Shown: positions 1-64,000 of the stretch, one piece after another
Numbering within the stretch: position 1 is the first letter of the stretch
How the letters are laid out: each line of letters begins with the position of its first letter
DNA from: Asticcacaulis benevestitus DSM 16100 = ATCC BAA-896
GTDB taxonomy: Bacteria; Pseudomonadota; Alphaproteobacteria; Caulobacterales; Caulobacteraceae
Length of the DNA stretch: 64,000 bases
Direction: 5' to 3'
Assembly: GCF_000376105.1 (NCBI RefSeq)
Contig: NZ_AQWM01000001.1
Location: forward strand, 310,001 to 374,000
Position numbers and translations under genes: made by a program
The notes under the pieces: model-generated
The model's database searches: none
What the model was told of the DNA's origin: nothing
Seen by the model: only the letters and a program-made list of their open reading frames with translations

Positions 1-815
1 CAATCGAAATGAGCGCGGAGGGCTTCGGGCTCGGCGAAATCGCGTACCTTTAGACTGACCTCCTCGACCATGGCTTCAAACCAGGCCGAGGTATCGCCGG
101 ATACCGGTTCTGGGAAACGCTCGGCCAGATTGACGACACCGACTGGAATTGAAATCCAGTAGCGCGGCTTTGGCTGCCGGGGTGCCATGCGCAGGGCGTT
201 ATTCTGCGCCAGGGCCTGCGCTTCGGGCAGGGCGATCCTTGGGCTTGTATCGCCGACCGGCTCAGGGCTCAGTTCTACCCAGCTCAGTTCGGTCGAGCCG
301 CCGCCGACATCCATCACGAGGGCGGCGCGTGCCAGAGGTCTGACCTCACGGCCATCGAGTAGCGAAGCGCAACCCAGAACGGACAGGTGCGCCTCTTCTT
401 CGGGGCTGATAATGGCGAGCTTCAGACCGGTTTCGCGTTCTACGCGCTGGATAAACTCAAGCCCATTGGCGGCGATGCGGCAGGCTTGCGTTGCCACGGC
501 GCGAATCCGGGTTACGCCGCGCTTCTCGATCTTTTCGGCGCAAATTTTCAACGCCTTCAGCGCGCGGTCCATGGCGCGTTCGTGCAATTCACCGGAATGC
601 GCCAGGCCTTCGCCAAGACGGACGATTCGCGAAAAGGCCTCAACGATGCGAAATTGCGAATTATGCAGGGTGGCGATCATCAGGCGGCAATTGTTGGTGC
701 CAAGATCGAGCGCAGCATACATAACCGCGGGCTCGCCACGCGGCGCCTGAGGAGCGTTACGCTGACCGCTGGCCGGTTGGCCGCGTCGGCGGTCTTTTGA
801 GGGAGCCCGATACAT
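1..815 (-). CDS. Ppx/GppA family phosphatase, C-terminus cut by window edge
   Basis: N-terminal ~270 residues of an exopolyphosphatase/guanosine pentaphosphatase-like protein of the ASKHA fold, expected to hydrolyse polyphosphate or pppGpp in the cytoplasm. The phosphate-1 loop reads ALDLGTNNCRLMIA just after residue 32. The second glycine-rich loop reads VMDVGGGSTELSW near residue 167. The first ATG is at 815, but the conserved domain starts at an in-frame ATG at 722, so the ~31-residue basic, proline-rich leader may be real or a start error. The gene runs off the left edge, so its 3' end is unseen. It is divergent from hspQ. A second, different Ppx/GppA paralogue lies at 62003-63487 beside ppk, so this copy may be the more GppA-like one; that split is inference. 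Confidence 0.85.
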   Translation of the reverse strand, partial: MYRAPSKDRRRGQPASGQRNAPQAPRGEPAVMYAALDLGTNNCRLMIATLHNSQFRIVEAFSRIVRLGEGLAHSGELHERAMDRALKALKICAEKIEKRGVTRIRAVATQACRIAANGLEFIQRVERETGLKLAIISPEEEAHLSVLGCASLLDGREVRPLARAALVMDVGGGSTELSWVELSPEPVGDTSPRIALPEAQALAQNNALRMAPRQPKPRYWISIPVGVVNLAERFPEPVSGDTSAWFEAMVEEVSLKVRDFAEPEALRAHFD

Positions 816-1093
816 GGCTCATACCCCGCTTGATCCGTGAAGTCCGTTTCAACACCATGTTGAAAGCCAAGGCCTTTTGGCTTTGACAGGTCTTCTTTCT
901 CGCTCACCTTATGGCGCGGAATCGTCCATGCCAACCGCTAAATTACACGCCAGCCAGCTCTGGCAAGAAATCCACCTTAATCGTCTCTCGTGAAAATGCT
1001 GCGTATCTGACAACCAAGTGGGGAAGGGCGGTGCGTTTTTATATCGCTTCAGTCCATGATGGTGACATAAGAACGGAGGTTGCGAGTCGTACC

Positions 1094-1438
1094 ATGCCAG
1101 ACCATTCATCAGATCAGCGGTCAGCCAAGTTCGATATTGGACAGGTGGTCAAGCACAACCTGTTTGAATTCCGCGGCGTCGTGTTCGATGTCGATCCGGA
1201 GTTTTCCAACACCGAAGAATGGTGGCAGGCCATACCTGAAAGTGTGCGCCCAGAAAAGGATCAGCCCTTTTATCACCTGCTCGCCACCAATGGTGACAGT
1301 TGCTATGTGGCCTATGCCTCCGAAGGCAATTTGTGCGCAGACAATACAGGTCAGCCCCTTAGCCATCCGCAAACACGCCTGATCTTCGAGCGATTCGAAA
1401 ATGGCCGTTATTTACCCAAGCAGCGCATGGCCAATTAA
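1094..1438 (+). CDS. hspQ: Heat shock protein HspQ (YccV-like, hemimethylated DNA-binding fold)
   Basis: 114-residue protein with the HspQ/YccV domain over almost its whole length. The landmarks are KFDIGQVVKHNLFEFRGVVFDV near the N-terminus, the WW..IP segment, then QPFYHLL and CYVAYASEGNL. In E. coli HspQ is a small heat-shock-inducible factor that influences Lon-dependent degradation and DnaA stability; that role is from the family, not from this sequence. The frame is open from 911, but I chose ATG 1094 because the family begins about here and a GGAGG lies at 1075-1079, although its spacing of about 14 bases is long. It is monocistronic, divergent from the Ppx/GppA gene, and followed by tRNA-Lys on the other strand. 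Confidence 0.88.
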   Translation: MPDHSSDQRSAKFDIGQVVKHNLFEFRGVVFDVDPEFSNTEEWWQAIPESVRPEKDQPFYHLLATNGDSCYVAYASEGNLCADNTGQPLSHPQTRLIFERFENGRYLPKQRMAN

Positions 1439-1543
1439 TCGGCCACGGATTTCATGAGCCCGTTCAGTTCTGGTTCATGTCACGGTCATTAGTTTGGTGG
1501 ATAAGGACATTATGTCCTCAGTATCTTCATGTAAATGTCACGC

Positions 1544-1561
1544 AAGTCTATGAAAAGACTT
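1544..1561 (-). terminator. Short hairpin just beyond tRNA-Lys
   Basis: AAGTCT (1544-1549) pairs with AGACTT (1556-1561) around a six-base loop. It sits immediately 3' of the tRNA CCA end on the minus strand and overlaps its last base. No strong U tract follows, so it may be a processing or weak termination structure. A second near-palindrome, AGGACAT-T-ATGTCCT, lies at 1504-1518. Confidence 0.35.
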
Positions 1562-1637
1562 GGTGAGCGCGCTGGGACTCGAACCCAGGACCCTCTGATT
1601 AAAAGTCAGATGCTCTAGCCGGCTGAGCTACGCGCTC
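1561..1637 (-). tRNA. tRNA-Lys (anticodon UUU)
   Basis: Read on the minus strand, the gene begins GAGCGCG and ends CGCGCTC-A-CCA, giving a perfect seven-base acceptor stem, a discriminator A and an encoded CCA (1561-1563). The D arm has the usual AGCTCAG...GAGC pattern. The anticodon stem-loop carries CTTTTAA, i.e. anticodon UUU flanked by U33 and a purine. The T arm contains GGTTCGAGTCC. It therefore decodes AAA and AAG lysine codons. The gene stands alone, between hspQ and a lipoprotein gene that are both on the plus strand. Confidence 0.97.
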
Positions 1638-1848
1638 ATGAAGAAAGTCAGACTTGACCCGCTCCGTAAAAGAGTGGATCAACGTGGGCTCTTCATAGAG
1701 GGGACTTTTCCTTTTCGCAAGCGCGAGGCGTTGAAATGGAAGCTTTTTTTTATGTATTGTTTTTTTATGGCCCGAATACGCTATAACGAGGCAAGACCGG
1801 ACAGGGGCGCTTATGGTGCTTAGTCCATTGGTATCGAGGGGGCAGTAA

Positions 1849-2589
1849 GTGACGTCAACTAAGGCCGTAGAGATGAAGTTCCCAAGTGGAGTCTGGCTAA
1901 TGCTGGCCGCAGGAATTTTGTTGTCCGGTTGCGCCTCCAAGCCCCACTACGATCCCAGGGGGTATCCCGATGATTCGCGCCGGGGAAATCCGGATGAGCG
2001 CGCCCGTTCTGACGATCATCGTGGTGTCCGCGCCAGCAACGAAGATCAGAGCAATAGCTGGGGTGATGCCGTCATGGCGCCGCTTGAAGATCTCAATCTG
2101 CGCAAGCAGGATATTCCCGAAATTCTGACCCAGGCTGTTACCAAGCCCTACGATCTGACGGGGCTTGATAATTGTACGGCGATCGCTGCGGAAGTGACGA
2201 AGTTGGATAGCCTGCTGGGTGCAGATTTCGATGAGCCGCCTCAGCCGGCTGATACCCGCACCTTGCGTGAAAAAGGCAGTGAAGCCGCAGGCGATATGGC
2301 GCGCGGTTCCGTGCGTAACGCCACGCGCGGCATCATCCCTTTCCGCGGGCTGGTACGTCAGGTGACGGGCGCCGAACGTCATCAGAAGGACATGGACCGT
2401 GCCATACAGGCGGGCAAGGTGCGTCGCGCCTATCTCAAAGGCGTGGGCATGAACAAGAATTGTGCGCCGCCGGCCGCACCATCATGGTTTGTTCCGCGCG
2501 TCTATACCGATACCCTCACGGATGGCACCAAGCCCAAGCCGATTCTTGTGCCGGAAAAGCCGCGCAAGCGTTCCAGCCGGAAGCATTAA
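1849..2589 (+). CDS. Predicted lipoprotein of unknown function
   Basis: 246-residue protein that I do not recognise. A lipoprotein signal peptide is clear: a hydrophobic stretch followed by the lipobox LLSGC, with the acylated cysteine at residue 28 from this start. After the cysteine comes a charged, disordered Asp/Arg-rich linker (about residues 30-70), then a more ordered part with two cysteines (DNCTAIAAE and NKNCAPPA) and a basic tail [10 protein letters not shown]. The GTG start at 1849 has a good GAGGGGG at 1836-1842. An in-frame ATG at 1873 would give a more usual short signal peptide but has only a weak AAGG. It converges on tgt, with the two 3' ends overlapping by 4 bases. Confidence 0.75.
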
Positions 2590-3707
2590 CCGTCCTTGGT
2601 TAGCCAGCGGCTGAGCAGATCGGCGCGTAAGATGTCAAACGTGCCGGTGGTAATGGCAGCGCGTATCCGAATCATCAGAGCCTGGAAGAAAGCAATATTG
2701 TGCCAGGACAACAGCATCTGGCCGAGAATTTCTTCCGATTTCACCAGATGGTGCAGATAGGCTTTGGAATAGTCGCGGCTGGCCGGGCAGTCGCTCGTCG
2801 CATCAAGCGGCGCGTCGTCCTCGGCGAAGCGGGCATTTTTCATATTGAGCGGTCCATCCCAGGTCCACACCTGACCATGACGTCCGGAGCGTGTTGGAAG
2901 GACGCAATCGAACATATCGACGCCGCGCGCCACGCCTTCGAGCAGGTCGATCGGTTTGCCGACCCCCATGAGGTAGCGCGGGCGTTCCCAAGGCAGGATA
3001 GGCGCGCAGAAATCGAGCGTATCACACATGGCTTTATGGCCTTCGCCCACGGCCAGACCGCCGATAGCATAGCCATCAAAGCCGATATCGAGCAAACGTT
3101 CGGTCGATTCCCGGCGCAGGTGCTCGAAGGTCGAGCCTTGCTGGATACCAAACAGCGCCTGGCCGTCGCGAGCGCCGAAGGCGGACTTTGAACGCACGCC
3201 CCAGCGCGCGGAAAGTTGCAGCGCCTGTTGGGCGCGCTTTTCGTCGGCCGGATAGGAGACGCATTCGTCGAGTTGCATTACGATATCTGAACCTAGCAGA
3301 TCCGCCTGAATTTCGATGGACCTTTCCGGTGACAGGACGTGCTTAGAGCCGTCTATATGGCTTTGGAAAGTCACGGCGTCTTCTTTGACCTTGGAAATCT
3401 TGGACAGGCTCATGACCTGAAACCCGCCGCTGTCGGTCAGGATCGGGCCATCCCAGCCCATGAAATTATGCAGGCCGCCCAGACGCGATATCCGTTCGGC
3501 TGTCGGGCGCAGCATCAGGTGATAGGTGTTGCCGAGGATGATCTTGGCATTTGCCCGTTTCACCATGTCGAGCGTCAGCGCCTTGACGGTGGCGGCTGTG
3601 CCCACGGGCATAAAGATCGGCGTCGGGATGTCGCCGCGCGGCGTCTTCAGGACACCGGTACGCGCCTGACCTTGAGAGGCTTCAATTTTGAAGGGAAAAG
3701 TGCTCAT
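2586..3707 (-). CDS. tgt: Queuine/preQ1 tRNA-guanine transglycosylase, atypical zinc site
   Basis: 373-residue TIM-barrel enzyme that swaps guanine 34 of GUN-anticodon tRNAs for preQ1 in queuosine biosynthesis. The family signatures are present: [10 protein letters not shown] near residue 60, and [12 protein letters not shown] with the catalytic aspartate at residue 92. The QGS loop, GGLAVGEG and the RYLMGVG segment follow. The zinc loop is unusual. The family pattern is C-x-C-x2-C, but here the segment reads [11 protein letters not shown], so the first and third cysteines are serines (codons AGC), while the later histidine in LLSWHN is kept. It follows queA with a 4-base ATGA overlap, so the two are translationally coupled. 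Confidence 0.95.
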
Positions 3708-4765
3708 CGTGATGTGTTACTCAACAGACTAGCGTCGCCATAGGAGAAGAAGCGATAGCCGGTCGCTATAGCATGGGCGTAGGCCTTTTTCATGGTCTCA
3801 GTACCGGCGAGGGCACAGACAAGCATGAAGAGGGTCGATTTTGGCAGGTGGAAATTGGTCATCAGCATATCGCACGAGCGCACCTTGACGCCCGGCGTGA
3901 TGAATATAGCGGTTTCGGCTGCGAAGGGGTGGATGACGCCCGCGTCGTCACAGGCCGATTCCAGCAAACGTAATGACGTGGTGCCGACGCAGACAATGCG
4001 ACCACCAGCCGCGCGTACCGCATTGATGCGGTCGGCGCTGGCCTGAGTGATCATGCCGAATTCGGCGTGCATGACGTGATCTTTGGTGTCATCGACCTTG
4101 ACCGGTAGGAAGGTGCCGGCCCCCACGTGCAGGGTGATATGCTCGATGCCAACGCCCTTGGTGGTTAGCTTTTCCAACACGGCAGGCGTGAAATGCAGAC
4201 CGGCGGTTGGGGCCGCCACAGAGCCTTCATCCCTGGCGAAGATCGTCTGATAGTCGCTCTTGTCCTGCTCATCTTCATGGCGCTTCGAGCGAATATAAGG
4301 GGGCAGGGGCATGCCTCCGACGATATGCAGGCGCTCCATCAGCTCTTGCGGACTGTGCTGAAAATCGAGCGTATACAGGCCATTGTCGTCCTTGGCGGAC
4401 ACATGGGCACGAAGTTCAGTGGCGTCACTTTTGAAAAGCAAGTCATCGCCAGGCTTGACCTTGCGGCCCGGTTTCAGAAAGGCTTGCCACTGTGCGGGGC
4501 CAGTGCTTTTGACCAGGGTCGCCTCGATCACTACCTGGCTATCCGGCCGGATGCGCAGGCCATCGAGTTGTGTCGGCAAAACGCGGGTGTCGTTGACGAT
4601 CAGCAGGTCGCCGGCGCGCAGACAATCAGCGATATCACCAACGCGGCTATCGATCAGGGCACCGTCAGCTTCAACGCGCAGAAGTCTGGCGGCCTCACGC
4701 GGTTCCACGGGCCGCAGGGCGATGCGGTCATCGGGCAGGTCAAAGTCAAAATCGGAAATAAGCAT
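3704..4765 (-). CDS. queA: S-adenosylmethionine:tRNA ribosyltransferase-isomerase
   Basis: 353-residue QueA, which transfers and isomerises the ribosyl part of SAM onto preQ1 in tRNA to give epoxyqueuosine. The N-terminus reads [20 protein letters not shown] and is diagnostic. [25 protein letters not shown] and [12 protein letters not shown] also follow the family, as does the C-terminal [12 protein letters not shown]. Length is typical (about 350). It is the first gene of the queA-tgt pair and ends inside the start codon of tgt. The gene starts 38 bases from the 3' end of the SpoIIAA-like gene upstream on the same strand, so a longer transcript is possible. Confidence 0.97.
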
Positions 4766-4802
4766 GCGGTCTCAAAGCCGCAAAATACGCCAAGGTCAAG
4801 GA

Positions 4803-5210
4803 TTATGTCGGCTGTACGACGGTAGCCGCCTTGCGCGCCTTGATCCAGTCTAGACCTTCGTCGAAGGTGTTGAAGTTTTCCAGGGTACGCTGCGGAAAAA
4901 GGGACTGAGTTATCGACAGGCGCGCCCGCACCAGAGGGTCATCGCTGATGATGGCGGTAAAGCCGCCAGCATCGCGTCCCTGCACAAGTTGATTCCAGCG
5001 TACACTGAGGTCTTCGATTTCCTTGCCCATGATCGTGCCTTCATAGCGACGCATGTCGAGGATGCTGTCATACTCCCAGACATTCGGCACATGAACGAGC
5101 TGCGACATCATGTTGCTGTTCACCTCATCGCCGTTCAACGTGCCGATGTAGCGGATATTCATGATCTTGAGTGTCTCGTCGAGCGATACGGTAATTCGTG
5201 AGCGGGTCAT
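4803..5210 (-). CDS. SpoIIAA/STAS-like protein, paralogue A
   Basis: 135-residue cytoplasmic protein of unknown function. It ends in FNTFDEGLDWIKARK, the kind of C-terminal helix seen in SpoIIAA-like (STAS/SEC14) small proteins. It aligns end to end with its upstream neighbour at 5319-5723: shared blocks include RxxRRxE in the middle, (Q/R)GRD(A/S)G, and the F(N/D)TFDEGL(D/E)WIKA ending. The alignment sets the start at ATG 5210 (MTRSRITVSLDE); an in-frame GTG at 5267 would add 19 residues not found in the paralogue. No membrane segment or catalytic motif is visible. It lies between paralogue B and queA on the same strand. Confidence 0.75.
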   Translation of the reverse strand: MTRSRITVSLDETLKIMNIRYIGTLNGDEVNSNMMSQLVHVPNVWEYDSILDMRRYEGTIMGKEIEDLSVRWNQLVQGRDAGGFTAIISDDPLVRARLSITQSLFPQRTLENFNTFDEGLDWIKARKAATVVQPT

Positions 5211-5318
5211 GGGTACAGTCCGGCTTAGACAGGATATCGGGCGGGAGGCCCATATCTTTTCTAGCACATGCGCCTTAAGGCTTAGTTGACGTAGGGTTAC
5301 GCGCCGGCGTTGAACGCC

Positions 5319-5723
5319 TTATGCGACCTTGCGGATATCTTCGCCGGCCTTGATCCATTCCAGTCCTTCATCGAAAGTGTCGAAAATGGCGATGCTACGA
5401 TTGGGCATGACATCGAGCATGGCTTTCAGATTAAACGTCAGGTCGGGATTGCCGCCGACCAGCGCCATGGTGCGACCGCTGTCGCGTCCCCGCGTAAAGG
5501 CGGTCCATTTTTCTGTAAGAAAGCTGAGATAATCGCGTGACAAATCCGCTTCATGGCGGCGGAAGTCAAAAAGGGCATTGAAAAGCCAGGGCGTTTCTAC
5601 TGTGGCCAGTCGGTCGATCAGATCGGGCCCGGGGTCTTGATCACCGCGCAGGGAATGCAACCGGATAATCAGGATCATATTGGCGCGGTCAACCGTGACC
5701 GAATACCGCGAACGCTTCTGCAT
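5319..5723 (-). CDS. SpoIIAA/STAS-like protein, paralogue B, downstream of a CtrA-type box
   Basis: 134-residue cytoplasmic protein paralogous to the next gene downstream. The N-terminus (MQKRSRYSVTVDRANMILII) and the C-terminal FDTFDEGLEWIKAGE match paralogue A, while the middle is more diverged, so the duplication is not recent. Compared with phosphorylatable SpoIIAA proteins I cannot point to a conserved serine with confidence. A perfect TTAA-N7-TTAA motif lies 51-65 bases before the ATG, which in Caulobacterales suggests control by the cell-cycle regulator CtrA. The 108-base gap to paralogue A leaves room for a separate promoter there. Confidence 0.75.
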   Translation of the reverse strand: MQKRSRYSVTVDRANMILIIRLHSLRGDQDPGPDLIDRLATVETPWLFNALFDFRRHEADLSRDYLSFLTEKWTAFTRGRDSGRTMALVGGNPDLTFNLKAMLDVMPNRSIAIFDTFDEGLEWIKAGEDIRKVA

Positions 5724-5773
5724 ATGCTTACTCTACACTTCGGGTTACTAAACCATAGAGTGCGCGAAACGTT

Positions 5774-5788
5774 TTAACATAACCTTAA
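5774..5788 (-). promoter_or_regulatory. CtrA-type binding box (TTAA-N7-TTAA)
   Basis: TTAACATAACCTTAA is a perfect match to the TTAA-N7-TTAA consensus described for CtrA in Caulobacter. It stands 51 bases upstream of the paralogue B start codon, a position suited to promoter control. A third TTAA follows nine bases further on. In a high-G+C genome a chance match in a 135-base intergenic region is unlikely but possible. The symmetric motif has no intrinsic strand; it is assigned to the gene it precedes. Confidence 0.55.
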
Positions 5789-5814
5789 GTGAGTGGTTTA
5801 ATACCCGTACCTAC

Positions 5815-5842
5815 ACGGGGTCATTCTCATGAATGACCCCGT
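5815..5842 (-). terminator. Perfect 12-bp hairpin after ppiB
   Basis: ACGGGGTCATTC (5815-5826) and GAATGACCCCGT (5831-5842) pair perfectly around the loop TCAT, 16 bases past the ppiB stop codon. No long U run follows on the minus strand, so termination is likely but not textbook. Confidence 0.6.
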
Positions 5843-5858
5843 AAAGCTTTGATGTGAC

Positions 5859-6323
5859 TTAGATGTCGGCCGCGACCTTCATGGTCACGATCTTGCCGGG
5901 GGCGCGCGGCGGCTCACCCTTGGGCAGAGCGTCGACGTTTTCCATGCCCTCGGTGACCTGACCCCAGACAGTGTACTGATTGTCGAGGAAGCGGGCCTCA
6001 TCGAACACGATGAAGAACTGGCTGTCGGCCGAATCCGGGTTTTGCGAGCGGGCCATCGAGCAGATTCCGCGGACGTGAGGCTCCTTGTTGAACTCGGCCT
6101 TGATCTTCTTGCCGGAACCGCCAAAGCCCTGGCCCTGAGGATCGCCGCCCTGGGCCATGAAGCCGGGGATGACGCGGTGGAAAACGATGCCGTCGTAAAA
6201 ACCTTCGCGCGCCAGTTCCTTGATGCGGGCAACATGGTTCGGCGCCAGATCCGGGCGCAGCTTGATGGTGACGGGGCCGGTATCGAGCGTCAGGATCAGG
6301 GTATTTTCGAGGTCTTCGGACAT
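5859..6323 (-). CDS. ppiB: Cytoplasmic cyclophilin-type peptidyl-prolyl isomerase
   Basis: 154-residue single-domain cyclophilin that catalyses cis-trans isomerisation of proline bonds. The active-site block FHRVIPGFMAQGGDP is intact (catalytic Arg in HR, Phe, Met and Gln in FMAQGG), followed by the glycine-rich GQGFGGSG, ICSMAR, SQFFIVF and a VWGQVTEGM ending. There is no signal peptide, and the length is that of the bacterial PpiB group (about 150-165), so a cytosolic location is expected. A small lipoprotein gene lies 69 bases upstream on the same strand; a perfect hairpin follows the stop codon. Confidence 0.95.
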   Translation of the reverse strand: MSEDLENTLILTLDTGPVTIKLRPDLAPNHVARIKELAREGFYDGIVFHRVIPGFMAQGGDPQGQGFGGSGKKIKAEFNKEPHVRGICSMARSQNPDSADSQFFIVFDEARFLDNQYTVWGQVTEGMENVDALPKGEPPRAPGKIVTMKVAADI

Positions 6324-6392
6324 GATGTCTCCTTTGACAGTAAATTTGTGGTCCTGACATAGGGGCTCGTCAGGGCAATTGCAAAATAAAAT

Positions 6393-6776
6393 CTAGGCGG
6401 TGCACTCGGCGGGTTTCTTTTCTTCCGGGCCATACATGGCGCAGGAACGGTCGATCTCATCCTGAATCATGTCGCAAGGATTGCTGGTATTGCAGGGCGG
6501 GTGCGTGGCGGGAGATACCATGATGCAGCGCTTAACCAGGCGATCAGCGGCAACCTTGCCGATGTCCGACAAACAGGTGCCATCTGTCGCGGCCGACGAT
6601 GGCGCCAGTTCCTCCGTCAGGTTCGTAACCGATTTCGACGAAGACGCGACGGATACGGCCTGAGTACTTTCGGCGCCGGCGCCGGCGCCGGCGCTGGTGT
6701 CGCTGGCGGGCGGTTTGGCGGGGGAGCAGGCGGCAAGACTAAGCGAGGCGGCCAGCAGGGCGGGGGCAAGACGCAT
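6393..6776 (-). CDS. Small cysteine-rich predicted lipoprotein
   Basis: 127-residue protein that I do not recognise. A lipoprotein signal with lipobox LAAC places the acylated cysteine at residue 17. Next is a low-complexity Ala/Gly/Ser linker encoded partly by tandem GCCGGC repeats (about 6671-6694). A compact C-terminal part has several cysteines (GTCLSD, VKRCIM, HPPCNTSNPC, RSCAMYG, AECTA) that could form disulfides in the periplasm. Its start is 96 bases from the divergent rlmE. Confidence 0.7.
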   Translation of the reverse strand: MRLAPALLAASLSLAACSPAKPPASDTSAGAGAGAESTQAVSVASSSKSVTNLTEELAPSSAATDGTCLSDIGKVAADRLVKRCIMVSPATHPPCNTSNPCDMIQDEIDRSCAMYGPEEKKPAECTA

Positions 6777-6871
6777 GAACGCGTTCCTTCTGTTTTGGCG
6801 CCTTTTAGCAGCTACGGCTGTAAAGAAAAAATAGTTTCCGCAAACGCGGCAAAAACCAGTATAGACGCGCC

Positions 6872-7591
6872 ATGAGTGATCAACCTGAAGATAAAGAGCC
6901 GCGCCGTAAGATGGTCAAGGCGCCGACCGGCGGCAACCTGTCCGGCCGTTCGAAAGGCCACACAGCCGTCAAGACGGCGAAGTTTCGCACACAATCCTCC
7001 GCCAAGTGGTTGGAGCGCCAACTGAACGACCCCTATGTCCAGCAGGCCAAGGCCGAGGGCTGGCGGTCGCGTGCGGCTTTCAAGCTGATCGAAATCGATG
7101 AGCGCTTCAACCTGTTGCACAAGGGCGCCAAGGTTATCGATCTGGGCTGTGCGCCTGGCGGTTGGGTGCAGGTTGCGATCAAACGCGGCGCATCGCATGT
7201 GGTCGGTGTCGATCTGCTGCCGGTCGATCCGGTGCCCGGCGCCGATCTGCTGGAAGCCGACTTCACCGATCCGGCCATTGGTCCGCAACTGATGGACCTG
7301 ATGGGCGGCAAGCCGGACGTCATCCTTTCCGATCTTGCGCACAACACGGTGGGCCACAAGCAGACGGACCACCTCAAGATCATGGGGCTGCTGGAAATGG
7401 CCGGCGATTTTGCGCTCGATAACCTCAAGCCCGGTGGCGCTTTTATCGCCAAGGCGTTTCAGGGTGGCGAGACCGAGCATCTGTTGCTCAAGCTCAAGGT
7501 GACCTTCGAGACGGTGAAGCACTTCAAGCCGAAGTCCAGCCGTGTCGGTTCAAGCGAAATCTATATAGTGGCGATAGGATTCAAGGGCTGA
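6872..7591 (+). CDS. rlmE: 23S rRNA (uridine-2552-2'-O)-methyltransferase
   Basis: 239-residue RrmJ/FtsJ-type methyltransferase that modifies U2552 of the A loop late in 50S assembly. The SAM-binding motif VIDLGCAPGGWVQVA is intact. The catalytic K-D-K-E set is visible as Lys in RSRAAFKL, Asp in ILSDLAHN, Lys in FIAKAFQGG and Glu in GSSEIYIVA. About 50 basic residues precede the domain, longer than in E. coli (209 residues) and common in alphaproteobacteria. In many alphaproteobacteria this gene sits next to a Ppx/GppA gene; here that neighbour is some 6 kb away at the left edge. Confidence 0.95.
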   Translation: MSDQPEDKEPRRKMVKAPTGGNLSGRSKGHTAVKTAKFRTQSSAKWLERQLNDPYVQQAKAEGWRSRAAFKLIEIDERFNLLHKGAKVIDLGCAPGGWVQVAIKRGASHVVGVDLLPVDPVPGADLLEADFTDPAIGPQLMDLMGGKPDVILSDLAHNTVGHKQTDHLKIMGLLEMAGDFALDNLKPGGAFIAKAFQGGETEHLLLKLKVTFETVKHFKPKSSRVGSSEIYIVAIGFKG

Positions 7592-7654
7592 TCCTTCCTT
7601 ATTGCCGCTTTATAACTGTGAGGATAGGCTGCGGCCATTATGGAGGGGATGAGT

Positions 7655-7990
7655 ATGAAAAAGCTGATTGCCGCGGTTTTCGTCGTTGCGCTGGTGTTTT
7701 TAGCAATCTGGACCGTGCCCTACTGGACGCATGGTTCCCGCGAAGTGATCGTCACCGGTGTTGACCACAAGATTCTCAGGCAAGGCGACAAGGTGAAGGA
7801 TGTTTATCTCGTCTTCACCACCGACGAAACCTACAAGAATGTCGATAGTCCGGCTTATCTGAAATTCAACTCATCTGATATTCAGGGCAAACTTATCCAG
7901 ACCGGCCGGTTCAAAATTTCCTATTACAGTTTCCGCATGCCGATTTTCTCGATGTACAAGAACATCACCAAGGCTGAGAAGGTCGATTAG
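7655..7990 (+). CDS. Membrane-anchored protein of unknown function
   Basis: 111-residue protein with one N-terminal hydrophobic segment (MKKLIAAVFVVALVFLAIW) acting as a signal anchor. A small, probably periplasmic domain follows, with DVYLVFTTDETYKNVDSP, YLKFNSSDIQGKL and a FRMPIFSMYKNI ending. I have seen this pattern in conserved small bacterial and phage-associated proteins but cannot name a function. The start is set by a strong GGAGGGG (7642-7648); the ATG at 7655 (ATG-AAA-AAG) is preferred over the earlier in-frame ATG at 7640. It is monocistronic between rlmE and the guanidine riboswitch. Confidence 0.7.
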   Translation: MKKLIAAVFVVALVFLAIWTVPYWTHGSREVIVTGVDHKILRQGDKVKDVYLVFTTDETYKNVDSPAYLKFNSSDIQGKLIQTGRFKISYYSFRMPIFSMYKNITKAEKVD

Positions 7991-8040
7991 TCAGCGGGCG
8001 CCTTTATTTTCGGACTTACGAAGGTTATAAAGGTTTTGCT

Positions 8041-8081
8041 CCGGACGAGATGCGCCGTACCCGGTCAAGACAAGACGACGC
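8041..8081 (+). ncRNA. Guanidine-III riboswitch (ykkC-III)
   Basis: The 41 bases match, from memory, the crystallised Thermobifida fusca guanidine-III aptamer at all but three positions (each G to A, at 8050, 8068 and 8078). The CCGG of P1 (8041-8044), the CCGGTC block (8061-8066), the ACAAGACG core (8070-8077) and the P2 arms (8052-8058 with 8075-8081) are all present. One P2 pair is a C-A mismatch (8055/8078). It lies 35 bases before the start of a guanidinium exporter gene, the expected kind of target. GCTCC at 8038-8042 could pair with the GGAGC at 8104-8108 that contains the ribosome-binding site, suggesting translational control. Confidence 0.88.
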
Positions 8082-8116
8082 TTTAGTTTGTATCGCGAAC
8101 GCTGGAGCGCATTGTC

Positions 8117-8452
8117 ATGCCGTCATTTATCTCCCTGCCGTGGATCTACCTGATCGTCGCCGGGTTGTTTGAAATCTGTTGGGCCATTGGTCTCAAATAC
8201 AGCGCCGGTTTCACCAAACCTGTGCCGTCCCTCTTTACCCTCGTTACCCTGGCGCTCAGCATGGTGCTGCTGTCGAAAGCCGCCAGCACCTTACCGATCG
8301 GCACGGCCTATGCGGTTTGGGTCGGTATTGGAGCACTTGGCGCGGCGGTGATGGGCATATTCCTGTTTCATGAGGCGGTGACGCCGCTGCGCATCCTGTT
8401 TTTGGTCATGCTGCTCAGTTCTATTATCGGCCTGAAGGCGACGGCGGGTTAG
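8117..8452 (+). CDS. gdx: Guanidinium exporter, SMR family (Gdx/SugE)
   Basis: 111-residue small multidrug resistance protein with four transmembrane helices that works as an antiparallel dimer. It matches the Gdx/SugE subtype: the essential membrane glutamate is in AGLFEICWAIGLKYSAGFT, and LPIGTAYAVWVGIGALGAAVMGI plus a C-terminal IIGLKA are typical. Gdx proteins export guanidinium in exchange for protons; older annotations call them quaternary ammonium efflux proteins. The guanidine-III riboswitch directly upstream strongly supports guanidinium as the physiological substrate. Ribosome-binding site GGAG is at 8104-8107, nine bases before the ATG. Confidence 0.95.
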   Translation: MPSFISLPWIYLIVAGLFEICWAIGLKYSAGFTKPVPSLFTLVTLALSMVLLSKAASTLPIGTAYAVWVGIGALGAAVMGIFLFHEAVTPLRILFLVMLLSSIIGLKATAG

Positions 8453-8471
8453 GCGCGTGATCGCTGCTTAA

Positions 8472-10013
<1,542 letters not shown>

Positions 10014-10049
10014 CTATGCCGCCAGACCAGTAACTAAAGGGAGAAGTGT

Positions 10050-10442
10050 ATGACTTACGAACTATGGGTACTGGTCTGGGCCGCTATTCTGGGGCTGGTT
10101 CAGGTGGGCCTGCCGCCGATTGCGGCCATGTCGCGCAAGGGCTACGCCAAATGGAACGCCGGCCCGCGTGATACGGATTTCGACACAGGACCCATGGCGG
10201 GACGCCTTAACCGCGCCTTCGCCAACTTCATGGAAACCTTTGCTTTCTTTGCGGTTATCGTGCTTGCACTCGCCTTTCTTGGCAAGTCAAGCCAGGTGTC
10301 GATCTGGGGCGCTCAGGTTTATCTGGCGGCCCGCATCGTCTATATTCCGCTCTATGCGTTCGGCGTCGTTGGCGTCCGTTCGTTGGCTTGGATTGTTTCG
10401 CTCATCGCCATTCTCATGTGCCTCTATACCCTGTTTGTTTAA
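10050..10442 (+). CDS. MAPEG family membrane protein
   Basis: 130-residue integral membrane protein with about four hydrophobic segments, of the MAPEG group (membrane-associated proteins in eicosanoid and glutathione metabolism). Visible landmarks are the first helix (ELWVLVWAAILGLVQVGL), then RLNRAFANFMETFAFF, where RAxxNxxE is the family signature, and VYLAARIVYIPLYAFGVVGVRS. Eukaryotic members use glutathione; the function of bacterial homologues is mostly unknown, so I make no substrate claim. A ribosome-binding GGGAGAAG sits before the ATG. It lies between guaB and rsmB, with only 9 bases to the latter. Confidence 0.85.
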   Translation: MTYELWVLVWAAILGLVQVGLPPIAAMSRKGYAKWNAGPRDTDFDTGPMAGRLNRAFANFMETFAFFAVIVLALAFLGKSSQVSIWGAQVYLAARIVYIPLYAFGVVGVRSLAWIVSLIAILMCLYTLFV

Positions 10443-10451
10443 GGATCTGAT

Positions 10452-11780
10452 TTGACCCCCGCTGCCCGACTTCAAGCCGCCGCCGATATCCTCGATCAAC
10501 TTTCGGGAACCCGTGCGACTGTCGAAGCCGTTCTGAAACAGTGGGGGCAGGTCAATCGTTACGCCGGATCGAAAGACCGTCGGGCCATTGCCGATCGCGT
10601 CTATCGCTGCCTGCGCGCCAAGCAACGCCTCTTGTGGGCTATGGAACTGACTGAGAAATCACCAGCGCAAGGGCGTGCACTGGTTCTGGCGTCGCTATCG
10701 CTGATCGACGCCATGCCGATCGAAGACATCGAGAGTTTTTTTTGTGGTGAAGGCTATGGGCCCAAACCCCTGACCGCACATGAACGCGAACGCCTGGCGG
10801 TGGGCGAGGGCGAGGCGCCTGCCTGGGTCACCACCGGCCTGCCGGAGTTTGTTGTTTCGCGCTTCGAGCAGCAATTCGGTAAGGCATGGAGCGCCGAGGC
10901 CACCGCCCTGATGATGCCGCGCGCGCCGATCGATCTGCGCGTCAATAGCGCCAAGGCAAACCGTGCGGATATGATGGCGGCACTTGAAGCTGAAGGGTTG
11001 TCGCCCGAAGCAACACCGTTCTCGAAATACGGCGTCCGCCTGAGAGCAGAGCCGCCGCCCAATCTCGTCAAGCTCGATATCTACCAAAGCGGTCAGGTTG
11101 AAATTCAGGACGAGGGCTCACAACTCGCGGCCTTTATCGCCGGTGCCGGTCTTTTGCCCGGGGCCGCTAAGGTGGTCGATTTCTGTGCTGGCGGTGGCGG
11201 TAAAACGCTGGCGCTTGCCCAGATGATGGACGGGAATGGTGAGATTTACGCCTGTGATGTCGTGGAAAAACGCCTCAAAGCCATTGAGCCGCGCCTGATC
11301 CGTGCCGGCGCTACCGCACATTTTATCCACTTCTTCGATCCCGACGATGTCGTCCAGCTCGAAGTGCTGAAAGGCGCCGATCTGGTTCTGGTCGATGCGC
11401 CATGCTCCGGTTCCGGCACCTGGCGTCGCCATCCCGAAGATGCGCATCGTCTCGACGAGGCCAAGATCGAAGGTCTGCATACCTTGCAAACCCAAATTCT
11501 CGACCGTGCCGCACAATGCGTGAAGGTGGGCGGGCGTCTCGTCTATGTCACCTGCTCGGTGCTGGATGATGAAAACGTCCAGACCGCCGACGCTTTCGAA
11601 GCGATGCATCCCAATTACGACGCCCTGCCGATCCATACCCTGTTGGAAAACAGCACGCTCTATATCGATCACGCGGCGCGCCTGAACAAACTGGCCAAAA
11701 CCGGCCATCGCCTATCGCTCACACCCCATACCACTCAGACCGACGGCTTCTTTATCGCCGCCTACACACGGACCCAATAA
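10452..11780 (+). CDS. rsmB: RsmB-like 16S rRNA/tRNA m5C methyltransferase
   Basis: 442-residue Fmu/NSUN-type RNA cytosine-5 methyltransferase. The N-terminal third resembles the NusB-like domain ([24 protein letters not shown]). The SAM-binding motif is [16 protein letters not shown], and the two catalytic cysteines are in [16 protein letters not shown] (motif IV) and [11 protein letters not shown] (motif VI). Its likely target is C967 of 16S rRNA, but RNA specificity cannot be read from sequence. The TTG start at 10452 follows an AAGGA at 10441-10445. It begins 9 bases after the MAPEG gene and ends 2 bases before guaA, consistent with one operon. Confidence 0.85.
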
Positions 11781-11782
11781 TC

Positions 11783-13345
11783 ATGGCTTCGCTCACTCCC
11801 GAGTCTTCCCGGCACGAAACGCTTCTCATTATCGATTTCGGCTCACAGGTCACCCAACTGATCGCGCGCCGCGTCCGCGAATGCGGCGTCTATTGCGAAA
11901 TCCATCCCTTCACCAAGGCCGACGAGGCGATTGCACGGCTTAAGCCGAAAGCTGTCATCCTGTCGGGTTCGCCGCACAGCGTCATCGATGAAGGTCCGCG
12001 GATCGACGCCAAACTGTTCGACATGGGCGTGCCGGTCTTCGGCATCTGCTATGGCGAGCAACTGATGTGCGAACTGCTGGGCGGCAAGGTCGAAAGTGGC
12101 CATGACCGCGAGTTCGGCCGCGCCGAGATTACCGTCAAGGGCCAGTCGCCGATCTTCAAGGGCCTCGATCAGGTCGAGACGGTGTGGATGAGCCACGGTG
12201 ACCGCGTCACCGCCATTCCGCAAGGCTTCGAGGTCATCGCCACATCGGAAGGCGCGCCCTATGCCGCCATCGCCGATGAAAAGCGCAAGTTCTACGCTGT
12301 GCAGTTCCACCCGGAAGTGGTGCATACCAAGCGCGGCACCGATATGATCCGCAACTTCCTGTTCGAGATCGCTGGCTTCTCGGGTGACTGGTCGATGTCG
12401 GCCTTCCGTGAGGAAATGGTCGCCAAGATCCGCGCCCAGGTCGGGACCGGCAAGGTGATCTGCGGTCTGTCCGGCGGGGTTGACTCTTCGGTCGCCGCCA
12501 TCCTGATCCACGAAGCGATCGGTGAGCAACTGACCTGCGTGTTCGTTGATACCGGCCTGCTGCGTAAGAACGAAGGCGAACAGGTCGTGTCGCTGTTCCG
12601 CAACCACTACAATATCCCGCTGATCCATGTGCAGGCGCAAGACATGTTCCTCGGTGCGCTGGCGGGTGAATCCGATCCCGAAAAGAAGCGCAAGACGATC
12701 GGCAAGCTGTTCATTGACGTCTTCGATAAAGAGGCTGGCAAGATCGACGGCGCCGAATTCCTGGCCCAGGGCACGCTCTATCCGGACGTTGTGGAGAGCA
12801 TCTCACCCCACGGCGGGCCTTCGACGGTCATCAAGTCGCACCACAATGTCGGCGGTTTGCCCGACTATATGAAGTTGAAGCTGGTCGAGCCGTTGCGCGA
12901 ACTCTTCAAGGATGAAGTGCGGGCGCTTGGCCGTGAGCTGGGTCTCGACGCCGCTTTTGTCGGGCGGCATCCGTTCCCGGGGCCGGGCCTGGCCATCCGC
13001 ATTCCGGGCGAAGTGACGCCGGAGAAGGTCAAGACGCTTCAGGACGCCGACGCCATCTACCTCGATGAAATCCGCAAGGCGGGTCTCTACAATGACATTT
13101 GGCAGGCTTTTGCCGTGCTGCTGCCGGTCAAGACGGTCGGCGTCATGGGCGATGCCCGCACCTATGAAGACGTGCTGGCCCTGCGCGCCGTCACCTCGTC
13201 CGACGGCATGACGGCCGATTTCTATGAGTTCCCGTGGGCCGTGCTTGGCCGATGCGCCACCCGCATCGTCAACGAAGTCCGCGGCGTCAACCGCGTGGTT
13301 TATGACGTCACCTCGAAGCCGCCTGGCACCATCGAGTGGGAATAA
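11783..13345 (+). CDS. guaA: GMP synthase (glutamine-hydrolysing)
   Basis: 520-residue bifunctional enzyme that aminates XMP to GMP. The class I glutamine amidotransferase domain (residues about 14-200) has the nucleophile Cys 89 in FGICYGEQ and the His-Glu pair in [10 protein letters not shown]. The ATP-pyrophosphatase domain follows with its P-loop [12 protein letters not shown]. The C-terminal dimerisation domain ends in the usual [19 protein letters not shown]. It starts two bases after rsmB and is in the same run as guaB, so IMP-to-GMP conversion is encoded within 5 kb. Confidence 0.98.
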
Positions 13346-13383
13346 CCAGGCTGCAGACCCATACGACATCGAACGGACCCTCA

Positions 13384-13731
13384 ATGCTGACCCTTTATGG
13401 TATTCCCAACTGCGACACGGTGAAAAAGGCACGCGACTGGCTCGACGCCAATCGCGTCGCCTACGCCTTTCATAACTTCAAGACGGACGGCATTGACGAA
13501 GTGCATCTGAAGATCTGGTGCGCAAAGGTGGGTTGGGAAAAGATACTCAACTGGTCGAGTACAACCTTCAAGGCCTTGCCGGACGCAGACAAGCACAATC
13601 TGAATCAGGAAGATGCCATTGCTCTGATGATCGAGCAGCCGTCGATGATCAAGCGGCCTGTTTTCGAGAAGGACGACATCCTGATTGTTGGTTTCAAGCC
13701 CGATTTGATCGACCCCAAAACCCTTCGCTAG
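13384..13731 (+). CDS. ArsC family protein (YffB/Spx-like)
   Basis: 115-residue thioredoxin-fold protein of the ArsC/Spx superfamily, close to the YffB type. The N-terminal motif LYGIPNCDTVKKARDWL carries a single cysteine in place of a CXXC pair. FHNFKTDGID and IEQPSMIKRPVFEKDD follow the family. YffB-like proteins are annotated as arsenate-reductase-related, but a role in arsenate reduction is unproven and a thiol-reductase function is equally possible. The ATG at 13384 gives the standard N-terminus; the frame extends upstream into the guaA end. It may share the guaA transcript (38-base gap). Its 3' end overlaps the opposing DUF2147 gene by four bases. Confidence 0.85.
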   Translation: MLTLYGIPNCDTVKKARDWLDANRVAYAFHNFKTDGIDEVHLKIWCAKVGWEKILNWSSTTFKALPDADKHNLNQEDAIALMIEQPSMIKRPVFEKDDILIVGFKPDLIDPKTLR

Positions 13732-14102
13732 TTTATCCGCGTCCAGATTTCGGTGCGGCAGATACGGCCGCCCAGGATACATTCGCGGGTGAGCAGTTTG
13801 CCGCCATCGAGCGTGACGGTGCCGGGGTAGGTCTTGCCGTCGTCGGGATTGGAGGCGTAGCCCTTCCAACTCGTGGCGGTTTCGCGTTTCAGGTCATGAA
13901 ACACGGTGTCGCCGATATGCGCCTTGCTTTTGGTGTCCGGTTTGCTCCAGACCAGCTTGCCGCACACGCCGTCAGGGCACGGTGCGAAGGTGACGCGCTC
14001 ACGGCCATCGGAACGTTGCCATGTACCGCTAAGGTCAGCGGCCAGTGCCATGGTCGGCGATAGCCACAAGGCTGTCAGGGTAAGGGATAGGATTAAGCGC
14101 AT
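13728..14102 (-). CDS. DUF2147 exported protein
   Basis: 124-residue protein with a cleavable signal peptide (MRLILSLTLTALWLSPTMALA, cut likely after ALA). The DUF2147 domain follows: DLSGTWQRSDG, CPDGVCGKLVW, the NPDDGKTYPGTVTLDGGKLL block and the ending CILGGRICRTEIWTRIN. The paired cysteines may form disulfides in the periplasm. The family is a lipocalin-like beta-barrel of unknown function, widespread in alphaproteobacteria. It lies downstream of the siderophore-interacting protein gene on the same strand (54-base gap). Confidence 0.85.
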   Translation of the reverse strand: MRLILSLTLTALWLSPTMALAADLSGTWQRSDGRERVTFAPCPDGVCGKLVWSKPDTKSKAHIGDTVFHDLKRETATSWKGYASNPDDGKTYPGTVTLDGGKLLTRECILGGRICRTEIWTRIN

Positions 14103-14156
14103 CGACGCCCCCGCGAGATAAGATGGCCACGATAGCCTGTCTTGCTGTAGGTTCCG

Positions 14157-14951
14157 TTAATCGCCGATGGTGTCGTGCGCGCCGGCATCTCCCTTGCGCC
14201 AATAGCCCGACGCCCTGATCCATTGCGGACGGGCGCCATGGTCCTCAATCAGATGCGTGCGGATGAGTTTCGCCTGCGAACTTTCACACGCCACCCAGAT
14301 GTGGACGTCGTTCTGCGGTAGGTGCAGGCCTCTCAAGGCTTCGAGCAGGCTGTTATTCTGTGTCGCCTGACGATAAACCCAGTGAACGCGCAGATCGGCG
14401 TGGGTATTGAAGTGCAGGCGGTCATCGAGGCTATCGACCTCAGCCACAACACAGACCGGCGTGCCGGCGGGCATCTCTTCGAGCCTGCGGGCGATGGCGG
14501 GCAGGGCCGTATCATCACCGATCATGACATAGCCATCGAAGGTCTGCGGGATCAGCGTCGAGCCGCGCGGGCCGCCAATAGTGAGAAGGTCGCCGACCCT
14601 GGCGTTCATCGCCCATAGGCTCGCCGGACCGGCATCATGCAGAGCGAACTCGATATCGAGCGTCTGGGATTTGGCATCAAACTGGCGTGGGGTGTAGTCG
14701 CGCATCACCGGTTTGGGGTCCTCAGGCACCGCACCCATGACGGGCAGGGTCAGGATACCGGTTTCCGGATCGGGAAAGAACAGCTTGACGTGATCATCGA
14801 AGCCCAGCGACTGGAAGCCGTCGAAATCGCCATGGAGACCTATGCGGATCAGGTGAGGGGTGAGTTGGCGTACACCCGTCACCGTCAGTTCCCGCAGACG
14901 CGTTTCATAGCGGACACGTGTTATCGAACGCCCATCGATATGCGTATCCAT
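14157..14951 (-). CDS. Siderophore-interacting FAD-dependent ferric reductase (YqjH/ViuB-like)
   Basis: 264-residue flavoprotein of the SIP family, which releases iron from ferric siderophores by reduction in the cytoplasm. The FAD-binding beta-barrel (about residues 15-130) has the RDYTPR motif that holds the flavin. The C-terminal SIP/NAD(P)H-like domain has GYVMIGDDTALPAIARRLEEMP, the CVVAEVDS segment, WVACESSQAKLIR and the terminal ASGYWRKG. The gene starts two bases after the end of the PadR regulator gene, so they are co-transcribed. That pairing mirrors the YqjI regulator and YqjH ferric reductase of E. coli, which suggests control by metal (nickel or iron) status; this is inference from context. 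Confidence 0.9.
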   Translation of the reverse strand: MDTHIDGRSITRVRYETRLRELTVTGVRQLTPHLIRIGLHGDFDGFQSLGFDDHVKLFFPDPETGILTLPVMGAVPEDPKPVMRDYTPRQFDAKSQTLDIEFALHDAGPASLWAMNARVGDLLTIGGPRGSTLIPQTFDGYVMIGDDTALPAIARRLEEMPAGTPVCVVAEVDSLDDRLHFNTHADLRVHWVYRQATQNNSLLEALRGLHLPQNDVHIWVACESSQAKLIRTHLIEDHGARPQWIRASGYWRKGDAGAHDTIGD

Positions 14952-14953
14952 GG

Positions 14954-15559
14954 CTATAACCTTTCGATCTTTTTGGCGACCTCGTCGATCAGGTCGACGA
15001 TGGCTTCGATCTCTACCTTACCCATGGGCTTCATGCCGCGCGCCTTGAGCGAGGCCTTGAGATTGCCCATGGCGCGGAAGAGCGGGCTGTAATCGCCGTG
15101 TTCGCTGGTCTGGCCATCCATCTGGCTGAACAGTTCGGTGACGGCGGCAGCCTTGTCTTCAAGAAATGCCTTACCGGCGTCGGTGATCTGGGCCGATTTG
15201 CGGCCGTCTTCGCCCGGGGTGATGGTGATGAAACCTTCGTCTTCCAGCCAGCTCAGTGTGGGGTAGATTACGCCGGGGGAAGGGCTGTAGGCGCCGTTGA
15301 ACCGTTCTTCGATCGCCTTGATCAGTTCGTAGCCGTGGCTGGGTTTTTCGTCGATGAGCTTAAGCAGAACCAGACGCAAACCGCCGTGACCAAAGCCCAT
15401 TCTGCCACGGCTCAGGCCATCGCGGCCGCCGCGCATGCCGCGGAAACGCTCCAAAAAAGCTTCGCGTCCGCCGCTGAAGCCGCGACCAAAGCCGTCACGA
15501 TGGCTGAAATTGCGGTCAGGCTGAGCGCCGTGTCCGCGATGATGAAAAAAGCCTCGCAC
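14954..15559 (-). CDS. PadR family regulator with His/Gly-rich N-terminus (YqjI-like)
   Basis: 201-residue transcription factor. Residues about 55-130 form the PadR winged helix: LRLVLLKLIDEKPSHGYEL, then SPSPGVIYPTLSWLEDEGFI and the wing segment GRKSAQITDAGKAFL. The C-terminal helices (about 150-200) should dimerise. The first ~50 residues are rich in His, Gly, Arg and Phe (FFHHRGHG, FSHRDGFGRG, MGFGHGG), like the metal-binding extension of E. coli YqjI, a nickel-responsive repressor of the ferric reductase YqjH. Here the regulator is directly followed by such a reductase. The start is GTG 15559 with AGGAG at 15565-15569. Two AT-rich palindromes upstream are candidate operators. Confidence 0.88.
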   Translation of the reverse strand: MRGFFHHRGHGAQPDRNFSHRDGFGRGFSGGREAFLERFRGMRGGRDGLSRGRMGFGHGGLRLVLLKLIDEKPSHGYELIKAIEERFNGAYSPSPGVIYPTLSWLEDEGFITITPGEDGRKSAQITDAGKAFLEDKAAAVTELFSQMDGQTSEHGDYSPLFRAMGNLKASLKARGMKPMGKVEIEAIVDLIDEVAKKIERL

Positions 15560-15587
15560 GCGAGTCTCCTATAATTAGAGTGTAATG

Positions 15588-15597
15588 AGATATATCG
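15588..15597 (-). promoter_or_regulatory. Candidate PadR operator, proximal copy
   Basis: AGATATATCG, a one-mismatch copy of the palindrome at 15651-15660. It lies 29 bases upstream of the padR GTG start, where bound protein would block the promoter or early transcription. Centre-to-centre distance to the other copy is 63 bases, about six helical turns. Confidence 0.5.
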
Positions 15598-15650
15598 AAT
15601 GTTGGCCTATTTGCGAGTTGATTGCAAGCGCCTTCCTTTCGATGCTATTC

Positions 15651-15660
15651 AGATATATCT
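15651..15660. promoter_or_regulatory. Candidate PadR operator, distal copy
   Basis: AGATATATCT, a perfect 10-base palindrome inside an AT-rich stretch of the region between padR and the divergent membrane-protein gene. It is 147 bases upstream of the latter, so it could affect either promoter. Confidence 0.5.
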
Positions 15661-15806
15661 AAATTGCATCTAATTCAAGGTGGCTACGAAATTATTTTGA
15701 TTACGGAAACTTAATGCGAAACACTGCATCCAAAGGGTGGGTCTCGCGCCTCTTATAAACAAAGGGCCAGTTCAGACTGGGCCGCAACCTTACACAGGAG
15801 TGTATT

Positions 15807-16187
15807 ATGGATTGGGATAGCGCTACAGGCCTTATCGCCGTCATCATGATTTTTGGCATGCCGGTCTTTGTCGTCGGCATCATCTTTTTCTTCATCTACC
15901 GCAGCCGTCAGGAAACGCAGAAGACCCTGCGCATGGCGATTGAGAAGAGCGACAGTCTGCCACCCGAATTTCTCGACACGCTGAAAAGCCTGCAAAAGAA
16001 GCCTAAGACGCCCGCCAATGACATTCGTACAGGTCTTATCCTGATCGCCATTGCGTTGGGGATTGTGGTGTGGAATTTCCTTGATAACGGCTACACGGTT
16101 GACGAAATGTCAGGCTTGGCTGCCATTCCGGGCTTCATTGGCGTCGCGCTGCTTGTTTTGGGCCTGATCGGCAATCGCAAGCAATAA
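15807..16187 (+). CDS. DUF6249-like membrane protein
   Basis: 126-residue inner-membrane protein. An N-terminal transmembrane helix (GLIAVIMIFGMPVFVVGIIF) leads into a short basic cytoplasmic stretch with RSRQETQKTLRMAIEKSDSLPPEF. Two further helices follow near residues 75-90 and 103-122. The arrangement (membrane helix, then an ExxExxLRMAIEKG-like segment) resembles DUF6249 proteins, which I assign with moderate confidence; no function is known. An AGGAG precedes the ATG. It is 32 bases upstream of the ECF sigma gene, and the three genes from here to 17250 form an apparent operon. Confidence 0.7.
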   Translation: MDWDSATGLIAVIMIFGMPVFVVGIIFFFIYRSRQETQKTLRMAIEKSDSLPPEFLDTLKSLQKKPKTPANDIRTGLILIAIALGIVVWNFLDNGYTVDEMSGLAAIPGFIGVALLVLGLIGNRKQ

Positions 16188-16219
16188 GTCGATAGCGGCA
16201 ACCCGGAGCAAACTGAACC

Positions 16220-16798
16220 ATGGCCCTGGCCAGCGACAAGCCTGACCTGACGCGACAATCGGATGTTGACCTCGTGCGCCTGAGCACGGCGGGTGACAAG
16301 CCGGCGTTTGCCGAACTGGTGCGCCGCCATGGCAGCGGTTTGCGTATCCATCTGCGCCGCATGGGGGCGCAGGGCGCCGATGCCGACGACATGGCGCAGG
16401 AGGCCTTTATGAGCGCCTACGAGCACTTGACCGAGTATCGTTTCGACGGCCCCTTTACCGGCTGGCTCAAGCGGATCGCCTCTAGGCGTTACCTTCGCAA
16501 GGTGCGCAACAACAAGAAGTACGTGCTGACCGATGATATCGGCGCTTATGAGCCCGAGCCTATCGCCCACGAAGGTGAATTTCGCGCCCACAATCTCGAT
16601 GCGGCCTTAAATCGCCTTAAACCTGTGGAACGACTGTGCGTCACGCTCAATTTCAGCGGCGACCTGTCCCATCAGGACATAGCCGATGAACTTAAAATTC
16701 CGCTTGGTACAGTGAAAAGTCATATCCGGCGTGCGCTGGATCAGTTGAAGATTATCCTGAGCGTGAAGCCCGCTCCCGTACTGGAAACAGGAACATGA
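16220..16798 (+). CDS. ECF-type RNA polymerase sigma factor
   Basis: 192-residue group IV sigma factor. Region 2 is seen in residues about 24-95 (FAELVRRHGSGLRIHLRRMG, then ADADDMAQEAFMSAYEHL, where DxxDMxQE/A is the core-binding signature, and FTGWLKRIASRRYLRK). Region 4 occupies about 128-180 (ALNRLKPVERLCVTLNFSGDLSHQDIADEL, then IPLGTVKSHIRRALDQLK, a helix-turn-helix). Its last codons overlap the next gene by an ATGA, so the two products are probably made in fixed ratio, as expected for a sigma and a membrane regulator. I see no convincing autoregulated promoter. Confidence 0.92.
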   Translation: MALASDKPDLTRQSDVDLVRLSTAGDKPAFAELVRRHGSGLRIHLRRMGAQGADADDMAQEAFMSAYEHLTEYRFDGPFTGWLKRIASRRYLRKVRNNKKYVLTDDIGAYEPEPIAHEGEFRAHNLDAALNRLKPVERLCVTLNFSGDLSHQDIADELKIPLGTVKSHIRRALDQLKIILSVKPAPVLETGT

Positions 16799-17250
16799 GT
16801 GATTTGAATTTGAAAGACGACGATATCGGCGATCTGTTCGCCGCTGCGCCGGTTTACGACGACTCCGAGGTTTTTCAGGCGCGCGTGATGCGGGGCTTGC
16901 GTTTTAACCTGTGGCTGCGTCAGGGAGTGGTCGTGCTCGCCGGCTTTGTCGGCGGGCTCTATGCTCTGGCACAATTCATCCATATGCCAAATTGGGCCGG
17001 AGGCGAGGGCGGCTCTGCCCCAAAGGTCGCCACGGTGACGCTGACAAAAGCCGCAACTGAAACCGACGAAACCTTGCGCGCCGGCGTCGAATTTTTCGAT
17101 GGCATGGGGAAATCGGCCATGAGCCTGATTGAATCGTCGGCACGATACCTCAACCTTATGCAGACCCCGTTCTTTTTCTGGGTCAGTTTTTCCCTATGTT
17201 TAGCCTGTCTGGCGTTGTATTACGCCTACTCCCAGGAGGAGACGATCTGA
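16795..17250 (+). CDS. Two-helix membrane protein, candidate anti-sigma factor
   Basis: 151-residue protein that I do not recognise by family. The first ~40 residues are acidic and probably cytoplasmic. A transmembrane helix follows (about 45-63, VVVLAGFVGGLYALAQFI), then a periplasmic loop of ~65 residues and a second helix (about 122-142). There is no zinc anti-sigma HxxxCxxC motif. The four-base overlap with the ECF sigma gene and the membrane topology make it a candidate anti-sigma factor of an atypical kind; that is inference from context. It ends 20 bases before panB. Confidence 0.6.
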   Translation: MSDLNLKDDDIGDLFAAAPVYDDSEVFQARVMRGLRFNLWLRQGVVVLAGFVGGLYALAQFIHMPNWAGGEGGSAPKVATVTLTKAATETDETLRAGVEFFDGMGKSAMSLIESSARYLNLMQTPFFFWVSFSLCLACLALYYAYSQEETI

Positions 17251-17270
17251 CACGTCTCCAAAAGACATGA

Positions 17271-18104
17271 GTGAATACCTTGAGCAGCCAAGCCGGTCCC
17301 GCCCGTACCAAACGCATAACCGCACCTGATATCATGAGCCGCAAGGGCCAGACTCCGTTGGTCTGCCTGACGGCCTACACCACGCCCACCGCACGGATCA
17401 TGGACCCGCATTGCGATATTTTGCTGGTTGGCGACAGTCTCGGCATGGTGATCCACGGTCTCCCCAACACTATCGGCGTCACCATGGAAATGATGATTCT
17501 GCATGGACAGGCGGTCATGCGCGGATCGGAGACCGCCTTCGTGGTCATCGACATGCCGTTCGGCTCCTATGAGGCCAGTCCTGAGCAGGCCTTCGCCAAC
17601 GCCGTGCGCCTGCTGAAAGAAACCGGGGCGCAAGCCGTCAAGCTGGAAAGCGGGCCGACGGTCGCTGAGACAATCCGCTACCTGACCGAACGTGGCATCG
17701 CCGTCATGGGCCATGTCGGGTTGCGGCCGCAAGCGGTCAATGTCGAGGGCGGTTTCAAGGCCAAGGGCCGCACGCAGGCCGAGCGCGACAAGGTGATCAA
17801 GGAAGCGCAAGATAGCGAAGCCGCCGGTGCCTTCGCTATCGTCGTTGAGGGCGTGGCGGCCGATCTGGCCGACGAGGTGACCCGTCTGGTCAGTATTCCC
17901 ACCATCGGTATCGGCGCCTCCAATACCTGCGATGGCCAGGTGCTGGTGACCGATGACATGCTTGGCCTGTTCGACTGGACGCCTAAATTCGTCAGACACT
18001 ATGCCGACCTGCGCACCCAGATCAGCACAGCGGTTGAAACTTATGCGAAAGATGTCAGGGATCGTAGCTTCCCTGCCCCACAAGAGACATATTTTGCTAA
18101 ATAA
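17271..18104 (+). CDS. panB: 3-methyl-2-oxobutanoate hydroxymethyltransferase
   Basis: 277-residue ketopantoate hydroxymethyltransferase, which adds a hydroxymethyl group from methylene-tetrahydrofolate to alpha-ketoisovalerate in pantothenate synthesis. Family blocks are clear: [68 protein letters not shown] and the metal/substrate-binding [15 protein letters not shown]. The GTG at 17271 is used here; an in-frame ATG at 17334 would remove 21 poorly conserved residues. An ATG at 17267 is out of frame. panC is not in the window. Confidence 0.96.
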
Positions 18105-18200
18105 GTAGGGTGGCGGAATTTGATTTTGGGGGAAGCCTGAGCCATGGTGCTGTATCCGGTTGCGTTAACCCTGGCCAAAGGCTAGGTTCGCGCCGAATTG

Positions 18201-18234
18201 GAAGCGCCTGTGCGCCTTAACAGGACGGCGCTTC
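18201..18234 (+). terminator. Hairpin between panB and the yfgM-like gene
   Basis: GAAGCGC(C) at 18201-18208 pairs with (G)GCGCTTC at 18227-18234, and inner CTGT/ACAG can extend the stem. No U tract follows, so this could be a weak panB terminator or a structured leader of the next gene, which starts 30 bases on. Confidence 0.35.
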
Positions 18235-18264
18235 TCCCTGAATATTTGGATATGAGGATTCGCT

Positions 18265-19011
18265 GTGAGCGATATTTTTGACGAAACAGAAGAAACCCTG
18301 CGCGCCGACAAATGGGCGACCATCGTCAAAAAAGGCTGGCCCTGGGTGGCTGGCGTTCTTGGCGCGGCCCTGATCATCGCGCTCGGCTTCTGGGGTTATG
18401 AAAGCTGGCAGGCCGGCGTGGCCGCCAAGGCGTCGGAATCTTACGGCACTGCCATCGAGTCGATGGTCAAGGGCGACAAGGGCGTGGCCAAGACGGGCTT
18501 TGAAGCCACTGTGAAGGCTGGTCATCCGGTCTACAAGGCCATGGCCCTGCAACAACTGGCTGGTATCGCTCTCGAAGAAAACAACACCGCCGAAGCGATC
18601 AAGGATCTCGATCTGGCCGCAAGCGCCTCCAAGGTGCCCAACATCTCCGATGGCGCCGCTCTCAAGGCTGCCTTGCTGGAAATGGACGCGAAGCCTTTCG
18701 CCGACATTGAAAAGCGCCTGACGCCCCTGACCAAGGAAGGCCGTCCTTACGCCGCCATGGCCAAGGAAGCCCTCGCCATGGCCAAGCTACAGGCCGGCGA
18801 CGTCAAGGGTGCCCGCAATGATCTGCAGGTCCTGTCGGTGACGCTCGGCACGCCCGATGGCGTCAAGCAGCGCGCGAGCGCCTTCGTGGCCGCCATTGAT
18901 TCGGGCGCGATCGCCACCGCTCAGGCGATGATGAAGCAACCGGAAGCCGCCATGCCGGTGATGCCGCAAATTCAGGGCGCGCCGCAAATGCAACAAACGC
19001 CCGCGCAATAG
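18265..19011 (+). CDS. YfgM-like TPR membrane protein
   Basis: 248-residue single-pass inner-membrane protein. A cytoplasmic N-terminus with TEETLRADKWATIVKKGWPW is followed by a transmembrane helix (about 32-47) and a periplasmic, alanine-rich helical repeat domain of the TPR_21/YfgM kind (FEATVKAGHPVYKAMALQQLAGIALEEN...). The tail is Met/Gln/Pro-rich. YfgM of E. coli associates with the SecYEG translocon and periplasmic chaperones. The order yfgM-bamB-der is widely conserved and supports the call. The GTG start at 18265 begins MSDIFDETEE, standard for the family. Confidence 0.85.
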   Translation: MSDIFDETEETLRADKWATIVKKGWPWVAGVLGAALIIALGFWGYESWQAGVAAKASESYGTAIESMVKGDKGVAKTGFEATVKAGHPVYKAMALQQLAGIALEENNTAEAIKDLDLAASASKVPNISDGAALKAALLEMDAKPFADIEKRLTPLTKEGRPYAAMAKEALAMAKLQAGDVKGARNDLQVLSVTLGTPDGVKQRASAFVAAIDSGAIATAQAMMKQPEAAMPVMPQIQGAPQMQQTPAQ

Positions 19012-19074
19012 GCTGCGCTTTACCTCTCCGGCCCTGCGGGTCATATTGATATCTTGATTATGGAAAACGCGCTT

Positions 19075-20502
19075 ATGAACTCGTCGAAGGTCCACGCCAA
19101 AGGTTTCGGGTCCAAGGTTTCCGGGCTGAAGGCCGCCAGTCTTCTCGCCCTGACCGCGGCGATCTCATTGAGCGGCTGCGCTACGGTCGAGAAGGTCAAC
19201 CCCTTCAAAAATCGTAACAGCGATCAGGGGGCCGTGGCCTCCCAAGGCCAGCGCATTTCCATCGTTGCCTTCGATCAGAAGCTGACACCGTCTAAGAGCC
19301 TCAAGGGCATTGGCTACTATCTGCCGGAGCCGGCTGCCGTGGCCATCTGGCCGGTAGCAGGCGGGCCTGACACGCTGGTTCAGAATGCTGACGCTGCCAA
19401 AAACTTCAAAGTGGCGTGGACCAAGTCGATCGGTGCGGCCAGCAAGGGCGGTAATCAGGTTCTGGCCCAGCCGGTATCTGATGGTCAGACCATCTACACG
19501 CTCGATGCCGAAGCCCGCGTTTCGGCCTTTGAGGTTGCCACCGGCCGTCAGGTGTGGAGCGTCGATCTCAACCCCAAGAACAAGCGCGATAAGACGGCCT
19601 TCGGTGGCGGCTTGGCGCTTTCCGACGGCAAGCTTTATGTGACCTCCGGTTTCCGCTTCGTAGAAGCGCTCGATGCCACGACCGGTGCGGAAATCTGGAA
19701 GAAGGACGTCGACACGCAGATTCATGCGGCGCCGACGGTGAATGCTACACATATCTTCGCGACCGATGTCGACAACCAGGTGTTTGCTTTTGACCGCACG
19801 ACCGGTGAAATGGCCTGGACGTATCAGGCCATCGCTGAGCCGGCGCGTCTGCAAAAATCTTCGACGCCGCTGGTGTCCGGCGATATCGTCTACACGCCTT
19901 TCTCGTCCGGTGAGCTGGTGGCCCTGAGCACGGCGACGGGCGATCCGGTTTGGCAGCAGGTGCTGGCGCAATCAAACCGCACCAATGCCCTGTCGGAAAT
20001 CCGCGATATCTCCGGCCGTCCGGTGCTTTATAACGGCGTGGTATTTGCCGCCAGTCACTCCGGTGTCTTCCAGGCGATGGACGCGAAGACAGGCGTGCCG
20101 AAATGGAAGGTCGATACTGATAGCGTCAACACCCCCTGGGTGGCTGGCGACGTCGTGTTCCTGGTCAGCCTGCAAGGTGAGCTTTTGTGTGTCAGCCGTG
20201 AAAGCGGCCAGATCTATTGGATCAAGGACATGAACGCCGGCATTCAGAAGACCAAGAAGGGCTTCTTCGGCCTGGGTCGTGAAAAGACCGTCGGCAAGCT
20301 GCCGCTTTGGTCAGGGCCTTTCATGGCGTCCAACCGTCTCGTGATGGTCAATTCGTTGGGTGAGGCTGTGGCCTTTGATCCGAAGACCGGCGAGCGCCAG
20401 GAAACGATCAAGCTGGGCGATGCCGCCTATATCGCGCCGATCGCCGTGGGTGACAAACTGTTCGTCGTGACCAACGATGCCAAGCTGGTGGCCATCCACT
20501 AA
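19075..20502 (+). CDS. bamB: BamB-like outer-membrane assembly lipoprotein
   Basis: 475-residue lipoprotein with a PQQ-type beta-propeller, the scaffold subunit of the BAM complex that inserts beta-barrels in the outer membrane. The signal ends in the lipobox SLSGC with Cys 35. Repeated blades of the form (A/T)ATGxxxW are visible: ATGRQVWSVDL, TGAEIWKKDVD, TGEMAWTYQ, TGDPVWQQVL, TGVPKWKVDTD and SGQIYWIKDM. The start is taken at ATG 19075, which has GGAAAA upstream; an in-frame ATG at 19060 and a TTG at 19054 are alternatives. It lies between yfgM-like and der, the conserved arrangement. Confidence 0.9.
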   Translation: MNSSKVHAKGFGSKVSGLKAASLLALTAAISLSGCATVEKVNPFKNRNSDQGAVASQGQRISIVAFDQKLTPSKSLKGIGYYLPEPAAVAIWPVAGGPDTLVQNADAAKNFKVAWTKSIGAASKGGNQVLAQPVSDGQTIYTLDAEARVSAFEVATGRQVWSVDLNPKNKRDKTAFGGGLALSDGKLYVTSGFRFVEALDATTGAEIWKKDVDTQIHAAPTVNATHIFATDVDNQVFAFDRTTGEMAWTYQAIAEPARLQKSSTPLVSGDIVYTPFSSGELVALSTATGDPVWQQVLAQSNRTNALSEIRDISGRPVLYNGVVFAASHSGVFQAMDAKTGVPKWKVDTDSVNTPWVAGDVVFLVSLQGELLCVSRESGQIYWIKDMNAGIQKTKKGFFGLGREKTVGKLPLWSGPFMASNRLVMVNSLGEAVAFDPKTGERQETIKLGDAAYIAPIAVGDKLFVVTNDAKLVAIH

Positions 20503-20559
20503 AAGGATGGCTACTCACTAAAGTGTGGCAATTCAGGCATTTTTCGCTATAAGGCGGCC

Positions 20560-22212
20560 ATGCCTTTAAAAATTGCCATTGTCGGCCGCCCGAATGTCGG
20601 CAAATCGACCCTGTTTAATCGCCTCGCAGGCAAGAAGCTAGCCATCGTTGATGACCAGCCTGGTGTCACGCGTGACCGCCGCTATGCCACGGGCCGCATC
20701 GGTGACATCGATCTTGAATTGATCGACACCGCCGGTTTTGAAGATCTTGCCGATCTCAGTCTCGAAGCGCGTATGCGTTTACAGACCGAAAAAGCCATCG
20801 AAGAGGCCGATGTCGCCTTCTTCGTGGTTGATTCGCGTGAAGGCGTTACGCCGCTCGACCGTATCTTCGCGCAGATCCTGCGCATGAAGGATACGCCGGT
20901 TCTGCTGATCGCCAACAAGGCTGAAGGCAAGGCCGGTATGTCCGGTGCCGCTGAAGCCTATCAGCTTGGCTTTGGCGAACCGCTGCACCTTTCCGCCGAA
21001 CATGGCGAAGGTATCGGCGAGCTATATGATGAAGTCGAGAAGTTCCGTCAGCGCTTTGAAGGCGACTGGGTCGTTGATGAAGACGAATCGGAAGATGAGG
21101 ACGACGAGACCAAGCCGATCCGTATCGCCATTATCGGCCGTCCGAACGCTGGTAAATCGACTCTGATCAACAAGCTGCTCGGCGAAGACCGTCTGCTGGT
21201 TGGCCCTGAGGCCGGGATCACGCGCGATTCGATCAGCGTGGACTGGGAATATGAAGGCCGCACGATTCGGCTGGTCGATACGGCGGGCTTGCGCCGTAAG
21301 GCGCGTGTGCAGGAGAAGCTGGAAAAGCTATCCACCAGCGATACCATTCGCGCCATCACCTTCGCCGAAGTCGTCGTGCTGGTCATGGATGAGGCCAATG
21401 CCTTTGAAGTCCAGGATCTGCAAATCGCCGATCTGGTCGAACGCGAGGGCCGGGGGCTTGTCTACGCCGTTTCCAAGTGGGATCTGGTGGAGAACCCGCA
21501 ATCGCGCCTGACCGAAATTCTTGAGGTGTCCGAGCGCATGTTGCCGCAATTGCGCGGCACGCCTCTGGTGACGCTCTCTGGCGCCACAGGCAAGGGGCTG
21601 GAACGCCTGATGCCGGCTGTGCTCAAGACCTATCGTAACTGGTCGGCCAAGATCAAGACGCGCGATCTCAACGACTGGCTGGCCTTGGCGATCCAGAGGC
21701 ATCCGCCCCCCGCGGTCAGCGGCAAGCGCATCAAGCCAAAATACATGGCTCAGACCAAGGGGCGTCCGCCCACGTTCGTGCTGTTCGCTGCGCGTTCTTA
21801 CGCCATGCCGGATCACTACACGCGCTATCTTATCAATAGCTTGCGTGAATCTTTTGACATGCCGGGTGTGCCTATCCGTCTGACCGTCAAGGCGAACTCG
21901 ACCAGCAATCCGTTTGTCGATGGCGATACGTCCGATGGTGGCAAGCCGGCCGGTTTCAAGCGGGTCCGTGCCCAGCCGAAGTTCAAGCCCGGTGAGAAGC
22001 CGGCGCACCCTAATCGTGTCCGTCAAAAAGCCAAGGGGACCGTGGCAGCGGCACCGAAAGTCGCCGTGAAAACGCGTACAGAGGTCAGCAAGGCCAAGGC
22101 AGTCAAGGCGCGGGCCATGGGGCCGAGCACCAAGCCGGGCGCCGCAGGGCCGGGCGGTCGTGTCCGTGGTGCGCCCCCGGCGCGTGGCAAGCCGACGCCT
22201 AAAAAGAAGTAA
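20560..22212 (+). CDS. der: Ribosome-associated double GTPase Der (EngA)
   Basis: 550-residue GTPase needed for 50S subunit maturation. Two tandem G domains are seen: P-loops GRPNVGKST (residue 8) and GRPNAGKST (about residue 193), each followed by a DTAG switch II (LIDTAGFEDL, LVDTAGLRRK). NKAE and SKWDLVE serve as the G4 motifs. A KH-like domain follows (about 375-460). The last ~90 residues form a basic Lys/Ala/Pro/Gly tail, which makes this protein longer than E. coli Der (490) and is probably an RNA-binding extension. A strong hairpin terminator directly follows the stop codon. Confidence 0.96.
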   Translation: MPLKIAIVGRPNVGKSTLFNRLAGKKLAIVDDQPGVTRDRRYATGRIGDIDLELIDTAGFEDLADLSLEARMRLQTEKAIEEADVAFFVVDSREGVTPLDRIFAQILRMKDTPVLLIANKAEGKAGMSGAAEAYQLGFGEPLHLSAEHGEGIGELYDEVEKFRQRFEGDWVVDEDESEDEDDETKPIRIAIIGRPNAGKSTLINKLLGEDRLLVGPEAGITRDSISVDWEYEGRTIRLVDTAGLRRKARVQEKLEKLSTSDTIRAITFAEVVVLVMDEANAFEVQDLQIADLVEREGRGLVYAVSKWDLVENPQSRLTEILEVSERMLPQLRGTPLVTLSGATGKGLERLMPAVLKTYRNWSAKIKTRDLNDWLALAIQRHPPPAVSGKRIKPKYMAQTKGRPPTFVLFAARSYAMPDHYTRYLINSLRESFDMPGVPIRLTVKANSTSNPFVDGDTSDGGKPAGFKRVRAQPKFKPGEKPAHPNRVRQKAKGTVAAAPKVAVKTRTEVSKAKAVKARAMGPSTKPGAAGPGGRVRGAPPARGKPTPKKK

Positions 22213-22246
22213 AAAAAACCTCCCCGGTATGCCGGGGAGGTTTTTT
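22211..22246. terminator. Bidirectional terminator between der and the aminotransferase
   Basis: CCTCCCCGG (22219-22227) pairs perfectly with CCGGGGAGG (22232-22240) around TATG. It is flanked by eight A on the left and six T on the right, so it works for der (+) and for the converging gene (-). Confidence 0.93.
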
Positions 22247-22247
22247 A

Positions 22248-23582
22248 TTATAGACGTTCGAGAACCCGTGCGAGCTTGGCCAACATGGCGTCGATATCGC
22301 CAATGGTGACATCGAGGGGTGGGCGGAAGCGGATACTGTCGGTGCCGGCGCCCAGCAGGAGCAGGTTTTCGCTCTCCAGCGCCAGATCGACCAGACGGCC
22401 CTTGTTGCGTTTCTCATTGACCGTGAAGCCCTGATAGAGCCCCAAGCCACGGACATTGCTGATCAAATTCGGGAACTGCTCAACCAGTTGATTGAGACGA
22501 TCGAACAGATAGCTGCCCTTGGCGGCGACGGCGTCGAGCAGGCCTTCGTCCTCAACAATCTGCCATTCCTGAACAAAGCGCACCATATCGGCCAGTGTGC
22601 CGCCCCAGGTCGAATCGAGAACGCCGATGTCTTCCATCGGGTTCAGCATATAGACGGCGCCATTGCCGAATTTCTTGGCGACGGCGATGGCCTGCGGTGG
22701 ATAGGGCACATCGAACAGATCGATCGAGAAGACAGCGCCGGTCTGGCCACCGGAGGTTTGCACTTCATCAAGCCCCCAGCCAACATCGTACTGATGGCAG
22801 AGTTTCGACAGGCCTTGATAGAAACGCGGCAAGGCGAGGCGATGGCCGCCAGCACCTTGCAGGGGCTCCAGAATAACGCCGGCGATCTCATTCGGATGCT
22901 CGCGCATGAAGGCTTCGATCAGGGTCAGGCAGCGGTCGGCCTCGCGCTCATTCTCAGCGGTCGAGCGGCGCGCGTCATATTCCGGGAACGGCACCTGAAG
23001 ATTGCCGCTGATGATGCCGCGGAAATCCTTGGTGGCGACGGGATCGTGCGACAGTTCGGTAATGTTCAGCGCGAAGACCGTGCGGCCGTGGAAGGCTTGC
23101 TCGAAATAGATGAAACGGCTGTTCCTGACGGTGTTGCCCTTGGCCTGCTGCTTGTGATTATGCAGGTTGATGAGGTATTTCATCATGTTTTCGACCGCTT
23201 CAGCGCCCGAATTGACGGCGTAGACCTCGACATGCTGATCGCGCATGCAGACAGGCGCGAGGCGATGCAGCAAACGGTAATAGGCCAGGCACTGTGGTGT
23301 CAGAAAGTCAGGATTGGCCATCTTGTTGTTGGCCGCCAGCACCAGTTCGCGCACATAGTCCGGCTCGAAAAGGCGCGGATGATTATAGCCGATCAACTTT
23401 GAGCCATAGAGGCCGCACCAGTCGATGATCTTGTCGCCATCCACCGTTGCCAGTGTCATGCCCTGGCTGTTGGCCAGATCGACCACAAACGGGTACGGTT
23501 CGGCAATGACGTACTTGCCGAGTTCTTCTAGCATGGAGGCGCTTTGGGCTTTGGGATAGGCGGGGGGCGTGTGACTGTTCAT
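22248..23582 (-). CDS. Class III aminotransferase, L-lysine 6-transaminase-like
   Basis: 444-residue PLP-dependent fold-type I enzyme. The PLP region is clear: NSGAEAVENMMKYL (phosphate binding), FEQAFHGRTVFALNIT, the DEVQTSGGQTG loop with its aspartate, and the Schiff-base lysine in AIAVAKKFGNGAVY. The segment DSTWGGTLADMVRF resembles lysine 6-aminotransferases more than acetylornithine or GABA enzymes, so the likely reaction is transfer of the lysine epsilon-amino group to 2-oxoglutarate; substrate is not certain. The start ATG 23582 (MNSHTPPAY) is preferred over an in-frame TTG at 23627. No lysine catabolic neighbours are present. Confidence 0.8.
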   Translation of the reverse strand: MNSHTPPAYPKAQSASMLEELGKYVIAEPYPFVVDLANSQGMTLATVDGDKIIDWCGLYGSKLIGYNHPRLFEPDYVRELVLAANNKMANPDFLTPQCLAYYRLLHRLAPVCMRDQHVEVYAVNSGAEAVENMMKYLINLHNHKQQAKGNTVRNSRFIYFEQAFHGRTVFALNITELSHDPVATKDFRGIISGNLQVPFPEYDARRSTAENEREADRCLTLIEAFMREHPNEIAGVILEPLQGAGGHRLALPRFYQGLSKLCHQYDVGWGLDEVQTSGGQTGAVFSIDLFDVPYPPQAIAVAKKFGNGAVYMLNPMEDIGVLDSTWGGTLADMVRFVQEWQIVEDEGLLDAVAAKGSYLFDRLNQLVEQFPNLISNVRGLGLYQGFTVNEKRNKGRLVDLALESENLLLLGAGTDSIRFRPPLDVTIGDIDAMLAKLARVLERL

Positions 23583-23671
23583 GAAACTATTTTTAACGCA
23601 TTCAGGACAAATTAAAAGTAAATTCAATCAAATTGGTTTGAAGTTTGCGCAAATTGATGGCGGCAGGATAC

Positions 23672-23700
23672 AAAAAGAGCGCATCTTTAAGGATGCGCTC
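23672..23700 (-). terminator. Terminator after the SDR gene
   Basis: GAGCGCATC (23677-23685) pairs perfectly with GATGCGCTC (23692-23700) with loop TTTAAG, and on the minus strand is followed by a run of five T. It lies 14 bases after the SDR stop codon. Confidence 0.9.
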
Positions 23701-23713
23701 TTGCTCTGCTATG

Positions 23714-24454
23714 TCAGGCGATTGTTGCGGCTTGCGTTTTCCAGCTAGGAAAACTGACGGTTTCAAGCGGTGGCACCTTGCTGGCATCGGCCAGTTCGAG
23801 GATCAGGGGCACGATCTCATTGGGGTGCGGCAGGCTCTGCGGATCTTCGCCGGGATAGGCCGAAGCGCGCATCCGGGTGCGCATAGCGCCGGGGGATAAA
23901 ATCGCAGCGCGAATAGGCGTGATCTCAACCTCATCCGCCCAGGCGCGTACCAGGGTTTCCATCGCTGCCTTCGTGGCGCCATAAGGCCCCCAGAAAGCGC
24001 GGCCAGCCGTCACGCTTTCGCTGGTGGTAAAGAAGATGGCGCGGCCGGCGGTCGATTGGCGCAACAGTGGCTCCAGCGCTCGCAACAAACGCCAAGTGGC
24101 CGACAGGTTAACGGTGACGATCTTGTCGAAATCCTTGGGCTCATGGTGCGTGACCGGAGACAAGGTGCCGGAAATAGCGGCGGCATGGACCACGGCATCG
24201 ATGCGACCGAAGCGCTCAAACAGCACGGCACTCAGGCGATCGAAAGCATCGCCATCGGTGATATCGAAAGGTATCAAGGTCGCGTGCTGACCGGTGGCGG
24301 CGAAAATTTCGTCGTCGAGTTCTTCAAGACCGGCCTTGGAACGCGCGCAGGCAATAACCTGTGCGCCAGCTTTAGCCAGCCCTAGTGCGCAGGCACGACC
24401 AATGCCGCGTGAGGCCCCGGTGATCAGAGCGATACGGCCGGCTTGTGAAGTCAT
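23714..24454 (-). CDS. Short-chain dehydrogenase/reductase
   Basis: 246-residue classical SDR. The Rossmann nucleotide motif is ITGASRGIGRACALGLAKAG near residue 11, and the catalytic set is Ser in TTSESVT and YxxxK in WGPYGATKAAM. HAAAISG replaces the usual NNAG. It has no signal peptide. The overall pattern is closest to the YciK-type oxidoreductases of unknown substrate. It sits downstream of purF but is separated from it by a strong terminator, so it should have its own promoter between 24455 and the hairpin. Confidence 0.85.
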   Translation of the reverse strand: MTSQAGRIALITGASRGIGRACALGLAKAGAQVIACARSKAGLEELDDEIFAATGQHATLIPFDITDGDAFDRLSAVLFERFGRIDAVVHAAAISGTLSPVTHHEPKDFDKIVTVNLSATWRLLRALEPLLRQSTAGRAIFFTTSESVTAGRAFWGPYGATKAAMETLVRAWADEVEITPIRAAILSPGAMRTRMRASAYPGEDPQSLPHPNEIVPLILELADASKVPPLETVSFPSWKTQAATIA

Positions 24455-24466
24455 GGGAGTGTTCCA

Positions 24467-24506
24467 TAAAAATATGACGCGCTTTTCATTTTAAAAGCGC
24501 GTCATA
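24467..24506 (-). terminator. purF terminator
   Basis: A 14-base perfect stem (24473-24486 with 24493-24506; core TGACGCGCTTTT / AAAAGCGCGTCA) with loop CATTTT, followed on the minus strand by ATTTTTAT. It lies between the purF stop and the SDR start. Confidence 0.92.
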
Positions 24507-24519
24507 CCTGTAGCGGATA

Positions 24520-26031
24520 TCAGTGGCTGTTGGCCAGCAGCGAAAGCTGCGCGCCGGCGTTTTCACCCTCGGCCTGCGCGCCTTCACGGTCGGTCAGGCG
24601 GGTAGGGTATTCACCGGTGAAATAGTGATCGGTGAATTGCGGCTGCGCGTTGTTGCGGCCATTGTGGCCCATGGCCTTGTAAAGACCATCGACCGACAGG
24701 AAGCCGAGGCTGTCGCATTCCAGCTTCTGACGCATTTCTTCCAGTGTGTGATTGGCGGCCAGCAGCTTTTCACGGTCCGGCATGTCGATGCCGTAGAAAT
24801 CAGGCCACATGATGGGCGGTGAGGCGGAACGCAGGTGGACTTCCTTGGCGCCGGCGGCGCGGACCATGCGCACGATCTTGACCGATGTGGTGCCGCGCAC
24901 GATCGAATCGTCGATCAGGATGACCTTCTTGCCTTCGAGCACGACGCGGTTGGGCGCGTGCTTCTTGCGTACGCCCAGGTCGCGGATGCCTTGCGTCGGC
25001 TGGATAAATGTGCGGCCGACATAATGGTTGCGGATGATGCCGAGTTCAAACGGCAGGCCCGATTGTTCGGCAAAACCGAGCGCGGCGGGCACGCCCGAAT
25101 CCGGCACCGGTACGACGATATCGGCGTCGGCGGGGTGCTCAACGGCAAGCTGGCGGCCCATGCGCTTGCGCACATCGTAGATCGACTTGCCGTTCACGAC
25201 GCTGTCGGGGCGGGCGAAATAGATATATTCAAACAGGCAGGGACGGGCGGATTTGACACCGAAAGGCTTGAACGAGGTCAGGCCGGTTTCATCGATCTGG
25301 ACCACTTCGCCGTGCTCGACGTCGCGCACGAAGGTGGCGCCGATCATATCAAGCGCGCAGGTTTCGGAAGCGAAGACGTAGGATTCGCCAAGCTTGCCAA
25401 TAACCAGCGGACGGATGCCGAGCGGATCACGCGCGCCGATCAGCATACTCTTGGTCAGGGCCACCAGCGCGAAGCCGCCTTCGATGTGACGCAGGGCGTC
25501 CATGAAGCGATCGATGATCTTGAGCGAGCGCGAACGGGCGATCAGATGCAAAATGACCTCCGAATCGGAGGTCGACTGGAAGATGGAACCTTCGCTGACC
25601 AGTTTGGTGCGCAGGTGCATGAAATTGGTGAGGTTGCCGTTGTGGGCGATGGCGATGCCACCGTCATCCAGATCGGCAAACATCGGCTGGATGTTGCGGA
25701 TGAAGGCGCCGCCCGCTGTAGAATAACGTGTGTGGCCGATGGCGGCGCGGCCTTTGAGGCGGCTGACGATCTCGGGCTGGGTGAAGACATCACCCACAAG
25801 GCCGTGTTCGCGTTCGGTATAGAAGCGCTTGCCATCGCAGGAAGCGATGCCGCAGGCCTCTTCGCCGCGGTGTTGCAGGGCGTGCATGCCCAGAACCGTA
25901 ATGGCGCTGGCGTCATCGATGCCGTAAACGCCGAACACGCCGCATTCGAGGCGGGGGCGGTCGTCTTCAGAATCGCGCAGATGGGCTTGGGGATCGGTGA
26001 GAGCAGACAGTTCAAGCTGAGACAACAGCAT
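24520..26031 (-). CDS. purF: Amidophosphoribosyltransferase
   Basis: 503-residue enzyme of the first committed step of purine synthesis, making phosphoribosylamine from PRPP and glutamine. The N-terminal glutaminase nucleophile is Cys 30 in RLECGVFGVYG, after a propeptide that should be cleaved off. GIASCDGKRFY and IGHTRYSTAGG continue the Ntn domain. The C-terminal phosphoribosyltransferase domain has the PRPP loop VILIDDSIVRGTTS. The absence of the cluster cysteines is not assessed. It follows cvpA by 57 bases on the same strand, the conserved cvpA-purF arrangement, and ends in a strong terminator. Confidence 0.97.
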   Translation of the reverse strand: MLLSQLELSALTDPQAHLRDSEDDRPRLECGVFGVYGIDDASAITVLGMHALQHRGEEACGIASCDGKRFYTEREHGLVGDVFTQPEIVSRLKGRAAIGHTRYSTAGGAFIRNIQPMFADLDDGGIAIAHNGNLTNFMHLRTKLVSEGSIFQSTSDSEVILHLIARSRSLKIIDRFMDALRHIEGGFALVALTKSMLIGARDPLGIRPLVIGKLGESYVFASETCALDMIGATFVRDVEHGEVVQIDETGLTSFKPFGVKSARPCLFEYIYFARPDSVVNGKSIYDVRKRMGRQLAVEHPADADIVVPVPDSGVPAALGFAEQSGLPFELGIIRNHYVGRTFIQPTQGIRDLGVRKKHAPNRVVLEGKKVILIDDSIVRGTTSVKIVRMVRAAGAKEVHLRSASPPIMWPDFYGIDMPDREKLLAANHTLEEMRQKLECDSLGFLSVDGLYKAMGHNGRNNAQPQFTDHYFTGEYPTRLTDREGAQAEGENAGAQLSLLANSH

Positions 26032-26088
26032 GGAATCTCTTTTCTAAAAACGCAGTGACCGTCCGCAGGGGGAGACCGGAGGGTCAGA

Positions 26089-26589
26089 TTACTTCTGGTT
26101 TTCAACCACCCGATTGGCCGCGCTCGTACCCGTGGGGACGAAGGCCTGGATGATTTTGGCGCATTTGACACTCAACGGGTAGATCTTCGCGCCGCGGAAC
26201 CAGTTGGGTTGCCGGTCAATAGGCGTGACCAGCGAAAAAAGCAAATGGAATACGCCCAAAACGACCAGTGTACGGAAGATTCCGATGCCGACGCCCAGAA
26301 CGCGATCGAAGGTATTGAGCGCCGTCTGTTTCTGCACCTTGTCCGAGAGCGCATGGCCCAGGTAGCGGACGCCGAAATAGATCATCAGGAAAATGATGAA
26401 GGCGCCGAGGTACGCGGTTATGGTGTCGAGATGGAAGGTTTTGGCGAGAAGGGGTTGAGACATAAAGGAAATGAACATCGCCAGAAAGAAGGAGATCAGG
26501 TTGACCAACTCCTTGGTGGCGCCGCGCACGGCACCTGCGAAACACGATATGGCCAGCAGGGCCAGAAAGATGAAATCGTAGGCTTCCAT
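26089..26589 (-). CDS. cvpA: CvpA family inner-membrane protein
   Basis: 166-residue integral membrane protein of the colicin V production family. Four hydrophobic segments are visible, beginning with YDFIFLALLAISCFAGAVRG, the conserved GAxRG(x)xxE motif (GAVRGATKELVNLISFF), and later GVRYLGHALSDKV and ALNTFDRVLGVGIGIFRTLVV, the family's NxxDRxxGxxxG block. In other bacteria CvpA is linked to envelope tolerance and to colicin V secretion. The start is ATG 26589, which has GGGGG five bases upstream; the frame is open to 26667. It lies between radA and purF, an arrangement common in alphaproteobacteria. Confidence 0.93.
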   Translation of the reverse strand: MEAYDFIFLALLAISCFAGAVRGATKELVNLISFFLAMFISFMSQPLLAKTFHLDTITAYLGAFIIFLMIYFGVRYLGHALSDKVQKQTALNTFDRVLGVGIGIFRTLVVLGVFHLLFSLVTPIDRQPNWFRGAKIYPLSVKCAKIIQAFVPTGTSAANRVVENQK

Positions 26590-26741
26590 GTTATCCCCCA
26601 TATGTGATGGCCGCCGCCATTTTCCAGTCCTATGCGCGTTTTTAATAAAAACGCGAACGATCGCCATGTCTATAAACGACTGGAACTGGCTTATTCATAG
26701 CATCGGCAGGCTGCGTTAACAATATAGCTTAACTCTGAACA

Positions 26742-28115
26742 TCAGGCGGTCTGGGGGAAAAGTCCGGTCACGGCATCGACGAGGGTGGTATAACCGCGCA
26801 CCTGAACAGGCGCATTTTCGGCAACCGATTGGGCGGTGACGGCACTGGAAAAGCCCAGTTTCAGCGCTTCCTTAAGGCGTCCTTCAGCGCGGGAGACCGA
26901 GCGAATATCACCGGACAGGCTGATCTCGCCAAACACCACGCAATCGCGCGGCAAGGGCTGGTCGGTCAAGGCCGAAACAAGCGCCAGAGCGGCGCAGAGA
27001 TCTCCGGCCGGCTCGGAAATGCGCAAGCCACCGGCGACATTGAGATAAACATCTTTTTGGCCGAAGCCGACGCCGCAGCGTGATTCCAGCACGGCCAGGA
27101 TCATGGCCAACCGACCCGAATCCCAGCCGACGACGGCGCGGCGTGGCGTGCCGTAAGCCGAGGGCGCCACCAGGGCCTGAACCTCGATCAACACGGGCCG
27201 CGAGCCTTCGATTCCGGCGAAAACCGCCGAGCCCGAAGCGCGTTCGTGACCATCGCCGAGGAACAGAGCGGAAGGATTGGGCACTTCGCGCAGGCCGGCA
27301 TCGCCCATCTCGAACACGCCGATCTCATCGGTGGCGCCGAAACGGTTCTTGGTGCCGCGCAGGATGCGGAACGGATAGCCGCGCTCTCCTTCAAACGACA
27401 GGACGGCATCGACCATGTGCTCGACCACACGCGGACCGGCGATCTGGCCTTCCTTGGTGACGTGGCCGACCATAATAATGGAGGTCGATTGCTTCTTGGC
27501 CAGCCGCACCAGTTCGCCGGCACAGGCGCGCACCTGTGATACCGAACCTTGCGCGGCCTCGACCGCATCTGACCAGAGAGTCTGGATGGAATCAATAATG
27601 ACCAGATCGAACTTTTCGCGTTTCAGCGATTCCAGGATGGTGCGCAGGGCGGTTTCGGCGGCCAGATTAACCGGCGCCTTGGAAAGTCCCATGCGTGAGG
27701 CGCGGCCACGGATCTGCTCAACGGCTTCTTCACCGGAAATATAGGCCACTTTCAGGTTTTTTAGCGCGGCATTGGCGGCGACCTGCAACAGAAGGGTCGA
27801 TTTGCCAACGCCGGGATCCCCGGCAATCAGGATAGCCGAACCCGGTACGACACCACCGCCACACACGCGATCGAATTCCTCGATCCCTGTCACCATGCGC
27901 ACAGGTATGGCGTCTTCGCTTTCAAGCGTTTCAAATTGCAGCTTGTTCAGGCGTGAGATTTTGCCGGCGGCTTCCGGCTTTAGCCCGCCCGGTGGCGCGC
28001 TAAAAGCTTCCTGCACCAAGGTATTCCACTGGCCGCAGCCGCTGCACTGACCCGCCCATTTGTTATGGACGTTGCCGCAGGACTGACAGACATAGATGGC
28101 GGAATCGCGGGCCAT
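26742..28115 (-). CDS. radA: DNA repair protein RadA
   Basis: 457-residue RecA-like ATPase that promotes branch migration of recombination intermediates. The N-terminal C4 zinc finger is VCQSCGNVHNKWAGQCSGCG. The Walker A is GDPGVGKSTLLLQ, and the RadA-specific KNRFG motif appears in RGTKNRFGATDEIG. The C-terminal Lon-like domain has the VAGGLRISEPAGDLCAALALVSAL segment. Length is typical (about 455). It lies upstream of cvpA-purF; a 152-base gap separates the radA stop and the cvpA ATG. Confidence 0.97.
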   Translation of the reverse strand: MARDSAIYVCQSCGNVHNKWAGQCSGCGQWNTLVQEAFSAPPGGLKPEAAGKISRLNKLQFETLESEDAIPVRMVTGIEEFDRVCGGGVVPGSAILIAGDPGVGKSTLLLQVAANAALKNLKVAYISGEEAVEQIRGRASRMGLSKAPVNLAAETALRTILESLKREKFDLVIIDSIQTLWSDAVEAAQGSVSQVRACAGELVRLAKKQSTSIIMVGHVTKEGQIAGPRVVEHMVDAVLSFEGERGYPFRILRGTKNRFGATDEIGVFEMGDAGLREVPNPSALFLGDGHERASGSAVFAGIEGSRPVLIEVQALVAPSAYGTPRRAVVGWDSGRLAMILAVLESRCGVGFGQKDVYLNVAGGLRISEPAGDLCAALALVSALTDQPLPRDCVVFGEISLSGDIRSVSRAEGRLKEALKLGFSSAVTAQSVAENAPVQVRGYTTLVDAVTGLFPQTA

Positions 28116-28187
28116 GACACACTCATATGAAGTTATTTGTTCTTCATATGTTCTTGTTTATTGGTCTTGTCAAGACTTACTGAAACC

Positions 28188-28622
28188 CTATTGGAGGCCT
28201 GAAAATTTTCTGATTTGCGGTTCAAGGGCTTTAGGAAAAATATTATCAATAGTTTCAGGGTGTGCAGCAATGTCGGATATTGAAAGAAAATCTGTAATTT
28301 CGAATCTAAGACCGTCAATTGCTGCCAAACGCACCGCACCTTGGTCAAGGAGATTACCGTCCGAATTCACCTTTACCCAAAGATAATACTTTGGATAAGC
28401 AATCCCGCTTTGCGTGGGACCATCTCTCAATAGTGTATATGTTACTTTTACTTCGCGTGATTTTAAATCGGTGAAATATTTATTCAAATCGCGTTGTAGG
28501 TAAGTCTCAAAATTTTCGTTCGATGGAATATTTTCGATTAGGTTTGATTCGCTCTGGGCATGTGCATAACTTGGCCCAAGTAACGTTGTTACTGCCACCA
28601 TGATCAGAGTCGCAAATTTCAT
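28188..28622 (-). CDS. AT-rich secreted protein of unknown function
   Basis: 144-residue protein that I do not recognise. A cleavable signal peptide is seen (MKFATLIMVAVTTLLGPSYAHA, cut likely after AHA), then a soluble domain with many Asp, Glu, Asn and aromatic residues (ENFETYLQRDLNKYFTDL, KYYLWVKVNSDGNLL). The gene and the flanks from about 28116 to 28676 are visibly richer in A and T than their neighbours, a sign of foreign origin or relaxed selection. It lies between dnaB and radA. No cysteine pair or enzyme motif is visible. Confidence 0.65.
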   Translation of the reverse strand: MKFATLIMVAVTTLLGPSYAHAQSESNLIENIPSNENFETYLQRDLNKYFTDLKSREVKVTYTLLRDGPTQSGIAYPKYYLWVKVNSDGNLLDQGAVRLAAIDGLRFEITDFLSISDIAAHPETIDNIFPKALEPQIRKFSGLQ

Positions 28623-28676
28623 TAAAATTCTCCGATTGCAGATAGCTAGTGTGTTGCTGCTAAAAAAAGCACCAGA

Positions 28677-30149
28677 CTATTCGTAGTTGCTCTCATATAA
28701 ATGGCTACTGGCCAGGTTTCCGAAGCGCACGGTGTTGGCGTCGAAGGAGACGCGGACGGTGCCGATCGGGCCGTGGCGCTGCTTGCCGATAATGACTTCG
28801 GCGACGTTACGCGTACGATCCATGTCTTCCTGCCAGGTCAGGTGTTCCGGTGTGCCTTCGCGGGGTTCGGCGCGGCCAAGGTAATAGCTTTCACGATAAA
28901 CGAACATCACGATATCGGCGTCCTGCTCGATTGAGCCTGATTCACGCAGGTCGGAGAGTTGCGGTCGTTTATCGTCGCGGCTTTCGACCTGACGTGACAA
29001 CTGGGAGAGGGCGATGACCGGGATGGCCAGTTCCTTAGCCAGGGTTTTCAGGCCCATGGTGATGGTAGAAACTTCCTGCACGCGGTTCATGGTGGAATCA
29101 CCGATGGTGACGAGCTGGAGGTAGTCGACGATCAGGCAATCAAGCCCGGAGGTGCGCTTCAGGCGGCGGGCGCGGGCGGTCAGCTTAGCGAGCGTGATGC
29201 CGCCGGTGTCATCGATATAAAGCGGGCACGCGCTGATCTCCATGGCGGCCTCCTTGATCTGCATGAACTCGCCGGGATTGATCTCGCCTTTACGGATCTT
29301 GTCGGAGGGCACGCCGGACGCATCGGACAGCAGACGACCGGCCAACTGATCGGCGGACATTTCGAGCGAGTAGAAAGCAACGACGCCGCCGCGCACGGTT
29401 TTGCGCGTACCGTCCGGTTGCGGCTCGTAGGCGTAATTCTTGGCGATATTCATGGCGATGTTGGTGGCCAAGGCGGTTTTCCCCATCGAGGGGCGTCCGG
29501 CCAGGATGATTAGGTCGGACTTGTGCAGACCGCCGATCTGCTTGTCGAGATCGGTCAGGCCTGTGGAAACACCGGCAAGACCGCCATCGCGGTGGAAAGC
29601 TTCTTCGGCGTGATTGAGTGCGCCGGCGACGGCATCGGAGAAACTGACGAAGCCGGTCGAGGAGCTGCCGGATTCCGCCATCGAAAACAGCTGCGATTCA
29701 GCGGCTTCAATCTGTTCGCGGGCATCCTGCTCACCAATGGCCGACTTGGCGATTTCGCCTCCGAGACGGATTAGTTCACGGCGCAGGGCCAGATCGTAGA
29801 TGACGCGGGCGTAGTCATTGGCATTGGCAGCTGGCGGGGCACGATCGACCAGATCGGCGAAATAGCGAATGCCGCCGAGGTCCTGGAAGGCCTGGTCTGC
29901 CTTGAATTTATCCAGCAAAACAATCGGTTCCGCCAGGTGGCCGACGCGGATCTGCTCTTCGATCACAGCAAAAAGGCGCTGGTGGAAAGGCTCATAAAAG
30001 TGGCGTGGTTGCAGGCCGTCGTACAGTCGCTCATACGCGCCATTGTCGAACAGCAGGCAGCCCAACAGGGCCTGTTCCGCTTCAAGGTTGTGCGGAATGG
30101 TGGAGGGCGCTTCGGAAGCGGCGTGGGGTGGGGAAAGGGTATCTAGCAT
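28677..30149 (-). CDS. dnaB: Replicative DNA helicase DnaB
   Basis: 490-residue hexameric helicase of the replication fork. The N-terminal domain (about 15-120) starts IPHNLEAEQALLGCLLFDNGAYERL. The RecA-like C-terminal domain has Walker A AGRPSMGKTALATNIA, Walker B LDCLIVDYLQL, then the ALSQLSRQVESRDDKRPQLSDLRESGSIEQDAD block that is diagnostic. No intein is present. The ATG at 30149 is chosen; another in-frame ATG at 30158 and an upstream start near 30215 are possible, and none has a clear ribosome-binding site. A small AT-rich gene lies downstream. Confidence 0.96.
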   Translation of the reverse strand: MLDTLSPPHAASEAPSTIPHNLEAEQALLGCLLFDNGAYERLYDGLQPRHFYEPFHQRLFAVIEEQIRVGHLAEPIVLLDKFKADQAFQDLGGIRYFADLVDRAPPAANANDYARVIYDLALRRELIRLGGEIAKSAIGEQDAREQIEAAESQLFSMAESGSSSTGFVSFSDAVAGALNHAEEAFHRDGGLAGVSTGLTDLDKQIGGLHKSDLIILAGRPSMGKTALATNIAMNIAKNYAYEPQPDGTRKTVRGGVVAFYSLEMSADQLAGRLLSDASGVPSDKIRKGEINPGEFMQIKEAAMEISACPLYIDDTGGITLAKLTARARRLKRTSGLDCLIVDYLQLVTIGDSTMNRVQEVSTITMGLKTLAKELAIPVIALSQLSRQVESRDDKRPQLSDLRESGSIEQDADIVMFVYRESYYLGRAEPREGTPEHLTWQEDMDRTRNVAEVIIGKQRHGPIGTVRVSFDANTVRFGNLASSHLYESNYE

Positions 30150-30280
30150 GGTGGGCATTAAGAGAGTTAAGACAGGAAAGGCAAGGGCTGTCCCGGCAGA
30201 TTCTCCGGCCGCCAACAGCTATCCACTTAAGGCCTTTTCACAGCCTGTGAACTATGGGGATAGAATCTTGTCATGATAGC

Positions 30281-30315
30281 ATGAAAAACCCCTCGCAGGC
30301 GAATTCTGCGAGGGG
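30281..30315 (-). terminator. Terminator after the TonB receptor gene
   Basis: CCCCTCGCAG (30289-30298) pairs perfectly with CTGCGAGGGG (30306-30315); on the minus strand five T follow. It lies 64 bases past the receptor stop codon and separates it from the dnaB promoter region (30150-30280). Confidence 0.92.
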
Positions 30316-30378
30316 AATTTAGCTGCCGAAATCTCAACACTCTCTGTCATGATTTCGGGTGAAGGGGCTGTGGCCTTT

Positions 30379-32799
30379 CTACCAGGTTTGGCTGAGTTTG
30401 GCGTAGAGATAGCGGCCGTTGAAGCCGAACGGTGAGAAGCGGGTGAAGGCCAGCGCGCCAACACCGTTGCCGCTGGTGACGTTCAGGTCAGCTCGGGTCT
30501 TGTTCGGATATTCATCGAAGAGATTGTCCGCACCCAGCGTGACCGTGGTGCCAGTGCCGAAGCGATAGCTGGCCGACAGGTCAACAAGGGTATGGTCGCC
30601 GGAATGAATATCCTTGGCGATGTCGGCATTGGGGTCGATGACATCACCATAATAGGTGGCGCGGCCATTGACGATCCATTGCCCCTTCGTCCAGTCGACG
30701 GCAAGCGTCGCCTTGTCTTCAGGCGACGAGTTGGTCAGGATGACCTGACGCACGCGGGCGAAGAGAACCGGTTGCGGATTAAGCGGCGAATTATCGAGCG
30801 TGTTCAGGCTGTCGATCTCGGTCTCGTTGTGGTTATAGGCCAGCGAGATATTGAAACGTCCGAAATCGGTTGGCAGGCGATAATTGGCGACCAGATCGAC
30901 GCCATTGGTCGTGGTGGCGGCGCCATTTATAAAGAAGCGCGCGGCAGAGACACCATAAGGCGCCAATAGTGTAGCGACCTGAGGGGAGAAGCCCTTGGAG
31001 ATATTCTCCGACAACAGTACGCGATCTTCGATCTTGATGCTGTAGGCATCGAGTGTCACTTCAAACGGACCGCTGTGCCAGACGCCGCCCAGGGTGTAGT
31101 TGGTCGATTTTTCCGCCTTCAAAGGCTCGGCGCCCAAAGCGATGGCGACATTGCTGGTAGCCGGGAAGGTGCCCGTTTCAACAATCTTGCCGACGCTGCC
31201 GCTGGTATCGAGAACGCTGGCGGTCGAGGTGAAGTATTGCTGTGCCAGGGAGGGCGCGCGGAAGCCGGTGGAGACCGATCCGCGAACGGCAAAACTGTCG
31301 GTCAGCTTGTAACGGGCCGCCAGCTTGCCGGAGAGATTATCGCCGAAATCGGAGTAGTTTTCAGCGCGGATGGCGGCGTCGAAGCTGAAGCGATCAGTGA
31401 TGTCGGCCGCGACATCGGCATAGACGCCGATATTGTTGCGGTCTTCATTGACGACATTGCTGGGCTGGAAGCCGCCGAAGCCTTGCGCGCCGGCCGATTT
31501 GGTTGTGAGCGGGCCAAGCGCATAGGATTGCACGTCGCCGGCCTTGATTTCATAGGTTTCCTGGCGTGCTTCGAGACCAAGCGCGAGGGTCAGCGGACTG
31601 GCCCAGCCAGAGATGGCAAACGGACGGCTGATATCCGCATTGAAAACGGTCTGGGCGTACTTTAGTTGGCCATCGTAGAAATCACGTTGCGAGGCAGCGC
31701 CGTAGGATGGGTTGATGCTGTTGAGCGTGTAATAGTCGAGCTTGTTGCCGCCCGCGCTCAAGGAAAAATCGCTGGTCCATTCACCGAGATTGCCACGTAC
31801 GCCGACTGCGGCTGAATAGTCGCTGGATTGCGCGTTAATGACCGGCAGGAAACCGAAGGGGTAGACCTCGGATACATTGCCGGAAGCATCGGCATGGCGG
31901 AAGAAGGCCGCGCTCTTGGAGTCGAGGTCGGATAGGCTGGCATTGCCATAAAGCGTCCAGTTGTCATCCAGCGGTTTGCCGGCGTTGACGAAGAAACTGT
32001 AGCTTGATTGTGCCGGATCGCCATAGCGGCTGGTGACGACGGCCGGGGAGACAAGGGCGTCGATATCGCCGCGCGAGGTTGGATTGCGACGGCGGGTTTC
32101 GCCGGAAATCGTCAGGAAGCCATCGGAGCCGAGCGGCAGACCGACCCAGCCGGAAACATTGGTCGTGGCGCCATCGGAGGCGTGGCGTGATGAGTTGGCG
32201 GCCTTGATCTCGGTATCGTATTTGCCGTAGGAAACGCTCAGCCCGCCGCCGTGGTTGGCTTCGCGCAGGTGCAGGTTGATGACGCCGGCGATAGCGTCAG
32301 AGCCATATTGCGCCGAGGCGCCATCGCGCAGAACTTCGAGACGGTCAAGCGCGGCCTCCGGAATGGCGTTGAGGTCGACCGCGGAGGATCCGCGACCGGT
32401 GGCGCCATTGACATTGACCAGAGCCGAACTGTGGCGACGCTTGCCATTCACCAGAACGAGGGTCTGGTCGGGCGACAGGCCGCGCAAGGACGCCGGGCGG
32501 ACATTATCAGTGCCATCAACGCCGGCAGGGCGCGGGAAGTTCAGGCTGGGCGTTACGCGCGACAGGCCTTGCGCCAGTTCGGTTGTGCCCTGAGCGGCCA
32601 GGCTGGCGGCGGTAATCACGTCGACCGGCGCCAGTGTATCGAGGCGGGAGCGCTTGCTGGCGCGCTGGCCGGTGACGACGACCTGTGTGGGCTCATCCGC
32701 GGCGGCAGCCGGCTCGGCGTCCTGGGCGAAGGTCTGAGTGGTCAAAACGGCCGAGAGTGACAAGACAAGAGCGGTCGTTACATAGAGACGTTTGGACAT
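30379..32799 (-). CDS. TonB-dependent outer-membrane receptor
   Basis: 806-residue gated porin. A signal peptide (MSKRLYVTTALVLSLSAVLTTQTFAQ) is followed by a TonB-box-like stretch (TQVVVTGQR), the plug domain (about 50-170) with SLRGLSPDQTLVLVNGKRRHSSA and DRLEVLRDGASAQYGSDAIAGVINL, and a 22-strand barrel ending in the aromatic FNGRYLYAKLSQTW. The plug wording (RGLSPDQTLVLVNGKRRH) is common in the large caulobacterial and sphingomonad receptors whose substrates are sugars, peptides or aromatics; the substrate cannot be read here. It is monocistronic with its own terminator. Confidence 0.93.
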   Translation of the reverse strand: MSKRLYVTTALVLSLSAVLTTQTFAQDAEPAAAADEPTQVVVTGQRASKRSRLDTLAPVDVITAASLAAQGTTELAQGLSRVTPSLNFPRPAGVDGTDNVRPASLRGLSPDQTLVLVNGKRRHSSALVNVNGATGRGSSAVDLNAIPEAALDRLEVLRDGASAQYGSDAIAGVINLHLREANHGGGLSVSYGKYDTEIKAANSSRHASDGATTNVSGWVGLPLGSDGFLTISGETRRRNPTSRGDIDALVSPAVVTSRYGDPAQSSYSFFVNAGKPLDDNWTLYGNASLSDLDSKSAAFFRHADASGNVSEVYPFGFLPVINAQSSDYSAAVGVRGNLGEWTSDFSLSAGGNKLDYYTLNSINPSYGAASQRDFYDGQLKYAQTVFNADISRPFAISGWASPLTLALGLEARQETYEIKAGDVQSYALGPLTTKSAGAQGFGGFQPSNVVNEDRNNIGVYADVAADITDRFSFDAAIRAENYSDFGDNLSGKLAARYKLTDSFAVRGSVSTGFRAPSLAQQYFTSTASVLDTSGSVGKIVETGTFPATSNVAIALGAEPLKAEKSTNYTLGGVWHSGPFEVTLDAYSIKIEDRVLLSENISKGFSPQVATLLAPYGVSAARFFINGAATTTNGVDLVANYRLPTDFGRFNISLAYNHNETEIDSLNTLDNSPLNPQPVLFARVRQVILTNSSPEDKATLAVDWTKGQWIVNGRATYYGDVIDPNADIAKDIHSGDHTLVDLSASYRFGTGTTVTLGADNLFDEYPNKTRADLNVTSGNGVGALAFTRFSPFGFNGRYLYAKLSQTW

Positions 32800-33100
32800 G
32801 CTGGACTCCTTTTCGTGTCTGAGGCGAAATTTTCGGCTCAGTCTTCATGTGCTGAGACACAATTGGTCCCAATGCTGACATATTTAAAGGGGAGTGCAGC
32901 GCAATATATGGTGAGGTTATGAATTAGAAAAACTAATCTATTTTATGAGATTTTAAGCTGTGAAGTTGAAATAAATAATTTATATCAATGCCTTGTAAGG
33001 CTTTGAGTGGCTAAAGATGTAAGCATGGGTGTGAATCTCTAATGAGTTCATCCGCCTGTAAGTGTGGCGCCACATTCGATGCAAGTCTAAAGCAGGCAAG
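32800..33100. other. Non-coding stretch upstream of the TonB receptor
   Basis: About 300 bases without a plausible gene. The part nearest the receptor should hold its promoter and leader. The middle (about 32915-33000) is strongly AT-rich. A perfect 12-base palindrome, TGTGGCGCCACA, sits at 33063-33074 and could be an operator, but I cannot assign a regulator. Confidence 0.5.
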
Positions 33101-33133
33101 AAAAAACCCCCAAAGACTAGGTCTTCGAGGGTT
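33101..33133 (-). terminator. Cold-shock gene terminator
   Basis: AACCC..AAAGAC (33105-33117) pairs with GTCTT..GGGTT (33121-33133), with two mismatches and loop TAG, and on the minus strand six T follow. It lies 38 bases past the cold-shock stop codon. Confidence 0.82.
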
Positions 33134-33170
33134 CTAAACTTTGAAGTCATAAGGACCGAAGTCTTTAAGC

Positions 33171-33374
33171 TTACGCCGTTTGCAGGTTAGTCGCCGAGGA
33201 CTTACCCTTTTCGGTCGTCACTTCGTAGCTGATCTTTTGGTTTTCGTTCAGCGTGCGCAGACCAGCGCGTTCAACGGCCGAAATGTGGACGAACACGTCC
33301 GCACCGCCCGTATCGGGTTGAATGAAACCAAAGCCTTTAGTGGGGTTGAACCACTTAACCGTACCAGTTGCCAT
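33171..33374 (-). CDS. Cold shock domain protein (CspA family)
   Basis: 67-residue single cold-shock domain, an RNA chaperone and antiterminator fold. RNP1 is KGFGFIQ and RNP2 is VFVHISAVE; the N-terminus [18 protein letters not shown] is standard. Length matches E. coli CspA (70). Whether it is cold-induced is not readable. A long leader of up to about 200 bases precedes it (33375-33590), as in cold-shock mRNAs, and could hold structure that controls translation. It is monocistronic with its own terminator. Confidence 0.95.
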
Positions 33375-33593
33375 GATGGCCTCCGTTTAGTAATCGCACC
33401 TCGGGTGCATGAAGTACGCATGGAATTACGCGAACTTTAAATCCGAAAAGAGTGCGTCTTGGGAGCATGCCAAAAAGGCGGTCGTGCAAGTCAAACTTGA
33501 ATCTCGAATGACCTGAACATACCTCTTTTCTAAGTAAAAGCAAGGCTGATCGAATTCAAGCTATAAACTGACTGTGATCGCCCTGTTACCAGG
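33375..33593 (-). promoter_or_regulatory. Promoter and long leader region of the cold-shock gene
   Basis: About 220 bases between the cold-shock ATG and the rplI terminator hold no gene. They include a GGAGG next to the start (33378-33382 as ccTCC on the plus strand) and an AT-rich part near 33520-33570 that could be the promoter. No exact cold-box was identified. Confidence 0.4.
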
Positions 33594-33630
33594 CAAAGAA
33601 AAACCCTCGCGGCTCAAGCCAGCGAGGGTT
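33594..33630 (-). terminator. rpsF-rpsR-rplI operon terminator
   Basis: AACCCTCGC (33602-33610) pairs perfectly with GCGAGGGTT (33622-33630); an inner GGC/GCC extends it. On the minus strand TTTTCTTT follows. It is 50 bases beyond the rplI stop codon. Confidence 0.92.
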
Positions 33631-33679
33631 GATCTTGTATGCCTGCACCAAACATCTTGCGACGTTTGGTTTCAGCGCC

Positions 33680-34267
33680 TTACGCTTCGTAAGGTGCGTT
33701 CTGCATGGCTTCACCAGCGCCGCCTTCGAGCATATCGGCAGCGGCTTCTTCAGCAGCAACGCGATCTTCTTCGAATTGGGAAGCGATGATGTTTTCGCCG
33801 GAAGCCTGACGATCGGCTTCGTCCTGCGAGCGTGCCACGTTGACCGTGATGGTCAGCGAGACTTCTGCGTGCAGGCGCACGGTGATGTTGTGCAGGCCGA
33901 GCGTCTTGATTGGCGTATTCAGAACGATCTGATTGCGTTCAACCTTGGCACCGGCTTCGGCAACGGCATCAGCGACGTCACGGGCATTGACCGAGCCGTA
34001 AAGCTGACCTGAGTCACCCGCCTGGCGGATGATGACATAGGTCGTGCCGTCAAGTTCAGAACCGGCCTTTTCGGCGGCGGCCTTGTTGGCGGCGTTACGG
34101 GCGACGATCTGATCCTTCTGGGCCTCGAAGACCTTCAGGTTGGCAGAGGTGGCGCGCAGGGCCTTGTGGCGCGGCAGCAGGAAGTTACGGGCAAAGCCGT
34201 CCTTCACGCCAACAACGTCACCGATGGAGCCGAGATTTTCGACTCGTTCTAACAAAACTACTTTCAT
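33680..34267 (-). CDS. rplI: 50S ribosomal protein L9
   Basis: 195-residue L9, which binds 23S rRNA near the L1 stalk and affects frame maintenance. The N-terminal domain is standard: MKVVLLERVENLGSIGDVVGVKDGFARNFLLP. A connecting helix (about 41-75) and the C-terminal domain (about 76-150, GQLYGSVNARDVADAV) follow. The last ~45 residues (acidic, Glu/Ala-rich) exceed E. coli L9 (149) and are common in alphaproteobacteria. It is the third gene of rpsF-rpsR-rplI, starting 12 bases after rpsR. Confidence 0.97.
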   Translation of the reverse strand: MKVVLLERVENLGSIGDVVGVKDGFARNFLLPRHKALRATSANLKVFEAQKDQIVARNAANKAAAEKAGSELDGTTYVIIRQAGDSGQLYGSVNARDVADAVAEAGAKVERNQIVLNTPIKTLGLHNITVRLHAEVSLTITVNVARSQDEADRQASGENIIASQFEEDRVAAEEAAADMLEGGAGEAMQNAPYEA

Positions 34268-34279
34268 GGTTCCTGCTCC

Positions 34280-34561
34280 TTACTTAACAACGTAGGGCAG
34301 CAGGGCCAGGAAGCGGGCGCGCTTGATGGCCTTGGCCAGTTCGCGTTGCTTCTTTTGGCTGACAGCCGTGATGCGCGAAGGCACGATCTTGCCGCGTTCC
34401 GAGATGTAACGTTGCAGGAGCTTGACGTCCTTATAGTCGATCTTCGGTGAACCAGCACCGGAGAACGGGCACACCTTGCGGCGGCGGAAGAAAGGACGAC
34501 GGGCGGGACCGTTGCCGACGGGGGCGCCGGGGGCGGTGGAGGTGGTTGCTTCTTCAGACAT
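34280..34561 (-). CDS. rpsR: 30S ribosomal protein S18
   Basis: 93-residue S18, which partners S6 on the platform of the small subunit. The core is typical: [36 protein letters not shown] followed by [30 protein letters not shown]. The first ~15 residues ([16 protein letters not shown]) are an unstructured addition relative to E. coli (75). It lies 11 bases after rpsF and 12 before rplI, a compact operon. Confidence 0.98.
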
Positions 34562-34572
34562 CTGGTGCTCCC

Positions 34573-34956
34573 TTATTCTGCGAAGTCAGGCGTGCGTTCG
34601 CCACGTTCCGGACGATCGGAACGCTCAGGGCGGTCACGACGCGACAGGACGGGGGACAGTTCGAGGTCGAGCTCTTCGACGCGGACGGTCAGGAAGCGGA
34701 TGACATCTTCGTTGATCGAGAGCTGGCGTTCCATTTCCTTGACGGCCGGGGCCGGTGCGTCGATGGCCAGCAAGGAGTAGTGCGCCTTGCGGTTCTTCTT
34801 GACGCGGTAGGTCAGGTTGCGCAGACCCCAATATTCGATCTTGGCGATGTGTCCACCACCTTCTTCGATCAGGTTCTTGATGATGTCGTTGAGAGCTTCC
34901 GCCTGTTGAGGCGAAATATCTTGCCGTGCGAGCACGGTGTGTTCGTAAAAGGCCAT
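34573..34956 (-). CDS. rpsF: 30S ribosomal protein S6
   Basis: 127-residue S6 with the family start [22 protein letters not shown] and the segment [20 protein letters not shown]. The C-terminal tail ([22 protein letters not shown]-like, Arg/Pro/Glu-rich) is an extension, where E. coli instead carries glutamates added by RimK. The frame is open to 35034, but ATG 34956 has a GAGGA seven bases upstream and is the family start. It heads the S6-S18-L9 operon, behind a structured leader. Confidence 0.97.
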
Positions 34957-34977
34957 TGATATCCTCTTCCGGTAATG

Positions 34978-35054
34978 AAGGGTGGCGCAGCTTTGAGCGG
35001 AAGTCTCAAGGCTTTGATGGATCAGGCACAGCACAATGCTGGCTGACCACCCTT
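34978..35054 (-). promoter_or_regulatory. Structured leader of rpsF, candidate S6:S18 autoregulatory element
   Basis: AAGGGTGG (34978-34985) is perfectly complementary to CCACCCTT (35047-35054), so the mRNA leader can form an 8-bp helix enclosing about 60 bases just before the rpsF ribosome-binding site. S6 mRNAs in many bacteria are repressed by the S6:S18 complex through a leader that mimics its rRNA site. The 5' arm here is preceded by CCG on the mRNA, as such mimics have, but I could not check the consensus. Confidence 0.45.
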
Positions 35055-35124
35055 CGGGGGAGCGCTCTCATAAACGAGGATTGTAAAAAAGGCAATAGGG
35101 GTTGGGAAAAGCGCCGTTTCGGCT

Positions 35125-35649
35125 CTATTTCATCGCCTTAACAGCCGTCAACAGCGTGCTGACATGCGTCGCGGCGTCGCCATCGTCATGCACGAAAGCA
35201 ACCTTGCCGTCAGTCCCGATAATGTAGGAAATGCGGTTCGACATATTCATGGCGCCCATCTTGGCGTCATAGGCGCTGGTCACCTTTGCCTTGGTGTCGG
35301 AGCCGACGGGGAACTTGCCCTGGCAGCTTTCCTTCGAAAACTTTTGCAATGTGGTGATATCGTCGGTCGAAATGCCGATCACCGAAACATTATGCGCCTG
35401 GAATTCAGGAATGGCTTCGGAGAACTGGTGCGCTTCCAGCGAGCAGCCGCCGGTAAAGGCCTTGGGGTAGAAATAAACGACAACCGGGCCTTTTTTAAGC
35501 GCGTCCTTGATCGAGAAGGTGCTGACGACGCCATCGGTGGCGGCGGGCAGATGGAACGCCGGTGCCTTATCACCCACCTTGAGAGCGGCGAAGGCGGGGG
35601 AGGCGAGGACAAGGCCAAGGGCGGCAAGGCCGAGAGCGATTTTTTTCAT
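35125..35649 (-). CDS. Periplasmic peroxiredoxin (AhpC/TSA, BCP-like)
   Basis: 174-residue thiol peroxidase with a cleavable signal peptide (MKKIALGLAALGLVLASPAFA), so it should act in the periplasm. The peroxidatic cysteine is Cys 69 in VYFYPKAFTGGCSLEAHQF; the usual motif is PxxxT(P)xC, and here a glycine replaces the proline (TGGC). A second cysteine at 109 (SKESCQGKF) lies about 40 residues later and could be the resolving one. The C-terminal YIIGTDGKVAFVHDD follows the family. The reductant is unknown. It lies alone between rpsF and an S9 peptidase gene. Confidence 0.88.
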   Translation of the reverse strand: MKKIALGLAALGLVLASPAFAALKVGDKAPAFHLPAATDGVVSTFSIKDALKKGPVVVYFYPKAFTGGCSLEAHQFSEAIPEFQAHNVSVIGISTDDITTLQKFSKESCQGKFPVGSDTKAKVTSAYDAKMGAMNMSNRISYIIGTDGKVAFVHDDGDAATHVSTLLTAVKAMK

Positions 35650-35712
35650 GAGCGTATCTCCTGTTGCGTGGACGTTATGCTTTATACGTTCGCATCACAA
35701 GAGTAGTTACAA

Positions 35713-37725
35713 TCAGTATGGCGGATTATGTTGCAGCATAAACTCGACCATGGTTTCTACGGCCTGAATGCGGGTTGGCTCTCGCGACATCCAGTGATCT
35801 TCCTGCTTCAGCTGGATCAGATCGACGGATTTTCCGGCTTTTTTCATGGCATCGTACATGCGGGAGCTTTGATCATAGGGGACAACTGTATCATCCTTAC
35901 CGTGGATCAGCAGTACCGGGACGGCTATGGCGTCAACATGTTTGATAGGCGAGATGTTATTCCAGCCACTTTCATCGCCAAGATAGCGGTTCCAGTACCG
36001 CATGCCGTAACCATCGCCATCGAAGCCGTTGCGTTCACGATAATAGTTCATGAAGGCCTTGATATCAGATATGCCAGCTAAAGAAACGGCGCAGTTATAG
36101 ACGCCTAGATCAAGAGTGACGCCGGCCAAGGCTGCGTAGCCTCCATAGGAACCGCCGAAAATTGAGACCTTTGCCGGATCGACCATTCCTTTTGCAACAA
36201 GGTCACGCACGCCATCCGACAGATCGGTTTGCATCTTGCGTCCATATTCACCATAACCATGTGCCGTGTAATCCCGTCCGTAGCCGCTGGAGCCGCGATA
36301 ATCCGGCTGCATCACGGCGTAGCCTCGGGAAGCCAGCGCCTGAGACAGGAAGTCAAATGAACCATCTTCGTTCGATTCTGGACCGCCATGCGGCAGGACC
36401 ACGAGCGCTAGGTTTTTTGCATCACGATCCACAGGCAAGGTAAGCCACGATGGTATTTCAAGGCCGTCAGCGGCTTTGTAACTGTAGTGTTTTTTCTCAG
36501 AAACCCATTCCGGCGGCAGGTCTGGGTAGGCCTGGCCAATTTCCTTATAGCCACCTTTGCGGAAATCGATGGCGTAATAGGTGCCGGAGTTGCCTTCGCC
36601 TTCAACAAAGATGAGCACGTGCAGCGGGTCTTCTGATGTACTCATCAGATAGGCGCGTATGTCGCCGACCGCTTTCTTGACCAGTTTAGGCAACTGTGCC
36701 ATGACCGGATCATAGAAAGTGTAATTGCCAATACCGGCTGTATTGGTAAAGCCTGCCAGCGCAAAGGTGGTTGGATGGAATATCGGGCTGTTGACATTGC
36801 CGTTGATATCCAGTGGCGTACTGATAACCCCTTCGGGACTCAGCTCGACATAGCTGTTTTGTAGCTCTCCGCTTCGCATATAAAGCAGGACCGAGCGTCC
36901 GTCACGACCCAAGCCACATAAAGTCGGCGTGTCGAGATCCATCTTGACCTCATATATGATCTTCCAGCCTTTTTCCGACTTGTAACGTAATGTCCAGAGG
37001 TGGGTGTCGTCATCATATTCCGAACGCGCGATGACTTTTCCATCCGGGGCGACAACCCAGTCCTCGATATCTTTTGAATCCTCATCCAGGCGGCGAGACC
37101 GAGAACTGCCGGGATCAAAAGCAAACAGGCATTTGTTGAGACTGGCCGAAAATGTCGCAGCGCTACCTTGTGAGCCCGACATGTTGATGGCATCTGGCGC
37201 CTTGTATCCAGCCGCCGTCATGAAATATTTTCCATCCATTTTGACGCGGTAAAAGCTGCCAAAAACCTGGGCATAGTTGACGCCGCTGACGTACGAATAC
37301 ATCTGCATGCGCTTGTTGGCGTGAACGTCCAGCATAAGGCCGAACCATTCTTCAAAAATTCTGCCTGCATCCTTCCGCGTGACGGAGGTCACGACAAGCA
37401 TGCGATCGTTATCTGCCCACATCAGATCGCGTATCTTGTCGCTCTCAATCGTAGCGGCGGCTGTTTTGCCAGTCAGCAGATTAACATCATAGATGACAAG
37501 CCCTTGCGGTTTGTTCATGACCAGAGCGACACGGGATCCATCAGGAGAGAGTGCCACCTTGCTGACCAGTGGTAATTTGCCATAGATGTTAAGCGGAGGG
37601 GGCATTGGATCGCCTTCAGCAGCCAAGGCTATGGCCGGAAAACCGCCTCCGAGAATAACCCGCGTGGCGGTGGCGGTGCCGAGTGCTGTCAACAGGTTGC
37701 GGCGTGAAAATGTAGTGCTCGTCAT
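35713..37725 (-). CDS. Exported S9 family prolyl oligopeptidase-like serine peptidase
   Basis: 670-residue enzyme of the DPP-IV/acylaminoacyl-peptidase group, which cuts short peptides. The N-terminus carries a twin-arginine signal (SRRNLLTALG...), so it should be exported folded through Tat. A beta-propeller-like region (about 50-400) is followed by an alpha/beta hydrolase: the nucleophile is Ser in FGGSYGGYAALAG, the acid is Asp in LLIHGKDDTVVPYDQS, and the base is His in KQEDHWMSREPTR. It is divergent from fabD with 190 bases between. The linkage with peptide uptake is unproven. Confidence 0.92.
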   Translation of the reverse strand: MTSTTFSRRNLLTALGTATATRVILGGGFPAIALAAEGDPMPPPLNIYGKLPLVSKVALSPDGSRVALVMNKPQGLVIYDVNLLTGKTAAATIESDKIRDLMWADNDRMLVVTSVTRKDAGRIFEEWFGLMLDVHANKRMQMYSYVSGVNYAQVFGSFYRVKMDGKYFMTAAGYKAPDAINMSGSQGSAATFSASLNKCLFAFDPGSSRSRRLDEDSKDIEDWVVAPDGKVIARSEYDDDTHLWTLRYKSEKGWKIIYEVKMDLDTPTLCGLGRDGRSVLLYMRSGELQNSYVELSPEGVISTPLDINGNVNSPIFHPTTFALAGFTNTAGIGNYTFYDPVMAQLPKLVKKAVGDIRAYLMSTSEDPLHVLIFVEGEGNSGTYYAIDFRKGGYKEIGQAYPDLPPEWVSEKKHYSYKAADGLEIPSWLTLPVDRDAKNLALVVLPHGGPESNEDGSFDFLSQALASRGYAVMQPDYRGSSGYGRDYTAHGYGEYGRKMQTDLSDGVRDLVAKGMVDPAKVSIFGGSYGGYAALAGVTLDLGVYNCAVSLAGISDIKAFMNYYRERNGFDGDGYGMRYWNRYLGDESGWNNISPIKHVDAIAVPVLLIHGKDDTVVPYDQSSRMYDAMKKAGKSVDLIQLKQEDHWMSREPTRIQAVETMVEFMLQHNPPY

Positions 37726-37915
37726 GATTGCCCCCCGGCATGAATTGGCTTATTTCGCCTGTTCTCTATTTGAATAAGAATATGTGCAAGGCTGACGTCA
37801 CGCAAGAGTTTAAAAGCATGATTTGTTACTTTAAGATTGTAACGTGGCGCTTGCTCTCATTGCAGCTTTGTCCTAACGAAGGCGCGCATTTAATGACACG
37901 AAAGACCAGATTTCC

Positions 37916-38863
37916 ATGACATTAGCATTTGTTTTTCCGGGGCAGGGATCTCAGGCAGTCGGTATGGGCGCTGAACTTTTTGAAACCTTCGCCACAGCGC
38001 GTGATGTGTTCAACGAGGTCGATGAAGCGCTGGGCCAGAAGCTGTTCGCCATCATGCGTGATGGTCCGGAAGACCAGTTGACCCTGACCGAAAACGCTCA
38101 GCCGGCCATTATGGCCGTTTCGGTGGCGGTATCGCGCGTTCTGGAAAAAGACTTCGACATCAGTTGTACGGCGGCGAAATATGTCGCGGGTCATAGCCTT
38201 GGCGAATATTCAGCCCACGCCGCGGCGGGCACCTTTTCGCTGGCGGATACGGCGCGTTTACTAAGGCTGCGCGGTCAGGCCATGCAACGCGCCACGCCGT
38301 TGGGCGTGGGCGCTATGGCGGCCCTGATCGGCAAGGCCGACCTGGCGCTGGCCGAAGCCGCGTGCGAAGCCGGTTCTGCGGCGGGCGTGGTCGTTATCGC
38401 CAATGATAACAATGCCGGTCAGATCGTTATTTCCGGCGTTAAGCAGGCGGTAGAACTGGCGGTTGAAAAAGCCAAGGAACTGGGTGCCAAGGGCATGTTG
38501 CTCAATGTGTCGGCGCCCTTCCATTCGCCTTTGATGGCACCGGCCGCCGAAGAAATGCGCGACGCGCTGTCCAAGGTGACCATCCATCAGCCAGCCTCGA
38601 TTTTGGTGGCGAATGTCACCGCCGCGCCGGTCACCGCAACATTACAGATCGCCGATCTTTTGGTGAAGCAGGTCACTGGGCGCGTGCGCTGGCGTGAGTC
38701 GGTGCAATGGCTGGCAGGTGAGGGGGGCGTGACCACTTTCGCCGAACTGGGCGCTGGCAAGGTGCTGACAGGCATGTCCAAGCGCATCGCGCCGGAGGCG
38801 GTTTCGGTAGCCCTGAATGGTGCAGCCGATTTTGACGCTTTTGCCGCTTCGCTCAAGGCCTAA
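37916..38863 (+). CDS. fabD: Malonyl-CoA:ACP transacylase
   Basis: 315-residue enzyme that loads malonate onto acyl carrier protein. The N-terminal FVFPGQGSQAVGMG is diagnostic, and the active-site serine is in VAGHSLGEYSAHAAA. A QGVGAM-type block (TPLGVGAMAAL), the APFHSPLM histidine region and TFAELGAGKVLTGM complete the fold. It leads a run fabD-fabG-acpP-fabF-mltG on the plus strand. Confidence 0.98.
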   Translation: MTLAFVFPGQGSQAVGMGAELFETFATARDVFNEVDEALGQKLFAIMRDGPEDQLTLTENAQPAIMAVSVAVSRVLEKDFDISCTAAKYVAGHSLGEYSAHAAAGTFSLADTARLLRLRGQAMQRATPLGVGAMAALIGKADLALAEAACEAGSAAGVVVIANDNNAGQIVISGVKQAVELAVEKAKELGAKGMLLNVSAPFHSPLMAPAAEEMRDALSKVTIHQPASILVANVTAAPVTATLQIADLLVKQVTGRVRWRESVQWLAGEGGVTTFAELGAGKVLTGMSKRIAPEAVSVALNGAADFDAFAASLKA

Positions 38864-38940
38864 AAGACATTCTGCTTGATCCATCAGGCGCTTTCGCCTA
38901 AACCGCGCGGCCAATAGATATAGCTTTTTAGGATTCGTCC

Positions 38941-39693
38941 ATGTTCGATCTGACCGGAAAAACCGCCCTGGTGACAGGCGCCACGGGGGGGCTCGGCGCC
39001 GCCATCGCGCGGTCATTGCACGCGCAGGGCGCCAAGGTCGTGCTGTCCGGCACACGCGAAAGCGTTCTAGCCGAACTGGCGGCTGAGCTTGGCGCTAAAA
39101 GACCTGACAGTGCTTTTATTGTCGCTGCCAATCTTTCCGATGCCGCTCAGGTTGATGGCCTTGTGGCCAAGGCAGAGGCAGTCGCAGGCTCCGGCCTTGA
39201 TATCCTGATTGCCAATGCCGGCATCACCCGTGACGGCCTGATCCTGCGTATGAAGGATGAAGACTGGGAAACGGTCATCAAGGTCAATCTGGAAGCCTAT
39301 TTCCGTCTGGCGCGTGCCGCCACCAAGGGCATGATGAAGCGCCGCCACGGCCGCATCATCGGCATCACCTCGATCGTCGGTGTCACCGGCAATCCGGGCC
39401 AAACCAACTATGCCGCTTCCAAGGCTGGCATGATTGGTTTTTCCAAGGCTCTTGCGCAAGAGGTTGCCAGTCGCAATATAACGGTCAACTGTATAGCGCC
39501 TGGCTTTATCGCCTCGCCCATGACGGATGAGCTTAACGAAGCCCAGCGCGCAGCGATCCTGGCCAAGATTCCGGCGGGAGCCCTTGGTGAAGGCAGCGAT
39601 ATTGCTGCTGCCGCTGTCTATCTGGCCAGTGCCGAGGCGGGTTACGTCACGGGTCAGACGCTTCACGTCAACGGCGGCATGGCGATGATCTAA
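38941..39693 (+). CDS. fabG: 3-oxoacyl-ACP reductase
   Basis: 250-residue SDR that reduces beta-ketoacyl-ACP with NADPH. The cofactor motif is LVTGATGGLGAAIARSL; IANAGITRDGLILRMKDEDW is the family block; the catalytic set is Ser in GITSIVGVTG and the YAASK motif in QTNYAASKAGMIGF. The ending VTGQTLHVNGGMAMI is typical. It lies 77 bases after fabD. A short perfect hairpin follows its stop codon. Confidence 0.97.
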   Translation: MFDLTGKTALVTGATGGLGAAIARSLHAQGAKVVLSGTRESVLAELAAELGAKRPDSAFIVAANLSDAAQVDGLVAKAEAVAGSGLDILIANAGITRDGLILRMKDEDWETVIKVNLEAYFRLARAATKGMMKRRHGRIIGITSIVGVTGNPGQTNYAASKAGMIGFSKALAQEVASRNITVNCIAPGFIASPMTDELNEAQRAAILAKIPAGALGEGSDIAAAAVYLASAEAGYVTGQTLHVNGGMAMI

Positions 39694-39696
39694 CCG

Positions 39697-39722
39697 CTAA
39701 CCCACAGGGTTAGGTGCTTTTG
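39697..39722 (+). terminator. Hairpin after fabG
   Basis: CTAACCC (39697-39703) and GGGTTAG (39707-39713) pair perfectly around ACA and are followed by GTGCTTTTG. It may be a partial terminator that lets acpP be expressed independently. Confidence 0.6.
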
Positions 39723-39864
39723 TGTTTGCTAAGAGTGTGCTAGGCAACGCTTTAATGTCTTGAATCGCATGAAATGTGTGCCTACAAGACAAGTCTGGAT
39801 TCTATCCTCCCCTTGGACCCAATGGTCTCGGGTCTTAAGCTGTATATTTCTGAAGGGACAATAA

Positions 39865-40104
39865 ATGTCTGAAGTTCTTGAACGTGTTCGTAAGATCGTG
39901 ATCGACCATCTGGATGCTGATCCGGATAAGGTCACGGAAAAGGCGAGCTTTATCGACGATCTGGAAGCCGACAGCCTCGACATCGTGGAACTGGTCATGG
40001 CTTTCGAAGAAGAATTCGATATCGAAATCCCGGACGACTCGGCTGAGCACATCCTGACCGTGGGCGACGCAGTCTCCTACATCGATGGCAAGCTGAAGTC
40101 CTAA
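39865..40104 (+). CDS. acpP: Acyl carrier protein
   Basis: 79-residue acidic carrier protein. The phosphopantetheine attachment serine is Ser 37 in [20 protein letters not shown]. The rest ([26 protein letters not shown]) is standard. A 171-base gap from fabG and hairpins on both sides suggest separate high-level expression, as expected for an abundant protein. Confidence 0.98.
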
Positions 40105-40121
40105 GCGTTAAAGCTTGGCTG

Positions 40122-40175
40122 GAGCGCGGTTTCAGGCCCCTTGTTTAGGGGTTTGGCCGCGCTCAGTTGTTTTTA
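40122..40175 (+). terminator. Terminator or attenuator after acpP
   Basis: GAGCGCGG (40122-40129) pairs with CCGCGCTC (40157-40164); inner CCCC (40137-40140) pairs with GGGG (40148-40151). AGTTGTTTTTAG follows. It lies between acpP and fabF, so read-through would be required for fabF unless it has its own promoter. Confidence 0.75.
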
Positions 40176-40200
40176 GAGTATCACGAAGGATAGATTGCCT

Positions 40201-41487
40201 ATGGTGCGCCGCGTCGTCATTACCGGTCTGGGTCTGGTTTCACCTCTGGGTAACGGAGTGGAAATCTCGTGGAAACGCCTGCTTGAGGGCAAGTCCGGCG
40301 CCGGTCCGATCACCGCTTTCGATACCACGGACTATGCCTGCACGGTTGCATGTGAAGTGCCGAGCGTCGATGGACGTGGCGGTGGCGGCCCAGATATCGA
40401 AGGCTCCTTCGATCCCTCGCTGGTGCTCTCTAATAAAGAGCGTCGCAAGGTCGACGATTTTATCCTCTATGCTATCGCCGCCGCTGACGAAGCCCTTAAG
40501 GACGCCAACTGGCATCCCGAAACCGAAGAGGACCAGGAACGCACCGGCACCATGATCGGCTCCGGCATCGGTGGTCTTGGCATCATCGCTTCGACCGCGC
40601 TGGAACTGCATGAAAAGGGCCCCAAGCGGATCTCGCCCTTCTTCATTCCATCCTCCCTGATCAATCTGGCCTCGGGCCAGGTCTCCATCCGCCATGGCCT
40701 CAAAGGCCCGAACCATTCCGTCGTCACGGCGTGCGCCACAGGCGCCCATGCCATCGGCGATGCGGCCCGCCTGATCATATATGGCGATGCCGATGTGATG
40801 GTGGCCGGCGGCGCGGAATCGGCCATTGTGCCGGTGGGCATTGCAGGCTTCATCGCCTGCCGTGCCCTATGCACCTCCTTCAACGACGCGCCAGAAAAGG
40901 CCTCGCGGCCCTATGACAAGGACCGTGACGGTTTCGTTATGGGCGAGGGCGCCGGCATTGTTGTTCTGGAAGAGTACGAACACGCCAAGGCGCGCGGCGC
41001 CAAGATCTATGCCGAAATCCTGGGCTACGGCCTGACCGGAGACGCTTACCACATCACGGCGCCATCCGAGACCGGCGACGGCGGTTATCGCGCCATGGTG
41101 ATGGCGGCGAAAAACGGCAATATTGACCCGACCACCATCGACTATGTCAATTCGCACGGTACCTCAACCATGGCGGATGGCATCGAGCTGAAGGCAATAG
41201 AAAAATTCCTTGGCGCGCGTGCCGCCACCGGCACCGTGTCCTCCACCAAGTCGGCCATTGGTCACCTGCTGGGCGGCGCCGGCGCTGTTGAAGCGATTTT
41301 CTGCGCCTTGGCCATTCGTGACCAGATCGCGCCGCCGACCATCAATCTCGACAATCCGGACGTGGACACCCCCATCGATCTCGTGCCCAACAAGGCCAAG
41401 CCGATGAAGATCAAGACGGTGCTGTCCAACAGCTTTGGCTTCGGCGGCACGAATGCCGCGCTCATCATGGGTGCGGTCGAGGGATGA
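40201..41487 (+). CDS. fabF: 3-oxoacyl-ACP synthase II
   Basis: 428-residue condensing enzyme that extends acyl-ACP chains. Catalytic residues follow the Cys-His-His pattern: Cys in VVTACATGAHAIGDA, His in VNSHGTSTMADG, and His in KSAIGHLLGGAGAVE; the C-terminal SNSFGFGGTNAAL is the family signature. ATG 40201 is chosen, with AAGGA ten bases upstream; an in-frame TTG at 40195 would add two residues. It overlaps mltG by four bases. Confidence 0.98.
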   Translation: MVRRVVITGLGLVSPLGNGVEISWKRLLEGKSGAGPITAFDTTDYACTVACEVPSVDGRGGGGPDIEGSFDPSLVLSNKERRKVDDFILYAIAAADEALKDANWHPETEEDQERTGTMIGSGIGGLGIIASTALELHEKGPKRISPFFIPSSLINLASGQVSIRHGLKGPNHSVVTACATGAHAIGDAARLIIYGDADVMVAGGAESAIVPVGIAGFIACRALCTSFNDAPEKASRPYDKDRDGFVMGEGAGIVVLEEYEHAKARGAKIYAEILGYGLTGDAYHITAPSETGDGGYRAMVMAAKNGNIDPTTIDYVNSHGTSTMADGIELKAIEKFLGARAATGTVSSTKSAIGHLLGGAGAVEAIFCALAIRDQIAPPTINLDNPDVDTPIDLVPNKAKPMKIKTVLSNSFGFGGTNAALIMGAVEG

Positions 41488-42593
41488 TCAGACTAATCGG
41501 CAAAGGGTCAGACTCTTCCGGGCGCAGGTCAATATTGGCCCCGCTCGCGGGACTGACCGCCGGTTTTATGCTGTTGCTGTTCGCGACGGGCCTGTTTATT
41601 TCCGCACAGTTGTTCGGCCCCGGCCCCAAGGTACTCACACAGGTAACCTTCGCGCCGGGCATGAGCGTCACCGCCATGGGGCGTGAACTGGAAAAGAAAG
41701 GCGTCATCCATTCCGCCGTCATGTTCAGACTGGTGGCGAAATTTCGTGGCCGCCAGAGCGCCATGAAGGCCGGCACTTACGATTTTCCCGCCGGCATCTC
41801 AATGGTCAACGCCCTGAAACAGATCGAGGAAGGCCGGGTCGTCCAGACCTATGTCACCATTCCTGAAGGCAAGACCTCGGCGCAGGTCGTCCGCATCCTG
41901 ATGGCGACAAACGCTCTGACGGGTGATATCGACGTGCCGCCGGAAGGCTCCATCCTGCCGGAAACCTATCTCTATCAGCCTGGCGAGACGCGCCAGGCGG
42001 TGCTGGATCGTATGCTGGAAGCTGGCCGTGATACGCTCAATGCGCTGTGGTTGAAACGCGTGCCTGGCCTGCCTTTCGCCAGCAAGGAAGACGCGCTGAT
42101 CATGGCGTCGATCGTCGAGCGTGAAACGGGCCTGGCCTCCGAGCGTCCGCGTGTGGCGGCCGTGTTTATCAACCGTTTGCGCAGTGGTATCCGGCTCGGT
42201 TCCGACCCGACGGTGATTTACGGCATTTCGCACGGTGAACCGCTTGGCCGTGGTCTGCTCAAGAGCGAGATCGAAACCCCGACGCCGTGGAATACCTATC
42301 TGATTGACAAATTGCCGGTGACGCCGATCGCCAATCCGGGCAAGGCGTCGCTTCAGGCAACGCTTAATCCGGCCAAGACGCAGGATCTGTATTTTGTGGC
42401 TGATGGCTCCGGCGGGCACGTTTTCGCGACGTCTTACGAGGATCACCTGCTCAATGTCGCCAAATGGCGCGCCATGGAGGCGCAGGTCAATGTTTACAGT
42501 TCGTCGGCGTCTTCTGAGGCCTCGGTGGCGCCTTCGAGTGACAAGACGCTTGAGGTTGCCCCTGTCGCGGTGCGCCTGAGTCATAAACGCTGA
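41484..42593 (+). CDS. mltG: Endolytic murein transglycosylase
   Basis: 369-residue YceG-like enzyme that cuts nascent glycan strands near the divisome and sets their length. A transmembrane helix (about 20-42) is followed by LysM-like and YceG domains; the catalytic glutamate is in IMASIVERETGLASERPRVAAVFINRL. GSDPTVIYGI, the TPWNTYLI segment and PIANPGKASLQATLNP are conserved. The C-terminal ~35 residues are a variable tail. The ATG lies in the fabF stop (4-base overlap); fabF-mltG adjacency is widespread. Confidence 0.96.
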   Translation: MIRLIGKGSDSSGRRSILAPLAGLTAGFMLLLFATGLFISAQLFGPGPKVLTQVTFAPGMSVTAMGRELEKKGVIHSAVMFRLVAKFRGRQSAMKAGTYDFPAGISMVNALKQIEEGRVVQTYVTIPEGKTSAQVVRILMATNALTGDIDVPPEGSILPETYLYQPGETRQAVLDRMLEAGRDTLNALWLKRVPGLPFASKEDALIMASIVERETGLASERPRVAAVFINRLRSGIRLGSDPTVIYGISHGEPLGRGLLKSEIETPTPWNTYLIDKLPVTPIANPGKASLQATLNPAKTQDLYFVADGSGGHVFATSYEDHLLNVAKWRAMEAQVNVYSSSASSEASVAPSSDKTLEVAPVAVRLSHKR

Positions 42594-42621
42594 TTTTTAG
42601 CCTGATTTTTGGGAGCTTGCG

Positions 42622-43503
42622 ATGAGTCTTGCCAGTATGACCGGCTTTGCCCGCTTTGAAGGCAGCCATGACACCCTCGCCTGGACGCTGGAAATGCGCA
42701 GCGTCAACGGGCGCAGCCTCGATATCAAATACCGTTTTCCGCAAGGTTTCGAGGCCGTGGAAAAGGCAGGACGTGATCTTGCCAAGAGCCGCTTTCATCG
42801 CGGCCAGATGAACCTGACGGTTTCGGTGAGCAGTGCTGCGGTCAAGGCCGGCGTGACGCTCAACAAAGACGTGCTCGACGTCTACCTCCAGGCCAGCCGC
42901 GCCCTGATTGACGCCGGTGAGGCGGTGACGCCCAGCGTCGATGGCCTGTTGGCCCTGCGTGGTGTTATTGAGACCGCCGGCGATGAACGCGCCGAGCTCT
43001 CGCCAGACGCGGAAGCCGCCTTGGCCGCGGATATGGCCGTGTTGTTCGATCGCCTGCGTGAAGCGCGCGATAGCGAGGGACGAGCGCTGGAAGGCATCCT
43101 CAGGGGGCATCTGATCACTATGGCGGCCTGTGTCGAGCGCGCGCGGTCTTTGGCCGATCAGCAGGTTGAGGCTATTCGCGAGCGCTTTACGCGCCGTCTG
43201 AATGAGTTGTTGCCGGAGCAGCAGGACTTTCAGGAGCGTGTATTGCAGGAAGCGGCGCTTCTGGCTACCAAGGCCGATGTCCGCGAGGAGCTTGACCGCC
43301 TGACATCGCACGTCGAGCAGGCGCATCAACTGATCGACGACGAGCAGGCGCCGGGTCGCAAGCTCGACTTCCTCGCGCAGGAATTCATGCGTGAAGCCAA
43401 TACCTTATGCTCGAAATCGGCCTTTATAGAATTGACCCAGACCGGCCTTGAGCTTAAAGCCGTGATCGATCAGTTCCGCGAACAAACGCAAAATGTGGAG
43501 TAG
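42622..43503 (+). CDS. yicC: YicC family endoribonuclease
   Basis: 293-residue YicC protein, a family shown to have endoribonuclease activity and to affect stationary-phase survival. MTGFARFEG at the start, LEMRSVNGRSLDIKYRFP, and the C-terminal REELDRLTSHVEQAHQLIDDEQAPGRKLDFLAQEFMRE with TLCSKS are family hallmarks, with the DUF1732 domain at the end. GGGAGC sits before the ATG. It is between mltG and gmk (3 bases to the latter); yicC-gmk is a frequent pair. Confidence 0.95.
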   Translation: MSLASMTGFARFEGSHDTLAWTLEMRSVNGRSLDIKYRFPQGFEAVEKAGRDLAKSRFHRGQMNLTVSVSSAAVKAGVTLNKDVLDVYLQASRALIDAGEAVTPSVDGLLALRGVIETAGDERAELSPDAEAALAADMAVLFDRLREARDSEGRALEGILRGHLITMAACVERARSLADQQVEAIRERFTRRLNELLPEQQDFQERVLQEAALLATKADVREELDRLTSHVEQAHQLIDDEQAPGRKLDFLAQEFMREANTLCSKSAFIELTQTGLELKAVIDQFREQTQNVE

Positions 43504-43506
43504 GCG

Positions 43507-44163
43507 ATGCCAAACACCGAAACGACCGGCACGCAACGCATAAAGCGTGGTCTCATGCTTATCGTCTCGTCACCTTCGGGGGCTGGCAAGACATCGCTAT
43601 GCCGCCGCCTGATGGCCGATCACGCCGATCTCGACCTCTCGACCTCGGTCACGACGCGCAAACCGCGTCCGGGCGAGCAGGAGGGGCGTGAGTACCACTT
43701 CATCGACGATGCCCGCATGGATAAGCTGGTGAAGGAGGACGCCTTCCTGGAGCACGCTGCTGTGCATGATCATCGCTACGGTTCCTTGCGTGAACCGGTT
43801 GAGCGCGCCCTGTCGCAAGGCCAGAACGTCCTATTCGATATCGATTGGCAGGGTGCGCAGCGTATCTCGGCCAAGGCGCCATCGGACGTGGTGCGGATCT
43901 TCATTCTGCCGCCGTCGATGGTGGAGTTGAAGCGCCGCCTGATCGCCCGCGCACAGGATGAGATGGCGGTGATCGAACGCCGCCTGCAGCGCGCCAAGGG
44001 CGAGATTTCGCATTGGGCGGAATACGACTATGTCATCCTGAATGACGATTTCGACCGCTCTTACGCCGAGCTTGTCCACATCTATCATGCTGAAGTGGCG
44101 CGCCGTTCGCGTGGCTTGTGGATTGCGCCTTTCGTTGATGAATTGATGTCTGAGACTATCTAA
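43507..44163 (+). CDS. gmk: Guanylate kinase
   Basis: 218-residue enzyme that converts GMP to GDP with ATP. The P-loop is IVSSPSGAGKTSLCRRLM, then DLSTSVTTRKPRPGEQEGREYHFI (GMP-binding) and VLFDIDWQGAQ (Walker B region). The ending RRSRGLWIAPFVDELMSETI is slightly longer than in E. coli (207). It closes the plus-strand run from fabD and is followed by a bidirectional terminator. Confidence 0.97.
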   Translation: MPNTETTGTQRIKRGLMLIVSSPSGAGKTSLCRRLMADHADLDLSTSVTTRKPRPGEQEGREYHFIDDARMDKLVKEDAFLEHAAVHDHRYGSLREPVERALSQGQNVLFDIDWQGAQRISAKAPSDVVRIFILPPSMVELKRRLIARAQDEMAVIERRLQRAKGEISHWAEYDYVILNDDFDRSYAELVHIYHAEVARRSRGLWIAPFVDELMSETI

Positions 44164-44168
44164 TGGGG

Positions 44169-44261
44169 CAAACCTTGCCTGGCTTCAAAGAAAAACCCAG
44201 TCCAAAAGACCGGGTTTTTCTTTGAATAGAGAAGACTTGGGACCACGGGCCCCAAACCCCA
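44169..44261. repeat. Intergenic repeat, copy 1 (contains a terminator)
   Basis: About 93 bases that align with 59043-59137. Shared blocks are CAAAxCTTGCC, CAAAGAAAAA, GACCGGG, TTTTTCTTTG, AGACTTGGG and a terminal CCCAAACCCCA. The copy ends exactly where the rsmA stop codon begins. It spans the whole gap between the convergent gmk and rsmA genes. Confidence 0.75.
44184..44226. terminator. Bidirectional terminator between gmk and rsmA
   Basis: A 15-base perfect stem (44184-44198 with 44212-44226; outer TTCAAAGAAAAACCC) plus inner GTC/GAC, loop CAAAA. The T-rich right arm and A-rich left arm serve both directions. Confidence 0.93.
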
Positions 44262-45083
44262 TTAAATAAGGGACGCCAGACGTAAAAACTCCTGCGGCGA
44301 CACCTGCTCGGCGCGCTCGGTCGGCGTGATCCCGGCTTTTTCCAGCAAGGCCTCGCCACCAAGCGGTTTCAGAGATGCGCGCAGCATCTTACGGCGCTGA
44401 CCAAAAGCGGCGGCGGTGACCTTTTCTAAATTCTTGATAATGGCCTTCTCAGGCCGTTCGGCTTTGGGCTTCAAGGCGACCACGGCGCTGTCGACCTTGG
44501 GCGGTGGCGTAAAGGCCCGCGCCGGCAAATCCATCAGTTTTTCACAGTCGCACAGAACCTGCGCGATGACCGACAGGCGGCCATAGTCGTTGTCACCCAC
44601 CGGCGCCACGACCCGCAAGGCCACTTCCAACTGGAACATCAGGGTCATGGAAAGCGGCTGCCACGGGCCGGTCAGCCATTTGATCAGTAGCGGCGTGCCG
44701 ACATTGTAGGGCAGGTTCGAAACGATGTGGGCGAGCGGGGGCAGGCTGCGATCGACCAGGGCCTGCATCTCATTGACCTTCATGGCGTCGCCTTCGATGA
44801 CCTCGAAGCGTTCACCATAAACGCTATTGAGTTCACCGAGCAGTTCAATAAAGCGCCCGTCCATCTCGACGGCTACGATCTTGCTGGCTTCGGTTTCCAG
44901 CAAGGCGCGGGTCAGGCCGCCAGGGCCGGGCCCGACCTCTATCACCACATCGCCGTCGAACGGGCCGCCAAGGCGCACGATCTTGCGCGTGATGTTGAGA
45001 TCGAGCAGGAAGTGCTGGCCGAAGCTCTTCTTGGCCATCAGGCCGTGGGCTTCCAGGCTTTCGCGTAAGGAGGGCAGTGTCAT
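44262..45083 (-). CDS. rsmA: 16S rRNA (A1518/A1519-N6) dimethyltransferase
   Basis: 273-residue KsgA that dimethylates two adenines in helix 45 of 16S rRNA, a quality check on 30S assembly. The N-terminal KKSFGQHFLLDLNITRKIV is diagnostic; the SAM motif is VIEVGPGPGGLTRALL; the catalytic NLPY is in HIVSNLPYNVGTPLL; VxPPPKVDSAVV appears as FTPPPKVDSAVVAL. It overlaps pdxA by four bases, a conserved order with surA upstream. Confidence 0.98.
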   Translation of the reverse strand: MTLPSLRESLEAHGLMAKKSFGQHFLLDLNITRKIVRLGGPFDGDVVIEVGPGPGGLTRALLETEASKIVAVEMDGRFIELLGELNSVYGERFEVIEGDAMKVNEMQALVDRSLPPLAHIVSNLPYNVGTPLLIKWLTGPWQPLSMTLMFQLEVALRVVAPVGDNDYGRLSVIAQVLCDCEKLMDLPARAFTPPPKVDSAVVALKPKAERPEKAIIKNLEKVTAAAFGQRRKMLRASLKPLGGEALLEKAGITPTERAEQVSPQEFLRLASLI

Positions 45084-46081
45084 GATGTGGCTCGATTACG
45101 GCTGATCTCGTCAGCAGTTCGGATGGCGGCGAGCAGGCTATCAGCGCGTGCGATACCCTTGCCGGCGATGTTGAATCCGGTGCCGTGATCCGGCGATGTG
45201 CGAACAATGGGAAGGCCCAGCGTGATATTGACGCCGCCCCAGAAATCGAGCGTCTTCAGCGGGATAAGGCCCTGATCATGATACATGCAAAGCGCTGCGT
45301 CATAGGTCAGGCGCGCTTCGTCATGAAACAGTGTATCTGCCGGGTAGGGGCCTTTAATGTTGACGCTTGCGTTCTGCAAGGCAAAAACCGCAGGGGCTAT
45401 AATGTCGATTTCCTCGCGCCCAATGGTGCCGTCTTCGCCAGCGTGAGGGTTGAGGCCGGCCATAACCAGACGTGGCGTGGGGATAGCGAAATCGCGGACC
45501 AGGGCCTTCTGCGTGATTTTGGCGAGTTTAACTAACCCCTCGCGCGACAGGGTCATAGGCACAGCGCTCAGAGGTGTGTGGATCGTGGCCAGCACGACGC
45601 GCAAATCTTTCGCCGTCAGCATCATCACCGGCGTCGGCACGACGTCGCCCACACGGCACAGGTCAGCGAGATATTCGGTATGGCCGGGGAATTTGAAGCC
45701 CGTGGCATAGAGCACAGACTTGGCGATCGGGCAGGTGACCAGCGCGTGGGCACGACCCTCAAGGCACAGCTCAACGCCCTTGCTGATCCATGCCACGATC
45801 TGCGGCGCGTGAACACTATCGGGCACACCGGTGACCGCAGGCGCTGTCAGGGGGATATCAAGAACCGGGAGGGCCGTACCGAAGACAGCGGTGGTTTCGG
45901 CAACATCGGTTACGCGCGCCACCGGCACACCCTGAGCTTCCATCAGTGCGGCGTCGCCGATCACGCAAAAGGCAAAACCAGTCTGATCTCTCAGACTGGT
46001 CCAGGCTTTCGCGGCAAGCTCAGGGCCGACCCCGCAGGGATCGCCCAGGCTCATAACCAAAGGGGGGTTAGTGGCTTTCAA
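45080..46081 (-). CDS. pdxA: 4-hydroxythreonine-4-phosphate dehydrogenase
   Basis: 333-residue PdxA of the DXP-independent part of pyridoxal phosphate synthesis, oxidising 4-phosphohydroxy-threonine. MSLGDPCGVGPELAAKAW near residue 10 is the family start; HTEYLADLC, a metal-binding histidine, and MVMAGLNPHAGEDGTIG and MYHDQGLIPLKTLDF follow, with the C-terminal RTSPDHGTGFNIAG. No ATG gives a normal N-terminus: a TTG at 46081 (MKATNPPLVM) fits the family length and overlaps surA by 14 bases, while an ATG at 46147 would add 22 odd residues read from the surA frame. Confidence 0.92.
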   Translation of the reverse strand: MKATNPPLVMSLGDPCGVGPELAAKAWTSLRDQTGFAFCVIGDAALMEAQGVPVARVTDVAETTAVFGTALPVLDIPLTAPAVTGVPDSVHAPQIVAWISKGVELCLEGRAHALVTCPIAKSVLYATGFKFPGHTEYLADLCRVGDVVPTPVMMLTAKDLRVVLATIHTPLSAVPMTLSREGLVKLAKITQKALVRDFAIPTPRLVMAGLNPHAGEDGTIGREEIDIIAPAVFALQNASVNIKGPYPADTLFHDEARLTYDAALCMYHDQGLIPLKTLDFWGGVNITLGLPIVRTSPDHGTGFNIAGKGIARADSLLAAIRTADEISRNRATS

Positions 46082-47420
46082 TCGTTGCTGTGCTTCTGAG
46101 TTCGCGCAGATAACGGCGGCCGAGCATCGACAGGCGCTGATTGACAAGATTGGTCTCGACCTGCTGGCGCGTCAGGGCGTTGTCGCCGGCCAGTTGGCGA
46201 TCACAAACATAGAGAATGTTCATGTTCTGGCTGTTGCGCATAGGCTCGGTCGTCTGATTGGCTTTGAGCGGACGCAGGGCGTCCGAGTAATTTGCCAGAA
46301 GCGTGCTGAGTTGAGCGTCGCCAAGATCGGTTACCTGAACGCTGCCGCTGGTCTTACCCAACTGTTCATCGACGGCTTCGCAGCTGTTGACGCGTGAACG
46401 GAAGCTGGTGAGCGCCACCTGGGCGCTGCTGATATCGGCGGCACTGGCATTGGCTGGCAGGGGCACGGCCGCTTGCTTAATGCGGAACACCATGTCAGCA
46501 TTGCCTTGGGTTTTCTGCCGCAGCAGATAGATGTAGACGCCGTCCTTGGTGGTGATGGGGGGGCTCATCTGACCGGGCTCCAGGGTTTTGAGCACGTCCT
46601 CGACGGCAGGATCAATATTGCCCGACACCAGCCAGCCAGCGTCACCGCCATTGGCGGCTGAAGGGGCGCTGGAAAATTGACGCGCGACCGACTGGAAAGG
46701 GGCGACCTTTTGCGAGATCTGGTCGTAAAGTTGTTTGGCGCCTTGCTGCGCATTGGCCGGCGAGCCAGCCGAGGCGTTATCGATAAAAATTTCAGCCACC
46801 AGATACTGAGGCTTCTGGCCATCCGCGATGACCTTGTCCATCAGGGAATCGACCTGTGCTGTGCCAACACTGGCATTGGCATGGTAGCGACCGCCGACGA
46901 GGGAATTCCAGCCCGATTCCGCGGCAATTTGCGCCCGCAGCGTAGCGGGTTCGACGCCGACGCGCTTGAGTTCGGCCAGCAGTTGATCCGGCTTCAGATT
47001 GCTCTGAGCGGCCATGCGGGCGATTTCATCATTGACCTCGCCATCCGATACCTTGACCTTCCAGTGGTCCATTTCCTGTTGTTGCAGGCGCTCGTCGATC
47101 AGGCTGTTGATGGCCTGTTGCTGGAAAGCAGCGTAGTTTTCCTGGGTGACCTGGACGCCGGATGTGACGATCAGCAGCAACATGCGCTGCTTCAGATCAT
47201 ACGACGTGACCATGTCGTTATTGACAGAGGTCAGGATGCCTTCGCCAAGCGGCGGCAGTTGTGGCGCCTGCGTATCGGGTGCCAAAGCCGGTTGAGAGGC
47301 CAGGGCGGCGTCGCCAGTATCCGGTGTGGTCTGGCCAAAGCCTTGAGCAGAGGCAACACCGGCGCTTAAGGCCAGAACGGCGGCCAAGGCCAGGGAAGAA
47401 CAGTTCAGAAGCTTGGACAT
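46068..47420 (-). CDS. surA: SurA-like periplasmic chaperone and peptidyl-prolyl isomerase
   Basis: 450-residue exported protein that escorts outer-membrane proteins to the BAM complex. A signal peptide (MSKLLNCSSLALAAVLALSAGVASA) is followed by a Gln/Pro linker, the SurA N domain (about 60-170; NSLIDERLQQQEMDHWKV), and a parvulin domain (about 190-310; YLVAEIFIDN, FQSVARQFSSAPSAANGGDAGWLVSGNID, ITTKDGVYIYLLR). A less conserved C-terminal part follows. ATG 47420 gives the signal peptide; the frame is open to 47489. It lies between lptD and pdxA, the conserved position for SurA. Confidence 0.92.
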   Translation of the reverse strand: MSKLLNCSSLALAAVLALSAGVASAQGFGQTTPDTGDAALASQPALAPDTQAPQLPPLGEGILTSVNNDMVTSYDLKQRMLLLIVTSGVQVTQENYAAFQQQAINSLIDERLQQQEMDHWKVKVSDGEVNDEIARMAAQSNLKPDQLLAELKRVGVEPATLRAQIAAESGWNSLVGGRYHANASVGTAQVDSLMDKVIADGQKPQYLVAEIFIDNASAGSPANAQQGAKQLYDQISQKVAPFQSVARQFSSAPSAANGGDAGWLVSGNIDPAVEDVLKTLEPGQMSPPITTKDGVYIYLLRQKTQGNADMVFRIKQAAVPLPANASAADISSAQVALTSFRSRVNSCEAVDEQLGKTSGSVQVTDLGDAQLSTLLANYSDALRPLKANQTTEPMRNSQNMNILYVCDRQLAGDNALTRQQVETNLVNQRLSMLGRRYLRELRSTATIESH

Positions 47421-47478
47421 GATAAAGCCAGCAGAATGAGGAGTGGAGGGGGGCATGGTGTGAAGGCTTGACCTGATT

Positions 47479-50097
47479 TTAGCGAACATCTTTAAAATTG
47501 ACAGGTGATGTTCCTAATGTGGTTAAGTTAAGGCGTAAGAATATCGAGGATGAAGCCTTGCCGTTAATGGCGGTGAGTTGGGTGTCGTTGCGCTGATAGA
47601 CCAACTCAAACCAGCTACAATCGTCACGATAGATGAGGCTGACCGTCGAACGGCGCCAGGTGTCAAGTACCATGTCGCGATCAAGACGCGCAGAGACGCC
47701 CCAATGAGTCGTTATGAAGTGACGGGCGTAAAGCTGAACATTGCGATAGTTATCGCCGAAACGTTGCAGTTGACCGTTCACCACAGGGATCGGCGTCAGG
47801 GTCGAATTGGTAATCTGGCCGGCCGTCAGAACATTGTTGACGATGTAACGCAGCGTTGCCTCGGTATTGGGGCGCCGCATCGACAGGCCATATTCACCCT
47901 GGCTCAAACGTCCGGAATCCCCATCAAGGCGCAGACGCGTGTAGCCGTTTATGCCCTTGCCGGTATTGAAGCTGCCGTCAACAATCCAGTCTGAATTTTT
48001 GCCGCCCAGGCCGGATGGATCATAAATATAGGTGCCGGCATAAGGGCCTGATGCGATGCTTACGGTTTGCAGGAACTGTGTTTCCGGTTTATCGCGCAAA
48101 ACACGACCCACAAGGCCCTCAAGTTTAAAGCCTGAATCGAAATTCACTTCCGAACGGATACCCAGGTTGAGACGGGCGCCGGATTCATAAATGTCGAATC
48201 CTGGCGATTTGTTGACGGAGAACAGCGTCGTTTCGTCAAATTCAAACGAACGGCTGTCTTCGGTCGGAAGATAGGCATTGGTTTTGGCATCCGGAGAAAC
48301 GGCAAATTGCGCGGTAGGTTCAATAATGGCTGTAAAGCCTTTGAATTTTTTGAACAAAGGGTAGCTGAGATTGAAGCCGGCTGTGGCCAGATCACGATTG
48401 ACCTCACCTTCGAGGCCCTTTGCATCAAGGTTTGTGACCTTATAATAGTCGTGTCTAAAGTCAAAGAACGGCCCCCACTTCAGGCCACCGCGCGTGGTCA
48501 TATCGCCATACCACGAAGCGCCGGCGCTTAATCGGGATGTGTCGTAACCCGTAACGCCGTCCGAGGCTTCCGGAGCTCCTATGTCGATAGCTCTGAGACC
48601 ATAAACGTCCGTCGATAGCCGCTTATGGTATATGCCGATGGCATTGGCGGACAGGGTGAGTTGGCCACCCAGTAAACGGGTTTTGGGCGACCAGTAGGCT
48701 TCAATCTGTGGGGCAATGGTTGGATAGAAATCCGAGCTTAAAGCGTAAGGCTGGTGGAGTGATTGACCAGTGAAAGGTAGCGAAGGGTTGTAATCCAGCC
48801 AGCCCGCCGTTTGAAGGCTTTGGAAATTGACCAGGGTAGCTGCGAAATACGTCGTCGAGGTTTGACGGGTGACGTTGAACTGGTTGATCAACTGACGCGA
48901 ATCGACGGTCAGATCGCCAACTTTTTCGAAGGCACCGTCAATATTGTAGCGCTCGAAGAAGTTGACATAGTCACCGCGTGCATCACCACTGGGGTCTTTG
49001 ACATGCTGAGCTGTAAAGCTCCAGCGCCAGGCCTCATTGATCTTGAAGGCGCCATCCGCCAAAAGATAATCGCGCGTGGCGGCGAGGCCGCGACGCTCAC
49101 CGCTGTTGTCGAAGAAGCTTTCGTTGGTGAAACCAAAACGTGCGCTGAATGTGCCGGAATAAAACTGGCGCTTGTATTCCAGGTTCAACAGCGGGTTGAC
49201 GCTGGCATTGAGCTGCGGGCTAAGAATGAGATAGGAATAGGGCGAAATTGACCACAAATAGGGCTGCTCATACGAGAGGCCACGCTTGCGATCGGTACTG
49301 ATCTTCGGCTCCAGGAAGCCCGATGCGCGTTCAAGCTCTGGGTCAGGTGTCCAGAGGTAGGGGGAATAGAGCACAGGCACGCCATGGATTTTCACAACAG
49401 CATTGTTGTAATAAACCATTTTCTTGTCTTTGCGCTGAGTTATCTTACCCGCTTCGATCGACCAGGTTGGAGACTGTGTCTTGCCGCGCTCGACGCAGAG
49501 TTGACAGGGTGTGTAGATGACATTGATCAGGCGATTAACATCGGGATTAATCTGTTCGAGGCGACGGGCGAATACCTTGGTATTGTTCTTGGCCATCAGC
49601 GCAAAGTTCTCGCTGTAACCGGACTCCATGTTGTCGTCATAGGTAATGGAGTCGGCGAACTGAACGCTGCCGTCTTCGTTGATCGTCTGGGTGTGCCCTT
49701 TGGCTATCGTCACGCCGGTGTTGGCATTTGATGTCACCGTATCAGCGCGGATGGTGCGGCCATTGAGGCGCATCTGCACATTGCCGGACGCCTCAGTGAG
49801 GCCTTCTTCATCGATGCGTTTTATCTGGTCAGCTTCGATAAACGAAACGCCTTTAGCCAATCCGTCTGTACCTGGCGTGGTTTCTGTGCGGACGTCTTTG
49901 CTGGCTTTCGGGTCAACTGTGACGACGCCCGCCTGGGCCATGGCCAGTTCGAAAGCAAGTTGCGTGCCGGTCATGCTCTTGCCATCTGCGGTATCTGCCG
50001 CCGACACTTGCGCCATGGCCTGAGCGCCGCAACCCACGCCCATGGTCATGAGGGTCACCAGACCCGCTCCGAGATACAGTGAATAGCGCTTCATCAT
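47479..50097 (-). CDS. lptD: LPS assembly protein LptD
   Basis: 872-residue outer-membrane translocon that inserts lipopolysaccharide in the outer leaflet. A signal peptide (about residues 1-28) is followed by the OstA/LptA-like jellyroll (about 85-200: DQIKRIDEEGLTEASGNVQMRLNGRTIRAD), then a large beta-barrel (YSPYLWTPDPELERASGFLEPKI, WSFTAQHVKDPSGDARGDYVNFFERYN). Two cysteines (TPCQLCVERG) lie in the N-terminal part and one in DDCSWFEL near the end, fewer than in E. coli. It follows lptG by 144 bases. Confidence 0.95.
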   Translation of the reverse strand: MMKRYSLYLGAGLVTLMTMGVGCGAQAMAQVSAADTADGKSMTGTQLAFELAMAQAGVVTVDPKASKDVRTETTPGTDGLAKGVSFIEADQIKRIDEEGLTEASGNVQMRLNGRTIRADTVTSNANTGVTIAKGHTQTINEDGSVQFADSITYDDNMESGYSENFALMAKNNTKVFARRLEQINPDVNRLINVIYTPCQLCVERGKTQSPTWSIEAGKITQRKDKKMVYYNNAVVKIHGVPVLYSPYLWTPDPELERASGFLEPKISTDRKRGLSYEQPYLWSISPYSYLILSPQLNASVNPLLNLEYKRQFYSGTFSARFGFTNESFFDNSGERRGLAATRDYLLADGAFKINEAWRWSFTAQHVKDPSGDARGDYVNFFERYNIDGAFEKVGDLTVDSRQLINQFNVTRQTSTTYFAATLVNFQSLQTAGWLDYNPSLPFTGQSLHQPYALSSDFYPTIAPQIEAYWSPKTRLLGGQLTLSANAIGIYHKRLSTDVYGLRAIDIGAPEASDGVTGYDTSRLSAGASWYGDMTTRGGLKWGPFFDFRHDYYKVTNLDAKGLEGEVNRDLATAGFNLSYPLFKKFKGFTAIIEPTAQFAVSPDAKTNAYLPTEDSRSFEFDETTLFSVNKSPGFDIYESGARLNLGIRSEVNFDSGFKLEGLVGRVLRDKPETQFLQTVSIASGPYAGTYIYDPSGLGGKNSDWIVDGSFNTGKGINGYTRLRLDGDSGRLSQGEYGLSMRRPNTEATLRYIVNNVLTAGQITNSTLTPIPVVNGQLQRFGDNYRNVQLYARHFITTHWGVSARLDRDMVLDTWRRSTVSLIYRDDCSWFELVYQRNDTQLTAINGKASSSIFLRLNLTTLGTSPVNFKDVR

Positions 50098-50241
50098 GCC
50101 TTACAGCTTAAGTCCCGTAGCAAATCATCAGTTATGGTCACGTTAGGCGCCGCGAAACGGGCGTGGTCGCAAGGTGTGAGTCCGTGTGTATAGCATACTA
50201 AACCGTGGTGAGAATCACCAACACACCCGAGCTTAGCTTTT

Positions 50242-51393
50242 TTAGCCGTCTTCTGTGTAAACGATCAGCGTCATGGCGGCCAGCATGGCGAGAACTGCCG
50301 GTGACCATCCAGCCAGGAAGATCGGGATAACGCCCGCCTTGCCCATGGAGGAAAACAACTGATTGACGAAAAAGATGACAAAACCAAGGCTTATGCCTGA
50401 AATCACCAGTCCCGTCATGCCACCAAGCCGCATCAAACGCAGACTGAATACGGCGCCGAGTGCTGTCATGGCCGCGAACATCAGCGGTGTGGATAGAAGT
50501 TGATGAAGCTTAAGCTCATACATCGCCGTTGAAAAGCCGGAGATACGGTTCTGATTGATCAGTCCCGGCAGGCGCCAGAAAGGCACGGCCTGGGTAGAGG
50601 CGTATTTTTTGAACGCCTTCTGCGGATCGAGATTCGACGGAATGGTCAGTACGTCATAGGCAGGAACCGCCGGGCCTTCGACACTGGCCTCACGGGCGTT
50701 TTTCAGTTGCCAGAAACCGGCACGCAAGGTGGCTTCCTGGGCATCGATACGCTTGCGGAAAACAGGCACCTGCTTGGCGTCGATATCATAGACCCAGAAG
50801 GTTACGCCCTTGAGGTGACCTATAACCTTATCCTGGCTTTCGGCGCGGATAACGATCTGCTGGCTGCCTTCACCTTGACGCAGATAGATGGCGCCCATGT
50901 CCTTAACATCGGCGTCATGACTGATCTGGCCTACGACCTTGTCATAATGGTCGCTAAGTCTCGACGCCACAGGGTTGAAGACACCAATCGTCATCAGCCC
51001 GAAAGCAAAGGCCAGAATGGCGGCGGGCGTGACGAAACGCCACGCCGATACGCCGGCTGCGCGCATGGCTATCAGCTCGCTGCGGCGGTTGAGATTGACG
51101 AAGGCAAACAGTGAGCCGAAGAGGAAGGCAAACGGCAAAAGAACAAGGATTGAGCCGGGGGATTTTTCCAGCATCAGTCCGATCACAGACAGGCCCGAAA
51201 CATCAGCCTTGGCGCCGAGGTTTTTAGAAATACTTACATATTCAATGAGGAAAATCAGGCTGGAGACGATCATCAGCGCTGAAGCAAATGCCTGAATGCA
51301 GGTTTGAAGAATGTAGGTTTCCAGCCGGCTTTTACGCCACGGATTAAGATAGGCCAGAGTCTCCAGGAAGGGCAGGCGGCGTTGCATATTCAT
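50242..51393 (-). CDS. lptG: LPS export permease LptG
   Basis: 383-residue inner-membrane subunit of the LptB2FG extractor. The YjgP/YjgQ topology is visible: three helices at the N-terminus (ETYILQTCIQAFASALMIVSSLIFL...), a periplasmic beta-jellyroll (about 150-280), and three helices at the C-terminus. Conserved elements are LPFAFLFGSLFAFVNLNRRSELIAMRAAG, where the coupling helix meets LptB, and FGLMTIGVFNP. It lies 13 bases after lptF; lptB is not in the window. Confidence 0.95.
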   Translation of the reverse strand: MNMQRRLPFLETLAYLNPWRKSRLETYILQTCIQAFASALMIVSSLIFLIEYVSISKNLGAKADVSGLSVIGLMLEKSPGSILVLLPFAFLFGSLFAFVNLNRRSELIAMRAAGVSAWRFVTPAAILAFAFGLMTIGVFNPVASRLSDHYDKVVGQISHDADVKDMGAIYLRQGEGSQQIVIRAESQDKVIGHLKGVTFWVYDIDAKQVPVFRKRIDAQEATLRAGFWQLKNAREASVEGPAVPAYDVLTIPSNLDPQKAFKKYASTQAVPFWRLPGLINQNRISGFSTAMYELKLHQLLSTPLMFAAMTALGAVFSLRLMRLGGMTGLVISGISLGFVIFFVNQLFSSMGKAGVIPIFLAGWSPAVLAMLAAMTLIVYTEDG

Positions 51394-51406
51394 CTATCCG
51401 CCCCGC

Positions 51407-52543
51407 TCACAAAGGCTTCAGCACGTTCCGGTCGCTCGCGACGCGGGAACGTGAAAGGAGGCTGCTGCCGTCGTGCCGGCGTATCATGCTCAGGCAGTAG
51501 ACGATCGGGAACAGAGGCACGACATATTGCAGAACGTTGATGATATAGGCCGACGCGCTGGCGGTTTCCACAACGACGCCAAAGATGCGTGTCGCGGCGG
51601 CGGCGGCGGCGGCGAGGGCAATGCGCTGGGCGTAACCGTTACGGCTGAACTTGCCACCAAGCACGCTGACAATGGCCAGTAACACGAAGGCCAGATTGTA
51701 GAGCGGGTTGGCCAGGCGCGCATTGGCTTCGGCATAGTATTTCGGCCGCGCCATTTTCTCGAAATCATAGCGGACCGGCGCTATCAGTTCATGCATATAG
51801 CGATCGCCTTCCTTGTATTGCAGAAAGTCGTCATTGGCGAAATAGGAGGTGATGTCGAAGCTGTACTCGTCCCAGGTCAGGTGATCGAGCACGCCGGGTG
51901 ACGCCAGTTGCTGGTTGGAGCCATGGCGCATGACCAGGATGGAATTGCCATCAACCTTCTTAATGCGTCCTTCCTTGGCGGCGTAGGTTTGATCCTTGCC
52001 ATCCTTGCCGGCGGTGCGAATGAAGATCTGGCGCAGCAGCCCGTTTTGGTCGATGCGCTGCGCATAGATGGTGAGTCCGGTGTCAGAGGTCGAAAAATCG
52101 CCCTCCTTCACCAGGCTTGAGATCAGGTCGTTCTTGACGTCATAGAGTTCGTGCCGCATGGCGCGCGATGACCACGGCTGGAGGTAAAGATTGGCCGCCA
52201 GACTGATCAGGGTGAAATAGATTCCAATGCGTATGATGGGGTAGGCGACGCGCATCAGCGACATGCCGCTGGCGTAGGCCGCGGTGAATTCATGCTCGCC
52301 CTGCATACGGGTCAGCGCCACAAGCGTGCCGACGAACAGCGCGATCGGGAAAATCAGCCCGGCGAGTTGTGGCATGGACAGGAGGGTGATCTTGGCGAAA
52401 ACCCACGCGCTTTGGCCGCGCTCCACGACTAGGTCAAACTGGGTCAGGGACTGGCTCAGCAGGGCAATCGCCGTTAGCGCCACCACTGCCCCGCCGATCG
52501 GCACGATCAGTTGGCGAAATATGTAGCGGTCGAGTGTGCGCAT
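51407..52543 (-). CDS. lptF: LPS export permease LptF
   Basis: 378-residue partner of LptG in the inner-membrane LPS extractor. The pattern is the same: three N-terminal helices (YIFRQLIVPIGGAVVALTAIALLSQSL), the coupling segment LFVGTLVALTRMQGEHEFTAAYASGMS, a periplasmic domain of about 170 residues and three C-terminal helices (YNLAFVLLAIVSVLGG). It heads the long minus-strand cluster lptF-lptG-lptD-surA-pdxA-rsmA and is divergent from pepA with 250 bases between. Confidence 0.95.
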   Translation of the reverse strand: MRTLDRYIFRQLIVPIGGAVVALTAIALLSQSLTQFDLVVERGQSAWVFAKITLLSMPQLAGLIFPIALFVGTLVALTRMQGEHEFTAAYASGMSLMRVAYPIIRIGIYFTLISLAANLYLQPWSSRAMRHELYDVKNDLISSLVKEGDFSTSDTGLTIYAQRIDQNGLLRQIFIRTAGKDGKDQTYAAKEGRIKKVDGNSILVMRHGSNQQLASPGVLDHLTWDEYSFDITSYFANDDFLQYKEGDRYMHELIAPVRYDFEKMARPKYYAEANARLANPLYNLAFVLLAIVSVLGGKFSRNGYAQRIALAAAAAAATRIFGVVVETASASAYIINVLQYVVPLFPIVYCLSMIRRHDGSSLLSRSRVASDRNVLKPL

Positions 52544-52793
52544 GCTTGAGGCAGATCCATCAAAACCCGGATTTCATGCCCCTTGTGACCGCTTACGGGG
52601 TTAATTACAAGCCACAGGTTGGAGCCGCGCTATAAAATTGAACACTTATGTACAGATCGTGGCACGATAACCGCTCTGATGGCGGTCGCGAGTAACAAAA
52701 AAGTTGCAAAAAACACTTCTGTCACGGGGGGAAAAGGGGCATAGACCGTAAAGATGCGCCGCGTCAAAACGGTCACAACCTTCGGAGATTGCC

Positions 52794-54266
52794 ATGAGCC
52801 AGCCCATCATTACCTTTGCTACCAAGCCCACCGATAAGAGCTGTCTGGCTGTCATTCTGGGAGAGGGCGAGACGCAAAGCAAAGGATTTTCTGCTCTTGA
52901 TTCGGCGGTGGCCGAAGAGATCAAATCTTTGTTGTCGGCTGTAGGTTTCAAAGCTACGCGCGGTAAAGCGCAACTACTGAACCGCTCAGGGGGCGCCGTG
53001 GTCGCTGTGGGGGGAGGCGACCTGACGACGCTTGACACAGTGGCCATGGAAACCATCGCCGCCAGCCTCTATCATGTAACGAAAGCCTCGGGTTTTGAAG
53101 CCTTAAGCCTCGATCTGACAGGCTACAGCGCCGAACTCGCAGCCCATGCCGTGCTAGCGTTGCATCTGGCTGCCTACCGTTTTGACAAGTATTTTGGTCA
53201 GGCCAAGCTTGATAAGGCGCCGACTCTGAAAAACATCAACGTGGTGTGTGACGATGTGGCGGCGGCGGAAACGGCGTATGTGCCGCTCGGTGCCCTTCGG
53301 GAAGGTATTGTGTTTGCCCGTGATCTGGTGTCTGAGCCAGCCAATATTCTCTACCCGCAATCCTACGCTGACCGCGTCAAGGCTTACGAAAGTATCGGCC
53401 TCAAGGTCGAGATCCTGGGCGAGCCAGAGATGGAAAAGCTCGGCATGCATTCGCTGCTGGGCGTAGGCTTGGGGTCGCGCAAGGAATCGAAACTTGTGGT
53501 CATGCAATGGCTTGGCGCCCTAGATCAGAAGGCCCAACCGGTCGCCTTTGTCGGCAAGGGTGTGACCTTCGACACCGGCGGGATCTCGATCAAACCGGCC
53601 GAAGGCATGGAAGACATGAAGTGGGACATGGGGGGCTCTGCCGCCGTAGTGGGCACCATGGTGGCTCTGGCCGGTCGCAAGGCCAAGGTCAATGCCATTG
53701 GCATTATTGGTCTCGTAGAAAACATGCCCGACGGCAATGCGCAGCGCCCCGGCGATGTGGTCAAGGCGATGTCCGGCACCACGATCGAGGTCATCAACAC
53801 GGATGCCGAAGGGCGTCTCGTCCTGGCCGACGCCCTGTGGTATTGTCAGGACCGCTTCAAGCCGCAGTTCATGATTGATCTGGCCACCTTGACCGGCGCT
53901 ATGATCATCGCGCTCGGCATGGATTATGCCGGTGTTTTCAGTAACAACGACGAACTGGCTGAGAAAATTGGTGAAGCGTCGAAAAGCGTGCTTGAAAATA
54001 CGTGGCGCATGCCCTTGCCGGCGCAATACGAGAAGCAGATCGATTCCAAGATTGCCGATATCCGCAATATCGGTGGCCGGCCGGCCGGCTCGATCACGGC
54101 CGCGCTCTTCCTGCAACGCTTCGTTAATGGCACGCCTTGGGCGCATATGGATATCGCACCTGTGGCCTGGACCAACGAGCAGCGTATCCCGACTGTGCCG
54201 GAAGGCGCTACAGGCTTCGGTGTTCGCACGCTGAACGCGCTGGTCGCCAAATTCTACGAGGGCTAA
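52794..54266 (+). CDS. pepA: Leucyl aminopeptidase (M17)
   Basis: 490-residue cytosolic cobalt/zinc aminopeptidase. The catalytic domain (about 180-490) has the metal ligands in VGKGVTFDTGGISIKP and the signature NTDAEGRLVLADAL, preceded by MKWDMGGSAAVVGTM. The N-terminal macro-like domain (about 1-150) is shorter in conserved features. E. coli PepA also binds DNA at cer sites; no such evidence exists here. It is followed three bases later by holC, the usual pepA-holC pairing. Confidence 0.97.
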   Translation: MSQPIITFATKPTDKSCLAVILGEGETQSKGFSALDSAVAEEIKSLLSAVGFKATRGKAQLLNRSGGAVVAVGGGDLTTLDTVAMETIAASLYHVTKASGFEALSLDLTGYSAELAAHAVLALHLAAYRFDKYFGQAKLDKAPTLKNINVVCDDVAAAETAYVPLGALREGIVFARDLVSEPANILYPQSYADRVKAYESIGLKVEILGEPEMEKLGMHSLLGVGLGSRKESKLVVMQWLGALDQKAQPVAFVGKGVTFDTGGISIKPAEGMEDMKWDMGGSAAVVGTMVALAGRKAKVNAIGIIGLVENMPDGNAQRPGDVVKAMSGTTIEVINTDAEGRLVLADALWYCQDRFKPQFMIDLATLTGAMIIALGMDYAGVFSNNDELAEKIGEASKSVLENTWRMPLPAQYEKQIDSKIADIRNIGGRPAGSITAALFLQRFVNGTPWAHMDIAPVAWTNEQRIPTVPEGATGFGVRTLNALVAKFYEG

Positions 54267-54269
54267 ATC

Positions 54270-54719
54270 TTGCCCGATATCTGGTTTTATCATCTCGAAA
54301 AAACACCGCTTCCGCAGGTCCTGCCGGACCTGCTGGAAAAGGTTGTGCAGAAGGGCTGGCGCGCTTACGTGCATGGCCATGAGGATGACAAGATTGACGC
54401 CTTGAATGGCCAATTATGGACGTACAATCCGGCGTCCTTTCTCGCACATGGGCTTGAAAGTGAAGGATCGGCTAGCCGCCAGCCCGTTCTCTTGGGCACA
54501 TCTGGCGCCATGGCCAACAGTCCGCAGGTTTATGTTTCGGTGGCGCCAGTCGATTTACCGGATGTTAGCGGTATGGAGCGCTGTCTTGTTGTGTTTGAAG
54601 GCGCGGACGACGACCACCTGGCGTGGGCGCGTATGCAATGGAAGCGGATGAAATCGGAGGGTCTTGATCTGGCCTACTGGAAGCAAAATACGCAAGGACG
54701 ATGGGAGAAGATGCAATGA
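54270..54719 (+). CDS. holC: DNA polymerase III chi subunit
   Basis: 149-residue HolC, which joins the clamp loader to SSB at the replication fork. WFYHLEKTPLPQVLPDLLEK is the family start; GWRAYVHGHEDDKIDALNGQLWTYNPASFLAHGLE and the later VVFEGADDDHLAWARMQWKRMK are conserved. The start is TTG 54270, three bases after the pepA stop. Its stop overlaps the start of the next gene as ATGA. Confidence 0.93.
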   Translation: MPDIWFYHLEKTPLPQVLPDLLEKVVQKGWRAYVHGHEDDKIDALNGQLWTYNPASFLAHGLESEGSASRQPVLLGTSGAMANSPQVYVSVAPVDLPDVSGMERCLVVFEGADDDHLAWARMQWKRMKSEGLDLAYWKQNTQGRWEKMQ

Positions 54720-55096
54720 CGAAGCGTGTTGGCAAATTACATCAGCGGCATCTGGTTTTCGCTTTATCGATCATAGCCCTGGCCTCGTGTTCTTCCACAT
54801 CGGAAGTGCCGGTTCGACAGGCGCCGCCGGTGACGCAAACCCCGGTTTATCGCCCGACAAAACCTTCCGCTCCGCCGCCGGCCGCTTACAAACCGATGGC
54901 TGATGACCAGTGTGGCGCCGGCGATCTGCAATATCTTATTGGAAAGCCGCGCACCGATATACCTGTGCCGCTCAATCCCGGCGCGCGTCGGGTCGTGTGT
55001 TCGAGCTGTATTGTAACGCAGGAATTCCGCGCTGATCGTCAGACCATTATATTCGATACTGAGACCGGCATCGTGCAATCTGTTAAGTGTGGATAG
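54716..55096 (+). CDS. I78-type peptidase inhibitor lipoprotein
   Basis: 126-residue lipoprotein. The lipobox LASC puts the lipidated cysteine at residue 25 (LHQRHLVFALSIIALASC). A Pro-rich linker (about 30-60) follows, then a small domain with CGAGDLQYLIGKPRTDIPVP, RRVVCSSCIVTQEFRADRQTIIFDTETGIVQSVKCG-like features that match the I78 peptidase-inhibitor family, including the terminal CG. Four cysteines may form disulfides. The target peptidase is unknown. It overlaps holC by four bases, so it shares the pepA-holC transcript. Confidence 0.8.
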   Translation: MTKRVGKLHQRHLVFALSIIALASCSSTSEVPVRQAPPVTQTPVYRPTKPSAPPPAAYKPMADDQCGAGDLQYLIGKPRTDIPVPLNPGARRVVCSSCIVTQEFRADRQTIIFDTETGIVQSVKCG

Positions 55097-55238
55097 TGTA
55101 AGCTGGATTTATTAGCGATAGTCGACTGAAATTCTTGATGCTACCTTGAGTTATGCTCGTCGGACGAATCAATGGCCTGTCTTGTTGGGGTCAGGGAAGC
55201 TGTCCTTATATTCCCGAACGTGCCAAAAGCGTGAACGT

Positions 55239-55703
55239 ATGGAAAAAAGACTGATAGCGGAGGGCAGGCCGGCAGAAGTTCTGCTTGTGGATGACAATCG
55301 CGGTGACGCCTTGCTGGCTTCCTATGCCTTCAAGGATTCCAGCGTCGCAACGCAGCTTACCATCGCATCGACCGGCGAAATGGCCTTGTCCATACTGGCC
55401 CGCGAAGGCGACTATTTCGGAAAGCCTCTACCCGATCTGATCATGCTCGATCTCCAACTGCCCAAGATGAGCGGTGTCGATGTGTTGCATCACATCAAGA
55501 CACACCCACATTTTAAGCACATTCCAGTGATCGTGATGTCTAATTCCGGTGCGGTACACAATATACTTAAAAGCTATCAACTCCACGCCAACGCCTACGT
55601 GATCAAACCCGTCGACCTGGCGAAATTCCGTGACGCCATAGCCCTTATCGAACAGTTCTTTTTCCTACTGGCATCCGTGCCTGCGCTCGATATAGACGCA
55701 TAG
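55239..55703 (+). CDS. Single-domain response regulator (Rcp1-like)
   Basis: 154-residue CheY-type receiver without an output domain. The acidic pair is in VLLVDDNRGDALLA, the phosphorylated aspartate is Asp 71 in LIMLDLQLPKMSG, the conserved serine is in PVIVMSNSGA and the lysine is in YVIKPVDL. The wording (GDALLxxxAF, ML DLxLPxMxG) is like the Rcp1 receivers paired with phytochromes. The frame is open from 55146, but ATG 55239 is the family start. It is 13 bases upstream of a histidine kinase gene, its probable partner. Confidence 0.88.
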   Translation: MEKRLIAEGRPAEVLLVDDNRGDALLASYAFKDSSVATQLTIASTGEMALSILAREGDYFGKPLPDLIMLDLQLPKMSGVDVLHHIKTHPHFKHIPVIVMSNSGAVHNILKSYQLHANAYVIKPVDLAKFRDAIALIEQFFFLLASVPALDIDA

Positions 55704-55716
55704 AGGAGAGTACGCT

Positions 55717-56430
55717 TTGCAGGACCACCAGCACATCACTATGCCCGTTCAATCCGACCCCTCCGAAGAATTCAAGGATTTCGCCTATATCGTCTCGCAC
55801 GACCTTGCCGGGCCGGTGCGCTCCATGGTGGCGTTTTCCCAACTGTTAAAGGAAAATATGCCGGCGGCCGAAAAGGCGGAGGACCAGCTTCATCTCGATC
55901 TGATTGTGGAGAGCGGTCAGAAGCTGTTCGACATGATCCAGGGCCTGCTGGCTTTTTCGCGTCTCAATACTGTGCCGCGCAGCCGTGCCCTGGTCGAACT
56001 CGAAATCGTGGTGGCGCGCTGTTACATGCAATTACAACCACAACTCGACGCCACCAAGGGCCATTTCAATTATCCGCGCATGCCTGAAGTATCGGCTGAT
56101 GCCCAACAGATGCAGACGGTATTTTACTGTCTGCTCGATAATGCACTGAAATTTCGTAAGCCGGACGTAGCGCCCGATATCCGTATTCGCTGCGACAAGA
56201 CCAGTGATTTCTGGGAATTCAGCGTTTCAGACAGTGGCATAGGTATCGACCCGCTTTTTTATGATGATGTCTTCCGGCCGTTGCGCAAGCTGCATACCGA
56301 CGAGGTTTATCCGGGAGTTGGCATGGGCTTGACCTTAACGCGTAAAATCATCCTGGCGCACGGCGGACAGATATGGCTTGAGCCATCCGACATCGGCGGC
56401 CTGAAGGTCAGGTTCACCCTTCCGCGCTAA
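55717..56430 (+). CDS. Sensor-less soluble histidine kinase
   Basis: 237-residue kinase made only of HisKA and HATPase_c domains. The phosphorylated histidine is His 28 in FAYIVSHDLAGPVRSM; the ATP-binding motifs are LLDNALKFRKPD (N box), SDSGIGIDPLF (G1) and GVGMGLTLTRKIILAHGG (G2). There is no transmembrane or PAS/GAF sensor, so its signal must come from a partner protein or from phosphotransfer. Start is the TTG at 55717 after a GAGGAG. It is paired with the single-domain receiver just upstream and closed by a bidirectional terminator. Confidence 0.88.
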   Translation: MQDHQHITMPVQSDPSEEFKDFAYIVSHDLAGPVRSMVAFSQLLKENMPAAEKAEDQLHLDLIVESGQKLFDMIQGLLAFSRLNTVPRSRALVELEIVVARCYMQLQPQLDATKGHFNYPRMPEVSADAQQMQTVFYCLLDNALKFRKPDVAPDIRIRCDKTSDFWEFSVSDSGIGIDPLFYDDVFRPLRKLHTDEVYPGVGMGLTLTRKIILAHGGQIWLEPSDIGGLKVRFTLPR

Positions 56431-56432
56431 AC

Positions 56433-56468
56433 AAAAAAAGCCGCCACCTAACATGACGGCTTTTTTTT
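56433..56468. terminator. Bidirectional terminator between the kinase and ABC-F genes
   Basis: GCCG (56440-56443) with CGGC (56457-56460), extended by seven A on the left pairing with eight T on the right. It lies between convergent genes, three bases past the kinase stop. Confidence 0.85.
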
Positions 56469-56474
56469 ATAAGG

Positions 56475-58376
56475 TCAAACGCCGGCCTCGGCCTTGGCGT
56501 TTTCATAGGTCTCGGCGGCGATCATCCATTCACCTTCGAGCCTGACGACATCGCTTTCCAGCCTGGCCTTATCCTTGCCAAGGCTGATAGACTTGGCCTG
56601 ATCCTTGTAAAGGTCCGGATCGGCCAGTTTCAGATCGAGCAGCTTGATCTGGTTGTTGGTCGTCTCGATAAGGCGCTCCAGATCATCAGCCTTCTTTTTC
56701 AAAGGGGCTATGGCGTTGCGCGCGGCCGCGGCGGCCTTGCGGGCTTCCTTGGAATTGACCTGCGGCCCCTTCTTGTCGCCTTGGGTCGCGGCGGCTTCCT
56801 CGCGGGTCGCCGTCTTGGCGCGCTCGATGACGAGCTTGGCGTAATCGTCCATACTGCCGGTATAGGTTTTCACCGTCCCGTCGTTGACCAGCCATAGCTT
56901 GTCGGCCACCAGTTCGATGAGCGAGCGGTCGTGGGTGATCATCAGCACGGCGCCTTCGTAATCATTGAGGGCGTCGAGCAGGGCGCGGCGACTATCGATA
57001 TCCAGGTGGTTGGTCGGTTCGTCGAGGATCAGCAGGTGCGGCCTGTCCATCGACACCATGTTGAGCAGCAGACGGGCGCGTTCACCACCGGAGAGGTCTT
57101 TGACCTTGGTTTCGACCTTTTGAGCGCCCATGCCGAAGGAGCCGAGGCGCGAACGGCGCTTGGCCTCGGTTTCATCGGGACGTGCGCGGCGGATCATTTC
57201 CAGCGGCGTGTCTTCCGGGTCCATCGCTTCGATCTGGTGCTGGTGGAACCAGGCCACGGTCATGCGACGATCGCGCCATTGAGTGCCGTGGCTTTCCGTC
57301 AGCGCGCCGGCCAGCAGCTTGGCAAAGGTGGATTTACCGGCGCCGTTGACGCCGAGCACGCCGATACGGTCATCTGGATCGAGACGCACATTCATATGAC
57401 GCAGGATGACAGTGTCACCGTAACCGACGCTGGCATCATCGAGACGCACGATCGGCGGCGCCAGTTGCTTTTCCGGCGAGGGGATGACGAAGGGCGCGAC
57501 GCGATCTTCGATGGTGGCGGAGATTGGCGGAAGCTTTTCCAGCTTCTTCATGCGCGATTGCGCTTGTGACGCCTTGGAGGCCTTGGCGCGGAAGCGATCG
57601 ACGAAGGCCTGCAGGTGAGCGCGTTCAGCTTCCTGCTTGGCGGCATTGGCAGAGTTCAGGCGGGCCTTTTCGGCGCGCATGCGCTCAAAGTTGTCGTAGC
57701 CACCGGTGTAATAGTCGAGGCGTTGGCCGACGACGTGGACAATGGCATCGACCGATTCATTAAGCAGGTCGCGGTCGTGCGAGATCATCAGGGCAGCATT
57801 GGGATAGCGCTTGAGGCGTGCTTCCAGCCATAGCGCGCCTTCGAGATCGAGATAGTTGGTCGGCTCATCGAGTAGCAACAGGTCGGGTTCAGCGAGCAGG
57901 GCGCCGGCGAGCGCCGCGCGCATCCGCCAGCCACCGGAGAAATCCGAGATCGGGCGCGTCAGATCGGCATTGGAGAAGCCGAGACCGCTCAGAATTTCCG
58001 CGGCCTTGGCCGGCGCGCGATCAGCGCCGATGGCGTAGAGGTCGTGGTGGATTTCCGCCTGGTGCATCGGATCCGCGGTCTCCAGCGCGGCCAGCAGGTC
58101 ACGACGGCGGACATCGAGATCGAGCACTTCATCTATCAGGTGCTTTGGCGAGGCGGCGATTTCCTGATCGACGGAGGCGATGCGCCAGGATTTGGGCGTG
58201 GTTATGTCGCCGCCGCCGGGCTGAGCACGGCCAAGAATGAGCTTGAAAAGGGTCGATTTGCCGACACCGTTCAGGCCGACCAGACCGGCCTTCGTACCTG
58301 GCGGCAGGCTCAGCGTGGCGCCATCGAAAAAGCGGCGGCCGTAGGCGTCGTACACCAGGTTGGTAATCTGCAACAT
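56475..58376 (-). CDS. ABC-F family ATPase (Uup/YheS-like)
   Basis: 633-residue soluble protein with two ATP-binding cassettes and no membrane segment, typical of translation factors that act at the ribosomal E site. Domain 1: GLVGLNGVGKSTLF, DFSGGWRMRAALAGALL, DLLLLDEPTNYLDL. Domain 2: GVLGVNGAGKSTFA, DLSGGERARLLLN, LLILDEPTNHLDID. A charged linker lies between (about 240-290) and a C-terminal coiled coil (about 545-630), which suits the Uup or YheS subgroups; which one is uncertain. It faces away from ndk. Confidence 0.9.
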   Translation of the reverse strand: MLQITNLVYDAYGRRFFDGATLSLPPGTKAGLVGLNGVGKSTLFKLILGRAQPGGGDITTPKSWRIASVDQEIAASPKHLIDEVLDLDVRRRDLLAALETADPMHQAEIHHDLYAIGADRAPAKAAEILSGLGFSNADLTRPISDFSGGWRMRAALAGALLAEPDLLLLDEPTNYLDLEGALWLEARLKRYPNAALMISHDRDLLNESVDAIVHVVGQRLDYYTGGYDNFERMRAEKARLNSANAAKQEAERAHLQAFVDRFRAKASKASQAQSRMKKLEKLPPISATIEDRVAPFVIPSPEKQLAPPIVRLDDASVGYGDTVILRHMNVRLDPDDRIGVLGVNGAGKSTFAKLLAGALTESHGTQWRDRRMTVAWFHQHQIEAMDPEDTPLEMIRRARPDETEAKRRSRLGSFGMGAQKVETKVKDLSGGERARLLLNMVSMDRPHLLILDEPTNHLDIDSRRALLDALNDYEGAVLMITHDRSLIELVADKLWLVNDGTVKTYTGSMDDYAKLVIERAKTATREEAAATQGDKKGPQVNSKEARKAAAAARNAIAPLKKKADDLERLIETTNNQIKLLDLKLADPDLYKDQAKSISLGKDKARLESDVVRLEGEWMIAAETYENAKAEAGV

Positions 58377-58437
58377 TTGACTTAAAAACTTTAGAATTTA
58401 CGGGTTGGCGAATGCGTTCGGTGTCGCTATAAGCCCC

Positions 58438-58517
58438 CGTGTCAGAAATCAAAAGAGCGCAAAGCAAGAATAATTGTACCCACCCACTTATTTTGCTCTC
58501 TTTTGAATTCTGACACG
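58438..58517. repeat. 80-base element with 26-base inverted arms
   Basis: The arm at 58438-58463 (starting CGTGTCAGAAATC) and the arm at 58492-58517 (ending GAATTCTGACACG) are complementary at 24 of 26 positions, separated by 28 bases. It lies between the divergent ABC-F and ndk genes. It could be a MITE-like insertion or a long hairpin in a leader transcript. No target-site duplication is visible. Confidence 0.7.
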
Positions 58518-58534
58518 AGTTTTCACACAAAGAA

Positions 58535-58560
58535 CCGTCTGCTCTTTAAAGAGCAGACGG
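58535..58560 (+). promoter_or_regulatory. Perfect 26-base palindrome in the ndk leader
   Basis: CCGTCTGCTCTTT followed by AAAGAGCAGACGG is perfectly self-complementary with no loop. It ends 35 bases before the ndk ATG. It lacks a U tract, so it is more likely an operator or leader hairpin than a terminator. Confidence 0.65.
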
Positions 58561-58595
58561 GGCAACTTTAAATACCAACACAAAATGGATTTTCA

Positions 58596-59012
58596 ATGTC
58601 CCGTACCTTCTCGATTATCAAGCCTGACGCGACCCGTCGCAACCTGACTGGCGCCATTAACGCCGTCATCGAAGCCGCTGGCCTGCGCATTGTCGCTCAG
58701 CGCCGCGTGAAGCTGACGCAAGCTCAAGCCGAAGAATTTTATGGCGTCCACAAGGAACGTCCTTTCTTTGGTGAACTGGTTGGCCAGATGACCGCCGAGC
58801 CCGTTGTGGTTCAGGTTTTGGAAGCCGACAACGCCGTGCCGAAGTACCGCGAAGTCATGGGCGCCACCAACCCTGAGCAAGCCGCTGAAGGCACCCTGCG
58901 TAAGCTGTTCGCCCTGTCGATCGGTGAAAACTCGGTCCACGGTTCGGACTCAGACGAGAACGCCGCGATCGAAATAGCCCAGTTCTTCTCGGACGACCAA
59001 ATCGTCGGCTAA
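58596..59012 (+). CDS. ndk: Nucleoside diphosphate kinase
   Basis: 138-residue enzyme that equalises NTP pools by phosphate transfer through a histidine. [15 protein letters not shown] is the family start, and the active-site histidine is His 115 in [22 protein letters not shown] and [12 protein letters not shown] follow. The ATG is at 58596 with no strong ribosome-binding site. It is monocistronic, preceded by an unusual leader with two inverted repeats and followed by a strong terminator. Confidence 0.98.
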
Positions 59013-59042
59013 GCGTATTGGGGCGTGGGGTCTGAGACCCCA

Positions 59043-59137
59043 CAAATCTTGCCCTATCCAAAGAAAAAGCCCGGTCTATCGACCGGGCTTTTTCTTTGGA
59101 AGAGAGTAAGACTTGGGGGCACAGGTCCCAAACCCCA
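59043..59137. repeat. Intergenic repeat, copy 2 (contains a terminator)
   Basis: About 95 bases that align with 44169-44261 in the same relation to the neighbouring genes. It ends exactly where the purN stop codon begins. A further hairpin, GTGGGGTC / GACCCCAC (59025-59043), lies at its left end and is not in copy 1. Confidence 0.75.
59060..59098. terminator. Bidirectional terminator between ndk and purN
   Basis: AAGCCCGGTC (59066-59075) pairs with GACCGGGCTT (59081-59090), loop TATCG, extended by CAAAGAAA / TTTCTTTG. Located 48 bases past the ndk stop. Confidence 0.93.
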
Positions 59138-59713
59138 CTATGATTTGAGCACGTGACGAACAGCCTCGGCATAGAGCCGGTGTTCCTCTGCCAGCACGCG
59201 CGTGGCCAGCATTTCTGCGGTATCGTCTTTCAAAACCGGCACCCGCGCCTGTGCAATGATCTCGCCTTCATCGACGCCGCTGGAAACCCAGTGTACGGTC
59301 GCACCATGCTCCAGTACGCCGGCTTCCAATGCGCGTTCGTGAGTATGCAGCCCCTTGAAGTCGGGCAACAAAGCCGGGTGAATATTGATCATCCGGCCTT
59401 CCCACTGCTGAACCAGCCAGTGAGTCAGCACACGCAGATAACCGGCAAGGCAAATGAACTCGACACCTTCGGCGCGCAACGCAGCATCAATCTGACGCTC
59501 ATGCGATTCACGATCCTTGCCGAAGGGCTTGTGATCAAGCGCGAAGGTCTTGATGCCTTGCGCCGCCGCCCACGCCAGACCGGCGGCATTGGGATCGTTG
59601 GACACGACCAGCACGAATTCCGCCGGAAAGTCAGGCGCCTTGGCCGCTTCGACCAGCGCCATCATGTTAGATCCGCGGCCGGAGATAAAAATGGCCGTTC
59701 TTGTTTTTTTCAT
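59138..59713 (-). CDS. purN: Phosphoribosylglycinamide formyltransferase
   Basis: 191-residue GART that formylates GAR with 10-formyl-tetrahydrofolate. The N-terminal AIFISGRGSNMMALVEA binds phosphate; the catalytic block is NIHPALLPDFKGLHTHERALEAGV with its histidines, and the aspartate is in HWVSSGVDEGEIIAQARV. Length is slightly shorter than E. coli (212). It follows purM by 38 bases on the same strand. Confidence 0.96.
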   Translation of the reverse strand: MKKTRTAIFISGRGSNMMALVEAAKAPDFPAEFVLVVSNDPNAAGLAWAAAQGIKTFALDHKPFGKDRESHERQIDAALRAEGVEFICLAGYLRVLTHWLVQQWEGRMINIHPALLPDFKGLHTHERALEAGVLEHGATVHWVSSGVDEGEIIAQARVPVLKDDTAEMLATRVLAEEHRLYAEAVRHVLKS

Positions 59714-59751
59714 GCGCTAACGCTTCGCTCCTTGAGCGCGGGTCTTAGACA

Positions 59752-60783
59752 TTACTTCGTCGCCAGTTGACCGCAGATGAAGGCGTCTTCGCCGGCATTG
59801 AGCAAGGCGGCCAGCACCGCGTCGGCATCGTTCGGCGCGACATAGACCACGAAGCCAACGCCGCAGTTAAAGGTGCGCAGCATTTCGTGCTTGTCGATAT
59901 TGCCGCTTTCCATCAGCCATTTGAACACCGGCGGGAATTCCCAGCCATCGAAATCGAAGGTGGCGGTCAGGTGATCGGGCACGGCGCGATCGGGATTTTC
60001 GATTAGGCCGCCACCCGTGATGTGGGCGCCACCCTTGATTAGGCCGGATTTCATCAGCGGCAGAACCGTCTTGATATAGATGCGGGTCGGCTCCAGCAGG
60101 GCCTGAGCCAGCGACATGCCCTTGGCGAACGGTGCATCCGAATCCCAGGACAGACCGGAAAGCTCGATCACCTTGCGGATCAGCGAATAGCCGTTGGAGT
60201 GTGGCCCAGAGGAGGCGAGGCCGATAATGACGTCACCCTCGCGCATATCGTCCATGCGCGGCAACACCTTGTTGCGGTCAACGGCGCCGACCGAGAAGCC
60301 GGCCAGATCATAATCGTCATTGCCATACATGCCGGGCATTTCAGCCGTTTCGCCACCGACCAGCGCACAGCCGGCGCGCTTGCAGCCTTCGGCGATGCCG
60401 GCGACCACGCGCTTGGCGGTATCGACGTCGAGCTTGGAGGTAGCGTAATAATCGAGGAACATCAAAGGCTCGGCGCCTTGCGCCAGAAGATCGTTGACAC
60501 ACATGGCGACGAGATCGATGCCGACCGTATCGTGGCGATGGGTCTCGATGGCGATCTTGAGCTTGGTGCCGACGCCATCGGTCGTGGTAACGATTAGGGG
60601 ATCATCATAGCCGGCGGCGCGTAGATCGAACAGAGCGCCAAAGCCACCGAGACTGGCTTCAGCACCGGGGCGGCGGGTGGATTTGGCCAGCGGCTTGATG
60701 GCATCGACCAGCGCTTCGCCTGCATCGATATCGACACCGGAGGCGGCGTAAGTTAAGCCAGATTTTGAGCCGGGTTCGGACAT
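59752..60783 (-). CDS. purM: Phosphoribosylformylglycinamidine cyclo-ligase
   Basis: 343-residue AIR synthetase. [19 protein letters not shown] opens the family; [17 protein letters not shown] (nucleotide and metal binding), [35 protein letters not shown] and [18 protein letters not shown] complete it, with [13 protein letters not shown] and the C-terminal [14 protein letters not shown] 60783 has AGGAA upstream; the frame is open to 60804. It is divergent from rnd with 64 bases between. Confidence 0.97.
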
Positions 60784-60847
60784 AAAAATAATTCCTGTGA
60801 TCACTTTTGGGTCTATGAGACCCGTTTCGGTTTGCTATAACTACAAA

Positions 60848-61996
60848 ATGACACCAATTACAAATACCAATGACCTGATCGCCTTCTGTGAAGCGATAAA
60901 ATCCGCGCCCTTTATTACGGTCGACACCGAATTCATGCGTGAAACGACCTACTGGCCTAAGCTCTGCCTGATCCAGGCGGCGAGCGAAAATCACGCGGCG
61001 ATTATCGATCCGTTGGCGAAGGACTTGGATTTAAAGCCTTTTCTCGATGTTCTGGCCGATGAAAAGGTCTTGAAGGTGTTTCATGCCTGTCGTCAAGATA
61101 TGGAAATCTTCGTCAATCTTGGCTGTATGCCGGCGCCGGTCTTCGATACACAGGTGGCGGCTATGGCGGCCGGTTATGGCGATCAGGTGGCTTATGATTC
61201 GCTGGTGCGCCAAAAGCTCAAGATCGACATCGACAAGGGGTCACGTTTTACCGACTGGTCGCGCCGCCCTCTGAGCGAGCAGCAACTGCACTATGCGCTG
61301 GGCGATGTCACCCATCTGGCCAAACTGTTCCCCAAATTGCGCGATCGTCTCGATAAGCAAGGGCGTCTTGATTGGGTCTCGGAAGAGATGAAGGCGTTGT
61401 CTCAGCCGGCACTCTATTCTACCAATCCCGATGAGGCCTGGCGCCGCCTCAAGCCGCGCAAGAATTCAGTCAAGTATATGGCCGTCTTCGCGCAGGTGGC
61501 AGCGTGGCGCGAACGCATGGCGCAGGAACGCGACATGCCGCGCGGTCGTATCCTTAAGGATGAAGGCGTTGATGAAATCGCCACGCAGATTCCAACTGAG
61601 CCCGCGGCGTTCGATCATCTGCGATCGACGTCCAAAGGTTTTGGCGCCTCGAAATTCGGTCTCGATCTTGCTGAGATCATCCGCAATGTGCTGAAAAATC
61701 CGGAATCCTTCGCGCCGAAGGTCGAGAAATCAGCTCCGCCGGTTCAGGTGCCGCCTTCGGTGGTTGAACTGCTGAAAGTGCTGCTCCGTATCCGCTGCGA
61801 AGAAGAAGGCGTAGCGCCGAAATTGATCGCTACGGTTTCCGATCTGGAGAAGATCGCCCTCGATGACAATGCCAAGGTGACCGCGCTCGAAGGTTGGCGC
61901 CGTAAAGTTTTCGGTGAAGACGCCCTGCGTCTCAAGCGCGGCGAACTGGCCCTGGTGCTAAATGGCAGCAAGGTTGAAGTCGTCGAGTTGGACTGA
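60848..61996 (+). CDS. rnd: Ribonuclease D
   Basis: 382-residue 3'-5' exoribonuclease that trims tRNA precursors. The DEDD motifs are ITVDTEFMRETTYWPKLCLIQ (Asp, Glu), FHACRQDMEIF (Asp) and LHYALGDVTHLAKLF (Tyr, Asp). The HRDC domain follows (about 210-285; MAVFAQVAAWRERMAQERDMPRGRILKDE), and the C-terminal half is less conserved. ATG 60848 gives the family start; the frame extends to 60797. Its 3' end faces the Ppx gene 6 bases away. Confidence 0.95.
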   Translation: MTPITNTNDLIAFCEAIKSAPFITVDTEFMRETTYWPKLCLIQAASENHAAIIDPLAKDLDLKPFLDVLADEKVLKVFHACRQDMEIFVNLGCMPAPVFDTQVAAMAAGYGDQVAYDSLVRQKLKIDIDKGSRFTDWSRRPLSEQQLHYALGDVTHLAKLFPKLRDRLDKQGRLDWVSEEMKALSQPALYSTNPDEAWRRLKPRKNSVKYMAVFAQVAAWRERMAQERDMPRGRILKDEGVDEIATQIPTEPAAFDHLRSTSKGFGASKFGLDLAEIIRNVLKNPESFAPKVEKSAPPVQVPPSVVELLKVLLRIRCEEEGVAPKLIATVSDLEKIALDDNAKVTALEGWRRKVFGEDALRLKRGELALVLNGSKVEVVELD

Positions 61997-62002
61997 CACC
62001 GC

Positions 62003-63487
62003 TTAATAGGTGATGATATTCAGATTGAGCTTCATTGCCTGAGACAGCGATCTTGCGCGCCGGCGGGTTTGTTCGCCTAGCAACAGGTCTTCCCATCCCG
62101 ATTTGGCGCTCAGGATCAGTTGCAAATCCTGCTGTCGGATATGGGCATAGCTCAACAGTTTGGCTGACTTGGCCGAGAGGTCGCAACCAAGGCGCAGCAG
62201 TAGGCCCAGTTGTGTGGCCTGTAGGTGCATCTCCTCGCCTAGAATGCGGCTGATCAGCACGGGTTCTTTGGTGTAGGCATCGCCGCTGTAACGGGTGTAA
62301 ATCGTACAGGCGAGAAAGACGCGCTCTTGGTGGTTTTGGCCTGGAATAGGTGCGCGCAAAACCTGATCGCAGGCCAGATCGGCACGATGGTCCGGATGTA
62401 AACGGGCGCCGATATCGGAGAGCTTGGCGGCGGCGCGGATCAACTTTTCTGCCGGGCGCTCGATCAGCACGGTATCGGTGCTATCGTAAAATTCCTTCGC
62501 CCAATCCGCCAACGCGACACCCAGATCGTCATTGATCCCCAAGCGGTGGCCAAGTGCAGCGCAGCCAGCGATCAGAGGATCTTCGATTTTCAGCTTGTCA
62601 TCCAGCGCTTCAAAAAGCAGGCCTTCGCGCAGGCCAAAGGCCGAAAAGCATAGCGTGTCGAACTTGAGCACCTCGATCAGGCCCTGCAAAACGAGGGCAG
62701 CATACGAGATGTTTTCCAGACGGCGCTTGGAAACGCCGGGCACGCGCTCAAGTGACGAAGGCGATTGCGTGGCGATCAGGCGGGCGATGGATAAGGCCTC
62801 ACGGGCCGGCAGCTCAAATTGCTGAATGACATGAAGCGGATAGTTCTGCTTTTGCATCCATATAAGCGCCAGATTGCGCCAGGCACCACCGACAGCGTGG
62901 AACTGACCACCGGAAAAACGGCCGACCAAGGGCTCCAGACGGTCACGGACGATTTTATAGGTGACATCCGGCTCAACGGGCCTTGGCGCGCCGAGTGCGA
63001 AGGGGCCAAGCGGAAGGGTGACGCCGCGTCGCCCCTGTTCGTCATTATCGCTTAGATTGACCAGTTCGAGGCTGGAGCCACCGAGATCGCCAACGACGCC
63101 CTGGGCATCGAGATGGCCGCATTTCACGCCCATGGCAGAATAGTGCGCTTCCTCGGCGCCGCTCAAAACACGGACGCGGAAGCCGGTCTGCTGGAGGATG
63201 GAATCGACGAAATCCGGCCCATCCACAGCGTCACGGATCGCAGCCGTGGCAACGACATGAATATTCTTCAGATCGTAGGTTTCGAGAATCGCCTTGAAGC
63301 GCCGCAGCGCGATCAGGCTCTCACGCATCCCGCCCTTGTGAAGGCTGCCGGTGACCTTAAGCTCGCGGCCAAGGCCTGCCAGCACTTTTTCATTGAAGAG
63401 CGGCCAGATGGACCGGCCTTCGATGCGGTAAATCACCAGACGGACGGAATTCGAGCCGATATCGATGACAGCGGTATTATAATTCAA
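62003..63487 (-). CDS. ppx: Ppx/GppA family exopolyphosphatase, ppk-linked copy
   Basis: 494-residue polyphosphate/guanosine pentaphosphate phosphatase. The ASKHA motifs are VIDIGSNSVRLVIYR, ATAAIRDAVDG, VLSGAEEAHYSAMGV with the catalytic glutamate region, and GVVGDLGGSSLELV. The C-terminal helical HD-like part (about 310-490) has AAKLSDIGARLHPDHRAD. It lies downstream of ppk on the same strand with a 109-base gap, the classic polyphosphate pair, so exopolyphosphatase activity is likely. It is distinct from the copy at 1-815. Confidence 0.93.
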   Translation of the reverse strand: MNYNTAVIDIGSNSVRLVIYRIEGRSIWPLFNEKVLAGLGRELKVTGSLHKGGMRESLIALRRFKAILETYDLKNIHVVATAAIRDAVDGPDFVDSILQQTGFRVRVLSGAEEAHYSAMGVKCGHLDAQGVVGDLGGSSLELVNLSDNDEQGRRGVTLPLGPFALGAPRPVEPDVTYKIVRDRLEPLVGRFSGGQFHAVGGAWRNLALIWMQKQNYPLHVIQQFELPAREALSIARLIATQSPSSLERVPGVSKRRLENISYAALVLQGLIEVLKFDTLCFSAFGLREGLLFEALDDKLKIEDPLIAGCAALGHRLGINDDLGVALADWAKEFYDSTDTVLIERPAEKLIRAAAKLSDIGARLHPDHRADLACDQVLRAPIPGQNHQERVFLACTIYTRYSGDAYTKEPVLISRILGEEMHLQATQLGLLLRLGCDLSAKSAKLLSYAHIRQQDLQLILSAKSGWEDLLLGEQTRRRARSLSQAMKLNLNIITY

Positions 63488-63596
63488 GATGATCAGCTTC
63501 CCGCAATCTACGCCCGAGAGATACCTTCGCTAACGCTTTTGGCCGAGTTTGGCCAGTCTTTTAAGCGTCTGTTGGCTGACTTCCTCGTGAGCGGTT

Positions 63597-64000
63597 TTAC
63601 TTGCGCGCGCCCACGTGATCGAATGCCTGCGGCAGATCCTTCACACCACGACCGCGGCCGGAAAGCGACGGGTTGGTCATGAAGTAATCGTGGGCCGAGA
63701 AGGGCTCTTCAAGATGGCTGACATCGATACGATGATAGCTGCCGTCTTTATTGAGATACCAGGTCTGGGCCTCGTCATTGAGGTTGGCCACCATGATCTG
63801 ATCGAGCACCTGACGGTGGACGGTCGGATTTTCGATCGGTATCAGGGTTTCGACGCGACGATCAAGGTTGCGGCTCATCCAGTCGGCGCTGGAGATAAAG
63901 ACGCGCGCCTGATCTGACGGCAGGGCATGGCCATTGGCGAAGCAGACGATGCGCGAATGTTCGAGGAAACGACCGACGATCGACTTGACCCGGATGTTTT
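63597..64000 (-). CDS. ppk: Polyphosphate kinase, C-terminal part, cut by window edge
   Basis: The visible 133 residues are the end of Ppk1, which makes polyphosphate from ATP reversibly. The C-terminal phospholipase D-like domain is clear: [17 protein letters not shown], then [26 protein letters not shown] and the final [13 protein letters not shown]. The frame runs uninterrupted to the right edge, so the N-terminal ~580 residues, including the phosphohistidine, are outside the window. It precedes ppx on the same strand. Confidence 0.96.

Follow-up and report, generated by a model that had tools for sequence, protein, structure and literature searches.

The guanidine-III riboswitch class, its target gene and the idea that it acts as an ON switch were already known. 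The closest described system is the Thermobifida fusca aptamer (PDB 5NWQ), an H-type pseudoknot in which nucleotides 10, 15, and 38 form a single base triple, with C15 paired to G38 and G10 in the major groove (PMC5696562; this paper and PMC12186494 are cited throughout for parts of their text). The affinity of the class is quoted there as 60 uM. According to a review, guanidine-III switches translation on and has an additional effect through RNase E (PMC12186494). How guanidine-II and -III switches function has been called "less well established," and the relevant part of the structure paper speaks of competing structures that are destabilized, none of them named (PMC5696562). Guanidine-I, -II, and -IV sense the same ligand, have overlapping target genes and are likewise described as ON switches (PMC5696562, PMC12186494); their folds are unrelated to that of guanidine-III.

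The window analyzed here, a 64,000-nucleotide stretch of the Asticcacaulis benevestitus genome, was originally predicted to carry a guanidine-III aptamer in front of gdx. This was borne out. In the covariance-model search suggested with that prediction, RF01763 matched positions 8023 to 8084 of the + strand (Infernal/Rfam; 56.1 bits against a gathering score of 36, E = 6.5e-9), and a small multidrug resistance (SMR) family gene lies downstream. The letters and coordinates given for the aptamer, and for the GCTCC and GGAGC elements discussed below, agree with the sequence. The model aligns poorly over its first 20 positions, which overlap a probable -10 box; the aptamer core spans 8041 to 8081 on the + strand, corresponding to T. 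fusca nucleotides 1 to 41 (RF01763 and PMC5696562; window position = 8040 + n). With Rfam gathering scores as the threshold, the window has no match to guanidine-I, -II, or -IV, and its sole other match is a tRNA gene at 1564 to 1637 on the - strand (73.4 bits).

The strands of the H-type pseudoknot are shared with T. fusca. P1 is formed by CCGG at 8041 to 8044 and CCGG at 8061 to 8064, the third strand of the P2 triplex lies at 8045 to 8051, and the P2 strands, placed by the Rfam alignment and PMC5696562, lie at 8052 to 8058 and 8075 to 8081. A single C-A mismatch, frequent in the family, falls within P2, where C8055 faces A8078. The bases that contact the ligand in T. fusca, C6, G7, and G17, are present here as C8046, G8047, and G8057. 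P1 shows compensatory change within the genus, with CCCG/CGGG replacing CCGG/CCGG in 9 of 25 aptamers (4 of 20 plus 5 of 5). By every sequence test available, this appears to be an RNA switch that senses guanidine and precedes the gene of a guanidine exporter, and we would expect it to bind guanidine.

The gdx gene (8117 to 8452, + strand) encodes a 111-amino-acid SMR family protein (PF00893, 92.8 bits, cut-off 23.7). Its best NCBIfam model is NF008512 SugE, and we label the protein SugE-like because its score of 117.7 bits is below the equivalog cut-off of 126. It presumably transports guanidinium, given the riboswitch. The gdx ATG stands 35 nt from the end of the aptamer core (8081), with the Shine-Dalgarno (SD) sequence GGAG at 8104 to 8107, 9 nt before the ATG. 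As in T. fusca, the ribosome-binding site is shortly downstream of the aptamer, at 22 nt compared with 16 nt (PMC5696562). Upstream are genes for an RlmE-like methyltransferase (under equivalog cut-offs) and a DUF1523 protein. In a plasmid search with the gdx protein, all matches had less than 80% identity.

Three residues named for T. fusca, G10, G28, and G38 (PMC5696562), are A8050, A8068, and A8078 here. The base triple therefore reads A10 (8050), C15 (8055), A38 (8078) in the window, compared with C15-G38-G10 in T. fusca, and nucleotide 28 is an A. These changes had been taken to make an unusual variant, and three departures, two of them inside one triple, could be read as an aptamer degenerated by the C8055-A8078 mismatch and two further G-to-A changes to the point where it does not bind guanidine. 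We compared the triple across related aptamers. A pattern scan of genome contigs returned at least 119 stretches, and 127 aptamers were parsed among the matches listed; subtracting the window, 19 genus loci, and the duplicate L127 left 106 from outside the genus.

C15-A38 occurs in 18 of 20 genus aptamers, of which 13 carry A10 and 5 carry G10, and in 36 of the 106 parsed non-genus aptamers of all spacer lengths (among the matches listed; the P2 parser counted C-A as a pair, which may slightly favor this class). Among the non-genus matches listed with equal spacer, 25 of 55 have C15-A38; A10 is present in 20 of these 25 and in 0 of the 30 others (Fisher, 1e-10), and counting distinct combinations per genus in the same set gives 15 of 19 versus 0 of 24. 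Because A10 tracks C15-A38, the changed letters include a coordinated exchange within the triple, one that many family members share. What had looked like an unusual variant is a widespread form, and the covariation across the family marks the A10/C15-A38 letters as a coordinated base-triple subtype, apparently not damage. The retained contacts C6, G7, and G17 and a score well above the cut-off point the same way, and we reject degeneration as very improbable. The window locus is an ordinary, well-scored member of guanidine-III.

The original prediction also proposed how the switch works: GCTCC (8038 to 8042) is complementary to GGAGC (8104 to 8108), and this pairing would hide the SD. The general idea, an ON switch acting on translation through a hidden SD, is supported. 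The pairing extends to an 8-bp helix, helix B (8037 to 8044 with 8102 to 8109 on the + strand), that includes U-G and G-U pairs; its 5' arm is UGCUCCGG. GCTCC had been said to share two bases with the CCGG of P1. The overlap exists; its extent was understated, as helix B takes all four P1 5' bases. The 3' stretch at 8102 to 8109 on the + strand (CUGGAGCG) is contested by a second structure, hairpin C. The 5' arm of hairpin C (GACGACGCUUUAGU, 8074 to 8087, + strand) consists of the P2 3' strand and the linker, its apical stem pairs 8088 to 8091 with 8095 to 8098 on the same strand, and its 3' arm (8101 to 8116, + strand, with 8110 and 8111 unpaired) holds the SD and the GUC that precedes the start codon.

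We folded the leader in a range of transcript windows. For a 123-nt leader the lowest energy belongs to hairpin C (-31.0 kcal/mol), and forcing P2 to form gives helix B (-24.2 kcal/mol). Nested folding of 21 transcript windows (seven 5' ends by three 3' ends) gave hairpin C a probability of 0.93 to 0.99 and helix B one of 0.000 to 0.022, so the GCTCC/GGAGC pairing does not hold up as the main switching helix. Opening the SD is predicted to cost 6.4 kcal/mol in the free leader versus 2.6 kcal/mol with the aptamer locked. From these models and the comparisons below, hairpin C is the better-supported OFF state and most likely the one that hides the translation start.

The predicted balance depends on how far the RNA has been transcribed. 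Helix B has a probability of 0.99 for an RNA extending to 8109 and 0.97 for one extending to 8113; hairpin C then reaches 0.96 at 8117, shares with helix B at 8121 (0.66 and 0.33), and stays at or above 0.97 from 8125. Since helix B is dominant at the ends 8109 and 8113 and is then displaced, it may be a short-lived folding intermediate, the one role in which it is predicted here. Reserving P1 and P2 for the aptamer costs 3.2 to 5.0 kcal/mol at RNA ends 8081 to 8105 and 11.5 to 13.4 kcal/mol from 8109 on, a rough estimate that leaves out the pseudoknot energy. P2 alone reaches a probability of just 0.05 to 0.75 at ends 8081 to 8097 in the nested model. Nested folding can score neither pseudoknot nor triplex, and the ON/OFF balance therefore lies outside these folding results. 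The jump in the reserve cost after 8105, taken with the class affinity of 60 uM given above, suggests that the choice between ON and OFF would be kinetic, made during transcription.

These predictions fit a mechanism that we regard as probable: a guanidine-III switch at the 5' end of the mRNA in which hairpin C is the OFF state and guanidine turns gdx translation on. Without guanidine, 8074 to 8087 would pair with 8101 to 8116 and bury the SD and the bases before the AUG; because the P2 3' strand and linker would themselves pair over the SD region, aptamer and ribosome site would be lost together. If guanidine bound when only about 8041 to 8105 had been transcribed, the pseudoknot (P1, P2, and the triplex) would hold the P2 3' strand, and the ribosome site would stay open for translation of gdx, which would otherwise be poorly translated. 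Expression would then be expected to rise with guanidine, a direction that the modeled folds support. A point against hairpin C as the OFF state comes from in-line probing as retold in the cited part of PMC5696562, in which P1 and P2 were formed without ligand.

We then looked for hairpin C in the leaders of the genus. RF01763 matches above the cut-off occur in 15 of 25 Asticcacaulis genomes, and 24 of 25 have a gdx homologue. Five further aptamers (L165 to L169) were found upstream of gdx genes without an Rfam match. An aptamer is present in 22 of the 25 genomes: 17 aptamers precede gdx and 8 precede an open reading frame (ORF) of 289 to 294 amino acids, with 3 genomes having both. We refer to these longer ORFs as EamA from the profile match of a single one, that of L001. 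The 17 gdx leaders reduce to 14 distinct segments, in which pairs were counted from individual folds because MAFFT misaligned the 3' arms, whose spacer lengths differ.

Hairpin C is maintained in these 14 gdx leaders. Aptamer nucleotides 41 and 40 are paired in 14 of 14 and nucleotide 39 in 13 of 14, and the linker positions change on both sides: the first is U-A in 9 leaders, A-U in 4, and U-G in 1, and the second is U-A in 4, U-G in 4, C-G in 5, and unpaired in 1. When the 3' arms were permuted, 1 in 10,000 arrangements was as good among the 14 gdx leaders, and 0 in 5,000 among 20 genus leaders (gdx and EamA together). The predicted switch size in 12 genus gdx leaders was 3.82 kcal/mol versus 0.17 kcal/mol with scrambled linkers, with all 12 above the shuffled mean and 10 of them ranking in the top 10%. 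The eight EamA leaders gave 4.01 versus 2.51 kcal/mol when shuffled; six exceeded the mean and two reached the top tenth. Leader L009 has no predicted switch, and L004 and L009 leave almost no space for hairpin C; the local hairpins of L016, L165, L168, and L169 are weak (z of -0.9 to -1.4).

The same leaders bear on the reading in which helix B is the main OFF state and guanidine-stabilized P1 withdraws CCGG to free the SD. Ranked by energy against 229 other start regions from its own genome, the helix B duplex of the window locus (8 bp, -12.4 kcal/mol) falls at the 3rd percentile, and by this measure is more than chance; helix B also occurs in the nearest relative, leader L021. Its median percentile is 0.44 for the 20 leaders of the genus and 0.48 for 91 from elsewhere (among the matches listed), near background for most, compared with 0.10 and 0.27 (the latter among the matches listed) for pairing by the P2 strand. 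These and the following comparisons control for phylogeny in part only and use script-called starts, not annotated ones, of which at least that of L086 looks wrong; leaving out aptamers with no called start or SD, a start at a distance above 75 nt, or a short frame gave 20 + 91, 20 + 89, or 20 + 92 leaders, depending on the test.

Permutation retains some signal for helix B. A leader's own pairing was compared with permuted pairs, giving z = -2.9 for 112 leaders (5 of 5,000 permutations as good), z = -2.6 for 20 genus leaders (35 of 5,000, and 17 of 5,000 in a second test), and z = -2.1 for 92 non-genus leaders among the matches listed (106 of 5,000); the second test gave z = -1.8 for 89 non-genus leaders among the matches listed (211 of 5,000). 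The EamA leaders show both helices: 6 of the 8 carry a 6-bp version (CUCCGG/CYGGAG), and helix B is strongest in L004 and L005, with ensemble shares of 0.76 and 0.78. Set against this, helix B is weak in the gdx leaders L010 and L012 to L015 (-2.2 to -4.5 kcal/mol), has a 0.00 share of the SD in the 12 folded genus gdx leaders, and in the window falls to the probabilities given above, 0.000 to 0.022, once the start codon is transcribed. As a conserved switch it was rejected after tests of its duplex energy, comparison with background starts, permutation of pairs, and partition-function folds, and as the main OFF state at this locus we consider it unlikely. Its modeled behavior leaves it a possible intermediate and, in the EamA leaders, a possible competitor of hairpin C.

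The probable start of the transcript adds to this comparison. Between 7950 and 8560, neither a + strand promoter, in a simple sigma-70 scan, nor an intrinsic terminator was found. A probable -10 box, TATAAA, lies at 8026 to 8031 (+ strand) and belongs to a [CT]TATA motif conserved in the genus gdx leaders: the motif stands 14 to 17 nt before P1 in 16 of 17, whereas none of ten 12-nt control windows farther upstream has it in more than 1 of the 17. It is missing at that site in 8 of 8 EamA leaders, 6 of which have G[CGT]TA at -23. The conserved box points to a transcript start near 8037 to 8040, which would put the 5' arm of helix B at the extreme start of the mRNA or leave it partly untranscribed. 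An arm at or before the likely +1 is a further difficulty for helix B.

A likely 5' end within a few bases of P1 also suits a different reading, in which mRNA lifetime is what mainly matters: the guanidine-bound 5' pseudoknot would block RNase E scanning, with translation as a side effect. An effect of this kind on guanidine-III was described by Richards and Belasco in 2021, as told in the cited part of PMC12186494. As the main mechanism here we think it quite unlikely, a little more so than helix B, since it leaves both the conserved hairpin over the SD and the scrambled-linker result unexplained. Such an effect could operate alongside hairpin C.

Hairpin C ends in a GUC directly before the start codon, complementary to GAC of aptamer nucleotides 34 to 36, and we asked how general this is. 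GTC stands directly before the start in 6 of 20 genus leaders versus 9 of 229 other starts, and outside the genus in 47 of 91 leaders among the matches listed; of 457 other starts in the scanned loci, taken from frames of at least 200 amino acids, 16 have it; the non-genus enrichment, among the matches listed, has a Fisher value of 6e-29, uncorrected for relatedness. It precedes genes of both sizes in 89 leaders among the matches listed (40 of 78 SMR-size genes, 7 of 11 larger genes), and thinning these matches to one per genus and gene size leaves 26 of 48. For 30 SMR genes in 28 genomes, GTC was found in 7 of 11 with an aptamer versus 2 of 19 without, the 11 overlapping leaders already in the counts above. 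Locus-specific permutation of hairpin C outside the genus gave a weak result among the matches listed (z of -2.3 for 89 leaders and -1.7 for the 48 thinned ones). Among the same 89 listed non-genus matches, 62 exceed the scrambled-linker mean and 26 are in the top tenth, and the local hairpin z is below 0 in 66 and below -1.64 in 30.

Across the class, the conserved 3' core (GACG of nucleotides 34 to 37 plus the P2 strand) might double as an anti-start sequence that pairs with GUC or CGUC between SD and AUG, a proposal to which we give slightly less than an even chance. Among the aptamers outside the genus, some have a shortened stretch before P2, with GACGACG replacing GACAAGACG (L033, L064, L071, L073, L083, L089, L107, and L141 among others), and by sequence these could be a distinct subtype. 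In L163 (G114) and L164 (G014), close homologues of gdx (90% and 88%) immediately follow an rlmE-like frame. No aptamer motif was found upstream of gdx in either, GTC is kept before the start, and from their sequences they look like cases of riboswitch loss with GTC as a relic.

The genus aptamers vary at one further site, between the P1 3' strand and ACAAGACG. Twelve without an insert have 5 nt there. Structured inserts occupy the site in others, of 73 nt in L017 and L018, 31 to 33 nt in L010 and L012 to L015, and 22 nt in L016. In L165 to L169 (G042, G141, G089, G133, and G099) the insert is 72 to 85 nt, and these five had no Rfam-model match in the family and genus searches. The distance from the P1 3' strand to nucleotide 34 is 7 to 12 nt in 105 of 106 non-genus aptamers among the matches listed, and 43 nt in one. 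Under stricter filters, a search of 385 Alphaproteobacteria genomes found none but the window's own genome over the cut-off, and a search of 299 family genomes found 15, all within Asticcacaulis. Absence from other Alphaproteobacteria is soft, as these searches did overlook insert-bearing copies.

A second guanidine-III aptamer in the same genome offers a further close comparison. It lies on another contig (G000:C11:30477-30539, equivalent to L001:1501-1563), scores 56.3 bits, and precedes a 289-amino-acid EamA transporter. It has C15-A38 as in the window; unlike the window, with A10, it has G10, and its SD is shared by helix B (0.30) and a shorter P2-strand pairing (0.35). Compared with the T. 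fusca system, a further difference lies in the OFF state: a P2-strand hairpin can be specified for the window, whereas the cited part of PMC5696562 leaves the competing structures of T. fusca unnamed. Hairpin C supplies a named competing structure that one complementary pair of mutations could test, and the comparison suggests that a strand of the aptamer is itself the anti-start sequence. If the class-wide proposal is true, guanidine-III would share one expression platform, which the cited parts of PMC5696562 and PMC12186494 do not specify; it would set part of the sequence before the start codon and give an extra reason for the conservation of aptamer bases, and in Asticcacaulis it would have been rewired several times by compensatory change around a fixed strand. 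Relative to those parts of the two papers, what is new is an OFF hairpin that can be named and that comparison supports, the A10/C15-A38 subtype, and an insert-bearing lineage, five genus copies of which the Rfam model search overlooked.
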